This document shows, piece by piece, positions 1 to 64,000 of a DNA stretch of 64,000 bases (the stretch's first letter is position 1; each line of letters starts with the position of its first letter). The notes under the pieces were generated by a model. It was not told the origin of the DNA. It ran no database searches and saw only the letters and a list, made by a program, of their open reading frames with translations. Made by a program: the position numbers and the translations under genes. This stretch comes from Mugil cephalus (lineage: Eukaryota; Chordata; Actinopteri; Mugiliformes; Mugilidae). The stretch lies in NCBI RefSeq assembly GCF_022458985.1, contig NC_061772.1, positions 13,072,001 to 13,136,000 on the forward strand, in the 5' to 3' direction.

Positions 1-1
1 C

Positions 2-607
2 AGGATGGAGACCTACGAGTGCTGGTCAGAAGAAGAGGGCTTCCGCCAGCTGTTGGCCAACTACTGCGTGAAGGCAGAGCCCCGCCAAGAGAGCACGACT
101 CTGATTGGTCACTCACGCACGCCCCACATTACGCGGGAGGAGACCATCATCCTGCCCGGCGAGTCCCGTTCTGAGCAGGTCCACACCAAGACGTACTGGA
201 ACGAACTGATTGTGGTGTGCGCTCTGCTGGCCTTCTCCCTCGTCGTGTTCTCCTTGTTCGTCATCTACAGGAACCGCGACCATATGAAATCCATGCTGAA
301 GCAGGGCGAGTGCCCCAACATGCAGCAGAAGAAGCCGAGGATAGTGGGGAAGCCCACCGAGAGCTTACCCCTCAATGGTAACACCATCCCTGTTTCCACT
401 TCAGATCACAAGGGCTACCAGACGTTAAATGACAACTACATCTGCAGCACACCCACACACGAGTCATCACCAGACAACAGCAAGAGCTTCTCAGAGTCGT
501 CCGACAAGCGGCCGCTCAACTTAAAGGAGAGCCATGTGGAGTACTCCCCAACCTGTCCTCGGCCCAGAGTGAGACTAGGCTCAGAGATCAAAGACTCTAT
601 AGTTTGA
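2..607 (+). CDS. sema4b: Semaphorin-4B, C-terminal coding exon (partial, 5' end outside window)
   Basis: Class 4 semaphorins are membrane ligands for plexins, used in axon guidance and cell-cell signalling. About 200 codons are visible. They start at the end of the Ig-like domain: Tyr-Glu-Cys at codons 4-6 counted from the ATG at 5-7 looks like the strand-F cysteine. A juxtamembrane linker follows, then one transmembrane helix (about codons 68-88) and a cytoplasmic tail of about 110 residues. The tail end RPRVRLGSEIKDSIV closely matches the SEMA4B C-terminus as I know it and ends in a class I PDZ ligand (DSIV). Other SEMA4 paralogues have different tails. The frame is open to the window edge; a CAG at 1-3 could be a splice acceptor, so the ATG at 5 is probably internal. 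Stop TGA is at 605-607. Whether this is the a or b teleost paralogue cannot be told. Confidence 0.93.
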   Translation, partial: RMETYECWSEEEGFRQLLANYCVKAEPRQESTTLIGHSRTPHITREETIILPGESRSEQVHTKTYWNELIVVCALLAFSLVVFSLFVIYRNRDHMKSMLKQGECPNMQQKKPRIVGKPTESLPLNGNTIPVSTSDHKGYQTLNDNYICSTPTHESSPDNSKSFSESSDKRPLNLKESHVEYSPTCPRPRVRLGSEIKDSIV

Positions 608-3150
608 GAGCGCTGCATTCGCTAAACAGTGACAACCTGCATCTCCATGAGGGATACAGGCCACCATGCAAAGGAGAGGAGACCCTGACATCCTCCTACA
701 TCACAGCACATCTTTTATTTTAGTCATCCTAGTCCTGTGATCAGTGCGGAGGTCATTTTGCTAAACCATTTCCACTCCGAAGCCAGCGGTTGGTCCGGTT
801 AACTGTGTAAGTCAGCGAGCAAAAGCAGCACAACACTCTGGTTTTAACCAGGATCACGAATCATGGCGGCTGCTAAGGACAATTATAACACAGTCTTTAT
901 TTGAGTCATCCTCATGGCCACTAACACCAAATGTGCGTGAGCACAGGGCTGTGCAAAAGAATAAAAATGAATCAATAATCACAAAACTCTGCTCCAGTAT
1001 CGATATTTCTCCCAGCAGATGTCCATCACATCATATCATTACCGCAGATAATCTGTGCTGATATTTTACCCAGCCCTCATAGAATAAACTTGCACATTAC
1101 CTGCAGAAGGTGGCTGCCACATTGCAGCTATTATGCACTCGCCACAGTTACATGGTGACCAAGAGTTCAGGTTTAGGTGAATATAATACATGTAATACAT
1201 ATCCCTTATGATCCACACATCCTGGGAGAAAGTCAGAAGCACATTTGTCCCCTTCTTGTGAATAAAATTCATGGCTGCATGAGGATAAATGTGATGAAAG
1301 AAGAGGTAGAGCAGGAGAATGGTTGGAAACATAGGAGCCACAATGAAAAGGACTGCAACATGATGAAAAACGATCAAAAGGCGTAATTATTAATTATGCT
1401 TCACGGCCTAAATAATGACTTTTACCTCCTGAATGTATGTTCTCGGAAGAAGGTCTGTTTCACTCACACAGAATCGCACCCTGGACAATTTGCGAGCATT
1501 TCTGCCCACCTGAGAAAGACTTCAGTATCGACCTACAGGAGTGGGCTAACAAAATGGACTGAGACGCATAAGCCTGTTTTTCTGAGGTGAAGTGGTTGGG
1601 GGGAGGGTGAGGGGAGACCTGACTTTACAAATGCAGAAAGGCAAGGCAACAGAAGAGGGGACATCCACATCTCCACCATGTTCAGGGCAGCACCGAGATC
1701 ATCATGTGCGCTGTGCCAAATAACAAAGATAACTTGATTGTCTGATCTAAATGCAATAGTGCCATTCTGTCATGACCACTCCCATCTCATGCTTTGTGTT
1801 AGCATTGATCACTGTCAAAGAGCACATGGTGATGGACCCAGGGTTGGGTTTCACAAAACGTATTGTGGCACTAATAATAACAAAATGTGAAGTGCAAAGT
1901 TGGGAACTTCTCTAAGACTGTTAGCTCAAAGCAGACGTTACACACTGCGTTGAGCAAAATAACTGACCTTTGTGTACAATTTGTACTGGGGCCAAAGGAC
2001 ATGGCTTGGAGATGACTTGCCATGTGTTTGTCAGGTGAGGAAATATTCCAGTTTGTTACTGCTTCTTACTGAGGCGTACAGGTAAAACTGCTTGGAGACA
2101 ATTGAGGGTGACGGGCGCTGACAGTACAAACCTTTTGGTTAGTGCTGATGAAAGAGTCACAGAGCACCTAATAACTAATGTCGCTGTAGGAGGGGAGATG
2201 TTTAAGATATTTAGTGGTCTCCCACCCAGACTGCAGCTGCACAGTGTAGTGAGGCAGATACACAGAGCCCCCAACACCAGGTTACATCTTACATACTCAC
2301 CAGTCAGAGGTCAAGGTCACGTTAATGTGAAAGCACAAGTAATCAGGGTGTTGAATACTTACATGTTTGCACATTTCAGTAAAACGCATGTTCTAAGAAA
2401 TGCAACTACTGAGACAGAATGTGTAGCTGCTAAGGAAAACAATTTTCGGAAATCAGTCATCACAGGGACCAGTGCAGCCATCGCGAACACTCTTGCGCCC
2501 GCATCGCTTCGACTTTTGAGACTTATCAAGCAGAATTTTCCAAAGACGCAGAAAGCCGATAGTGTTGAACTGAACGACAAACATAGGGACAACATGGCAC
2601 CATATGTCTTAGAGTACATCACCAGTTCACTGTATTGATTGACTAAGCCTACAGTATAATATATTCCAGTATCGTACAGATCAACATTTTGCTATTTCGA
2701 ACACTGAGCAGATGATGAAATGCTATGTAACTGCTACAAGGTGACAAAGTAACTGCACAGCATACCGCGCAACAGTGGTCAGTGTTTCCTTTTTCAGTTT
2801 TGTTGTGTATATAGAGTACCTGTGCTTAATATTGTGTGTTTTTAAGGGACCTTGTGCAAGATGTGTTGTAGATATAGTCTTGAAACTAGAGTGAACACTG
2901 CTGATGTTATTATTTTTTCCCATAGTGCTTTACTGCCTACTTCAGCATCCATTTCATTGTGCTGTTAATTCAGCACCTGGACTGGTTTTCATCAAGCACG
3001 TCAAAGCAGGTGAAATATCACTTTTTATTTTTGTGCTATACCAATTTTAAGTGATAGTTTGACATCGAAAGAAATGGGCTTCTATGACCTGTAAGTCTGA
3101 CAACACTTTCATGTCAGCATGATGAATATGAAGCTATGACACACAGCTGC

Positions 3151-3185
3151 TTAGCTTAGCTTAGCTTAGCTTAGCTTAGCTTAGC
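3151..3185. repeat. (TTAGC)7 microsatellite
   Basis: Seven perfect tandem copies of TTAGC within the inferred sema4b 3' UTR. Confidence 0.95.
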
Positions 3186-3620
3186 AAAGTGAAACTGCTT
3201 GTCTAGCCTTGTCCAAATGTAATTTGCACAGAAACTCCCCTTGAGGTAGCTTATCAACCAAATAATTGAGAAATGTTCATCCTTCAAATTGAACCGTTGA
3301 GCTTATGGTTACAACATGGTTAGTCGCGTACACAAAGTGCTTAGCGCTCAAGTGGTAACCTCAAGTTGGGAGAACACCCACTACTAGACAACTTGGCAAA
3401 TAGAAGCCGCTCCGGCTAACAAACCAGACCTTTGGGAATATCAACCTCAGACATATTATAATATTTCCACACACACAATGAATGCTTGCTTTTATGAAGT
3501 TATTGTTACCTGTGGAATAAATCATCTTTTTTTGGTCTTATTCCCCTAACCTAAGCAACATATTGATAACCAATGTAAGTCAAATTCTTAGTGAAGAGCA
3601 TTGTTCCTCACACTACCTGT

Positions 3621-3658
3621 TTTTTTTTTTTTTTTTGTTTATTTATTTTTTTTTTTTT
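3621..3658. repeat. T-rich low-complexity run
   Basis: Two runs of T separated by a short GTTTATTTA segment, inside the inferred sema4b 3' UTR. Confidence 0.9.
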
Positions 3659-4670
3659 AACCAAAAAACGTTTCATTGAACCTGCTTTGAGGTGCTTGGT
3701 GGGTAAACTTACAACATAAAATGCCTTTAGATATCAAGTTATTCTGCCTTTAGCCGTGTGCCACATTGTACACCACCCAGCAATGAGCATACCAACAGAA
3801 ACGTGGTGAATGACGCGATTGTAGTCCTTGCTGGGCACGCTTAACTCCACATCACTACACGGGTCCATAGTAGATCTACAGAGTCACCCAAGTTACCATT
3901 AACTTTGCCTGCAAACAATACTGGGAGCTGCTCAAAATTGTGTACCATTCTGCAGTCTTTGCTAATGTAAAAAGTGAAACTGAACTCATGGAAAACTCAA
4001 AGTCAATATTTAACAATAATATTACTTCTTAAAGATGTAAAGAAAAGCTGATGTTACAGTTTGGCCTTACCAATTAATAATCACTAAAAGTATTAATACT
4101 ATCATGGCATGACAAGCTTTTTTTATTTATGAGAAGCAAACCATAGTGGCATGGTAAAAGTCCTTTTGAGCAGCTACTCTGTAATGCAACATACTGTAAT
4201 GGATATGAATGTAGCCAACTATATATTTGTAGAACATCTACAGCAGTCTATTTTCCTAAAATGGCTTAAGTAGGCAATCCATTGCAACATCTCTTCGGGA
4301 TTCAGTTTAAATTGTCATAACAAAGACACAGCACAGTAGTAAGTAATGGATCATCTGTGCTGCATGATGTAGTACTGCAGTGAGACGCGAGTACAGGCCC
4401 AAATCCTCTGTATCGACTCAAACATGAGACACAGCGACAGCTTTGCCTCGGCATACTCGACACCATAAGCTTAGTTGACTGAATAACTATTAGACAAATG
4501 TGGTCTTGCCTGCATGATTTCTTTTTTTAGTTGTTGTGTACAAATAACATTGTGAACTGTATTTTTTGTATCATTGAGATTGTGACTGTTGTTTTTATTA
4601 TATTGTACATAAAAAGCACTTTATTTTAATTTTTTAAGATAAATGAATAAAATACATGTTTTGACACATG

Positions 4671-5732
4671 CATGTGTGATTCAGCTCTGTCCTGTCGGTT
4701 GTTTCTGAAATATATGTCCTGACCTGAATCACAGTGAGATGCTGTGATCACGCATTCTTCAGTGTGGCCGTCATAGAGCAGAAAAGAGTGGAACAAAATT
4801 CCACCCGAACTACGTTAGAGACTGATGTCCAGTTATCAGAAGTGTTTCATTGCACCTTTATACTACTAATATCATATTAAAATCATTTTGTGTTCCTCAA
4901 CTTGCCTTTTCGTTCCTATTCGTTGTTAAATGTAATCTAAAGTAGCTACAGTATGAGTTGCACATAAAAATCAAATATATTAAAACGGGGTTGAATTCTT
5001 CTCTATTTTATTCTTTATATCCAATGACCTGAGCCATGCGCAAGCACGGTAGTTAAGGACACGTAGGATTTATCATCACCGATTACCTATCAGTGTGCAT
5101 AGGACCGATGTCCGCACGTTTGATAATTCCGAATTTACTTGCATTCTAAGTTTCAGCAAAATTTAGAACATTTAGAAAATTCTATGCACGGTTTGATAAA
5201 TGAGGCCCCAGGAATCACCTCTAGGTCTCCTCTTCAGTCTTAACAGACATTCTCGGGTCAGTTAATCACAAAAGGAGATCACGAAGCTAATCGAGCACCT
5301 GTAGGATGTGCTGGAGAAATACACGGAGGCTCCACTTTGCAATTTGCAGTACTTAAAGGATCTACTGTTGAACGGAGCCCATGTCTCGATAATGTTTTGT
5401 TCTTTCTGTGTGTTTTTATCTTTTCTCAATAATCTTAGTACGTCAGACAGACCAACTAAAACATCTGTCCTCAGGTGACCTTTTGCTGCCCTTGTCCAGG
5501 ATCTCAGCAGCCCTTGTTGCTAGGCAACATCAAAGGCAAGAATAACAATCCAAATGTTCTTTCATCTCTTGTTGTCATCTATGGAATGTGACATCATCGC
5601 ATTAGTTAAACAGCCACACAGACTCAGACAGATACTTAGACAAACGAATTATCGAATTATCGGCATAGGCTAGTCAGTTAGTTTCAAAACAGCTAAACAA
5701 ATTTAGATACACGTTTTTTAACTGGTTGTCGA
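4671..5732. other. Intergenic, sema4b to kinase cluster
   Basis: AT-rich sequence without a supported reading frame, RNA gene or recognisable transposon terminus. It separates the sema4b poly(A) signal from the block upstream of kinase copy 1 that is shared with copy 3. Confidence 0.6.
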
Positions 5733-5823
5733 CAATATTTTCTCGCGTAATTTCAAGTCACTTACACAAACGTAGATAAACAAATATTCGCTCGTTTAAA
5801 TTTTTTAAAATTTAATTTGATCG
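5733..5823 (+). promoter_or_regulatory. Shared 5' flank of PIM-like kinase copy 1
   Basis: The roughly 90 bp before the start codon recur with few changes before copy 3 (about 14127-14229), beginning at a shared AATATTTTCTCGCGTAATTT block. Upstream of this the two copies stop matching, so this is all of the 5' flank that was duplicated with the gene. It probably holds 5' UTR and perhaps the core promoter. No clear TATA box or transcription start can be assigned. Confidence 0.45.
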
Positions 5824-8621
5824 ATGGCTTCTAAATCCTCAGAGGAGATGAAGTCTCAGGGCTTTGAGAAACATGAAAGTGGGTGTGACTCCCTGCAGGA
5901 TAATGCTAAAAAACGGACTAACAAGAGGAAAGCCAGTCTGGATCAGGAGTCTGGCAAGAAAAGAAAGAGGGGTGATAGTGATAGTAAGAGTTGTAATCCC
6001 TGCAGCACAACCTTAGAGGGTGCGAGTGTGAAAGGGAGAAAGCTAAAAACCAATGCTAATGAAGATAACCCACGAAAAAAGATAAGGGGAGATAGTATGT
6101 GTGGTAATTCATATAGCGACCCTTTAGAGGGTACTAGTGTAAAGGGAAGAAAACAGAAAGCTAAAGTTAATGTTGAATTAGGAAAAATTTGTGCTGATGG
6201 TAAGAGCGTTATTGAGAGCTATCCCTGTAGCATAAAGTTAGAGGGTGTTAGTGTAGGGGGAAGAAAGCGAAAAGCTCAGTCTGATGTAGGTAGCCCTGCA
6301 AAAAAGTTGAGAACAATTAGTGGTAGTAAGCGTGGTTATCCGTGTAGTGTAGCCGTAGAGGACCCTAGTATGAAAGGGAGAAAACGAAAAAGTGAGGCTG
6401 ATGAAGATAGCCAGCGAAAAAGGATTAGGGGTGATAGTAAGAGTGGTGATCATTGCAGCGTCACAGGGGGTGCTAGTTTGAAGGAAAGAAATCAGAAAGC
6501 TAAAGTCGATGTAGATAGCCCACAAGAAAAGATTAGGTGTGACAGTAGGCGTTTTAATTCATGTAGTGACCCTTTAGAGGGTACTAGCATGAAGGTAATA
6601 AATCGGATAGCTAAAGTTGATGTTGATGGCCCAAGAAAAAAAATTAATAATGATACTGAGAGTTATTCCTGTAGTGGAAAGTTAGAGGGTGTTAGTGTAG
6701 GGGGTAGAAAGCGAAAAGCTGAGTCTGATGTAGACAACCCTCCAAAAAAGGTGAGATCTGACAGTGTATCTAGCAGTGGAGAGTTTGTCAGTGTGACTAG
6801 CATCAAGATCAGTGACGCAGACGCACCCCAAAGGACAGTTGAGGGCCTCAACACTATGGTGTTTAGTAGCACTCCTTTTTTCTCTGTCGGAGACATACCC
6901 CCAGAGTTGTGGCGCTCTGATCACGGCAGCAACTCTTCATCTTCTGATGAGGAGGGAATATACGATGGATCCTTCTCTGTGAAAACCAGCCATGGTAAGT
7001 TGATCAGTTAGCTTCAACAAATAGTCCCACATTTCTAGGCATATTCTTCTTTACCATATCATGATGTACCATAAATATGAAGCTAATTTGGCACAGATAC
7101 TAGAAACTGGAGACAGTCACCTGTGTCTCTCGGACGTTAACAACATCCACATGTGGTTATCATTTATCAGTGTGTTAATCAGTGCACTGGTGTGTGGATT
7201 TAGTTTCATTTAGACAAAGCTATATGTAAACTTTAATGTTCAAAGTGATATTGGGAAGGCTCAGGGGTTTGATATGGTATTGTATAATCTAAATGTATCC
7301 CAAACTTGACACTAATATGTCCCTGTCTGTGTTTCTATGCAGTTGAATTTCAAGATAAATATGAAAAGCTGGGCAAGCTTGGACAAGGTGGTTTTGGATC
7401 CGTTTATGAAGGCTACAGAAAGACAGATGAGCTACCAGTAAGTCTCCTTACTCTGACATTCTCTCTCTCCTCCACACACATACAAGTTTCACAGCTTTTA
7501 TATGTAACATGCTTGTGTTTCTGTCTTGCAGGTTGCGATTAAATTTATTCCCAAACATTTGGTCAAGTACAGTCAGATAGTAAGTGAATACATTCAAAAT
7601 ACATTTGTTCACATTTACAGGTTGTTATGCAGCTTTTCATATTTTTTGTCTGCATTGTTTCCTTCAGGTTAAGAATGGAAAGACGCACAACGTCATCCGG
7701 GAAGTGTACTTCATGATTAAAGCAGCAGGTGGACCAGCAGATATCCCATCTGGGAGATCTGCAGCTACCTCCCTTCTTGACTGTTTTGATCTGGAGGACC
7801 ACCTTATCCTGGTTATGGAAAGACCACGCAACTGCAAGACTCTCTTGGATTACCGCCGTGACAAAGAAGACCACCTGGCGGAAGATGAGGCCAAGGTCAT
7901 CATGGAGCAGATGATAGATGCGGCCATTGACATGCACTCGAAGGGAGTTTTTCACAGAGACATCAAACTTACCAACATCCTTGTTGAAGTTGATCCTCCT
8001 GGATCTGAGGTCCCACGGGTCCGGGTGATTGATTTTGGATGTAGCTGCCAAGAGGAGCTGGAACCTTACGATAGATTCAGTGGTATGATGTTTTGCTCTT
8101 TGTGTTAAATCAGTTTCTTTAAAAACTACAGATTTCATCTTAAAGCTTTAGGCTTTAACACTCCCTTCTATGTTACTGACTTACCTTTCTCCCTTTGTCT
8201 TTGTACTGTAGGAACCTTATGTATAGCTCCCCCAGAGTGGTTCACGGAAGGACAGTATATGGCCAGACCCACAACAGTGTGGCACCTGGGAGTACTGCTA
8301 TACAATCTGCTGGATCACCCAGGTTCATTTAAAACATCCACATATATTGCCAAGAAGATGACACTCAACTCCACACTATCAACAAGTAAGATATAAGACA
8401 TACACAGACTTTACATACAAGACAGAGAAGATGCTGAGGCATCATGTCTACATAGCAGGACACTTCAATGACACGTTTTTATCTGAATACATTAACAATT
8501 CTCTGCTTCCTCTTTGTTCTTTCCAGGATGCAAGGATTTTTTAAGGCAATGTCTGACGCCATATCCACACGACCGCATCACCTTGGAGGAGCTGAAGCAC
8601 CATCCCTGGATCAGAGAATAA
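5824..8621 (+). CDS. PIM-family-like serine/threonine kinase with basic repeat N-terminus, intact, 6 exons (copy 1)
   Basis: Exons 5824-6994, 7343-7437, 7532-7579, 7668-8082, 8212-8385 and 8527-8621 join in frame at GT-AG sites to give 665 codons and a TAA. Residues 1-390 (exon 1) are a hydrophilic, Lys/Arg/Ser-rich region with seven repeats of 36-39 residues, then an acidic serine cluster (SSSSDEE). The kinase domain starts near 396. All core elements are present: P-loop GQGGFGSV, VAIK lysine (K426), alpha-C glutamate (E450), HRDIKLTN loop (D536, N541), DFG (560-562), PPEW (583-586) and the distal DR (650-651). The PIM-type hinge ERP and the VW-LG in place of DVWSLG identify the PIM group, which is expanded in teleosts. 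The GRKRK and KKIR motifs look like nuclear localisation signals (inference). PIM kinases are typically constitutively active and regulated by abundance. The exact orthologue is unknown. Confidence 0.88.
5992..6777 (+). repeat. Coding tandem repeat, 7 units of about 108-117 bp, in kinase exon 1
   Basis: Protein units begin near residues 57, 94, 132, 171, 208, 244 and 280, anchored on a Cys-Ser (Tyr-Ser in unit 2). A typical unit reads CS-DPLEGTSVKGRK then a basic or acidic stretch ending in SP-KKIR-DS. Units 3, 4 and 7 carry GRKRK. The same unit occurs in decayed form at 9590-9960, 10915-11100, 14380-15040 and 15780-16020 in copies 2 and 3. Reading frame is kept across all units here, so the array is under coding constraint or very young. 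Confidence 0.9.
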
Positions 8622-8658
8622 GCGGAAGACTGTGTGGTAGGACCACTGTGGGAAGCAT

Positions 8659-8747
8659 GACAACACCCCCCCACCCCCACACCACACCCCACCCACACAC
8701 ACACACCCCCCCCCCCCCCCCCCCCACCACCACACACACACACACCC
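8659..8747. repeat. CA/CCA-rich microsatellite with C20 tract
   Basis: CCA and CA repeats with an uninterrupted run of about 20 C at 8706-8725, just 3' of the copy 1 stop codon. Probably in the 3' UTR. Such G/C runs are sequencing- and assembly-error prone. Confidence 0.9.
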
Positions 8748-8904
8748 AGTCATCTGTGGAGAGGAGATCTCTCTTAGAATTGCCTCTCCCAAGGTTTCTT
8801 CCTTTTACCGTAAAATTTCTAGGGAGTTTTTCCTTGTCTTCTAAGAGAGCTTAGGTTGGGTTAGGAGTTGCAAAGCATCTTCCAAATAATCTTAAAGTAA
8901 TTTA

Positions 8905-9345
8905 ATGTGCCATTTAATTTAGATAGACTTAATTTAGTTTAATTTAATTCAATTCAGATTTAATTTAGTTTAATTTAATTCAGATTGACTTTAGTTACAT
9001 TTAATTCACTTTAATTCAATTCAGATTTAAATTGATTAATTCAGTTTAATTTAGCTAGTTTTAATTTAGTTAATTTTAATTCAATTCAGAATTAGTTTAA
9101 TGTAATTCCATTTAATTCAGTTCAAGTGATTTCAATTCACTTTAATTTATTTATATCCAGTTCCATATAATTGTATTCAATTCAGATTTAATTCCATTTA
9201 ATTTAATTCATTCCAGTTGTTTTCAAATAATTTAATTTAATGAAGTATGTGTAATTAAATTCACTTCAATTCACTTTAATCTAGTTTGATTCTTTGATTC
9301 AATTCCATTTATTTTAATTCTGTTCTGTTTAATGTCTTGTCTTGC
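8905..9345. repeat. Degenerate TTTAATTTAGTTTAATTC-type AT-rich tract
   Basis: Short irregular iterations of TTTAATTTAG, TTTAATTCAATTCAG and similar. The same tract follows copy 3 (about 17917-18180), so it belongs to the duplicated gene unit. An ATTAAA hexamer at 9464-9469 is a candidate poly(A) signal for copy 1. Confidence 0.75.
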
Positions 9346-9969
9346 CAGGTCATTGTTTTTACTGGAGCTTTTGTTATTTTACTTGATTGTTCAATACTTT
9401 TTTTATTCTTACCTTAGATTACATTTTTCCTCAGGGTTCTGTAAATGTAATGTCATTCTCACAATTAAATATTAAAAAAAATATTTAAAAAAAACTTTAG
9501 ACCTATTAGTGATAGTAAGAGTGGTTAGCATGTGGTTAGCAAAGCCTTAGAGGATGCTAGTGTGAAAGGAAGAAGTAAGATAGTAAGGGGTGATAGTAAG
9601 AGTGGATCATTACAGCACCACATCAGAGGGTGCTAGTGTGACGGAAAGAAATCAGAAAGCTAAAGTCAATGTAGATAGTCCACAAAAAAAGATTAGGGAT
9701 GACAGTAAGCGTTTCAATTCATGTAGTGACCCTTCACAGGGTACTAGCATGAAGGGAATAAATCAGATAGCTAAAGTCGGTGTAGTTAGCCCACAAAAAA
9801 AGGTTAGGGATGATAGTAAGCATGGTAATTCATGTTGTGACCCTTTAGAGGGTACTAGCGAGAAGGGAAGAAATCAGAAAGGTAAAGTCAATGTAGATAG
9901 CACACAAAAAAAGATTAGGGATGATAGTAAGCGTGGTAATTCATGTAGCGACCCTTTTAGAGTAAGAGT

Positions 9970-10905
9970 AAGCAAACCTTGAAAAGATAAATTCAGTACA
10001 ACCTAATTGTATTAAGTTGTTGCATATAATAATCGTAAATAAATAGATTTTTAATATTTATTGTCTTTAGTTAAATGCAAATGTTGCCGAACTTTTTCTC
10101 CTTGGTGGTTGACGGCCTAGCAACAGCTGACGTCATTAGCTACAGTAACTAAGGGGGCGGGGCCCCAAGCCCAGCGGCGGGAAGCTGAACAAAGGAAACC
10201 GTTGGAAATTGGAGCTACGCAGTAACAGCAACATCACCGCACTTACTGTAAGTTTTAAATGTTAATATTTGTATTTTGTCAATATACCAACAGTAAGTTA
10301 TAATTAGGTGCGTGTCGAAAAAAAGAGCAAAAATGTCGGGTCTGTGTATTTTATATGCTTTACCCTCTCCCAGAAGGAAAAGTTGTGCTAGCATGGTTTG
10401 TGCCTGTTAAGTTCTGTGTTTCATTTATGTTGTAAAGAGATAAAAATAAAAAATCTAACCTAATCTTTACCATCCAGTTTAAATTCAAGTGCTGCTACTT
10501 TTCTTTATGGTAAAGAATCACTTTAGAAATAATGATAATAAATGAAATGGTTATTAATATGCAAAAAATGGAAGTATTAATAATAAGAGGTCTCTGATTC
10601 AAGCAGAGCAGACTGCATCGCCTCACCAACCACCTCTTTCTCTCTCTCCCTCTAATATAAAATAACTTAATGTCTTTTTTCTCAGACACTGCTTAGGCAG
10701 GTTATTGAAATGTGTCAACTCCAAATCATGCTTTTATTTTTTCAGTTCATTTCAAGTTTCCAGTTCACATACCATTCTCCTAATTGATATTTTTGGCGCT
10801 GTGCAGATCATATTTTAATTAACTTTGAACTTGTGAGCAGAAAAAAATAAATAGTGAGTCCAAAATTTCAATTCAAGATTTGTCTTATGTTTAAAGCTTA
10901 TACAC
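9970..10905. other. Foreign block inside copy 2 repeat exon
   Basis: About 0.9 kb not homologous to the other kinase copies replaces part of a repeat unit in copy 2. No terminal inverted repeats or target duplication were found. It contains the CpG-rich promoter-like island listed separately and otherwise AT-rich sequence without a supported gene. Confidence 0.55.
10085..10247 (+). promoter_or_regulatory. CpG-rich promoter-like island with possible first exon
   Basis: Within about 150 bp there is a full palindromic CRE (TGACGTCA, 10128-10135), a GC box (GGGGGCGGGG, 10153-10162) and an E2F-like GGCGGGAA near 10176. A consensus splice donor (ACT|GTAAGT) follows after 10247. This combination is usual for vertebrate promoters with a noncoding first exon. 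No partner exon was recognised downstream. Function is inferred only. Confidence 0.4.
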
Positions 10906-11170
10906 TAAGAAATGAGAAATCTAAAGTCGATGTAGATAACTCACAAAAAAAGATTAGGGATGATAGTAAGCGCGGTAATTAATGTAGCGAACCCTTAGAG
11001 GGTATTAGCGTGAGGGGAAAAAATTAGAAAGCTAAAGTCGATGTAGGTAGCTCAAAAAAAAAATTGTGCTGATACTGAAAGCGATTGTTCCTGTAGTGGT
11101 AAGCTAGTGGGTGTTAGTGTAGGGGGCAGAAAGCAGTAATACCAAAAACAGTGCATCCAGCAGTGGAGAG

Positions 11171-11920
11171 TAGGGATGAAGCGATCCGATATTTGTATCG
11201 GTACCGATATTGAAGACAATTCTAGATCGGGTATCGGTGATAATGAGCTGATCCATATCGGCTGATCTACTTAGTCTAATTATATGCTGTGCGCTTTGAG
11301 TGACGTCATACGCAAGCACCACGCCGTGCGGAAGTCCACAGTTTTCAAAATGGAGCGAACAACACCATCGGCTATCTGGAGCCATTACACATTACCTCGG
11401 CCAACAAACTCCACAGCTACATGTAATAAATGTTTAATTCCCATTTGCACTACACTATATCAAGAGCTGATAACTATTTATTTTGGAAGTGTACCAACCA
11501 AGCTAGTGAAGCTATTGTTTTTTTTCCTAAATTTCAGCTTCTTTTATTAAAAATATAATATTTATTTCGTTTTACATTGGGTTTTGAATCCCTAATTGCG
11601 CTGACTGAACTAGTTACACTTGTTATATTTTTATGGTTAAGACTGTTTTACTGGTGAACAAATATAATTTAATAAAAAAATAAGTAATTCAGTACATTTA
11701 TATCTGTTTATTTGTTTTTTTTTTATAGGAAATTGGAAAGAAATGTTTAGGTCTGATGTCGCCTTGCACAAAAGAATGATCCCAGTCTTTTCTATGCAAT
11801 GAAACTTACCATTTGTTACCATAATTTTCGCGCCGTTTTTCTGTATCGGATCGGTATCGGCTGATACTAAACCTCAGATATCGGTATCGGTGGTGAAAAG
11901 GGCGGATCGGTGCATCCCTA
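11171..11920. mobile_element. hAT-type non-autonomous transposon in copy 2
   Basis: A 750-bp element with inverted ends TAGGGATGAAGCGATCCG (left) and TAGGGATGCACCGATCCG (right, reverse complement). It is flanked by exact 8-bp duplications GTGGAGAG (11163-11170 and 11921-11928), the hAT hallmark. The uninterrupted target is seen in copy 1 at 6776-6783. Inside, a short + frame from about 11350 (MERTTPSAIWSHY, then a CNKC pair) resembles the start of a BED zinc finger. This suggests internal deletion of an autonomous parent. Confidence 0.92.
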
Positions 11921-12824
11921 GTGGAGAGTTTGTTGTGTGACAAAAATCAAGATTAGCAGTGACGCAGATGCACCCCAAAGGATAATGGAAGGCCTCAACA
12001 CTATGATGTTGAGTCTTTTTTTCTCTGTCAGAGACATACTCCCAGGGTTGTGGCGCTCTGATCACGGCAGCAACTCTTCATCTTCTAATAAGGAGGGAAT
12101 ATACGACGGATCCTTCACTGTGAAAACCAGCCACAGTAAGTTGATCAGTTAGCTTCAACGAATAGTCCCACATTTCTAGGCATATTCTTCTTTACCATAT
12201 CATGATGTACCATAAATATGAAGCTACAACCAGAAGCTGATAAGCTTAATTTTACACAAATAAAATAGCTAAAATTCCTTAAAATTATTGGATTTTTGTA
12301 GTTTTGTAAAGTGTTTAAGTGATATATGCAGAAAATATCAGAAAAGGACCTGAATGCGGACCTGAATCATCTGGGAGACCTGCAGTTATCTCCCTTCTTG
12401 ACTGTTTTGATCTGGAGGACCACCTCATCCTGGTTATGGAAAGACCACGCCACTCCAAGACTCTCTTTGATTACCACAGAAACAAAGGAGACTACCTGAC
12501 AAAAGATGAGGCCAAGCCACTGAAGCTGTAAAGTTAGATTAGTTATATCTTTCTCATATGGTGACGCTCGTTATATATGGTCACATTGTATGGTGGCAAA
12601 CATTTTCACTGTCTTCTAACGCAGGTCATAATGGAGCACATGATAGATGCGGCCAGTTTTTCACAGAGACATCAAGCTAAGCAACATCCTCGTTGATTTT
12701 GATCCTCCTGGATCTGAAGTCCCACAGGGTCCGGGTGATTGATTTTGGATGTAACTGCTTAGAGGAGATGGAACTTGATGATAGTTACAGTGGTAAGATA
12801 TGTTCTGCTCCTTTTGTTAAATCA

Positions 12825-13122
12825 TCTCATCTCATCTCATCTTCTACCACCGCTTAATCCTCACTAGGGTCGTGGGGGTGCTGGAGCCTAGACCAGCTGC
12901 CATTAGGTGAAAGGCGGAGTACACCCTGGACAAGTCGCCAGCCTATCACAGAACCATTCGTATTCACACCTAAGGTCAATTTAGAGTCGCCAATCAGCCT
13001 AACGATCATGTCTTTAGAGGTGGGAGGAAACTGGAGTACCTGGAGAAAACCCATGCAGACACAGGGAGAACATGCATGAGGCCCGAGCTGGACTCGAATC
13101 CAGACCTTCTCGCTGGGAGTGC
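12825..13122 (-). mobile_element. Teleost dispersed retroposon-like repeat in copy 2 intron
   Basis: Starts with a (TCTCA)n tract and TCTTCTACC-CCGCTTAATCC. It continues through blocks typical of a very common fish repeat (GGGTGCTGGAGCCTA, GGTCAATTTAGAGTCGCCAA, GAGAAAACCCATGCAGACAC). It breaks the intron sequence aaatca|gtttcttt that is intact in copy 1, with an ATCA direct repeat on both sides (12821-12824, 13123-13126). The pentamer tract would be the 3' tail if the element runs on the minus strand. The family name is not certain. Confidence 0.65.
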
Positions 13123-14065
13123 ATCAGTTTCTTTGAAAAACTTTGAAAAAAGCCATGCTTTAACAGCCCTTCTATCTTACTGATCTGCCTGTCTCCCTTT
13201 GTGTTTGTACTGTGGGAACCTTATGTATAGCTCCCCCAGAGTGGTTCATGGAAGGACGGTATATGGCCAGTACTGCTATACAATCTGCTGGATCACCCAG
13301 GTTCATTTAAAACGTCCACATATCTTGCCAAGAAGATGACACTCAACTCCACACTATCAAAAGGTAAGATATAAGACATACACAGACTTTACATACAAGA
13401 CAGAGAAGATGCTGAGGCATCATGTACATAACATAACATATTGTGTTCAGTTCATTTTAGATGGAAGACATTTGCTTAAGTTAGTTAATACCTACAGGAT
13501 ATGGTAAATACAATTCATTAATTACAGGAGCCTTTGTCGCTCACCTTAAATCTACAAAAGATGTTTTTTACATCACTACACTCAACATGAGTGTCAACAG
13601 TGCTCAGTGAGAATATTTTCTGCCACACAGGTATTGTTATAATAAATCATCTGTGGATTTTGAGGGTAAAATGATATTAAGAGAGAAAAAAATATTACTT
13701 TAAATGGAACAGAAAGGGTAAGGAGTGAAAAGGCAGGACACTTCTGTGACAAATGATTAACTGGCTTTATGCTAAATTAACACTTCTTCTCTGCTTCTTT
13801 GTTCTTTCCAGGATGCAAGGATTTTTTAAAACAATGTCTGACACTATATCCACACGACTGCATCACCTTAGGGGAGTTGAAGCACCATCCCTGGATCAGA
13901 GAATAAGCATAAGACACCTTACATTGACACATTCAGATGCCATAATGCATCTCCTCATTGTTGCATTATGGCATCTATGAGTCAGGGATTTTTTGAATGT
14001 AAAATGGGGACCTATACAATATTAGTCTGTTGGTCATATTGTGATCAGTTTACATTTATATAACA

Positions 14066-14088
14066 TATATATATATATATATATATAA
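14066..14088. repeat. (AT)n microsatellite
   Basis: Short alternating AT run between copies 2 and 3. The interval 13907-14126 holds no gene. Confidence 0.85.
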
Positions 14089-15043
14089 CCCTAATACTAA
14101 TACTTTCTTTCTTTTAGCTCATTATCGATAATATTTTCTCGCGTAATTTCAAGACAGCTACACAAATGTAGATATACAAATATTTGCTCGTTTTAATGTT
14201 TTAACATTTAATTTGGTCTTTTCACTGCGATGGCTTCTAAGTTCTCAGAGATAAAGTCTCAGGGCTTTGAGAAACATCAAAGTGGGTGTGACTCCCTGCA
14301 GGATGATACTGTCAAGGAAAAGAAGAGGGGTGATAGTGATAGTAAGAGTTGTAATCCCTGCAGTACAACCTTAGAGGGTGCGAAAGGAAGACAGCGAAAA
14401 GCCGATGCTAATCAAGATAGCCCACGAAAAAAGACAAAGAGAGATAGTATGCGTGGTAATTCATGTAGCGACCCTTTAGAGGGTACTAGCGTGAAGGGAA
14501 GAAAACAGAAAGCTAAAGTTAATGTTAAATTAGGAAAAATTTGTGCTGATAGTAAGAGCGTTATTGAGAGTTATTCCTGTAGTATAAAGTTAGAGGATGT
14601 TAGCGCAGGGGGAAGAAAGCGAAAAGCTCAGTCTGATGTAGGTAGCCCTGCAAAAAAGTTGAGAACAATTAGTGGTAGTAAGCGTGGTTATCCGTGTAGT
14701 GTAGCTGTAGAGGACCCTGGTATGAAAGGGACAAAGCGAAAAAGTGAGGCTGATGAAGATAGACAGTGAAAGAGGATAAGGGGTGATAGTAAGAGTGGTG
14801 ATCATTGCAGCATCACAGGGGGTGCTAGTTTGAAGTATAGAAATCAGAAATCTAATGTTGATATAGTTAGCCCACAAGAAAAGATTAGGTGTGACAGTAA
14901 GCGTTTTAATTCATGTAGTGACCCTTTAGAGGGTACTAGCATGAAGGTAATAAATCAGAAAGCTAAAGTTGATGTAGTTAGTCCACAAAAAAAGGATTGG
15001 GGAGGATAGTAAACATTTTAAATTATGTAGTGACCCTTTAGAG

Positions 15044-15776
15044 CAGGGGTGCTCACACTTTTTCAGCATGCGAGCTACTTTAAAAAATGGCCAAGTCAAA
15101 GTGATCTACCTACTACAAAAATGCAAAACATATATTTATTTATAAATATATTGAAGATTCTTTGTACAATGTATATTGATGTACCTTGCATAACCGCATG
15201 AGCCAATATTGCACAACACAACACAATTAACTATGCACATTTTTGAAGTAGGTTGTGTGAAAAATGACTGCTGTCCGGACAACTGGCATTTTAATTCCTT
15301 CACCTTTCTCTTTCTCAGCTCGTTTTTGCCGCTCCACATTTCCCTTCTTTGGTATTGCGATGGTAGACTGGCAGATGAGGCAAACGCACTTTGAAAATGT
15401 CATCGTGAAAAAAAAGTCCTCCTCCCATTCCGTATGAAAGTGATACGTTTTGGTTTTCTTACTTGGTTCAGCTCCCCCACTCATGTTTATACCCTTTCTT
15501 GAGTTCAAGAGAATAAAACGAGGGCTTAAAATTGTAGGTAACCAACTCGCTAGCTAGCTTGTTAGTTGTGCTGCACTTAGCACCGTTGTTTGCACATGCG
15601 TGGTGACCTAAGTGTCAGAAAAATTCAGATGTCATCTGACTGGCTGCCCTGTATATCAATCAAGTGGCGGGATGGATGATAGGCTGACATCTATTTTTTC
15701 TTTAATGTCATGCGATCTACCCATACTACCTTTGCGATCGACTGGTAGATCGTGATCGACGTAATGAGCACCCCTG
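15044..15776 (-). mobile_element. hAT (Charlie-like) non-autonomous transposon in copy 3
   Basis: A 733-bp element with inverted ends CAGGGGTGCTCA on both sides and exact 8-bp duplications CTTTAGAG (15036-15043, 15777-15784). On the minus strand, 15508-15227 encodes a frame with FHTEWEEDFFFTMTFSKC, CLICQSTIAIPKKGNVER. This matches the N-terminal BED-like finger common to GTF2IRD2/ZBED-type hAT proteins. The frame then runs into unrelated residues where the rest of the transposase has been deleted. Confidence 0.92.
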
Positions 15777-16240
15777 CTTTAGAGGGTACTAGCATGAAGG
15801 GAATAAATCAGAAAACTAAAGTCGATGTAGTTAGTCCACAGAAAAATATTAGGGATGCTAGTAAGTATGGTAATTAACATAGCGACCATTTAGAGGGTAT
15901 TAGCATGAAGGGAATAAATCAGAAAGCTAATGTTGATGTTGATGACCCAAGAAAAAAAATGAATGATACTGAGAGCGGTTATTCCTGTAGTGGAAAGTTA
16001 GAGGGTGTTAGTGTAGTCAGACGCACCCCAAAGGACAGTTGAGGGTCTCAACATTATGGTGTTTTTTCTCTGTCGGAGACATACCCCCAGAGTTGTGGCG
16101 CTCTGATCACGGCAGCAACTCTTCATCTTCTGATGAGGAGGGAATATACGACGGATCCTTCTCTGTGAAAACCAGCCACGGTAAGTTGATCATTTAGCTT
16201 CAACAAATAGTCCCACATTTCTAGGCATATTCTTTACCAT

Positions 16241-16350
16241 ACAGGGTCTGATGTTAAGGTTTTTTCCTACTTGCCCTGTTGGGCAAGTACTTCTCAAATT
16301 TACTTCAATTTACTGCACACAGTGCAAAACATAACTGCCCCGTCATTAGG
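16241..16350. repeat. Fragment of dispersed repeat in copy 3 intron 1
   Basis: Sequence around TTGCCCTGTTGGGCAAGTAC has no counterpart in copy 1 and replaces the start of exon 2. It looks like a piece of a dispersed fish repeat. A short palindrome (TTGCCC/GGGCAA) lies within it. Confidence 0.4.
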
Positions 16351-17143
16351 GTTTCCACAGGCTACAGAAAGACAGATGAGCTACCAGTAAGTCTCCTTAC
16401 TCTGACATTCTCTCTCTCATACAAGTCTCACAGCTTTTATATGAAAAGGATAGAATGAAACATGCTCGTGTTTCTGTCTTGCAGGTCGCGATTAAATTTA
16501 TTCCCAAACAGTCAGATAGTAAGTGAATACATTGAAAATAGATTCTGTCACCGTGTGTTCACTGACTATTGCTATTGCTGAAGCAGTGCAACACAACATT
16601 ATTGAAGCATTTCGTTCACATTTACAGGTTGTTATGCAGTTTTTCATATTTTTTGTCTGCATTGTTTCCTTCAGGTTGAGAATCGAAAGAAGCACGTCAT
16701 CCGGGAAGTGTACTTCATGATTAAAGCAGCAGGTGGACCTGAATCATCTGGGAGATCTGCAGCTACCTCCCTTCTTGACTGTTTTGATCTGGAGGACCAC
16801 CTTATCCTGGTTATGGAAAGACCACGCAACTGCAAGACTCTCTTGGATTACCGCCGTGACAAAGAAGACCACCTGGCGGAAGATGAGGCCAAGGTCATCA
16901 TGGAGCAGATGATAGATGCGGCCATTGACATGCACTCGAAGGGAGTTTTTCACAGAGACATCAAGCTAAGCAACATCCTTGTTGAAGTTGATCCTGTTGG
17001 ATGTAGCTGCCAAGAGGAGCTGGAACCTTATGATAGATTCAGTGGTATGATGTTTTGCTCTTTGTGTTAAATCAGTTGACACTGAACTCCACACCATCAA
17101 CAAGTAAGCTATAAGACATACACAGATTTTGCATATAAGACAG

Positions 17144-17725
17144 TCAGTGTGTTTACATGCAGAGATTAATCGAGCTATGCTCAAAATTCAAATTTCTCAC
17201 TACAGTCCTTGTCCCAGTTTACATGCAGCGCAAGAAAATCCAATAACTGTTCTCCTCTTCCACACTAGGTGGCGATACGTGTCTTTTCAGCGGGATAATA
17301 CCACGTTAATACGGGCCGATTTCTGGGTAACCTGTTACGTGATATAATAAACGAGTCGTTCATGCGGGGGACCGGCATTTCATACCGGATAATTGTACAT
17401 TTTTTAACCTTATACGTAATGTTCGCGCTACTTCTGATGCAGGTAAGATCCACGCTATCCCTCAGATGGCTCCTTTTCTCTTCTTCTTCTTCTAGGCCCG
17501 ACTTTCTTGGACGTGTTTGTTCCGGGGTCACACGCCAGCGCAGCGGTGGTGGAGCATGCGCACACACATTATCCGTTTGAAAACTCTGATTCCAATCGCA
17601 TTATCCGGGTGTCTCAATCGGACAATGAGAACTCCGATTTTAATCCGAGTAACGTGTTTACATGCACTTAAGTTCTCCAATTAAGGCAATAATTCTTTTT
17701 TTTCACGTGCATGTAAACGCACTGA
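17144..17725. mobile_element. MITE with TCAGTG-GTTTACATGCA termini, in copy 3 last intron
   Basis: A 582-bp insertion absent from copy 1, whose intron reads gacagagaagatgctgagg without a break. The ends are inverted repeats: TCAGTGTGTTTACATGCA on the left and TCAGTGCGTTTACATGCA on the right (reverse complement). The short ambiguous flanking duplication (AG or less) does not settle the superfamily. Related copies lie at 18479-18612 (inverted) and about 46821-47003. Confidence 0.8.
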
Positions 17726-17916
17726 GAGAAGATGCTGAGGACACTTCTATGACACATTTTTATCTGAATAAATTAACACTTCTCTGTTTCTTCTTTGTTT
17801 TTACCAGGATGCACAATTTTTTTAAGACAATGTCTGACGCCATATCCACACGACCGCATCACCTTGGAGGAGCTGAAGCACCATCCCTGGATCAGAGAAT
17901 AAGCATAAGACACCCC

Positions 17917-18372
17917 CTTTAATTTAGATAGATTTTATTAATTTCAGTTCATTTCAGTTCACTTTAGTTTAGTCCGATCAGTTCTATTGAATTTAATTCA
18001 ATTCAGATTTAATTTAGTTTTATTTAATACAATTTAGTTGGATGTAATTTAATTCAGTTCAATTCAATTCAGCTCATTTCCATTCACTTTAATTTAGTGA
18101 AGCACGTGTAATTAAATTCACTTCAATTCACTTTAATTTAGTTTGATTTAATTTAATTTCTTTTAATTAAGTTCCATTTAATGTCTTGTCTTGCCAGGTC
18201 ATTGTTTTTCCTAGAGATTTTGTTATTTTACTTCATTGTTCAATACTTAGTTATTCTTAACTTAGATAACATGTTTCCTCAGGGTGTAAATGGTATGTCA
18301 TTCTCACAATTAAACAATTATATATTAAAATGCTTCTTGAAATTAATTTTCAAATGCAGTATTCTTCGGACC
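17917..18372. repeat. AT-rich tract and 3' flank of copy 3, homologous to that of copy 1
   Basis: Begins TTTAATTTAGATAG like the tract at 8912. It ends in sequence matching the 3' flank of copy 1 around 9350-9505 (TCTTGCCAGGTCATTGTTTT and the CTCACAATTAAA region). This marks the 3' limit of the duplication unit. The C-rich microsatellite of copy 1 is missing here. Confidence 0.75.
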
Positions 18373-18478
18373 TAATCTTTATACCGTCTATGGTAGCCAC
18401 AGGGCATGTGGAAGCTTGCTAGTTTTGGGACGTCATCGTGTTAACGAAATTAACACTAAATCAGTGGATGTGGATCGG

Positions 18479-18612
18479 TCAGTACGTTTACATGCGCGTG
18501 AAAAAAACTAATTATTGCCTTAATCCGTCTTTAACTGAACAACTTAAGTGCATGTAAAGACGCACCATAAGTAGCGCGAACATTACATACGAAATTAAAA
18601 AACTGTACCGTC
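18479..18612. mobile_element. Inverted, internally deleted copy of the same MITE
   Basis: Starts TCAGTACGTTTACATGCGCG like the right end of the element at 17144-17725. After an internal deletion it matches the reverse complement of that element's interior (AGTAGCGCGAACATTAC). Only one terminus is clear. Confidence 0.65.
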
Positions 18613-18689
18613 ACTGGGTAGAAGACTCCACTGACATGTATCCTCAGTATGATGATAAAAAAAAGTCACTTTTTTTGCTCCTAAGGCCA

Positions 18690-19020
18690 ATGTCTGCCAG
18701 TTGGCCCTTTTCCGTTTCTCTGAATCTCAAAGTATTCTCCCTCTTTTGATGTCCTGTGCCAGATCCCATTTACTTTCAACACCAGCAGCTCATGTGCTGT
18801 CAGCGACCCTTTGATAAGGAGCAAAGATGGTAATTTGTCATTCATTATTGACAAATGACTGCGCTGTGAAAAGTGCCTTTTGTTTGCCGCAGCCTTGAAA
18901 ACAATTACAGTCGGCCGGCATTTCGTCTGTGATTGCATTACATATTTCACGGCAACGCTTGGTTGACGATGAAATTGAAAAGCAGATTTACTTTTCACAG
19001 TCAATGAAGGGAACTGTAAG
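18690..19020. other. High-complexity noncoding block
   Basis: Non-repetitive, moderately GC-rich sequence with no coding exon I can support. The minus-strand open frame here has no recognisable domain. It could be a conserved noncoding element, but this cannot be shown from one genome. Confidence 0.25.
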
Positions 19021-19204
19021 ATCTTTTAAATCAATCCAGGCTCGACTTCCCAGGTCACACTCCACCACACTCCCTCTTTAAAACTGGCTGTTCACATAAT
19101 AGGTCACATCATTGAATTTAAATCCCACTCTAAAGAACAACTTTACTGAGAGAAGTGTGCTTTCTTATTAGCCTATATATAGAAGGACAGACAGAGTGCC
19201 TCTT

Positions 19205-19445
19205 AAAAGTTTTTGCACCCAGGTCCTTCCCTCATCATTTCTGTTGCATTAAGGTCAGGACTTTGAATTGGCCATTTCAAAACAATAATTTTGTTCCTTT
19301 TTTAACTCACTTTTGTATAATGATTTGTGTGCAGGGGGTCATTGTCTTGTTGAATGACCTAGTTCCTTTGAAGATTCAGCTCCCAGACAGGTCCTAACAT
19401 TTTCTTTTACAATACACTTGCATAATCCACAACAGCCAACATCCA
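19205..19445 (-). mobile_element. Degenerate Tc1/mariner transposase fragment
   Basis: On the minus strand the sequence encodes QQDNDP followed by LHT (about 19325-19353), then VLKWPIQSPDLN (about 19243-19278). These are the second and third catalytic regions of Tc1 transposases. Flanking frames are broken and no inverted terminal repeat was found. Confidence 0.75.
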
Positions 19446-20637
19446 AAAAGCAGAGATGGAACGGTATCATGTTCTACGTGTAATTAAAAATGTGACCGTT
19501 TTATTATATATTGTTAGATATGTACATCAAAGAAGCCGTTTCATACGGCAGCTGCACCTGAGATTAACAGTTTATACCCTTTACTCCTCATACAGACATA
19601 GTCTAAATTAAGGTTTACCACAGTATCTCTGTAAACGCTGAAAGCCTGTGCTGCGATACCTGTCTGGGGTAATACTTTTCAACCATGTGATTACTGTGAA
19701 AATTCCCTTTTTTTTCTTTTTTACTTAGGGTAAAATAATGTTGTGAGTATCTGGTAAGTGGATGACTCTGACATTGTATGCAGACTTTTGGTTTTATCAG
19801 GTATCATTGCTTTAGACTCCTTTTCACTCCAGAAACATCTTTACACAAATGACTGCACCTCTGGAGACCCACCTGAATTATGAAGACGTCACAACGGTCA
19901 TCACGCTTATTTGAGACAGTAAAAACTCTGCATACGGACAGGAAATGAAATGGCTTTCCCTCGCTGTCTCCCAGGATATAAAATGTACACCCAACATAGG
20001 AGATGTACTACAGGGATCCTCTGATCTACTTCTACATACAGAGTAATCCAGTCCAGTCTGTTCTGTGCACATCCATCACATCACATCACATCAGATAGAT
20101 AGATAGATAGATCGATATGGATATGTAGATATAGATATATATATAATACAACCTACCAGCCAAGTTCCTTCAAAAACTGAACCAAATTGATGCTGTCTTG
20201 AAGGCACTGCATTTTGTTAATGGATGAAAATAAACTATTAATACTTATTTTTGAAAGCAACTTAGTTTACAGCATTTGTTCAGGTCAGAGTTGGACTCAT
20301 TTTCAGCCCTGGAGTTTCATGCCTCAGACTGTCCCACTTGTGCAATTATAACTTTACACATTAAGCCTACAATGGCACACTGTTCTCTAAAGTCCCAGAC
20401 TCGCCTGCACCTGTATCACAATAATAATAAAAAAAAATAATCTGATATTTTCAATGGCAAAATATGTAAGTTTATTCCAAATTACTTTAATTCTATTAAC
20501 TATAAATATATATGTATCATTTGGGCATAAAACGCTCCAATAAGGAGCAGCAGAAGAAACCAGCTGCAAACTTTTAAGTTACGGAAACATTTTTATAACG
20601 AAAAAATGCGAAGATGAAAGTTATGCCAACCCCCTCC
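19446..20637. other. Gene-free stretch
   Basis: AT-rich sequence with a short AGAT-type run near 20094-20113 followed by ATAT. No gene, RNA or transposon terminus is supported. Confidence 0.5.
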
Positions 20638-20893
20638 TAAAGTCTACATTTGTGCGTAAATACAAGCCTGACTTTATTAAGTTCGGCTTTGTGAATGGGG
20701 GTAGCAGCGAGGTAAAGTCGAGAGCCCAGTGTGTTGAATGTGGTCTAACGCTATTCAATGACTCACTGAAGCCTTGAAAACTAAGGCGGCATCGAGAAAC
20801 CAAAGCTAGTTAGCTAGTAGCTAATCCAACTGTTGGAAAGCCGGCGGACTTTTTGAAGAGAAAAGAAGATCGGGTCCGGAGATCGAAAGGGGT
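20638..20893 (+). pseudogene. Relic of a ZBED/hAT-type BED-finger exon
   Basis: The + strand reads YKPDFIKFGFVNGGSSE, QCVECGLTLFNDSLKP, stop, KLRRHRETK. After a short interruption it continues VGKPADFLKRKED. This is the N-terminal BED zinc finger layout of the ZBED5/SCAND3-like hAT-derived protein family (C-x2-C and H, final H lost). A nonsense codon replaces the usual Ser of KPSKL, and an insertion of about 17 bp breaks the frame. GGTAAG after the block could be the ancestral splice donor. Confidence 0.75.
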
Positions 20894-21510
20894 AAGAAAC
20901 CCTGGTCTACACCACACTTTTCACTATATTAATCCTAACAATACTCGCCCAATGAGTAATCCTACCTGCCCACACTGTGGCGTCACATCATCATATTATT
21001 TCATATTATAATTATGAAACGTTTATGTTCCAATGCCACGCAATTCATTTACTCGACAGGCTAATCAATTAGCTTGAACGATACAGGTCTGAGTTGCATT
21101 TTGTTCGACGTCTTGCCTTACCGTTTCATAATCATCATTTCTGCACACCTTTCTCTTTTGCATTTGTGTCTTTTCGGCGACACGCTTGCTCTTTTAATGT
21201 TTCATTTTGCTAAATGACTTTGCTAACGGTCGGACGCATTTCTGGGGGTGGAGCCAAACAGGCTACAAACAACACTGCGCTGCACGCACGTGAAGAAAAA
21301 ACAAACGGCTCAGGGACAGCGGTTACAGCATACACTCAGTACCATGAATCATCACCGGCCCAAAATGTTAATAATAATAATAATTGCTCCGGTCCTCCAG
21401 ATTAGCCATTCCGGGCTAATAATAACTCTATATAGACTTATTTCTCATTCCAACTGAAGGTTTAAGGTCAACTGTTTACATACATGTATGTATGTGTGTG
21501 TGTGTAAATA

Positions 21511-22687
21511 TACTCACTGGCCACTTTATTAGGTACACTTTGCTAGTAAAAGGTTGGCCCCCCTTTTTCCTTCAGACCTGCCTTAATTCTTTGTGGCATA
21601 CATTCAACAAGGTGTTGGAAACATTCCTCAGAGATTTTGGTCCATACTGACATGATAGCATCACACAGTTGCTGCAGATTTGTTGGCTGCACATCTATGA
21701 TACGAATCTCCCATTCCACCACATCCCAAAACAGTGAACTTATTGTAATATTCAAGAAACCAGTTTGAGATGATATGAGCTTTGTGACATGGTATATTAT
21801 CCTGCTGGAGGTAGTCAACAGAAGATGGGTCCACTGTGATCATAAACGGATGGACATGGTCAGCAACGACACTCAGGTAGGCTGTGGCATTTAAACCATG
21901 GTCAGTTTGTACTAAAGGGCCCAGAGTGTGCCAAGAAAATATCCCCCACACCATTACACCACCACCAGCACCAACCTGAACCGTTGACACAAGGCAGGAT
22001 GGATACATGCATTCATCCTGTTGTTTACATCAAATTCTGAACCCGTCATCTGAATGTCGCAGCTGAAATCGAGACTCGACAGACCTGGCAACGTTTTTCC
22101 AATCTTCTGTTGTCCAATCTTGGTGAGTCTGTGTGAACTGTAATCTCAGTTTCCTGTTCTTTGTTGACAGGAGTGGCACCTGGTGTGGTCTTTTGCTGCT
22201 GTAGCCCATCTTCTTCAAGGTTGGACGTGTTGTGTGTTCGGACATATTATTATGTATTTCTTGGTTTTAACGAGTGGTTATTTGAGTTACTGTTGCCTTT
22301 CTATCATCTCCAACCAGTCTGCCCATTCTCATCTGACCTCTCACATCAACAAGGCATTTTTATCCACACAACTTCTGCTCTCTAGATATTTTATCTTTTT
22401 CGGACCATTCTCTGTAAACCCTAGAGATGGTTATGTGTGAAAATCCCAGTAGATCAGCAGTTTCTGAAATACTCAAAATACTCAGTCTGGCACCAACAAC
22501 CATACCACGTTCAAAGTCACTTAAATCCCCTTTCTTCCCTATTCTGATGCTCGGTTTGAACTTCAGCAAGTTGTTTTGATCACCTCTACATGCCTAAATG
22601 GATTGGATTGCAACCATGTGATTGATTAGCAATTTGTGTTGACAAGCAATTGAACAGGGGTACCTAATAAAGTGGCAACTGAGTGTA
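21511..22687 (-). mobile_element. Tc1-like DNA transposon, near full length, inactive
   Basis: About 1.18 kb with ends CTCACTGGCCACTTTATTAG and CACTCAGTTGCCACTTTATT (reverse complement) and TA at both borders. The minus strand carries a Tc1 transposase in pieces. The N-terminal helix-turn-helix (GKKGDLSDFERGMVVGA) lies near 22540-22360, the middle part near 22245-22030, the QQDN motif near 21820, and the C-terminal part (FWDVVEWEI onward) runs to 21543. The part between FTVL and FWDVVEW is deleted, removing the segment that holds the last catalytic acid. Frameshifts separate the blocks. Confidence 0.92.
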
Positions 22688-24422
22688 TATGTCTGTCTAT
22701 GGCCAGAATCCCAGAATAAAACCAGACTTGCGGGCTAATGTTGTGTTGTAAACACAGGAGAATCACCACCTCTTAATACGATCTTTATGATACCGCTATA
22801 GAAATCATCAACATCATACAAATATACATCAAAACAAGATGTTGCATCGTAGCCAGGTATCTCATACGGTGAGATGAATGCCATTAGTACAGCAAAAAAA
22901 CTTATACATCAAATCCAGTGGAAGCATCATTGTTGAACCAATAAAATGGCATAAAGCTACATAAAAGATGCGAATATAATTCATGTTCAGGGATAAAAGC
23001 TTTTATATCAAAATACATGTTTGGTAGCAGCGCAACCAAGGTAAAAGCTATGAAAGGCAGAAAACCATTTTCTCTATACACTGATGGAGAATAAAAAAGT
23101 CTAACGTCTACAACACTAAAAAAAGTTGTTGAAATAATTTCTGTAGCGACTGCATCTTAAGTATACTGACCCATTAGATAACGTCCAGGCCTGATGGATA
23201 AAACCAGAGAAAGTATAAACACAGGCTTGCAGTGATCGCTGAAGGCCTTGTTATTGCAGGGCAGCACATCTGGGCCAGGTTTTCTGCAGATGTTTTTGGA
23301 GAGAAAAGCAGGTGAGAGATTATAAATCTTCAAGTCTAAACTTAGACAATTTTCCTGCCCTACTGAGCTCTAGGCACAGTGCACTGTGCACCTGTCCCCA
23401 GCATAGTGCTGGGGACAGGGATAAAACACAAATGCCCTGTATGTAATTTCAGTCCCAGATGTTTAGGGGTATATTTTTGATGTGTAGTGTCATTTATCTT
23501 GTGTTTTTCCACTAAATGTGTGGTTTGAGAAGTGAAAAGTAATGCCAGACTGATTCTTTGCTGTAGTTGATTTGTTTGCAGCTCAAGCAGCCGTATTGTT
23601 GTCCTTTTTTCCCCAGCTTTGTACTTTGACAGTGGACCTTTTGTTAACAGCAATACCACAACAATTAATTTACTTCTTGCTTTCATCCAACATAATAATT
23701 CAGCAGAAATAAACCAGAGATTTTTTGAGCCAGAGAAATTGAGCTGACTTTGGCCTTGCTTTGAATTCTGCATCTTCCATTGCCATTCAGCTCCTCTCTT
23801 GGTCAGCTTTAAGAAAACCTGACAGAAACCTCAGTAAGTCTGATTGGCCTTATGCTTGAATTTATGTGAGATCTAGGCAAAGCTGCGAGCAGACCACTGT
23901 GGATGACAGGAGATAAGGTTTGAATTTTCTGGGTTTTAAGCAGCCTGCTGATGCTGCATTTGCTCCTCATCACTATTCAGCTCCTCGTCTGCACTGCTGC
24001 TATCTGGAGATGGAAAAAAAGCTAAACTGGTGACTTAATTATACGCCCTGTAATCTGAGAGCTCTGACAAACTCACTGGATTTCAGTAAGCAAGACACAC
24101 AGCTTAGTGGCTGTCAATAGCTTGAGTTGTACCTTACTGGCTTGATAAAAACTACAAAATAAAATAGCAGAAATGTGAGGTCTACAGTGAATCCGTTTGG
24201 TATAATGTAACCGAAACACTGGAGTGGGTTGTATTCATACAAGACGTGAATATGTTTTTTACAAAATCTTTAAAATATAGAATTTATCACTAATTAACAG
24301 CTCTTCACTGATTGTTCACAGTAAGGAGGGCTGACTTAAGGAACGAGTATACTACCATTTACCTTACTAGTTAAAGAAATAATAACAATGTGGTGTTTGC
24401 TTCCACCTAGTGGTCATTCTGG
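22688..24422. other. Gene-free stretch
   Basis: No reading frame with a recognisable domain, RNA gene or repeat terminus was found. A CTCF-like core on the minus strand (24401-24413, CCACTAGGTGGAA) deviates from consensus at the end. Confidence 0.5.
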
Positions 24423-24430
24423 CTCTACAT

Positions 24431-24850
24431 CACGGGTGTCGATCTTATTTTAGTTAGAGGCCACAAAGTACAGCCCAATTTGATCTCAAGGGGACTGGAC
24501 CAGAAACACAATAGGGTATTCACGTATAAATAACGTCAACTCCAAACATTTCCCTTTGTTTTAGTGCCAAGAGGTTCATTATGAAAGAGAACTACACTAT
24601 AAAAAAACATGTAATGAACAACTGGACATTTCTTAAGAAAAAAAAATGCAATTACTGTGAAGTTCTAGGCCTCAGTGTTGTGTTATGTCCACAACACTAA
24701 AACTGAGTAAACACTCGGAATAGCTGTTTATCTTTTATTGTTGGAAAAATTGTAGTTAATGTCTTCAGCTTTGCAAATTCATCCTGTGGCCCAGATTAGA
24801 CTGTCTAGCAGGACGTTTTTGACCTGCAGGCCATGTGCTTGACACCTGTG
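24431..24850. mobile_element. hAT-type MITE (CACAGGTGTCAAG termini)
   Basis: 420 bp with ends CACGGGTGTCGATC and CACAGGTGTCAAGC (reverse complement). It is flanked by 8-bp near-duplicates CTCTACAT (24423-24430) and CTCCACAT (24851-24858). The internal GCCACAAAGTACAGCCCAAT and GATCTCAAGGGG-CTGGACCAG segments are typical of an abundant fish hAT family. There is no coding capacity. Confidence 0.85.
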
Positions 24851-24858
24851 CTCCACAT

Positions 24859-25549
24859 CATTACCTTGCTGGTATTCTTGATTTACAGTAAATTAGCAGT
24901 GATGCAGACAGAACACTCTGCGCTACTTAACCTGTTATGTGTTTTTATTCATGGAAGTTAAGAGTTGACCCAAGAGCTTGTGTACTGCTGATATTTGGAT
25001 GCTTTCATAAAGAGTGTTGACAATAAAAATACCTGTATGCTACTAAGAATTGATACACCCATACTTTTTGTGCACAGTAGGATTGTAACTGAAGATCAAA
25101 AGTGACTAAGCAGTAGTAACAATTTCAACTAAACGGGTATTGAGCACACTGATATTAATCACACTTCACGTTTGGTAAAAATAATTTTCTAAATTTATCT
25201 CAACAGGTATTTCTCATTATGTGGGCGCCCGTCCAGTAAACATGTCTAATGCAACTTCTGCACAGAGATGGATGAACAGGTTTTTCATTTTCCATTGCTG
25301 CACATTTGCAATGTTAATACACCTGTGGTTTCACCATATTTCGGCCTTAAAATTATAATTATTCAAATACCAGACTACACAGAAATGTCGAGTTGTAGTT
25401 TATTTCCAAATTAAAGCGGCATAACTCTTCAGCACACTCTTAAAACAGCACCTGAATGTGTCACTGATATAGCCAAAGAAAAGCTCAAGAGAAAATGCTG
25501 CGCTGGCCGTCTTTCAACACCTGTATATCCAGAATAATTCAAGCAAGCA
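24859..25549. other. Gene-free stretch 3' of serf2
   Basis: AT-rich with no supported feature. It lies just beyond the inferred serf2 poly(A) signal. Confidence 0.45.
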
Positions 25550-25567
25550 TGAACTAAAAAGATACAC

Positions 25568-25573
25568 TTTATT
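25568..25573 (-). terminator. serf2: Candidate serf2 poly(A) signal (AATAAA on minus strand)
   Basis: TTTATT on the + strand, about 340 bp beyond the serf2 stop codon on the minus strand. It gives a plausible 3' UTR. Confidence 0.55.
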
Positions 25574-25909
25574 TGAAACCAGCAGGGGACATTTTTGTAC
25601 AAAAATACACAACTGTTACGCAGATGCTTTGTATCGAGAATTGTTCATCTTTATCCTGCTGGTTACACAACTGGTGCTCCGCTGCATACAGCACCAGAGT
25701 GGGACAACCACTAACCTGCTCAGACATAATTTCACCAAGTAAAATAACAAATCCAACAAGCAATGTCATTTGCCATAGGGAAGAATGTGGGATCCTGGAT
25801 TCTTGAGTCTAGACAGAAATGACAGATCCTTTCTCATAAATATCAGGAAGAATGCTGAACGTGGGATGTTCTTGGAACACTGACTCTAATTCATCTCCGA
25901 CCCCGTTCT

Positions 25910-27238
25910 TTACTTGGACTTTGTGCTTCCTGGCTTCCCTCCTTCATCCGCCTTTTTCTGCTTCTGCTGCATTATCTCGGCATCCCTTGTGGAGAGAAGG
26001 GAGAACAGACTTTGTTAGGACGGGGCAAACTGTAATACACACAGATAAATCACTGCGCTTCAAACATTTACCTGTTAAAATATAAGACCACTTTTAATAT
26101 TGTGAGCTGTAGGTACCCTCGTGTTTTTTTTTTTCTGTGTATAATCCATAACTATATGTGGTTGTGTACGGTGAAAGTGAAATGGTCTCTCAAATCCTAA
26201 GTAAACACGCTGGGTAAAGTGGTGAAGAAAATGCCAAGTTTGCGTGCATCCCACCTGTTTAATCTAAACCAAATCACAGCTTACCTCTGCTTCCGAGCAG
26301 CAGCGGACAGCCCGTCATCGCCCCTCTTGCCTTTAGTGTTTTCATTCGCCTTTTTGGCATTCTTCTGGCGTGCAAGCTCACGTTGGTTTCCTCCTGCATG
26401 TCAGGAAACAGACAACGAACACAGACACAGGCCACAGAAGTCAGACAAATCTGAAACACCCGTGAAGCATCCTTGTTACTAAAAACTAGAAAAAAAGAAA
26501 AAAAAAACTAAACAACACCAACAACATATGGGTATTTTTGTTTTCTATTGTGTAGATACCAGAATGTAAAAATAAAAAAGTGCCTGTGTTGACGTATATG
26601 ACGGCAGAAATAAAAAATGGTGCAGAACCAGAAATGAGCCGACGTGGCAGAGAGGCGCTCTGGAGCGGATTCAAAAACCAGAACAACAGCACAGAGGGCA
26701 GCAAAACATCTTCCACCACAATAACACGGGTCTAAGAGCGCAAGCAGCGAGGCCACAGCAACATTTGCACGAACAAAAATAACCGCGGGTTATCACGTTT
26801 ACATCCCGTTTGATCCGAGTAGCGCTTATGTCCAAATATCCGTCTTTTACCGCTGCTAACTGAGCCTCCACACAAGGCCAGGGCTCGGACTAACAGCCGC
26901 ACAACAACCAAGCCACTGGCCCATCGGTGCGTACAACGCACTTTATGTAACACACACACACCGACCGTGTTAGTGGCACTTGGCTTAAGCCCGTGTTCGC
27001 CATTCACGCCTGTCGAGGCCAGCACGGCTGCTGGGGTGTGTCAGTGTTGTCACTCAAAAAAGCGACAATCCTGACGTGAACTCCGCGAAATAATGTTTCC
27101 GTCTATTCCAGCAAATAGACGGAACCCAGGTCGGCCCATGCTAACGGTTGGCGAAAACAACGAGCACAAACCACATGCAGTCGAGTGAAGTACATTAATG
27201 CCTTACGGTCGAAATATATGTCGATACCCACTGGTCAT
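25910..27238 (-). CDS. serf2: Small EDRK-rich factor 2 (SERF2), complete, 3 coding exons
   Basis: Minus-strand exons 27238-27232 (ATGACCA), 26393-26285 and 25985-25910 join in frame to 63 codons plus TAA. The product begins [17 protein letters not shown], has [16 protein letters not shown] in the middle and [11 protein letters not shown] near the end, closely matching human SERF2 (about 59 residues). It is small, highly charged and probably disordered. SERF proteins bind and promote aggregation of amyloid-forming proteins, and nucleic-acid binding has also been reported. The tail [10 protein letters not shown] is longer than in human. The first coding exon supplies only seven bases, and its donor GTGGGT is slightly unusual. 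The acceptors are standard. The gene diverges from the ELL gene at 47.6 kb. Confidence 0.95.
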
Positions 27239-27470
27239 TTTAGTAATCGATGCTTCTTTCGCCCGAAATCCAAATAGGCTCAGCCACAGGGCCGCTAGCT
27301 CCCGTCTCGTCTCTCTCCAGTCGCTGTTGTTTCTTCTTCTTCTTCGTCTCCTCTTTTTTGTTGATGGCTGCTGCTACCAGAGAGAGAGACTCCTTCCTTC
27401 CTTCCGGACCAGACCTAGAACATTCCGTCTGTGACCACACTGGACTGCGCATGCGCCAATCTGTCCTAGT
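27239..27470 (-). promoter_or_regulatory. serf2: serf2 promoter and 5' UTR
   Basis: Sequence upstream of the serf2 ATG (minus strand) is CpG-rich with a purine-rich 5' UTR. A palindromic NRF-1-type site TGCGCATGCGCC lies at 27446-27457, overlapping a CCAAT pentamer (27456-27460, + strand). There is no TATA box. This is typical of a housekeeping promoter. The transcription start is probably near 27350-27430 (inferred). Confidence 0.6.
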
Positions 27471-29070
27471 GTGTACAATCATCAATTATTAATTATTACT
27501 AAAGCACCCGACACTGTCACAGTTTTTTTTTATCTTCTCTCCCAACATCCTGGCCAGGTATGCTGCAGACGTAAAACACATTACAAACACATTAAGGAGG
27601 AGGAAACAGAGACGCAACACATTCATTCATTAGGTGCCCTCGTGAAAACAAATTATTCCTAATAGTGCTGCAATAAATCTGAAGATCTGAAGATTACGGT
27701 ATTCAGCATTAAAGTAACCGAGAGAGCTGTTTTCATTTTGCAGGCTGTGGTTTGTAGTACTATTGAATTGTGTTGTGTTGTACAGAGATATCTATCTATT
27801 ATATTACATAATATATTATTCCAGTGAGCTGGACTAAATAGCAGAAATACTTTCATTTTGTATGAGGTCAAGGTCATGTGGGAAGAAGGCGATTCAAATG
27901 AGTTTTTTTTTCCTTCCGCATCATTGAAGTTAGTTATTTACTGTTTGTTTATGTTTATATTTGTGTGCTTAGGCTCATTCTCCTGCTGCTAAATTAATTT
28001 TGTACCAGTCGGGGCTACTTGGTTGTTCTCCATTATGGGGATAACAATCTAAAAACACACATCTTCCTTACGTTTCTAATGTTTATTTAATAAGTTGAGA
28101 CACAAGCATTTCAGAGGTACGTAAATCAGTACTAAAGAAGCGTACTGTGGATTAGCCAGCAGGGGGCAGGCTACGATCAAGTTAATTAGGAAACAGAGGC
28201 AAACACACGAGGGAGCGTACACTTTCACCTCAGACACAGAGGCTACCAATTATTTCATATTATAAGATCGTCAACTGTAAACTGCTTAAACTGATTAATA
28301 GTTCACTTAATTACAAGAAGCCTCTTATATCAAGCAGAACTCTTAAAGCATTTCAGGCAAAAAAATGCAACAATAATTAGCTTATTCCAAATACACAATC
28401 CACTGGAATCATCTGACAAAATAGTTGTTTCTATTAAAGAAAAAAAAAAAAGAATCTTCTTAATAACAAAACCACATAATGTGTTTTTTTTAGCCGTTTT
28501 TATGTTGTGACTTTAGTGACTGTCTGGTTGTTAAATTGGCCAGTTTGAGTCATGTCTGCCCAAACTGAACGTCTGAATATAAGAAGACACAACTTACTAC
28601 ATGCGGCTGAACTTGCATGTGTCCAATTTTGTGCAGACGAAATGTATATTTAAAAATGTGGTTTTACAGAGATAAGATGAGTGTGTGATGCATTTGAAAA
28701 GCCAAAATGAGTTCATAGAGATGGAAGTGAGCCGTAAAAGGAGGAGCCGGGGTTGAGTTTCATGCTGCGCTGAAAATACTGTATTTTAAGGACATAATTA
28801 CTGTTTGAGTACAATGAGCCATCAAACTACTGCTGTGATTGTGTGGCCAACGATCTATTTGGGTGAAGAATACTGTCTTCTTAGAATTTAATTATATACT
28901 GTGGGTTTGTTTTGGTCAGCAGCTCCCTGCGTTTTATTTCTTCATCTGAGCTGGACTAAAACTTCATTTCGGTGATCCCAAACGCCATTTTTTATATCTC
29001 ATCAAAGCCTTGGTGTTAAAATCGGATGTGTGCGTCAGTCAGTTTGTAATACCCTCGTGACAGGTGGTCA
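27471..29070. other. Gene-free stretch with CTCF-like motif
   Basis: AT-rich, no supported gene. CCAGCAGGGGGCAGG at 28156-28170 fits the vertebrate CTCF core. A poly-A run lies near 28438-28451. Confidence 0.5.
28156..28170 (+). promoter_or_regulatory. CTCF core-motif match
   Basis: CCAGCAGGGGGCAGG matches the known CTCF core (CCASYAGRKGGCRS) at every position. It lies about 0.7 kb upstream of the serf2 promoter, towards the ELL side. Occupancy is unknown. Confidence 0.45.
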
Positions 29071-29078
29071 TACATCAC

Positions 29079-29349
29079 CAGTGTTGCCAGATGGGAAAAT
29101 TATCATATATTGACCCAAACTACCCTAACTATATGTACTAAATATATATGTACTAAAACAACCAGGGGGAAAAAATCACACTATGACAAAATGAAAGTTA
29201 TTCTGTCTGCATGGAATTGCAATAACCTAAGGAATAAACAGGTTTGACCATTTGAATGGAACAACTGGTTTATCCATTATCCAAATTTTATATCAAAGCC
29301 CTGACACTGTCGAATAAATATAATAATTTTTGTATATCTGGCAACACTG
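29079..29349. mobile_element. hAT-type MITE with perfect 14-bp termini
   Basis: 271 bp with perfect inverted ends CAGTGTTGCCAGAT / ATCTGGCAACACTG and exact 8-bp duplications TACATCAC (29071-29078, 29350-29357). The interior is AT-rich and noncoding. Confidence 0.9.
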
Positions 29350-29357
29350 TACATCAC

Positions 29358-30690
29358 TGCCTATAATACAAAGTGTGCACATTATCAGTAAAGAGAAACA
29401 GGTAATGATTTTAACTGTCAGCTGTAATTGCAGTATGTTGAATTTGAGCTTAAGCTGAGAAATAACACAGCCAGAGAGAACATTTGCAACATTATTAATC
29501 AACACATGTTCACCAGCTTATTATTAGTGAATGAGTTACATTAATGGAATATTTTGAACCTGTAAACATGCTAACACACTCATCTTTAATATGTTAGTAT
29601 GCGAACAATTGCTGATTCACATGAAACACATGGTACAGTTGTGGTTAGTAGGAACTGACCAAATGGAGGTGATGGTGTAATCCTGGGTTGTTCAATAAAG
29701 GGCTCACCACAGCCTTTGTGACTCATCCACAGGAGGAGTAAATGCATTGACAAAACTTCATGCGAACCTAACAGTTTAGGTTTAGTCTGGACCATGAAAT
29801 CAAAGTAGTGGGTTGACTGATTCACAGCTGGTGGTGTCACAAAAAAATGTCACCATTAGCATTTCAGTTTAGTAATTTGACTTCATAGTGCTAACTTAGA
29901 TTAGTCTTATACAAATGACCATTGTAATGGCCAATCCAACTATGTAGCAATAAAACTAATAATAATTTAGTGCAACTGCCATTTTTTGAATGTTAGCCAA
30001 GAGGGAAGAGGCTCCTCAATACGACTGTGACTAAAATGGATGTTTTGATTTGTTGTGCTTCCTTCCTTCCTGATGTGCAGGGTGTATTAATGACTCCGTT
30101 TGGTGACTCCTTACCTTTAGATTTGATTATGTAGTAGTAAATATATATATTATACATGTTCAAAATACAAAATTTTAAGCAAATGTAAATGTAATGTAAA
30201 TATCCGCTGGAGTTTCTCCAGGGGCCAGATGTCAGTAACGTAGTGTAGGCTCACTGAACTTCAAAACTACTCAACTTCCCTCTCGTTCATGGAGCCCCAG
30301 TTAGTTCAGTTTGGCTTTACAGTTGTGGAACCGAGGCTGACTGACTTTTGGATGTTTTATGAGGTGGATTTATTTTTTTTAAAAATAGCTCAGGGCTATT
30401 TGTACATAACAGGAACTTAATGACAGCTTACACCGTTGAGTCAGTTGGATACTTGGAGACGAGTCAATTGGATGGCTATCAGTCCGTTAAGAATGCCAGT
30501 TAAGTCCAATGTTTCCTGCTGTCCAATGCACAAGGAATGTAATCTTGGTCTTTGTCGCTGTGATGAGTCATATATGCCTGATTAATATTTTTTCTCGTCT
30601 TGGACACTGAAGAAATATTCAGTTTGTACAGAGGTAGTTCATGAATGTTCACATGAAGGTTGTCGGGTCCCTGCATACGGACTCTCTCAC
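29358..30690. other. Gene-free stretch
   Basis: AT-rich; no supported gene or repeat boundary. Confidence 0.45.
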
Positions 30691-30744
30691 CGTCAGTGAC
30701 TGCAAACAGAGGATCAAGTGAATAAACAGCCACGGCTTCTTCAT
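30691..30744 (-). CDS. Possible first exon with signal peptide (hypothetical)
   Basis: On the minus strand an ATG at 30744-30742, with a purine at -3, starts MKKPWLFIHLILCLQSLT. This is a basic start followed by a hydrophobic core, as in signal peptides. The 18 codons end exactly at a good splice donor (ACG|GTGAGA). No downstream exon with a recognisable domain was found on this strand, so it may be chance. If real, it would encode the leader of a small secreted or receptor protein. Confidence 0.2.
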
Positions 30745-31960
30745 GCCTCTTGCGTGCAGGGGTGTGAAGACTTTAACAGGCTGTAGAACAGCATGTTCAA
30801 CACTGTGGTCAGTTTATTGGGCTGGTGGCGACACGGAGCAGCCCAGGATGTCTGCCTATGACTTGTTTTCCCCTACAGCTGCTTTCAGAGACGGTATCCT
30901 GCTTGAAAGCCAACTATTTTTGTCTCCCAGTGCAATTATCACCACCTGGTAATTTTGACAATGTTGACTGCGTCTGCTTCACAAAGCCTCAAAATGTTAA
31001 TGCTGTCCTCGTGTGACTGCAGCTCCTCGTGCTGCCAGTCGCACGTCCAGTTTAATCAAAGGGAGATGACGGTTTAGGGAAAAGGTTTGTTTTCCATTAA
31101 TTTCATACTATATATAACTACTGGATTTTATAATAACAGTGAGAGTCCTTGCCCTGACATTATCTCCAGTGCGTTGCCTTACTGACTTCAAGTGTTATCT
31201 ATAGTGACATCCATTCAAGTCAGTAGTTCAGTTCATGTGTTTGATGTGGGATAATTATATAGACAGAAACAATAAATCAGTTGCACATGTATGTGTGTGT
31301 TTAAGGACAACAGTATGTGTGATTGTACTGCAGATGTTTTTTTTATTCAGTTCCAACTGTTTAAATAGTCATGGAGTCCCTATGATGTGCTGTGAAGACA
31401 AGACAACCAGCATTAATTTCTCCTCCATCATTTGACTGCGCAGACGTCCCGCATAGGCTACACTGTGCAGAGGAGTCTTTGTTAATGCTGATCATGAAGT
31501 GGTGAGAGCACTGATGTGTTGCAGTATAAACTTAGTGTGACAAGCCTGGACGTATGGCGCATTCCTCCCTGTCTCATTTCACCGCTGCCATCCATCACGC
31601 TGCCACAGTCCTGCCTGCTGTCGTGAGTGATTGATGGGACTTGCTGATCCCATCTTCTGCCTTGCCTTAATGTCCCTTATGCCCTGATTGTTGGGAGCTA
31701 ATTTTGACATGAGCCTTTAAAATGATTATGTTGCTCAAGCTTTGTCAGAAACAGTTCGACATGGTTTTTTCTGCTCCTCTGAAAACCAGGGATTCTGAGT
31801 GTTTTAGCAAAAATTATGTATTTTATACGGGGGTGGGGGGGGCGGCTCTGAGACTTTTAGACGACTACAGTTGTCTGTCAACTGTGTTCTCATGACTTAC
31901 GGCCGAAGTTACTACTTGAACACCACAAGCTCACAGTTTAAATTTTAATGCAGCGTATGC
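30745..31960. other. Gene-free stretch
   Basis: No gene, RNA or transposon terminus recognised. A G-rich run (GGGGGTGGGGGGGGCGG) lies near 31831-31850. Confidence 0.45.
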
Positions 31961-32750
31961 ACTGACTGGCCAAAACAAAGTCACCACTGAAACATAAAAA
32001 AGCCACACACTCTAATATTTCGTTGGAACGCCTTTAGCTTTGATTACAGCAGCATTCTCTGTGGCATTGTTTTGTTAAGCTTCTGCAATGTCACAAGGTT
32101 TATTTCCATCCTGTGTTGCATTAATTTTTCACCGAGCTCTTCTATTGATGATGGGAGTAGTCTGACCACTGTGCAAAGCCTCCTCCAGCACATCCCAAAG
32201 ATTCTCAGTGGGGTTAAGGTCTGGACTCTGTGGCCAATCCATGTGTGAAGGTGATGTCTCATGCTCCCCGAACCACTCTTTCACAATTTGAGCCCCATGA
32301 ATCCTGGCATTGTCATCTTGGAATATGGCCGTGTCGTCAGGGAAGAAAAAATCCACTTAGACCTGACTAACTGCAGCAACCCCAGATCATAGCACTGCCC
32401 CCACAGGCTGGTACAGTAGACACTAGGATCATGATGGATGCATTACTTCATCTGCCTCTCTTCTTACCCTGATGCCCCATCACTCTGGAACAGGGTAAAT
32501 GTTACATTGCTCCTGAGTCCAAGGTTTTTGCTCCCTACTAAACTGAAGCCTTTTTTCCCAGTTAGTCTCACTAGTGGTTTTCTTAAGGGTACACAGCTTT
32601 TCACTTCAAATCCCTTGAGTTCCCTTCACATTGTACATGAGGACAAGCTCCCACTTTCACTATTGAACATAGCCCTGAGTTCTACTGTGCTTTTTGCTTT
32701 TTTAAATTTGATTTCACCAAACATTTAAGTGGTCGTTGATCATGATTAGT
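31961..32750 (-). mobile_element. Tc1-like DNA transposon, truncated
   Basis: Begins ACTGACTGGCCAAAACAAAG, like a Tc1-family terminus. The minus strand encodes [16 protein letters not shown] and [17 protein letters not shown] (32356-32129), then the C-terminal [20 protein letters not shown] in another frame (32262-32044). This covers the second and third catalytic regions of a Tc1 transposase. The + strand 32360-32745 continues the same family with decay. The opposite terminus was not found. Confidence 0.85.
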
Positions 32751-35700
32751 GTTTTTCTTTTGTTTGTTTGTTTTTAGCTAAATGCTTATATTAGCAACAT
32801 ACCATAGCTAAATGCTAATATTAGCAACATACCTTGCTTTTCACTTTGTTTAATGGCAAAATATGATAATAATTGCAAATCATCTTAAAACACATGAGCA
32901 GGTATTTGGCCATAAATCAAACTGTGTGATAAGCCAGAAAAGTATTTTTCTATGCTAGCAAGGCTAAAAGTAGGGGGCTAGCATTAGATAGTGCTTACGG
33001 ATACTTCCAACCACAAACAGTAATAATTCTAGTAATAGAATAGAATAGAATAGAGTAATTCTGAGTAGTGATGCCTGCTTATTTGATTTAATCAGTATGT
33101 TTATTTAGTTGTAGCCAATAAACTATTCAGTCTAGTATAATCATTTAGTTTAAAGTGGCCACACATATCTTTTAGATGTTGGAGTTTGTTTTTTTCTCTT
33201 TTGTAATTATCTTTCAGGCCCTTAAAAGTTCACAAACATAAAAACTGATATCGCCATCTAATTTATGTTATTAAATACAGTGTTTAACTTCACCTCTTCC
33301 ACTGTCTGCACTGAACTTAAAGTTTTATAATCACAGTTGACACTGAAATGAGCTAATGTGATGCCTTGATGGGATAAATAGGGTAGGTTTGCATGTGTGG
33401 AGGCTTTTCTGCCAAAATGAAGGAAACTGTCAACACAGATGAAGCGAAGGAGTATACAGACAAATGTCTTTTGGCAATTCAGCTTGGTCAGTTATTTTAT
33501 TTCCTTTTTTCCACTCTTTCTTGCAAAGGCATAACTGAAACACCACCAAATATTCATTTGAACAATATAATCGTAGTGAGTCAGACTCAGAAAAGAATTT
33601 TAAAAAAGAAATGTGTCTTGCATAGAACAGAAAGACAGATGAAAAAGAATATTTTGCTGTTCATTGCATGTCTACTCTAGTCTCACCTGACTTTGGGGGC
33701 ATTTCAGTAGAACCAGTGTTTCACCTTCTGTCTGATGTCCAAAGTGGTTTGCCTGGGGGTAGGCGGGGTCACTAGTCTACATGTTCTAAAGTTAGTGTTG
33801 GAGACAAAAGAAGACATGTGAGCGTCAACGTAACTTCTCACGGAGAGCAGATGTTGTACTGGTTGACCCTGTGAGTGGAAACTAAAAAATTATCCAGCAG
33901 GGGTGGAGGCTGGGCTGGACTGAATTTCACTGACAAAAGCCTGAGTGTAACTTTCTGAAAATTATCTTGACTTCAGCATTTCAAGAAGTTAAGTCATGAG
34001 AACAAAGGAGAAAGCTTCCCAAAAAGAAAGAGCAAAAGTAGGTCACATATTGTTCAAACAAACAAACCGCATTCATAACGCAACATTTGCACATAGAACA
34101 TAAATTAATTTTACTCGCTCCATGAGCAAATGCATAATACCAATTAAATAGTTAACACAGCAGCAAAAGGAACATCATCTACAATACACCAAGTTACATC
34201 AGTTGCAGATACACTATAATTTTTTCGTGCTCTACATCACTGGTTCTCAACTGGTCTGGCTTCAGGACCCCTTAATCACCCCTTAATGACAAGCTGCGAC
34301 ACAAATCAAAGAAAATTGTGAGACAGAAAAACTTGAGACAGTAGAATATAATATCACAGTATGAAAACACAAAAAAACAAAGGTAATGATAAACCAAAAC
34401 GACCAGCAAGTGGCGACGCTACAGCGGAAACTATTCCCTTTTACCCTCAATTAGCTGCCAAGTGTTGCTCTATTAAGTCTTGGTGTTTTCATGCAAAATA
34501 TGTGAAATAAAAAAGTGCGATTTCTGGGAAATATTAACAAAAACTAAAATTTTAAACATTAAACTTTAATTATGTAACTTTACCTGGGAATCTTCAGTCA
34601 CTGTCTGTGGCCCAAATGATCAGTGAATGATGGGGGCGTGACGTGACACCTGTCAATCATGTACAAGAATTAAATGAATGAAAGTGGACTGGGTGGCGCT
34701 GGGTCTGTAAAAAATCAGCCCATGTAGAGATTTTCTATGTTTTGTTGTTGGTCAGTTTTTGGTTCTGTTTTTATCATTGGTTTCGCCACAAGTTGTTGTA
34801 AGTTATTTAAAAAACGACTTTGTCTTCTTTTTTTTGTGTTAGCTTGGGAGGGCTTAGCCTTGTTAGCCCATTTATACAGGCCGTACCTGCCCGTGTGCAC
34901 TGTCTCAACAACTGACACACAACAATCAATGACAATGAGTCTTTTAAAAGAAGATTGAGATTTTCTGGTTTTCACTGTGAGCGCTGACGTTTTTATTAAT
35001 GTGTGATTCTGTGGTGCCACAAACCGTTTCCACGGTATGATAGTGCCTGTGACAGCAAGTGAGACATTGTGTGATCAAAAAATGGCATCTTCTGAATCAC
35101 AATAATTGCCTTCATCTTCAAGGTTTGGGATTTTGCGCAGCTTTGTTGCAGTGTCTGGATCAAAACGTTACAACCTGTTCTCTGATACATCTTAAGTGAA
35201 TGTTCTTTCATTTGACACAGAACAATAACAGTCGCCCAAGGAGAAAATCATGGCTTTATTTATATCAGATTCACACTGTCTTTAGTTGTGTTCGTCTTGC
35301 ACTTATAGCTTTTTTCTAAAAAAAACAAAAAAGATTGCGGTCAATAATTCAGCTGTAAATGCTACATCCCTGTTTGCAGCCTCAATTAAAGACTAGAAAT
35401 GAATCTATATGAATGTTTTATGGGTTTTCATCCACAACACTCTGGATACGATGAGCGAACTGGACTAATGTCAAGACTACTTGGGATAATGAAATGAAAT
35501 CACGGACAAAGTCCAGATGATGTGTTCAGCAGTGGTTACCAAGGTAACGGCCAGTTCTCCTCAAATTCATGACGTACAGAATATGGGTATGACTAAGTAA
35601 CTGCGTATTGTGTGCTGGATCATGCCAAGTGGCTCTGACAAGGTTAGACGGTTCAATATCAAATCGAGTTTGGAAAAAGATAAATGCTCCAGAACTGCAG

Positions 35701-38700
35701 TAAACACAACTCAGACACACTCATCCTCCATGTCCTCCTATGTTTTTTATCAAGATTTCTCTGTCCTCATCCGTCCGTCCCTTCGTCCTCCTGCTGTGGA
35801 TGAGTTCACCGCCGTCTCCTGACTCACTCACGTTGGTTGGTTCCAGGGACAGACGATCTGAATGACGGATCCCCACTCTGCATGTAAAGTGCAGAGAATT
35901 ATTCCATCTCTGTGGCAGGAAGTGCAAACTCAACAAAGTCACTCTGTATGTATGAGATGTCATAGGAGTCACTGAAATGTCTCTCACAAAGAACATTTTA
36001 TGGCTGACACGGTATTTTGCACATACTGTCAGACACATTAAGTAGTTGAACAGTAAATAATAACAAGCCACAATAAATTAACTGCATGTAATGTCTAATT
36101 TGATACATGCTGTGACCTCAGAAGCCGTAGATAACAGAGAGGGATGTCAAGCTTATCAAATTAAACTTTTATAGTTTGTTTATGTATGTCTAGTATGTTT
36201 GTATAAGCTAGGAAGATCATTCACAGAATAAGGTGATTGGCGGTGTCGCTTTATGAGCAGTATTGTAAGGGATGTTACTACTGTCTGCATACTTCAACTT
36301 GACAAAAAATTCTGACGACCTGACAGTTGGATTGTGAAATTACGTGTGCAGCTGATTAATATTTGCAAACCTGTCCTCTCAGATAAAACTTGTGGGTAGC
36401 AGCTTCTGGATGGATCACCGTGAAATATAGAACAGAAACTTCTTATTTAACACCATCGTCAGGTTAATTTGTGTGTGTGATTTATCAGACACCATCACAA
36501 TCACACTATTTTCAAACAGGAAGTAAGCGATGCTTCAGGAAGCGTGCATATGCTATACCTTCCGTTCAGCGCTAATTAACACATATGGTGCAAACACATG
36601 TTTATGCTGTCCCATACTGATCAGGGGATCTACTGGTAGAAATGAGATACAGGATTCAAAACGATGTTTCCATTATTGTATAATCACCTGTAACTGTGAA
36701 TGATTAGATTTACGTTCTTCATCAGGGAATATTTTCATCCACAGAGCCTGACATTTATTCTACAGTTGCCCAAAACGTACGAAGGGAGTTAAAGGAGGGG
36801 GAAATATACAATTCCACCACTAGATGTCCCTAAATCCTCTGCTCAGGCCCTTTAAACACAAAAAGTGACAGATGTACTAGTGTAACAAATAAGAAAGAAG
36901 TCCACATATACTTCTGTTCTCTTCTCTTTTGTTTTTAGTCAATTGGTCTTTCAGTTATGTAAAATCATCATTGATATGTTTGGACAAGTAAAATTATGTT
37001 TTGTTTTTTTTTAAACCAAATACAAGTCCCTGGTTGTGTTAAGAAAATGTGAATGCAAATTCAAATTTCAATGGAAATCTTTACGGCTCCTATGTGCACA
37101 GAATATAAATATATATGTTCAGTACACTGCCAGTAATCCCAAATGAGTGACACTATAAGTAGCATCCCTGATGTGGGAGGCTCCTCCATGGCAACCTGCC
37201 TTTACCAGGCCTCAATTAGCCGAGTGGCAGGACACATGGGAACCCCTCACCCATCTCGAGATGGGGCTCCTGGGATCACAACAGAGGGGAAGGAGTTCAG
37301 AGAACAGGTCCGATATAATAAAGCCCATTACTGTTAGTGTAAGGTGTAGTAAATGTCCATAGTGCCTTTTCCCTAGGAGGACACTCGCAGACAAATATTA
37401 TGAAGGATGGAATTAGATGCCGTGTGCTCATTTAGTTTTGCTGTAGCTCCCAGTGCTAAAGCCTATTACTATAATGCTGAAGATGATGAGTATTTAACAT
37501 GGAATAGATGTAGTTAAATCATTATTGTACGTACTGTATTCTATATAAGTGAACTAGGCAAAGGGAAATCTTTATGAAGTCCTCAGACTGCGAACACTGA
37601 ACATATCACAAAGTACGTAAGATAAACTCGTTAGACAACAGGAACAACAGTCACTCTTTTTCTTATTTAGTCTCCGCCATTTCATGTGAACAACATCTTT
37701 CCGTCTTTGGTTTTTAAAGCTTTCTATCTAAATTTAAATCAGATCTCTGGACGCTCCGAGGATCTGGCCAGTCAGGCATAGCAACATACAACCAACAACT
37801 GTATTTCACTGTTGATCCCTTTATCTTTATCAGCAGGAGTTAAGAGTGTGGTTTACACAGTCATTGTTTTTACCAATGTTACAGATTTGTGTGTCATGTT
37901 TGTGTCTGGATCAGTTCCGTCACAATTATGACTGAAGGCACAAACTAACCGTACATAATCCCTTCGCAAACACACTGTTTGTTCACTGTTGTCTTCTCGA
38001 CTGTGCTTTCTACAGCCTTTGCATATTTTTACCATCCACACGGTATAATTTCATATTTATTGTAAACAGACTGCACATGGTTGTACTGAATATGGTCACA
38101 TTTGTTCTGTTCAATAACCACGTTACTGTGAGTTTCTAAGCGCATGTATATGTGCAGATCATGCTGTTTTTTTCTTCTGCGTCTTATGCTAATGCTGGGG
38201 TGTCACCCTGAATATCTCCTGCGTGGGATCATTAAAGGTAAATCCTTTCTCGTAGAAAGTTACCAGTAAGAATAAGAGTAGAAGTGGTCCAAAAGTGCCT
38301 CGTCTCTGTGAGTTTGTCATGATCAACCTCTTCAACGTTACACAGAAACAAATGAGGAATTCTTGATAGAAAATATTGATCATAGCAGCCATGTATATTT
38401 ATATGGCAGCCCGTGCACTTCAGCTTATCCTTTAAAATTCCACACTTTCATTATCAATATTAGTCTATTACCATGAACATTATGGCACTTTACTCCCTCT
38501 CCTACCATTGTCTGATAAGCCTTTACCACATTGTGTTATCGGTGACAAATTGTACCCTAGAGCGTCAAGATGTTTGTTTGCGAGCTTGTGTCCATGTCAG
38601 CTTTTACCATTTACCTTCTTCACATGAAGTGATCTATAAAACCTTTTTTTTCTTTTTCTTGTTAAGTGCCTTCCTTCATTTGCCGTGTCCTTTCTTTTTT

Positions 38701-41700
38701 CACTAATAAATCCATCCTACCTTCTCCCCCTCACAGCGCAGCTGTGTCAGTCCCCTGAATAAGATGACGTCTGTGGCCTGAGTGAGTCATCGCGACCCTT
38801 CAGAGGTGATGGGGAAACTATAGCTCGCGGAATGACTGTACCACCAATCCCCCTCCCTGCCCCTCCATAAAGCTCAGGATGAGGCAGCTCCAATCATCCA
38901 GCTGAACAACAGGAACAACATGAGCGGTGTTAATCTCCGAGATAAGACACCGTGCAGCTCGTTTTTATGTTTCTAGTCCTTTGACTTTCAAGTGTGATTA
39001 CCTGGCGGCGATACATAATACAGCTCTTGACAAGGGAACGACTTTAATCAAGCTTCAAAGGCAACATGTGGCATCATGTGGTGACTACGCACTCACACAA
39101 GAGAGAACACACTGACGAGGGTTTTTCTCTTATTACGTTAGAAAATGTGTCATCCAACCAGAAGGCTTCGTTCTGATCTTCCCTACATGTTGTTATACTG
39201 ATCTGTACTCTGATATACCATTCCCATCTTCCCTGAAGTAATCTCTTTAAGGTTTAGTCTCTCTTCCACCTTTGGCTGCGTCAGCTATCAGGTCAGCTGG
39301 AGTCTCGTGTGCAGGGAAAGCATTAAATCAAACATACCCTCCTTTTCCGTGCCATCATTGGAGGAGAAATGTTTTCTTTTCATTCTAATGTGCGTAAATC
39401 ACACAACCCTGTTTTAGGGAGGACAAGCTGAAGATAAGCTCACACATGCAACTTTTTTTGTCTGTGAAGGCATAGGTCCTGTATATAAGGTGGAATAAGT
39501 GAGAAGAGGCATTCGCTCTTTGAAACATCTTGAAACAATTTGACTTCCTGTGGTTGTCATGGTCAATTATAAGTTGGTATTTGTGCTTTTCAACAAAATT
39601 TAGAAATTTGGAATCCAGCTTTGATATGTTTTCTTGAAAGCTGATACAGACAATCACTTTTGCAATCAAAATTGTACAATTGAAATCACTTTGCTGATCC
39701 TCTAAGTTGTCCTCTTGGTTAATATCTGGCGCAGTTTTTTAAGATTTGCTGGGCAGCTCATGTGCGTCGTTCAATTCCCCCCGGGCTAGCAAGTGCATAA
39801 CAACAACCCTGCTGCAAAGACAATACAACCCTGCAAGCTTACACCACAGACAGGTGACACACGTGACAGAGTGCACCTACAGATTATGGTACATTTTGTC
39901 CTTAGAGTCCTCAGTCCTTTAGTTTCTGACCAAATAAATGCTAAACCAATGCCATTCCCGCCATCCCCAGTTGAATTTTGTGTTATGGAGCAAACAGATG
40001 TTAAAACAAAGAAAGGTGTTGCTTGCTAGCCGTCAGCATGCCAGTTAATGTACAGTATTAGATACTACTTCAGTCTTCAAGTAATGCATATACTTTACTA
40101 CAGCAGCAGATTGAACCAGTTCATTAGTGATTCTAGACAGTAAAGTCCTCAAAGATATAGCACATGCATTTCTCAAGATGCTGCCACATCCTAATTTGGA
40201 TTTTACAGGTACTGGATTCATCAGAGCGTGAAGCTGGAAACATGGTTTCAGAGACGCAGACCCGTCCTAGTCCCTTGATATAAATGCTTCAGTAGTCTGG
40301 TGTCTGACTTTTATTGGATCGCTCTGTCACTGTGTCCCTGTGGTTATGGGAAATTGGCTCCTGCTCCCAATTACTCAGTTCTGTTCTAGGGGTGGGCACC
40401 GTTCATTGTTTTCCAGGGTGTGTGGTGACGGAGAGATGGTTTTTGCCAGACCGGACTGATATTTTAATCATAAATTGTCCAGTTGTGCCACTTAAGCTCT
40501 AAAAAAGCCAGACTTGGACGTTCCCATCGCGGCCGAGATGTTCCAGTGAGCACAGTGTACCAACAAGGAATTAAAAACTGATTAAACAATCATTGTCATT
40601 GTTTAATGTTGTCAACTACACAAACACACACATGTGGTGAGGATGTTTCCAGAGCGGAGACAGGAAAAAAGCAGCCCTTGTTTGACTGCTGTCTCTTTTC
40701 ATGCGTGGAATGATCAGTCACACCTGCACACTCACTGTAAAAGTGGTGGCTATAAAGGGCCTGTGTTCTCAGTAAAACACCAAAACACCTGGGTCTGCTT
40801 AGCAACGAGTGTATACATGCATGCGTGTGATGGCACAGCAGAGCACACATTCAGAGGGAATGAAAAGCCGAGCGCCGGCCTTGATTGTGTTGCTGCGTGG
40901 GAAAGTTTGCGCCCACCTTCACTTTGAAGACAGTGAAAACAAATGCACAACTCTCAGACGTGAACATAATCCACTGCCGGTCCCGAACAGGCCCGCGGCC
41001 GCAGATTATTCCCAGCCCCAGATGTTTTTTATATTATTTTAAAACTTTTTGGAGGAAGGAGGCAGTTAGTTTAAGCTAAGCCACTGTACTTCACAGCCCA
41101 TGCAACCATCAGGTGTGATTGTTTTGATTAAATCTTATCTTACACGGTGCTCTGGAAGGTTTTCGGCGGTTTTCGTAGGAGCCTTGAATGAGCTGTGTGT
41201 GTTAGTCTCTTTGGCACTGACTGCGCTCTTTGTCCTTGGATGTCGAGGAAAACACGAGATTAACTTTGAGATAACATCTCATCGGGTTCCACAAAACAAG
41301 CAGGTGTTGCTTTTTTGTACCTCTTTTGTCTGTGGGCTGCACAGGCTGCACAGGACGACTGCAGCCGCAGCTTTCAGCGAGAGATCGAGAGGTCCTGGAT
41401 CAGGCTACTGCCAACATGCCTCACAAGTAACACGCAGCCTTGAAATTCTTTAGAAACACTGAAGCCTTGAGCGGCTCCTGATTCAGCGACGTCGGGATTC
41501 ATTCTCAGCTTTAACCCTACTTTCGAAAAGGAAATTAGACTCTCATTAATATTTGTGATTAAATCTATTATGATCACATTTAAATACATAAAAAGTTTTT
41601 TTTTACATCCAGTAACACAGGAGTGATGTTTGTTTGTTAAAAAAAAAACAACAAAAAAAAAACATACTTACACTAAACTGTAATATTAGACATATCATAG

Positions 41701-42316
41701 TGGTGTTGAGTCAGTCTCTTATCTTGGCCTGAATTAAATGGGCTGTTGACTGTACCCCAGTGGGTGTGTCGAGTGTCTTGACACATTTGATAACATGTCT
41801 CATCTTACTCGGCTGAGCAACGTTTCAGCCGCTCAAAGTCATGACGGTCAGATATGAAAAGGAAGACGCGTACGTCAGCAGGACAGAGCGATGCGTCTCG
41901 TTCCGTATCAGACGCTGTCTCTTCAGAGGTCATGCTCGTGTGGAAACATCCTTCACCTGATCTCTACTACACACACACACACACCCTTCCTCCTCAGAAA
42001 CTGTGTTACTTTTTACTCTATTATTGTTTTTATTTATTATTAAGATTATTTCACACCTCTGTTCAGCACTTTGTTCAGCCGAGGTTGTTTTTGCTTTAGC
42101 AATAAACTTTGACTTTGACATTTCAAACTCAACCTAAAAGGAAAGATACGAATCTAAAATCTTTCAACCCCTGAAAGCACTTCATAAGCGGCCTGTTTTG
42201 TTCGACACCAGCCGAAGCCTCAGTTTCACACAAAAGGCGTTAAACCCGATACCTTTCCCATATTCAGAAGTGCTTTCTCACTCTGCCAAATACGCCATCC
42301 CTGCCAGCTGAAATAA

Positions 42317-42318
<2 letters not shown>
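32751..42318. other. Gene-free interval, serf2 to ELL (part 1)
   Basis: Apart from the hAT-like end at 34.2 kb and short simple repeats (AATAG near 33035-33055, A-rich near 41640-41662), I see no supported gene. Two blocks stand out as non-repetitive and GC-richer: 37130-37330 and 38745-38960. All open frames here are short and lack recognisable domains. Confidence 0.5.
34236..34340. mobile_element. hAT-like terminus fragment
   Basis: CACTGGTTCTCAACTGGTCTGGCTTCAGGACCCC-type start resembles hAT-family ends common in vertebrates. No matching right end or target duplication was located. Confidence 0.35.

Positions 42319-42382
<64 letters not shown>
42319..42382. repeat. (GT)32 microsatellite
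   Basis: Uninterrupted GT dinucleotide run of 64 bp. Confidence 0.97.
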
Positions 42383-42383
<1 letters not shown>

Positions 42384-42585
42384 GGAAAATAACTGTGCAC
42401 ATCATACACCCCCATTAAGCCTCAGCCTTTGAGTCATTTGTGAAAACTTTATTGAGTTTCACGGCGAAATGCGCAGTGACTGATGAGCGGAACTTGAATG
42501 TTGTGTTTTTTAGTCACCTAATGCTGAACCATGTGTCAAATGTGTCACTCGTGTGAAGACAGCACATTTCAAAATAACTCCGTGA

Positions 42586-42646
42586 GCCTCTGTGGTGCAT
42601 TCGTCTATTAACCAAGAGGTTAGCGGTCGTGAGCCCAGCCAGGGAC
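42586..42646 (+). pseudogene. tRNA-Asn-like relic
   Basis: 61 nt matching the eukaryotic tRNA-Asn(GTT) body. The 5' end GCCTCTGTGGTGCA and 3' end CCCAGCCAGGGAC can form most of the acceptor stem. The anticodon loop reads CTATTAA where the functional gene has CTGTTAA. About 11 nt of the D arm are missing, the anticodon stem has mismatches and the T loop is altered. It is a decayed tRNA or a tRNA-derived repeat head, not a working gene. Confidence 0.65.
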
Positions 42647-45600
42647 ATAGTTCTGGGGAGATTTGGACTTCGATTGTGTGATGAGGCTCCTTTTTAACAT
42701 CTGCACTTGTTGTGCTCTGGAGTCGCACATTAGAGCCACATGTTGACACATTTGAACCTGGAAGCTGTGATGTAATCTTCTGTACTTAACCCTTTGGTGG
42801 TGACTGACTACAATGGCACCGACATGAACAACAAACTCCGCTTCTTACCGGTTGCAGGAGTCCTGGGAGCCATTGACCTCAGGTGTGGGACGTCACGCCC
42901 TGGGGGTCGGCGTGTGCGTTAGCGGTTTCCCATGCAGCAGATGGCAAACCACAGACAATGAGCGGATGAGGCAGACAAGCCAGGTAAAGAAGAGGGAGAG
43001 GCTGAAATGGGTTAATCTGCTTTTCTGTTGGAGGAGAGACTTGAAACCGCCTCACAGGCGCATCAGTGTATGGGGGAGGGACTGTCGCACTTATTGTACA
43101 GTGCGCTGTCTTTCCAAGAGCCGTTTTATGGTTATCAGAGGAAAACGTTTTACCTGGAGTGTCTCGTCCACCGCTGAACTCCAGTCACCTCCTACTGTTA
43201 CGTACTTTCGTTGCGGCAGTAGCTTAGCAATTTAACTAAATAGGCTTACTTGTCAGACTCATCTGCTTTGCTAACCTCCACCCTCACTTGTGTGCTTTCT
43301 CATAGTTATGCAAACGCTTAAGAAGCTCACGTTTGCAGCCATTCTGCATGTTTGCTCGGCTGTGACACGCTTGAATTCAATATCCTGAATAAGAGGAGAG
43401 TGGAGGGCTTCCTGGAGCAGCAGCAGGTTCCATCTTAGGTTTTCCTGTTGGGCTTCAAACTACAAAAAAGTTGGTCCGACCACTAAAAATGAAGATAACT
43501 AAGCACATTAACTCGTCAGGATAAGCATCTTTACGCTCAGGGATTATTTGCAAACTGACCCACATTGGTCTTGGCCTTTCTTTCTTTCTTTCTTGCAATT
43601 TATATATTATGCTATGAATACATGCATATATTTTCATTCTGTGTAAATGTTCTGTGTGTTATAATTTAACTATTTATTCCTTTGGTTAATATGGTGATTT
43701 TTACTGTGACTCCACTTCTTTACTGACAATGCACTCACTTCATTCATCGGATTCATCAGTAATTTATAATCTACTGTTTGTATGATGGTGAACTTAACAA
43801 TGCATGAAACAACTCTGAAATTGTTTGAATGATCCCCCAACGTCCAACACAGTATCTATTTATCTTCCTATCGTTTCACTTTTTTTGATGGTGTCTTGGA
43901 AGAAATTATGGCAATGTCAGTAAACTTCTCACATGCCTTATATCCCTGCTTAGAGAGAAAAAATGTTAAAATTGTTAACCGATTGTCTGAATACATGGAA
44001 ATATAATGAGTGAATGTCCTGGAATAGCTGTTTTCCATAACTGTGCAGTTTCTCCTACAGCCTCACAGTCATTTATTAACTGATTGTGGACAATGCACAA
44101 CGTAATAATCAGTATGGGTTGAAGTGATTTGCTTGTGTTTTAATGTATAATTTAATTGAACTTACCCAAAGAAAAACACTGCAACACTGCTGAACTGGCA
44201 CAGATAATACACCTGGCATGTCTAACATACTATTTACTAAGAAATACTGATCAACTGTCGTTCCTGTTACGCCCCTCAACACTTCCACTGGCTGCGCAAG
44301 TTTCTTTGGCCTGTGCTCAATCATCTTAATCAGCCACACCTTAGAAGACTGAATAAAGGGCCTTGTTGAAGAGGCGTAGGAGGATTTTTTTTTTTTTTTT
44401 TTTTTAGCTGCAGAAGCTCGTTACCATTTGTCTTTTTGTTTTGTTTTCAATTAAATAAAACCATAGTTTTGTATCTTCCTGTGCCGTCATGTGTCTTCAC
44501 TTTATGTCGTGCCTCTCGAGCCGGGTCGTAACAACTGACCCAAGTTGGGTGTCGTTGTATGGGAGTCGCTATAGTTGACTCATTTTGCTTCACCAAAGAT
44601 CTACTGCGTCAATTGAGTTTTTTTTTTAAGTCGCAGTGACATGGTCATCTACGTCATCTGTGAACTGTGCAGTTGAGTTGGTTTCAACAAAATGGCTCTG
44701 ACTGTTCGTAGGACTATTTTTTTTTCCTGTGCACCACCTGAGACACGCCCCGTAATAAAATCCAAATGATGTTTTACCTTTTACTCAAAAATAATTAGAT
44801 TATCAGAAGCTTTTGGTCTGGATTTAATCATTAGCTATCAATTGTACCCCTGCACTATTCCTTTATTTCTGGTCACTAGGGGCGGAAGTACAACACTGAC
44901 ATTTTGTCACCTTCTAAGGTTCACCAACACGGCAAACACATTAAGAAGCTAATGACTGTTTACATGAAGAAAAAATTCACAACACAACTATTTCTTTCTT
45001 GAATCATGTGTCTCTGCATCAGACAAGAAAAAGTTCAACATTCACTCTCTCTTCTCTTCTTGTCTTGCGGAAACTCCGCGAATAGTCCCGCGTTGAACCA
45101 ACACAGTTTGGGATCTGCTCTACTGGTGAGACACAAACATTCAGGAAAATTCAAGAATCAGGAAGTTATGTGACATTGTTCAAACTAGTTATTAATATTT
45201 CTTTTCACCTCGCCTGTTCCACAATATTGGTTTTATTAATGTAACCATGACAATAAGAGTCTTCTACTTTGCCCAACCCTTATTCTTTCTCTAAACCTGA
45301 ACAAATAAAAGGCACAAAAAAGCTCTGCCTGTAGGGGTGCTAATTCAGGCCACACTCAAATGGACTGGAACAGAGAATGTGGACAAATGTCGAATGTTTT
45401 ATGTGGTCAATTACACAGCAGGACTTTCTCCACTGCACTGATGACCCTGGGTTGCTGTGCATGTGCGCCCACTATGTGTTGAAATACAGGCTCCACTGAA
45501 ATAAATTAGATGGTGTTGGGGATCATGATGTGAGGATGTTTCTCTCGTTTTTTTGTTTTGTTTTGTTTTGTTTTGTGTTTCGTGCCAACCCCAACACTAC

Positions 45601-46820
45601 TAGTATGCAGCAGCAAAAGCCTCGACACCAAAAAAGGGATATGTAGACAGCATTTGATAGATGAGGTTTTTCTCTCTTATCAAAAATATGTAACACACAC
45701 AACAAATGTTGACATATAAGGAAAAAATACTGCAGCCGTTACATGTTCTATAGCACGGGCACTGCCATCTTGCCGTATTGTATCCTGGATGTAAAAATGG
45801 TGGTGTGTAGTGAGCATCTTATTGGGGATGACTACATTGGGAGAAATCATTTGAGTCAGACAAGTTGGTTTTACACAACAGACTAAACCCTGAAGTTGTT
45901 GCATCTATTTTCTATTTCACCGCCTATAACCTGTCCTGCTATCAAGCGGCACAGAGTCATCAGTCCACCACAGGGACGGGGCGCTAAAACATGCTAGCAA
46001 TCAGGCAGGGAATAAATATGTAGCATTAGCCAACAAACACATTTGGAAAGTCTGTTTTTAACTAAACCTACCAGAGAAAAACAATAGTTTGGTTCTCAGC
46101 CCAGCAGACGAGCACACGTAGCCTTAATATCCCTGTTAAAATATAGTCATGGGTTGACAGCTTGACTATAAAATACAGGAGCCACTGTCACTGTCACTGT
46201 CATCACTGTTATAAATTAGGAAGCAAGCACGACCATCAGTACACAGGTAGCGATGATGCTAACAAAGCCATATTTGGTTTTAGCAAACATCGGATACACG
46301 TTGACAATGGAGTGGCCCTGGTATGTAAGCCGCTCTGAGCTCAGGTGTAAAGCATCTTTACACTGAATCGCAGCCTCAGCAGAGACAAGAGCAGAGTGTC
46401 GTTACTTAGCTTACATTTACCGGAAAAAATTCTTACGACCATTAACTGTAGCGCAGACATGTAGGATAACTGTCAATAAACTGTACTAAAGTAAACATCA
46501 TGTTCCTTTTATCCTTTTATCTGTTCGCTAGCCCGCCAGATAGCCGTGAACAGATGTGGCTCCAGAGCATCGTGCTACCCAACACTTCAAGAGAGGCTAC
46601 AGGAGCTCATTCTCAGGTGGAAGGAGCATCGCACCAAAATGACTCGCTGTCAAAAAGGCTGTTTTTGACCTGGTGAATAAGTGTCTGTTTAACACAATCA
46701 TTGTGTGAGAAGTTTTAAAGTCGTTTTAAGTCGTGAAAGAAGCATGTCAACTTGGGGAAAATGGGCAAGTCCTGACGTTATTAACCCCACAGGGCTATTG
46801 TTTATCTAAGCTAACAACAG
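42647..46820. other. Gene-free interval, serf2 to ELL (part 2)
   Basis: No supported gene. Simple repeats include TTTC near 43576-43592, a T run near 44384-44405 and TTTTG near 45548-45575. The open frame at 42852-43235 has no recognisable domain. Confidence 0.45.
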
Positions 46821-47003
46821 TCAGTCCATTTACATGCATCTGAAGAAAAAAAAATCACACACACAAACACAAAAAAGACTTTAGCTTGACAGCGTAAGTG
46901 CATGTAAACGTGTTACTCCGACTACTATCACAGTTCTCCTAATCCGATTAGGACACCCAGATAATGCGATTGGAAATCGATTTTCCCTGGCATGTATACG
47001 CCA
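46821..47003. mobile_element. Decayed MITE of the GTTTACATGCA family
   Basis: Starts TCAGTCCATTTACATGCATC, related to the termini at 17144 and 18479. It contains the internal GCGTAAGTGCATGTAAACG and ends near CCTGGCATGTATACGCC. The right border is uncertain. Confidence 0.5.
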
Positions 47004-47093
47004 TAATTGGAGTTTAACTAGACAACACATGTGCGCATATTCCACAATCAATGCTCTGGCGAATGACCCTGGTGAAGTTATGCAATATGTCCA

Positions 47094-47125
47094 GTTTGTC
47101 CATATGCAACTCCATATGGACAAAC
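47094..47125. repeat. Perfect hairpin palindrome, 13-bp arms
   Basis: GTTTGTCCATATG, a 6-nt loop, then CATATGGACAAAC. The arms extend imperfectly outward (TGCAATAT on the left, ATATTGCA on the right). It lies immediately before an AGAT microsatellite. Confidence 0.9.
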
Positions 47126-47138
47126 TATATTGCAGATG

Positions 47139-47139
<1 letters not shown>

Positions 47140-47218
<79 letters not shown>
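47140..47218. repeat. (GATA)n microsatellite, about 20 units
   Basis: Uninterrupted GATA/AGAT tetranucleotide run of about 79 bp. Confidence 0.97.
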
Positions 47219-47449
47219 TCTGTCTGGTTTTGCTGGCAGATAATGTTCATTATGCATCAAACGCTGCGTCTGTTGCTGATAATAGTAAAAATGAAAAATG
47301 ATGGTCATGCAAACAAATGGCTTTAATGAAAAACAATACAGACGTAACCCTCCTTTAATCATGTACAAGTCGTCTAAAGATGAGAAACAAATGTGCAGAT
47401 ATTAAACACAAACACGAAAGAAGGCTCCTGCTGGTATCAGGTCCCATAG

Positions 47450-47629
47450 CAGTAGTGACGCCCGTGTGAAAACACAGCCGGCTGTGTGCGTGGCGTGGAC
47501 GGCGCTCAGAGCCGTCAGTCCACGGTGCTATTGTGACGGAGGCCCCGCCCCCAGCGTGACGCAGCGGGGAGAGTGCTGAGCTGAGGGAGGAAAGCAGCTT
47601 TAATTGCAGGGCAGCGAGAAAAGCCAGCG
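47450..47629 (+). promoter_or_regulatory. ell3: ELL-family gene promoter and 5' UTR
   Basis: CpG-rich block with a GC box (CCCCGCCCCC, 47543-47552) and TGACG half-sites on both sides. No TATA box is evident. It leads directly into the start codon at 47630. The transcription start is inferred to lie between about 47550 and 47600. Confidence 0.6.
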
Positions 47630-50600
47630 ATGGCTTCGCTCAGGCAGGAGCACCGCTATGGGCTCTCCTGTGGAAAAAATATCAAATTATACAGCCCCGA
47701 CAGGACGCTGTACCATGTCAAGCTCACGGACACGGCTATCAGAGCGCTGGAGGCTTACCAGAACCTCAAGGTACCTTCTCCTATTAATGCTTGCGTGTTG
47801 AAATGATTCTTCTTTAAAGTTTGTTCTTTTCCCCCACTCTGTTTGAATCACCTCTGTGTTGCGTTTTTGTTAAAAATTTTGTCCGCTTCAGTTCATTTTT
47901 AACCTTTTATAATGTGTTTAACTTGGTGCGTTTTGTGGTGTAAATAAATAGACGACAGTGGCTCCAAACAGTCCACAGTTACTTCTGACTGCCCCCCTCC
48001 TCCCCTCTCTTCCCCTTAATCAGTCCATTGCTGCATAGCAGAGCAGGACTGAACCCTGTGATTGTCGGGAAAGACGAGCCCGTCAACTTGTTTGCTGGGA
48101 ACCCTTCTCTTTTAAGTATAGCAGATTGCCCGCAGTCTGCATAGTTATCTAATTGACAAGCTGCAGTCTAGTTTGTCTCATAATTGGCTCCAGTTGAGAC
48201 CATTAGCAGCACGCAGGCATTACTGATTGTGTAACTTCAACTTAAATGACAGGTTATTATAGCATATGTTTAATAATGTAGACTACCAGTGCCTTCTTCA
48301 CAACATTCTTCTTTTTTTTGTCTCACTTTAGGGGTCTTTACCGAGTGAACCATCCATTTGTTTCAAAGGAAACCAAGGGGTAAGCTTGATCAGATGTGTA
48401 TTTCCACTCCTCCACATAAATGTCATTTTAAGAACGAGCCGACAAGTAAAGTTTACGATGTAAGCTCATCTGCCTGCCGTAATCTCATGGGTCCCTATGG
48501 ATGAATAGGATCATGAGGGTACGTCCAACTTTTAAAATAAGAGCGAACGGTTTCTAAATTAAATTCTATTCCTGGAACAAAGCTTTTGTTCATCAGACAC
48601 TGCTGCTGCCTCACCGTCAGAGGGCTCATGTGGGAGCTTATAGCCAGTCTTCTCCCGCAGATAGGAGGCATGCGGGTTACTGGGTCAGGATGGTGACTGT
48701 GGAGAGGCTTTGTTAGGTCAGCGAGTGGCGCTGGGAAAATGGGTGAGGAGGGGAGGTAGAAGTGCACACACGCACGCTGACAGAGCCAGAGTCAACAGTG
48801 GGGAAAGAAGTTGTAAGTCAAACGAGGGGCCTTCGTCGACACAAATGAGCTCATTTGGGAAAACGCTGTTTAATGCTAGAGCTGTGCGACTGTGTAAAAT
48901 GCATTAGGGCGCTTCAGCAGCTTTTTCTTTTTTTTTTTTTTCTGCTCTTGAAATTCAGCTATAATCTGCAGTAAGTAGCCTGAACTATGTGTGTTTTGAC
49001 TCAAGTCAGGAGCAGCTGTGTCCTTGGGGAATACTTCCTCGCTAACAGGCTGGTTGGAAAGAGTTGCAGCCCCCTTCCTGTCATGACAAGATGAGCTGAG
49101 TGCTGGTGGGTTTTGTCAGAGGGCTTGTGTGGTTAACAGACTGGATTAAACCTGTGCGGAGTAGTGGAGTGTGTGTTGCCTCGACTGTGCCTGAATTTGA
49201 AGCACTATATTTTTTTGGGTGCTTGTTTGTGTCTTCCTGGCTGTTAAGCATCTTTGCCACTGCACAGCGTGCCGTGGCGGAGGTGGATTTGTAATTGCTC
49301 CAAGATCTGTAAAGTTTTCTGAAGTGTCCGCACAAGCTGTCACGGAGGATTGATTGCTGGAGCGGTGATTCTTCGCCAAGGGTCAGGTGTTGGAGGTGAC
49401 GGGGCGGTCAGTCAGCTGTTGTTCTGGGTGCAGAGCCCGACTGCAGCTCCCAGCGCATCAACAAGAATACGTTAAACCAGAGGAAAGAAACGCTGCGAGA
49501 GCATTGCTGTGGGACGGAGCGTGCGCCGACGAGCGCCTCCGCCTTCCTATAAAACTAAACTTGATAACTGGATGCAGTCGTCTTAGATCACAGACACTGC
49601 TGTGCCTGTAAAATAAAGTGCTCATAAATGAACTCAGATCTGTCTAGTTCACTGACGACGGCCTATTTAGTGGCTTTGTCCCATAACACATGTAAGAGGG
49701 AAGCTGCTGCTGCCAGAATCGGAAGAATGGAAACGTTTTTCCCTCAAAACGCATTCATGCTAGCGGGATTTAATGTCAGAGTGCTGTATTGAATACTGTG
49801 TCTAGATCTGAGAGAGGCCTCTGCCTTCATCAGATGCCCTTTTTTTATTTATTTTTTTTATTTGACAGTGGACCTCTGTTGTCAGTGCGATGGCTGAGGG
49901 ATTACAGGGTGTTTTACACCCCTCCCAATATACGGCGCAGGGAGCTAAAGTTATTAGCCAAATGAATGTTTAGAGGTAATTACAGGAGCCGTAATGCTCT
50001 TGATTACAGCGTGAGGCATTATGACTTCAGTTTGCATTAGCTTTCCCCTGTCTGCCTGACTCAAACATTCATAAATGTGTGTCTCTGCGTGCGAGCGTGC
50101 GGCACTGACACACTTTTGCTGCAGTAATAGCCGGGTCAGTGACATGAACCCTGGCCTTCAGGTTTATTTTCCTGTCCCGTTACCAGGTTGGAGTCCCAGT
50201 TTTTGTGTGTGCGAGAAAATGGGCTTTGCATGCGAAAAAGGCTGTGGAAGTAACATGCTGCAACACATTTGTCTTGTATTTAATTAGTTTGCTATGCCCT
50301 TGATGCTGATGGTTATTTTTTTATGCGGGTGTGTTTGTTTGCGCTGTGTCTTGTGTGGTCTAAAGGCATGATTTATTCATGTCCCACCTCCTTTTTCCTG
50401 TCCTGCCCATTGTGCTGCAGTCTTTTGCCTGACAGGACCGGAGTGGGTCCCCCCGTGGACCCTCTGTGTGTGGTGTGCGCTTGTTTGTTTGTTTGGTTCG
50501 CCTACGTGAGTGAAGGAGAGGGAATAAAGGAATTTTTGGCACTTGGTTTTCTAAGAGCATCCGTTTGTTTGAGTGTAGGTCTGTGTGTTTAAACTGCCTA

Positions 50601-53600
50601 CGCTGAGATCCTGAGAGCCCCCCTCTGATTGTGTGTCGTCTCTCCCGATTTGAATAACAATGAGTGGGGGAATGCAGACTGTCTGTTGTCACCCAACTTG
50701 CTTGTCCCAAAATGAATCGAGCATTTCAGCCCAATGCATTACAGTCACTCCAGATGTGCTGTGACCTGCCCGGAGGGTTTGTTTGTGCCCAGCGTGATAG
50801 AAAACGTCCCTGCTGTGGTTTTAATGGAGTGGAAGCTAACACTACAAACACCTTCACCGGTAAATGCTTTACCCTCATTTAACCATGACAAGAGTCTAAT
50901 GTCTGCTTTTGGACACTTATGTTGCTCTCATTGGATCATTATCTGGTATGTGAGTGCAAAAAAAACAGGCGGGTTGTCCTGAACGCTCCAAATAAAAACT
51001 GTGTAAATAATGGTTGCGCGTAAATCGTCCTCAAACATAAAACTAAAAGGTACCAAACAAGTAATTGCAAAACTTTTAAGAAAGTAAGCACGAGTGCATA
51101 TGGTCACATTGCAAAAGAGCCTTTCTCTGCATTTCACTAATCTGCTCAGTGCATTGTATAGGCCTAACATGCAACTTGTTACTGTTTAAATGTACGTCCA
51201 CAAACCAAGAATTGTGGCAGGATTATAGTGGTTGGAGGGTTTCTAATGAGGACAGAGGGAAAAAAAAACGTGCGTTGATCAGATTATGTATTTATACAGT
51301 GTATAATGCAAAAGACTGGGAGAAGGAGATCTGAGATCCAGCAGCAGCTCTGGAAAAATGTGTCCTCTGTCCGACTAAGCAGCTTGGAGACGTGGAACGC
51401 ATCTTGACTCCCTGTCCTAATTCCTTCATGAGAAAAATGAACACCTTAAGTTAATGAGGCATGAGGAAGCATTGGTACCCCCCCGTATGAGTACGTCAGG
51501 CCCTTCGTATCAGTGACCCACAATTTGTTGGGAGTTGACATTTTGGCCCTCAGGCACCCGACAGAGACGTATTGTTCTTGGCATAAGAGGGGGATACCTT
51601 GGGTGATGCTTGTGGCAGTGCATCCCATCCTATCTGCCGGCCTCCTCCTCCTCCTCCTCCTTCATACACTGCCACTTCTTCTCCCCCGATGCTGGAGCCT
51701 GCAGCTTTGGCAGCAGCTCTGCCCCTCTGTGAAACTGCAAATGAAAAGGAATGAAAGGTGATTACAGGCCGGGGCTTGATTACATGCACTGTCTCCCACT
51801 CAAGGCAGCCACATTAATCACCCGGTGTTGGCATGTGGAACTAAGCAAGAGAGAAGACGACGTGTAGCTCCGAGCGCTAACTGACTGACTGCGGCGTCAT
51901 AAACACACGCCTGCGTCAAAAAAAAACAAACCCAAAAAAAAAAAAGAAACACACGCTAAAATTGCAAGCTTCTCCCTCTGCGTATGTTCCTCTCCGCAAA
52001 CCTCTGCCGCCCCCCCCCCCTCTCGCTCTCTCCCCGTCTCTTCCAGCAGCCAGAAACACAGACGCACATTGTGTTTTGTATCTGTGTCCTCCATTGTGGA
52101 GGGGGACTTGTCTTAAATGGCATGTGTCAACTTGTGGCCCTGGGAACGATTTGGCTCTATTGTTTGTGATGGGATGATGAGAAGTAGTGTTTACTGAAGT
52201 GTGGTGGGGATGAGGGTGGTGTCTGGCTGGCTGTCTGAGCTCGAGTGTGTTTTGCGCGCCTCTAAGCCAGCGGTGGAGATGTTTGGCTGATAGCTGGACT
52301 TTGGCCTTTCTCCCTTCTTACGCTTATGAGTGGCAGTAATGCTGATTACACCCTGGCGAGAGGAGCTGGAGCTGAGCCTCTCTTTGCTCACGCTGGATTA
52401 AAACGGACACACACACACACACGCGCGCGCACTGAGTTTGCATAAGCGCACGGCTTACAGTGACTTGCCTCCTGCTGACATCAGACAGCGGTGGCGGCGA
52501 CAGGTTTCACTCCTCCTCCTCCTCCTCCTCCTCCTGCACCTCCTCCCTCTCCTCCTATCAGCCAGAAAGGGGAAGCAGTGCCATGGCATCCCACTCTGGA
52601 GCCGAGGAGCCCAGGACAAAAGACGGCCTGTTTTCAGAAGGCCATTACTCAGGCTGCAGAGGATGTGGAAACAATAGGCTGCATGAGATCTACACCCAGA
52701 CCCCACATTCAACCAAAAGCTAGCAGGAAACATAAGCCCTGTGCCCCGACAGCAGTCTCTCACAGTTTTTGTTCAATTTGACTTTATAGTTTGATAGAGC
52801 CAGGAAAATGAGCCTTTCCCCATCCTGCGTCTTCAACATGTGGAGACATTTATGACGGTGGAGAGTGAACTGTGACTCATTAAGATAGTGTCGCCACACG
52901 GACCGTCACTCTTGACTTTTGTGCTGTCGGCAGTTGGTTTTATGTTTTAGGGTTTTTGTCGTTTTAAGGTGTGTCTCTGTTATATGACAAGTTGTTTCCA
53001 GGTGGATGTTTTTAATAGGATGCAAACCAGTGGAGTTGATTTCTAAAAGTTTTTGAGTCATTTTCTAAGGTCTCATATATTTGCCCATATAGCAGTGAAA
53101 ACCAAATGACTGAATAATTAAAAAGACATATTTAATATGGGAAAATCAATAAATATCCATTTAAAAATAGATTTATTGTAAATTCTTACCTGAGAATCAT
53201 CCTATTAATGTTGTAATATTATCCCAAATATAAATGAATTGATTATTTTTCCTATCTCTGGTGACTCACGGGTCAGAGAGAAGCAGATACACAGCGGCTG
53301 GTAATTGAGAAAAATTAAAGTTTTAGTGTACTGTTTCCATTTAATTCTCCTTACATGAAATCCCAGGATCATGTCTGGGCACGACTTTGACTTCCAAGTA
53401 CAGTGACGGTTAAGAAGAATGAAGTTTTTACTGCTCTGACCCTGTTCACCCCCACGTCAGTCACCATTAAAAAGTCCAGACTTAAGGAAAACAAAATACA
53501 TGTACAATGTCCGGTTGTAATTAACACATAGGGTTTTAGTTTCACAATTACATGTACACAAACAATCACAGATATCAGTGGACACAACTTGTATTTCTGG

Positions 53601-53813
53601 TTTTTGCACAGAGGTGTCGTTCAGCTAAAAAACAAAACAAAAAACAAAACGTGGAGCTCTGGGAAGTAACGACTCACTGCACATTAAACTGCTGCTGCGT
53701 TGGTCCCTTACATAAGCTGCCGGGGTGAAAAGTTGAAATGGCTTCACATTCAGCCTAATTTATAACATGATAAAGACTGTGAGCAAAAATGGCGGAGGCC
53801 CGAGGGACTGGAT

Positions 53814-53848
<35 letters not shown>

Positions 53849-56800
53849 TGAGAATCGGAGGGAGTGACCCGATGTTTTCGGTTCATTCGGTAAAAACAGA
53901 GACACTCTGGAAGTGACGACCAAGTGCACGCTGCGCAGTAAAACTCACGTCCACATGTCAGCGTGGGGTTCGCATTTGTCCCTTCGGATACCAAAGCCGT
54001 GGCGCACTCACATTTAATTAGGCTGATTATAGTTCTCCTGGACATTTCACTCCTCTAAGCCTGGCTGCACATGCTGGGGCTGAACAGATGACAACTCTAT
54101 TGTTGTATGACATCTTTTTATTGCACGGCGGCAACGACAAATCCGATATTCCCCGCGCGGAGCCTCCGATGACAAAACTCTGACCTTCACATATTTGTGG
54201 AGGTGGAAAGTATAAGATTAAGGTCACTGTAGGCCCACCACAGTGACTGACCACTCAAAGACAACATTTTAAATTCAGTCTTTACCATGTTTACTACTGT
54301 ATGATTTTCTTTTATATATATGTATATATATATAAAATACATTTATATATATAATTCTTTGTGTGCTGCCCCACCAACATCTGCATGGGATAATTTACTA
54401 CTTCTCTAAAGGCTCATAATTAAAAAACTAAAGAGGAGTCTGTGAGTCTGACCAGAACTCCCAAACTGAAAAGAACAGGGGGAAAAAAAAACAGATGGAC
54501 GGAGAGCAAGACAGCAAGAGTAATGCCTTAAAGAGAGAGAGACAAAGGGTGGAGGGAGAGACAGGAGCAGGCTGAGAGACGGACAGTGCTGCGTGGACTA
54601 GAGCAAGAGAAGCTTAATATTTGACAAAGATGAAAGAATAAGTGCTGCCAGAATACGTCTGTAACACTTTAATTTGAGGAACGATTGAAAGGAGTTCGGA
54701 GGGGGAGGTTCTGGTTAAAAGACGTTAAAATATGTTGAAGCACTTGTCAGATTCAAGCTCCTCGACCTTTGACTCCTGAGGTTCACTGAGCATTACTGAG
54801 GTCAGAAGTCACTTACAAGGCATTTTTTTTATTACATCGCTTTCTTGAGAATATACTTGTGTTCCTTCCTAAAATTACGCGTCTCCCTAACTTTCACCAC
54901 GTTTTCTTGTCCCGGTTGTCATTTTCGCTTCACTTAAGAATCGCTCAAATAGATCAGAAGCAGCCCGCAGATTCTTTCAATATTTTACTTGAAAAGAAGA
55001 CAATAAATATTTCATTATTCATGGTCAGCTGAATTCTTAAAGAGCGCCTCTCTGGGTTTGAATTGTTGTGTGTGTGAATCTGAGGAGAATGCGCTGGGCA
55101 CCGGGCCCCGGCGGCTGGGAACGAAGAGCGCTTGTTTGAGTTTGCACAGTGGGGGTCTAGCAGTCTGCCCGCGCTGGTCTTACGAGCGGCGGTCGCTTGA
55201 TAAATGCCAGCGAGAGCTCCTACGTGCTCCGCATGACTGCACATCTTCAACAGCTGGAGCCCTGAGTCGGTCCACATAAGTTGTTAATTGTCACTGTGGA
55301 GGAAGACCGGAGGAAATGTCCTCAGATGAACTCCTCACTTGCTAAGTGGAGGGATTCTATCTTCTGTTGCCTTTAATGAACACAAGATTTCACTTGTTAC
55401 TTATTTCAGACGTATAATTTTCACCTTGAGGTACATTACGCTCGGAGCTCCTCCAGGCGCTCAGACAGACGTGTGAACTCGACTCGCAGCCTCAGGGTGC
55501 ACGTCTGCATGTGTGAAAACGGCTCCACTTTATCTGTCCCTCTACCTCCCATAAAATGCTAATCATCCTTAATGTTGAAGTTCACTGGCAGTCAAATTCA
55601 AAACAAGCAGCAGGGCTCTTCGCTATCTGTCTGCACTGTTTCAAGTCATTCACACGAGCAGCAGTTTTTGCGTTGTTTAATTTAATAAATTCTGCTCTCT
55701 CACCTACATAGCTGATCCCTCTTTAGAGCGTCTGTCTTGTGTTTTTTTTTCTTTTTACAAATATTATTTTAGGCCGTGTGGCGGTGTGACCAAATATCAC
55801 GGTAAATTCTGACGGTCTCACGGTATATTACGGTATTTTTTTTTGTTGTTGTTTCTCATGTGTAATCAGATGTCCACAACATTTTCTACTGGTTGAGGGA
55901 GAAATTAATTAATGCATAGATTGGCTATGGATGAACTATTTTACTGTGATTATGAGTAAATATTGTAGAATAATCCCACACTAATAGTAAAAAAAAAAAA
56001 AAAAAGGTTTGCATTGCCCCAAGTTGGCTTTGCCTGCTGATGTGGAAATCTGGAGACATTTACAAAAAAAAAAAAGAATTAAATATTATCAAGATGAAAT
56101 GAAGTAACGGATACAATTCCGGTTTCATTTATTTTGTCATATTTATTCACATTTAAACATTTAAATTGTAACATCTGTAACGTCAATAGCGGCACCACCG
56201 GCTATCGTAATAACTGTAGTCTCTGTGCAACATTTTTTTTTCCCTCATTCATAAAAAAGCTAAAATTGGGGACACATACAGGACATCTATAGCCGGGGTC
56301 ATCCAAAACAAGGACTGTCCCCAAAAATCAGGGATTTTTTATTTTTTTATTTTTTTTTACCCAAATCTCGTCATTCTGCTGATTAATTTTTCGGGCCTTT
56401 CCTTCTTCACCACGTCTCGCAGTGACGCGCTGTGTTTAGATGCTCTACACTGAAAATGTTCTGATTTGAAACGGTGTCTCAGGGCGCAGCGTTCCAAACA
56501 CTGAGTACGTACAGAGTCAGTTTAAGATTTGTTGCTCAAGACAACATTAGTCTGAGGGGTAAGAAAACCTCTGTGAAATTAGTTCAGTTTTAATCTGAGC
56601 CCCGTGCGGGACTCTAAAATAACTAACTCAGCGAACAAATAACAACTGTATGTTGTTGACTGTTGTGACACAGTCAGCTCTGTTTGTGGTTCAGATACAG
56701 CTATAGTGAACTATTAGAGGCATCAGCTGTTACGATGCTCTACTACTTCCCAAATAGAGCTCAAAACTGTGACTGGATCTGGAGATGCATTTGGATGTCA

Positions 56801-59150
56801 AAGTATTTTTTTTTTAGCTGATTACCTGTGATCAGATATGTTTCTCCCACAAGCGAGTTAAGAAAAGGATTGCTAGATTTTTTTTTTCTGGTGGATAATC
56901 TATCTCGGCTTGTAATTCACAGCTGAAAAATGAGCTGTTGTCTTATGGAGCGCTGACTCCCAGCGGTGTATCTGGTTTCACAGCTAATCCCAAGTTTCAC
57001 AATCAGAATCAGGGGTTTTTGCATGAAACTGTTTATCGGTATAAATTGTCTCCAACTGACGCAGATGCACCAGGAGTTGGTTTTCACGCTGACATCTGTA
57101 TATGCAGTAGCCTTTATGTTTGCATCACTCAAAGTGGTTGTCGAAATAAACGTTATGCTGTTTAGTTCTGCTAAGTGGCACAGGCTTCACCACAACAACT
57201 TATGTCAGAGGCCCAGATCCACCTGTGCAGCTACAGGCCAGCTGCTCGGTGTTATCAGAGTTCAGCTGTATATGGTTTGAATAAAGGCCTGTAGTGAAAG
57301 CCTGCATGTACAGACATGTGCTGCAGGCTGATAAGAAAATAGAGCCAACGTCTGCGTTGCATATGTCAGAACATCTTGGGTGACTTTTAAAGACAACTCC
57401 ACCGATGTGATTGGCTACCGGACGCGTGTTTCACAACTTTATTTAGTCAAACAGAACCTACGAAACCTGCACACTCTCTACACTACTGTGGGCGGTAGTG
57501 AAATTACCTGTGGCTCTGCTTTCAGTTTGTAGTGGCGTAAAAATAAAATGCTTGCACCAGCTGAGCTCGCTGCGTGTCAGACAGTGTAGCTGTTAATTTA
57601 GACGGTTGAGCACATGCTTCTTATTACACCAAGGTGTTCATATTTAAAGGCTCATAAACAACCCTGGAGTAGGTTACTACTGAGATAAGACCATATTGTG
57701 CCATCCGTGGTTTGCTTTCTAACATAATATGGACACTTCAAGAACCACAGGTTGGAGAAGGTCGCAGGACGTCTGGAAAATGACGTTTTCCTCATAGAGA
57801 ATCTGAAGCAGACTTTTGCAGAAACAAGCTGAGACACCGGTTGCACACGAGCAGCTGATCTTGCACGCTAGCCGTTGCTTATCTGGATATCCACCCAGTG
57901 ACACAGCATCATTTGCATTTATTTGTGGCGTGTGTGATGATGATGACAGTAAGTGCAGGGCTGAGAGATTCAAGAGGTCCTTTGTCCATCAGACTGTACA
58001 AAGCCACGGTTTAAATGCTAAATACTAATTTGTAAAAACTGTAACATGTAAAAATGGCTGTAAACTGTACATAGTTCAGAACCACCACTACTCAGCTCAT
58101 GTGCGCAGACATGCATGTTAATACAGCCTTGTATATATTACCAGTCTTCCATTTGCACCGCTGCTACTTATACACAGACATCAACACAACAAAATCAACA
58201 TGTTTATGTACAAGCTACTGGACACTCCAATTTCCCCCCAGGGCATAAATAAAGTGTTTTTCTACCCTTGGTCCCATATTCTCACTCCGTTTGCGTTTGT
58301 TTTTGGTTTCCACCAACGTCTCATGGAGATACCAGACTCTCCTCTGTGTCCAAAAGCTAGCTGCCAAAAGTTTTCTCTCTGCCGACGAAGAAAACGTTCC
58401 TGCAAGAGTGAACCAAGACGGCAAATCCAGAAAATCAAAACAATGTGCTTAAAGGCTACAAATAGGGTGGCTAGAATGTATTGGTCAATCTCTTACAGTC
58501 CAAGTATTACATTTTCCGTAATAGTAATGAATAAATAAATATTTTTTTATGTATGTGTAATGCAATATTGGCATAAACTTGATGAAAACCCCCTAGTGCT
58601 ATTTATAAATATATATCATTATTATCATCTTTCATTAAAATATTAAGATAATATAACCCAACATGAACATAAATATATATGTATGTATGTATAATCAACC
58701 AGAGATTTTGTGAATGTCTTCTATTCACGCTTAGATTTAACATCTTAATGCGTTTACCGTAGCTTGTGACCCGCTTGCTGTGAATTAGCTTTTACACACT
58801 TTCTGTACAACGGTGCGAAAAATTTCCCATAAAACTAAGAGAAAACTCCAGCAAACGATTCAAAATTTTGCATTCACAGACCTGCAATTACGATCTCCTT
58901 CAGTGGTCAAATCAGGGTTCATCCCAGCGTTTTTTTTAAACATTTTTTCTCATCCTCATTTCTCTGGATGTGTTATTATATGTCTGTGTGTGTTCGTGTG
59001 TGCACTGCTCTGCCCTGGAGGTTGCAGCCTTGGCTCTGCTGCGCTCCACTGAGTCTGCCAGGAGATCTCATGGACGCCTCAGTGGAGCGAGCTCTTAAAA
59101 ACACTGCTTACCCAAGGAGATTTATTTAAAGTTACAGAGCTGTACACCGT

Positions 59151-59188
<38 letters not shown>

Positions 59189-60237
59189 CTTATTCACGGT
59201 ATTTACACATGCAAGGCTGCGTTGAGATGTCAATAAAAACAGCTCGAGTTGTGAACCGTGAGTTCCCCGTCCTCTCTAAATGGCGTAGATAATCTCATAA
59301 CATCTCGACGACTCCTTACTTTATGTCGGTTGAGTCACTTTTCTTTTTTGTCAAACAGCCTACTGTTTGTTCTCTCCTAGATTTCCCCCAGTGATATGTT
59401 CCAGTCATGCTTGTAATTTCTGCCCGTACTCATCCTGGTTTCACTCGGCTTTTCCCAACGTCTGCGGAACATGAATCACACACTGCTGGTCTTTGAAGAG
59501 CACACAATAGGGGGGATTTTTTTCATTCGGGCATCATGTTTAAATGACTGGTGTTGAGCGTGCTTTGTAATGCATCGTACCGTGTGTGAGTCTTTGAAGG
59601 TCGGGGCACTATAGGGTTCAATGCAAACACTTGTCAGTAAAGGAAACAAACAGTGGGAGAATGGAAGAAGCAGAAGAAAGAGCTAGCTGCCTCAATTTGG
59701 AAACAAATTACGTTAAATTACACAAGTGCATTTCCTGTGTCTCTGGTGGTCCCTTTGATTTACTTATAAATGTCCTTTCAGTTCACAGAGCTGGGAGCTC
59801 CAGATGGCGGCTCAGTCACTGTGTGTCCATTTTTAGTTCTGTCTATTTCTATGATTAAACCTGCAAAAGCTGAACGGTTTTCACACCGATGCAATTAACT
59901 TTAAACATCTAGTTTCTTGTTTACAATCCCAGCAGCAGTGCAGCAGTGCTGTCATTAATCTGAAGTAGGGACATCCCAGTTGGTTTTGGGAGATCGGTAT
60001 TGGGGCAGATCCAGGCCTTTTTAAAAGGATTCACCCAAGCCCGATCGTTTTTTAGTAGTTTATTTTATGTCTGCCTTAAACCAAAACCACGTCCCTGTAG
60101 CGCCAGGACATCTCCTTTCTTTCTTTCTTTTCTTTTTTTTTAAAGTGTCCTAAAAGAAAACAAAGACGACAACAAAAGTGACGTGGAAGTGACAGATTTC
60201 AGATTCAGTACTACCAACTTGATTCGCCACCAATAAA

Positions 60238-60271
<34 letters not shown>

Positions 60272-63200
60272 AAAAAAAAAGGAACAGAATAGGTACATGC
60301 AAGCAGAGTTTGCACCGAAACGGTAACAAACACTGATCGCTACATTTAAATGAAAAAACTTAATAGAGGATTATACAGTTAGATCAACACATTTGTGTAG
60401 CAGAAAACGCTGTTTTTTACCTTCTGTTGGAGCGAACGTAGGAGCTATAGCTTCTCATTTCTACGTTACCTCTGTTAGCACGGCGCACATGTGATCGAGG
60501 AGACAACCATAAGACAAGAAAAAACCTTTATGAATCTCCAGGAGAGGAAATTTTGTTAACTTAAAATCGGGGCTCAGATTGACTGATAATGAATATTAAA
60601 ACATGAGCCCCTGGCAAGAAAATTGTGAGACACTTTTCAGACCACCAGTCAAATTCTTCTTCTTTAGCTCTGGTTTTAGTTTCTACTAACTCATAAGTAA
60701 GTAGTGTACAGTGGATTTTCCTTTCTCACTAGAAACAAATTGTTGTTTTTGCCAAAAACAAAGTTATGAGAGTGAACCAAAACAGGAAAAGTGCAGATCA
60801 GTGTGAAGTCAGTACAATAGGCGGTTTAGGCTTCTTTGTCAGTTTGCGGCAGATCACACACACAGATCATACACAGACCCGAACGCTGTAGCTGACATGC
60901 AACTCCCCAGAAATGTAACCAAGCAGACCGCAAGAGCTGTGATTGGTCTGCTTGTCCATCTCCGCAATTTTTGTTTTGATTGTTTTGGATCAGTAAAGAA
61001 TCACTAAGGTTAACTGAGGAGGTTTGGAGATACAGACATCGGGATGACTCGCCTTCGGCGAAATTTTGACAAACGTTTTGGTCGCCATTGTTGAAAATGG
61101 AGTAGGGAGCAGAAACTAATTCTCAAAAATAACACAGTGCCCACTGACATTTGTGTGGCGTTTTTACACAGCGAGTGGCGAATGGCGTAGGCTACATGTG
61201 TAGGTTATGGCATCTATGTCCTGCAGTACTTACTACTAAATGAGCCTTAAAGCTCCAGATTCAAGTGATAATTCTGTGCTAGCCATCCCACCCTTCCACA
61301 TTGTTTTCACATGAAGCTGATGAAGTTTTACATGAAGCTAATATAACTTCATCCTTCAAAACAATAAATCTCTCAGTCTTTTTGTCAGATTGCTACATAC
61401 AGGATTTTTATTTTATTTTATGCAGCACATTTATGCTCCCAAGAGGATGAGCCCTGTCTGTGTTGGAAGCACTGTAAGTTTTCCTATTGGATCATTCGCA
61501 GCCAAAATGTAAGAAGTATACTCGAGATATAAGATATAAGGTTTCCTGGTTATTCTTCCCGTATTGATCCAACATGAGGGTCTATTTGGCTGTGAAGTTT
61601 GTTGCACACATTTCCTGTCCCCCCTGAAGGTGGAGAGTTGTTTAGATTTCAACAGTCGTTTGGCCCCTTTTCACGTGTATTGTATTGAAATGAATAAATT
61701 CTCCTTATGCTTTTTGTCCATTCAATACCTCTCTCTTGTTGGATACGAATCCAGCTCTGGGAGATATTGGCAAGCCATTTTTTTTTAGGGTGAACCGTTC
61801 CTTTAAGACTTATCAGCAGCTCTCTGCAGTGGGCTGTTAAGTTGTGAAAATAGAAACCTCACTGATTTATGTTGATTGCAAAAACCTTGACTTTGGACGG
61901 CTCTGTGTTCTTGGCACCAGAGTTTGCCTGAAATCCTGCTGAGTAGACAACTGCTTTTCCCTGCAATAAGTTGTCAGTTTGGAAGACAATAAAATATGAA
62001 CTCTTAGGAAAACTTAAGACAAGTTAAAGCAACTGGCTGGTAGCGGGCCAGATAAACGGCAGAATCACTTGTAATGTGCTCGTATAGGCACCGTGTACGC
62101 TGAAGTTAACCTGTTACAGGACAAAGAAAAATGGAAAAGAGGCACAAAACATAGAATGTGTGCATTTATATCAATATGCAAGTTAATTTTTTGTGTCTTA
62201 TTTTTGCCGTTTCCTTCATAGTACTTCAAGATCCCAGCTCCAACGTCGGAGTCACCTTCTGCTCTTCGCGTCTTCTCCTTCTACTTGTCCAGCGACAGCA
62301 AAGACCAGCCACAAGCCAGCTTTGACTGCATCCATCAGTACGTTTCCAGGTATGAGGTTAATCAGTTTTAAACTCATCGTTTCCACACGCGAAAGAGAAA
62401 TTAACTACCGCTGTCGTTTCTTCGGCAAATTAAAACCATCCCTTCTTCCCCCCATTGAAGCTCATCCCAACCCCGGCACAAAGGAAAGCTAACAAAAACT
62501 CTGTCATCCACATAAACTAGCAAAGAATTTTGGCAAAAATTTCCTTCAAGAGAGGGATTTCTCGCTGCTGAGTTGCCAGATGCGCCATGTGTGAGTGTTT
62601 CATCTGGCCTACCGGCTGCGGCTCATGTGACCCTAGATGACAGCTTTTTCTCATCCCCATAGTTCAGCAGTTTTGAAACCACTCTTGAAAATAACAAAAA
62701 AACAAAAAAGAAATGTTTTCTCAGCTCTCGCTGCGCTCCCGAATCAGGGGAGACGACGAGCTCGCAGCTCGCTGCGCACACAGCATGGGGCCATTGTAAT
62801 TTCCTGAGTATTTCTGAGCTGAGCCTCTCATTACTGAGACCTGTGATGCCTTATTTATGGAGTGGATATGCTTGGAAACTGGAGGTTATGCTCAGTTGCT
62901 GCCAGATGGCTAATTGTGGTCTGAACTTTAACTAGTTCTGGTTCCAGTCAGCTGCTGCGGCCAAGAGAAACAGCGCGAGGGCAAGATCACGCTCTCCCTT
63001 CTCCCACATTTGTTTTGAGGATAAAGAGGAGAAATGGTCAGTGGTCACATGTGTAATTGCATTGTGAAAATGAATATTGGATCAGGGGAAAAGGCTCCTA
63101 TTTTTAAATATAGAAAAAAAAAAAAAGGGAGTTGGCAGTACAGTTGATCCCAGTTTTGTTTACCACACTAATGTAGCCCAGGTTTGTGTATTAAACTTTT

Positions 63201-63687
63201 ATTTTTTCCTTGTTTTGCGAGCACTGCTGGCAGGAGCCGGAGTGATCCTGGTGGTTTTCCACGGGCTCTGTTCTGCTTTGAACCAGGATATCTGTCTTTT
63301 TCACATGTCGCAGGCCGCCAAGCTAAATCTGTCCTGTGACATAACGTACAGTAACTATAGACCCGTCTTAGCCAGCTTCTACCACAAAGCCACTTCATGC
63401 TGCGCGGAGCCTATAGCAGTGCGCTGCTCCGAGATGGCTCACAGCACCACGTCTCACCAGTGTTTACTGTAGAGCCTGCAGAAAGCCCCTGCGCTCCAAC
63501 AGCTGCGTGTTTTCGTTTCGCAGCGACGGCCGCGAGCAGCTGGAGGGTCAAGGCAGCATCCAGGACAAGATCACCGTGTGTGCCACAGATGACTCCTACC
63601 AGATGACCCGCGAGAGGATGTCTCAGGTGGAGAAGGACAGCTGGAGCCGCTCGGCCATTGAGATCAAACCTGGAGCCACACATCCAA
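47630..63687 (+). CDS. ell3: ELL-family RNA polymerase II elongation factor, exons 1-4 (partial; ell3 by synteny)
   Basis: Exons 47630-47770, 48332-48379, 62222-62349 and 63524-63687 join in frame at GT-AG sites to about 161 codons. The rest lies beyond the window. Exon 1 gives [20 protein letters not shown] and [15 protein letters not shown]. Exon 2 gives [10 protein letters not shown]. Exon 3 gives [20 protein letters not shown]. Exon 4 gives [20 protein letters not shown] and [10 protein letters not shown]. These match the conserved N-terminal ELL domain of human ELL and ELL2. ELL proteins suppress Pol II pausing in super elongation and little elongation complexes in the nucleus. Which paralogue it is cannot be settled by residues, since both ELL-like and ELL2-like positions occur. 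I infer ell3 because human ELL3 and SERF2 are also divergent neighbours. Intron 2 is 13.8 kb. Confidence 0.93.
53815..53846. repeat. (GT)16 microsatellite
   Basis: Dinucleotide run in ELL intron 2. Confidence 0.95.
59153..59185. repeat. (GT)16 microsatellite
   Basis: Dinucleotide run in ELL intron 2. Confidence 0.95.
59966..60085. mobile_element. hAT-like terminus relic in ELL intron 2
   Basis: TAGGGACATCCCAGTTGG, then GATCGGTATTGGGGCAGATC and CAGGCCTTTTT, resembles the start of fish hAT elements related to the one at 11171. The right end and a target duplication were not found. Confidence 0.35.
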
Positions 63688-64000
63688 GTGAGTTAGGCGA
63701 GAGGCCTCTGTGGCTGCGGGGGTGTGTGTGAGATTTTCACTGTGGAAAGGCCAAATAACTTTGAGTTCAGACAGGGACCAGTAAATTGGATGTGGATACA
63801 GTGATACCATATAAAAATAAAAATAGAAATATAATAGCACCAATAAAAGTAATATGCGTATTGGCTTTCCTTGAAAAATATGTGCTCAGTTCTCCGAGAT
63901 GAAAACCAAATATTTCCCTGTTGGGATGTGTGATGGAGCCAGATGTGCAGGCTGCTTGTTCATTTGTACAAACAGAACTTAAAAAGCGAACTCTTCTCTC

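Follow-up and report, generated by a model that had tools for sequence, protein, structure and literature searches.

An intact PIM-like gene with predicted Ser/Thr kinase activity was found in Mugil cephalus, and its long first exon encodes an array of basic repeat units that resemble nuclear localization signals (NLSs). The gene, called copy 1 here, is the only intact one of three tandem copies arranged in the same direction in the window, a stretch of 64,000 nucleotides (G000:C3:13072001-13136000). The explanation that I favor as a whole, with moderate confidence and from sequence comparison, is that copy 1 is a fish-expanded PIM-like kinase whose exon 1 has grown by the duplication of one basic NLS segment. 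Its front end does not look like a novel type of protein but like a probable nuclear-entry signal that was amplified locally. The comparisons were made within one genome (634.8 Mb in 24 contigs) or against the PDB and family libraries.

The ORF at positions 5824-7011 has an ATG start and encodes 395 amino acid residues. It is the longest stop-to-stop frame of the window (396 residues), the runner-up having 199. The coding part of exon 1 extends to position 6994, where a phase-1 GT donor follows, and the final residues of the ORF are a read-through into the intron. Exon 1 (5824..6994, on the forward strand like all the features described below for the three copies) thus has 390 codons plus one base, while its other two forward frames contain 29 and 76 stop codons. 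It is followed by exon 2 (7343..7437) with the glycine loop GQGGFGSV, exon 3 (7532..7579) with the VAIK lysine, exon 4 (7668..8082) with the ERP hinge, HRD, and DFG, exon 5 (8212..8385) with APPEW, and exon 6 (8527..8621) with the end of the C-lobe and the stop codon. As deduced from the sequence, the spliced product has 665 residues, the six exons are open and in frame, and GT/AG borders are present at 5/5 introns. The intact frame claimed in the initial annotation was thus confirmed over all six exons.

The same annotation had called the kinase PIM-like, and the database comparison agrees. The best PDB match of the kinase domain is PIM-2 (2iwi, E 7.4e-43), whereas the first non-PIM chain scores 3.8e-18. 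Among the best 60 of 304 matches, the top 42 are without exception chains of PIM-1 or PIM-2, with E values of 2.4e-39 or lower. The ERP hinge is a motif typical of PIM kinases, and VMERPRNCK of copy 1 is aligned to VLERPLPAQ of PIM-2. The catalytic motifs VAIK, HRDIKLTN, DFG, and APPEW (Lys, HRD, DFG, and APE) are also found in the spliced frame, and the earlier remark that the kinase motifs are all there is supported. Copy 1 also has the intron phases of pim genes, namely phase 1 for the intron that directly precedes the kinase and phase 0 for the next two. On the other hand, the short N-terminus (~30 residues) of the PIM family, which is a trait of the conventional PIM members and not of the domain family, is replaced by the 390 codons of exon 1.

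Two conventional pim genes of the same genome, L047 (on contig C1) and L048 (C22), and the human PIM-1 and PIM-2 structures share the kinase family and the ERP hinge with copy 1. Read by eye, L047, L048, and copy 1 are alike in having a phase-1 intron just before the kinase and a phase-0 intron next, while the third intron, of phase 0, is matched in position and phase in L048 only. The conventional exon 1 of L047 and L048 has about 26-30 codons (its end being read by eye), starts with MLLSK, and is devoid of a basic array. Because the intron position and phase are shared, the long exon of copy 1 occupies the place of the short conventional exon. A large pim expansion is known in zebrafish. According to one report, teleosts have numerous expanded pim-like genes (PMC12562241). 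The expanded genes of Paralichthys olivaceus described there resemble those found here in being of PIM type beyond pim1-3 and in having pseudogene-like members; an N-terminal repeat array is unmentioned in the passages compared, the likeness being one of descriptions, not of protein sequences (PMC12562241). None of the listed titles and abstract beginnings, from a literature collection with few subscription journals, dealt with a PIM kinase whose N-terminus carries a repeat array, of NLSs or otherwise.

The array begins with a partial and diverged unit, KKRTNKRK...KKRKR (5899..5976, residues 26-51), and continues with seven complete units (5977..6762, residues 52-313). Units 1-4 are located at 5977-6093, 6094-6201, 6202-6318, and 6319-6435, and units 5-7 at 6436-6543, 6544-6654, and 6655-6762. 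The complete units are 36-39 residues long and share 34-72% amino acid identity with one another, and a DNA-level repeat search recovered them independently as the repeat families D1 and D2. Thus, the basic, NLS-like repeats of 36-39 residues noticed at first are real, and their number of seven is right for the complete units but becomes eight if the partial one is counted. Between the array and the kinase domain lies a serine-rich acidic tail (6763..6993) with a net charge of -7, in agreement with the acidic Ser cluster noted there. Tandem Repeats Finder did not list the array of copy 1, but it did report arrays at 9623-9956 and 14841-15043, in the broken copies. At the nucleotide level, the closest pairs are units 2 and 6 (77%) and units 3 and 7 (83%). 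Since these pair best, the pattern points to the duplication of a block of four units within the array. However, unit 1 is 75% identical to unit 4 and 71% identical to unit 5, which is at odds with a simple block duplication.

In a bipartite NLS, some 10-12 residues separate one basic cluster from the other. The strict pattern KR/RK-x10-12-K(K/R)x(K/R) has 8 overlapping starts in exon 1, within five units, against a mean of 0.09 in composition shuffles (0/2000 reach 8); since the shuffles preserve the composition and not the repetition, a motif of one ancestral unit gets counted several times, and the count partly mirrors the duplication itself. The monopartite pattern K(K/R)x(K/R) occurs 6 times in exon 1, a count reached by 10/2000 shuffles. 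The two basic clusters with the expected spacing are kept in 5/8 units. The initial annotation had described a central basic patch in the repeats and several potential nuclear-import or nucleic-acid-binding modules; the bipartite pattern is present in the partial unit and units 1, 3, 4, and 7, but not in units 2, 5, and 6. The phosphorylation-site preference of PIM kinases is the basis for reading (K/R)xRxx(S/T) as a candidate site. Exon 1 has six such sites (reached by 1/2000 shuffles), and six of the 8 units close with this basophilic-kinase-type sequence.

The net charge over the array is +22, and most units contain a basic cluster. Exon 1 matched no Pfam family and no sequence of a solved structure in the PDB at E up to 1. 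In a charge-hydropathy comparison, which takes only the composition into account, exon 1 (0.386 vs. a boundary of 0.432) and the array (0.382 vs. 0.443) fall on the disordered side, whereas the tail alone (0.460 vs. 0.446) and the kinase (0.457 vs. 0.419) fall on the folded side. By its composition, the array resembles a disordered chain.

Copies 2 and 3 are broken. In copy 2 (9489..13915), one repeat piece lies at 9489-9962 and another, with three stop codons, at 10907-11134, and the exon-1 tail (11920-12226) has a TAG. Its exon 4 is split over three frames, another TAG lies in the exon-5 piece, and no match was found in this copy to the start of exon 1 or to exons 2-3. Copy 3 (14230..17911) has a TGA in unit 4, loses the frame further on, and has a deletion at the DFG, while exon 2 lacks its first part and exon 5 is mostly missing. 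Copies 1 and 3 are collinear over units 1-6, with 85.7% DNA identity across 5716-6641. Because of this collinearity, the array is, as judged from the alignment, older than the duplication that gave rise to copies 1 and 3. Two insertions are present in copy 3. One of them (15044-15776) interrupts the array, has the inverted ends CAGGGGTGCTCA/TGAGCACCCCTG, and sits between two copies of CTTTAGAG; it is hAT-like, and I take it to belong to the hAT class by its end features. The other one (17144-17725) lies just after the exon-5 remnant and has 18-nt inverted ends (TCAGTGTGTTTACATGCA) that are 94% complementary.

Is the array found elsewhere in the genome? When the genome was searched with exon 1, 8 matches were obtained at E up to 0.001, all in the cluster (11/11 candidates scored), although this search missed a diverged segment on contig C18, and distant single units could likewise escape it. 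The kinase as the query had 25 matches, through which PIM-like paralogues were located on C18, on C15, and at 28.1 Mb of C3. In the C18 paralogue (L044, G000:C18 20.882-20.885 Mb), the kinase stretches are 48-59% identical to copy 1. Like exon 1 of copy 1, its exon 1b has a phase-1 donor, a VKT-(S/N) end, and a tail rich in serine, and it contains a segment that resembles a repeat unit. The segment in this exon before the kinase is a single one, PCLSMVEDPNQTRKRKKSHEEEPPKKRVRG, and the exon ends with SSTSSSSAVKEMHDMPFLVKTNR followed by the phase-1 donor, the corresponding end of copy 1 being SNSSSSDEEGIYDGSFSVKTSH. The C18 gene differs from copy 1 in having one unit instead of eight and in that its exon 1a has remained unfused and has a GTAAGT donor of its own. 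A dispersed transposon-borne exon, which the initial annotation had named as a danger to its reading, is not supported, since 8/8 genome matches at E up to 0.001 lie inside the cluster and the homologous C18 exon has the same phase-1 donor. Its view that no PIM architecture like this one is described is not supported as it stands in this genome, where PIM-like paralogues have N-terminal extensions with basic segments, that of C18 with one unit.

The alignment of the array with the first 45 residues of the C18 exon scored 77, while the largest score of 1000 shuffles was 54. Unit 4 scored 74 against the C18 segment (largest of 500 shuffles, 45) and unit 1 scored 66 (largest, 53). The scores of units 3 and 7 were reached by 2/500 and 4/500 shuffles, whereas units 2, 5, and 6 were no better than many shuffles (396/500, 109/500, and 302/500 as good, respectively). 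For the serine-rich tail against the C18 tail, 7/1000 shuffles were as good. A profile made from the seven units scored 6.4 bits on C18, with 10/3000 shuffles as good, compared with 54/3000 for C15 and 126/3000 for C3 28.1 Mb. When the genome was searched in reverse with the C18 exon, unit 4 came third (E 0.96), after the exon itself and a place on C2 (0.39). The count of bipartite patterns is not unusual in the C3 28.1 Mb paralogue (314/1000 shuffles) and only weakly unusual in the C15 paralogue (43/1000). In summary, the evidence for homology to the array appears good for C18, because the direct alignment, the exon position, the tail, and the phase come together; it appears weak for C15, and homology is not shown for C3 28.1 Mb.

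By eye, an unfused exon 1a ending in a phase-1 donor was recognized in both the C18 and the C3 28.1 Mb paralogues. The bases around the C18 donor are identical to copy 3 at 22/27 positions (0/1000 shuffles as good) and to copy 1 at 21/27 positions (3/1000 shuffles as good). In copies 1 and 3, this donor-like site continues in frame for about 21 nucleotides and on into the array. I infer that the intron between exons 1a and 1b has been nearly lost and the exons fused. Its putative remnant in copy 1 would be the 21 nucleotides, now 7 codons, at 5879..5899, whose borders were drawn by eye.

Is exon 1 under selection? When copy 1 was compared with the pseudogene copy 3 at 252 codons of their collinear part, dN was lower than dS (Fisher p = 0.06). 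The test covered the gap-free codons of 5824-6641 (about 251-252), with the stop codon of copy 3 skipped; the rest of exon 1, where copy 3 has an interruption and is no longer in frame, was excluded. The gaps between the two copies within 5824-6641 are 3, 45, and 6 nucleotides long, that is, all multiples of three (3/3). Among the units themselves, dN was lower than dS in 19/21 pairs, which are not independent of each other. These results weakly suggest a constraint on exon 1. It is not proved, because copies 1 and 3 differ to much the same extent at each codon position (21/255, 17/255, and 20/254). The divergence between the two copies is patchy. It is 0.017, 0.036, and 0.172 in introns (compared over 6995-8621 vs. 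16183-17911), dS is 0.120 in exon 1, 0.054 in exon 4, and 0.119 in exon 6, and 15/108 bases differ upstream. Because of this patchiness, gene conversion may have occurred between copies 1 and 3, blurring the dating.

In the favored explanation, copy 1 is an intact member of the fish-expanded group of PIM-like Ser/Thr kinases. Its exon 1 may have been lengthened as a basic segment of some 37 residues, with an RKRK-x9/10-KKxR bipartite NLS, was duplicated in tandem and in frame, and the fusion of exons 1a and 1b by near-complete intron loss may have preceded or accompanied the growth of the array. The array is older than the local gene duplication, and only copy 1 is still intact. The most likely role of the array, as far as its motifs tell, is multivalent nuclear targeting of the PIM-like kinase. 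It may serve as a disordered, multivalent docking tail for importin-alpha, by which the kinase accumulates in the nucleus or nucleolus, and the closing (K/R)xRxx(S/T) sites could be phosphorylated by the kinase itself or by another basophilic kinase, tuning import. A bolder and quite improbable version is that the array is a self-substrate; with units in which a bipartite NLS is coupled to a (K/R)xRxx(S/T) site, the kinase would phosphorylate its own tail at many sites to make nuclear entry graded or switch-like, with a steepness that has evolved by unit duplication.

The repeats might instead be a coding minisatellite drifting near-neutrally in a disordered tail, for which one NLS is enough and the copy number is functionless. 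I regard this as possible but on the whole unlikely. It is favored by the three complete units without the NLS pattern, by the weakness of the selection signal (p = 0.06, with nearly even codon-position differences between copies 1 and 3), and by the breakage of two of the three copies. However, the frame and the lysine/arginine clusters persist in 5/8 units, 3/3 gaps in the exon-1 alignment with copy 3 (5824-6641) preserve the frame, and the 19/21 unit pairs with dN below dS also argue against drift. The absence of a Pfam family or a solved relative at E up to 1 and the close fit to bipartite NLS spacing speak against a module mainly for DNA or RNA binding or for nucleolar retention rather than import, although they are compatible with nucleic-acid binding; this is improbable in my estimation, even though a net charge of +22 and a basic cluster in most units are what recommend it.

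In Japanese flounder (Paralichthys olivaceus), many expanded pim genes lie near or overlap piRNA clusters and have been proposed to act as pseudogenes, according to the report cited above (PMC12562241). Because of this overlap, a role as a pseudogene or piRNA source is a fair rival, above all for copies 2 and 3. That copy 1 itself is a recent pseudogene or a piRNA-source locus making little protein also has the adjoining broken copies on its side, but it seems doubtful in view of the six open exons, the GT/AG borders at 5/5 introns, and the intact catalytic motifs. If amplification of an NLS segment is the right reading, a long and probably disordered tail can be added to a compact kinase through the duplication of a basic segment in the kinase's own first exon. 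The series would be seen within one genome, from the short exon of conventional pim genes through the one-unit paralogue to copy 1 with about eight units. If the sites are real, it would offer a natural test of how the copy number of NLSs and phosphorylation sites sets nuclear import.

At the Rfam gathering thresholds, no RNA gene was found in the window, and ARAGORN found no tRNA in it. Copies 1 and 3 are each followed downstream by AT-rich tracts of simple repeats such as ATTTA and TTCAG (8912-9210 and 17943-18182, respectively), and these tracts match each other. Beside the C18 PIM-like gene, a run of C2H2 zinc-finger-like reading frames was recognized by eye on the reverse strand (L044, 701-1902). 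In the C15 PIM-like gene (L045, 3252-4472), the N-terminus and most of the kinase lie in one open frame with one interruption left, and the gene looks as it would after intron loss or retroposition.
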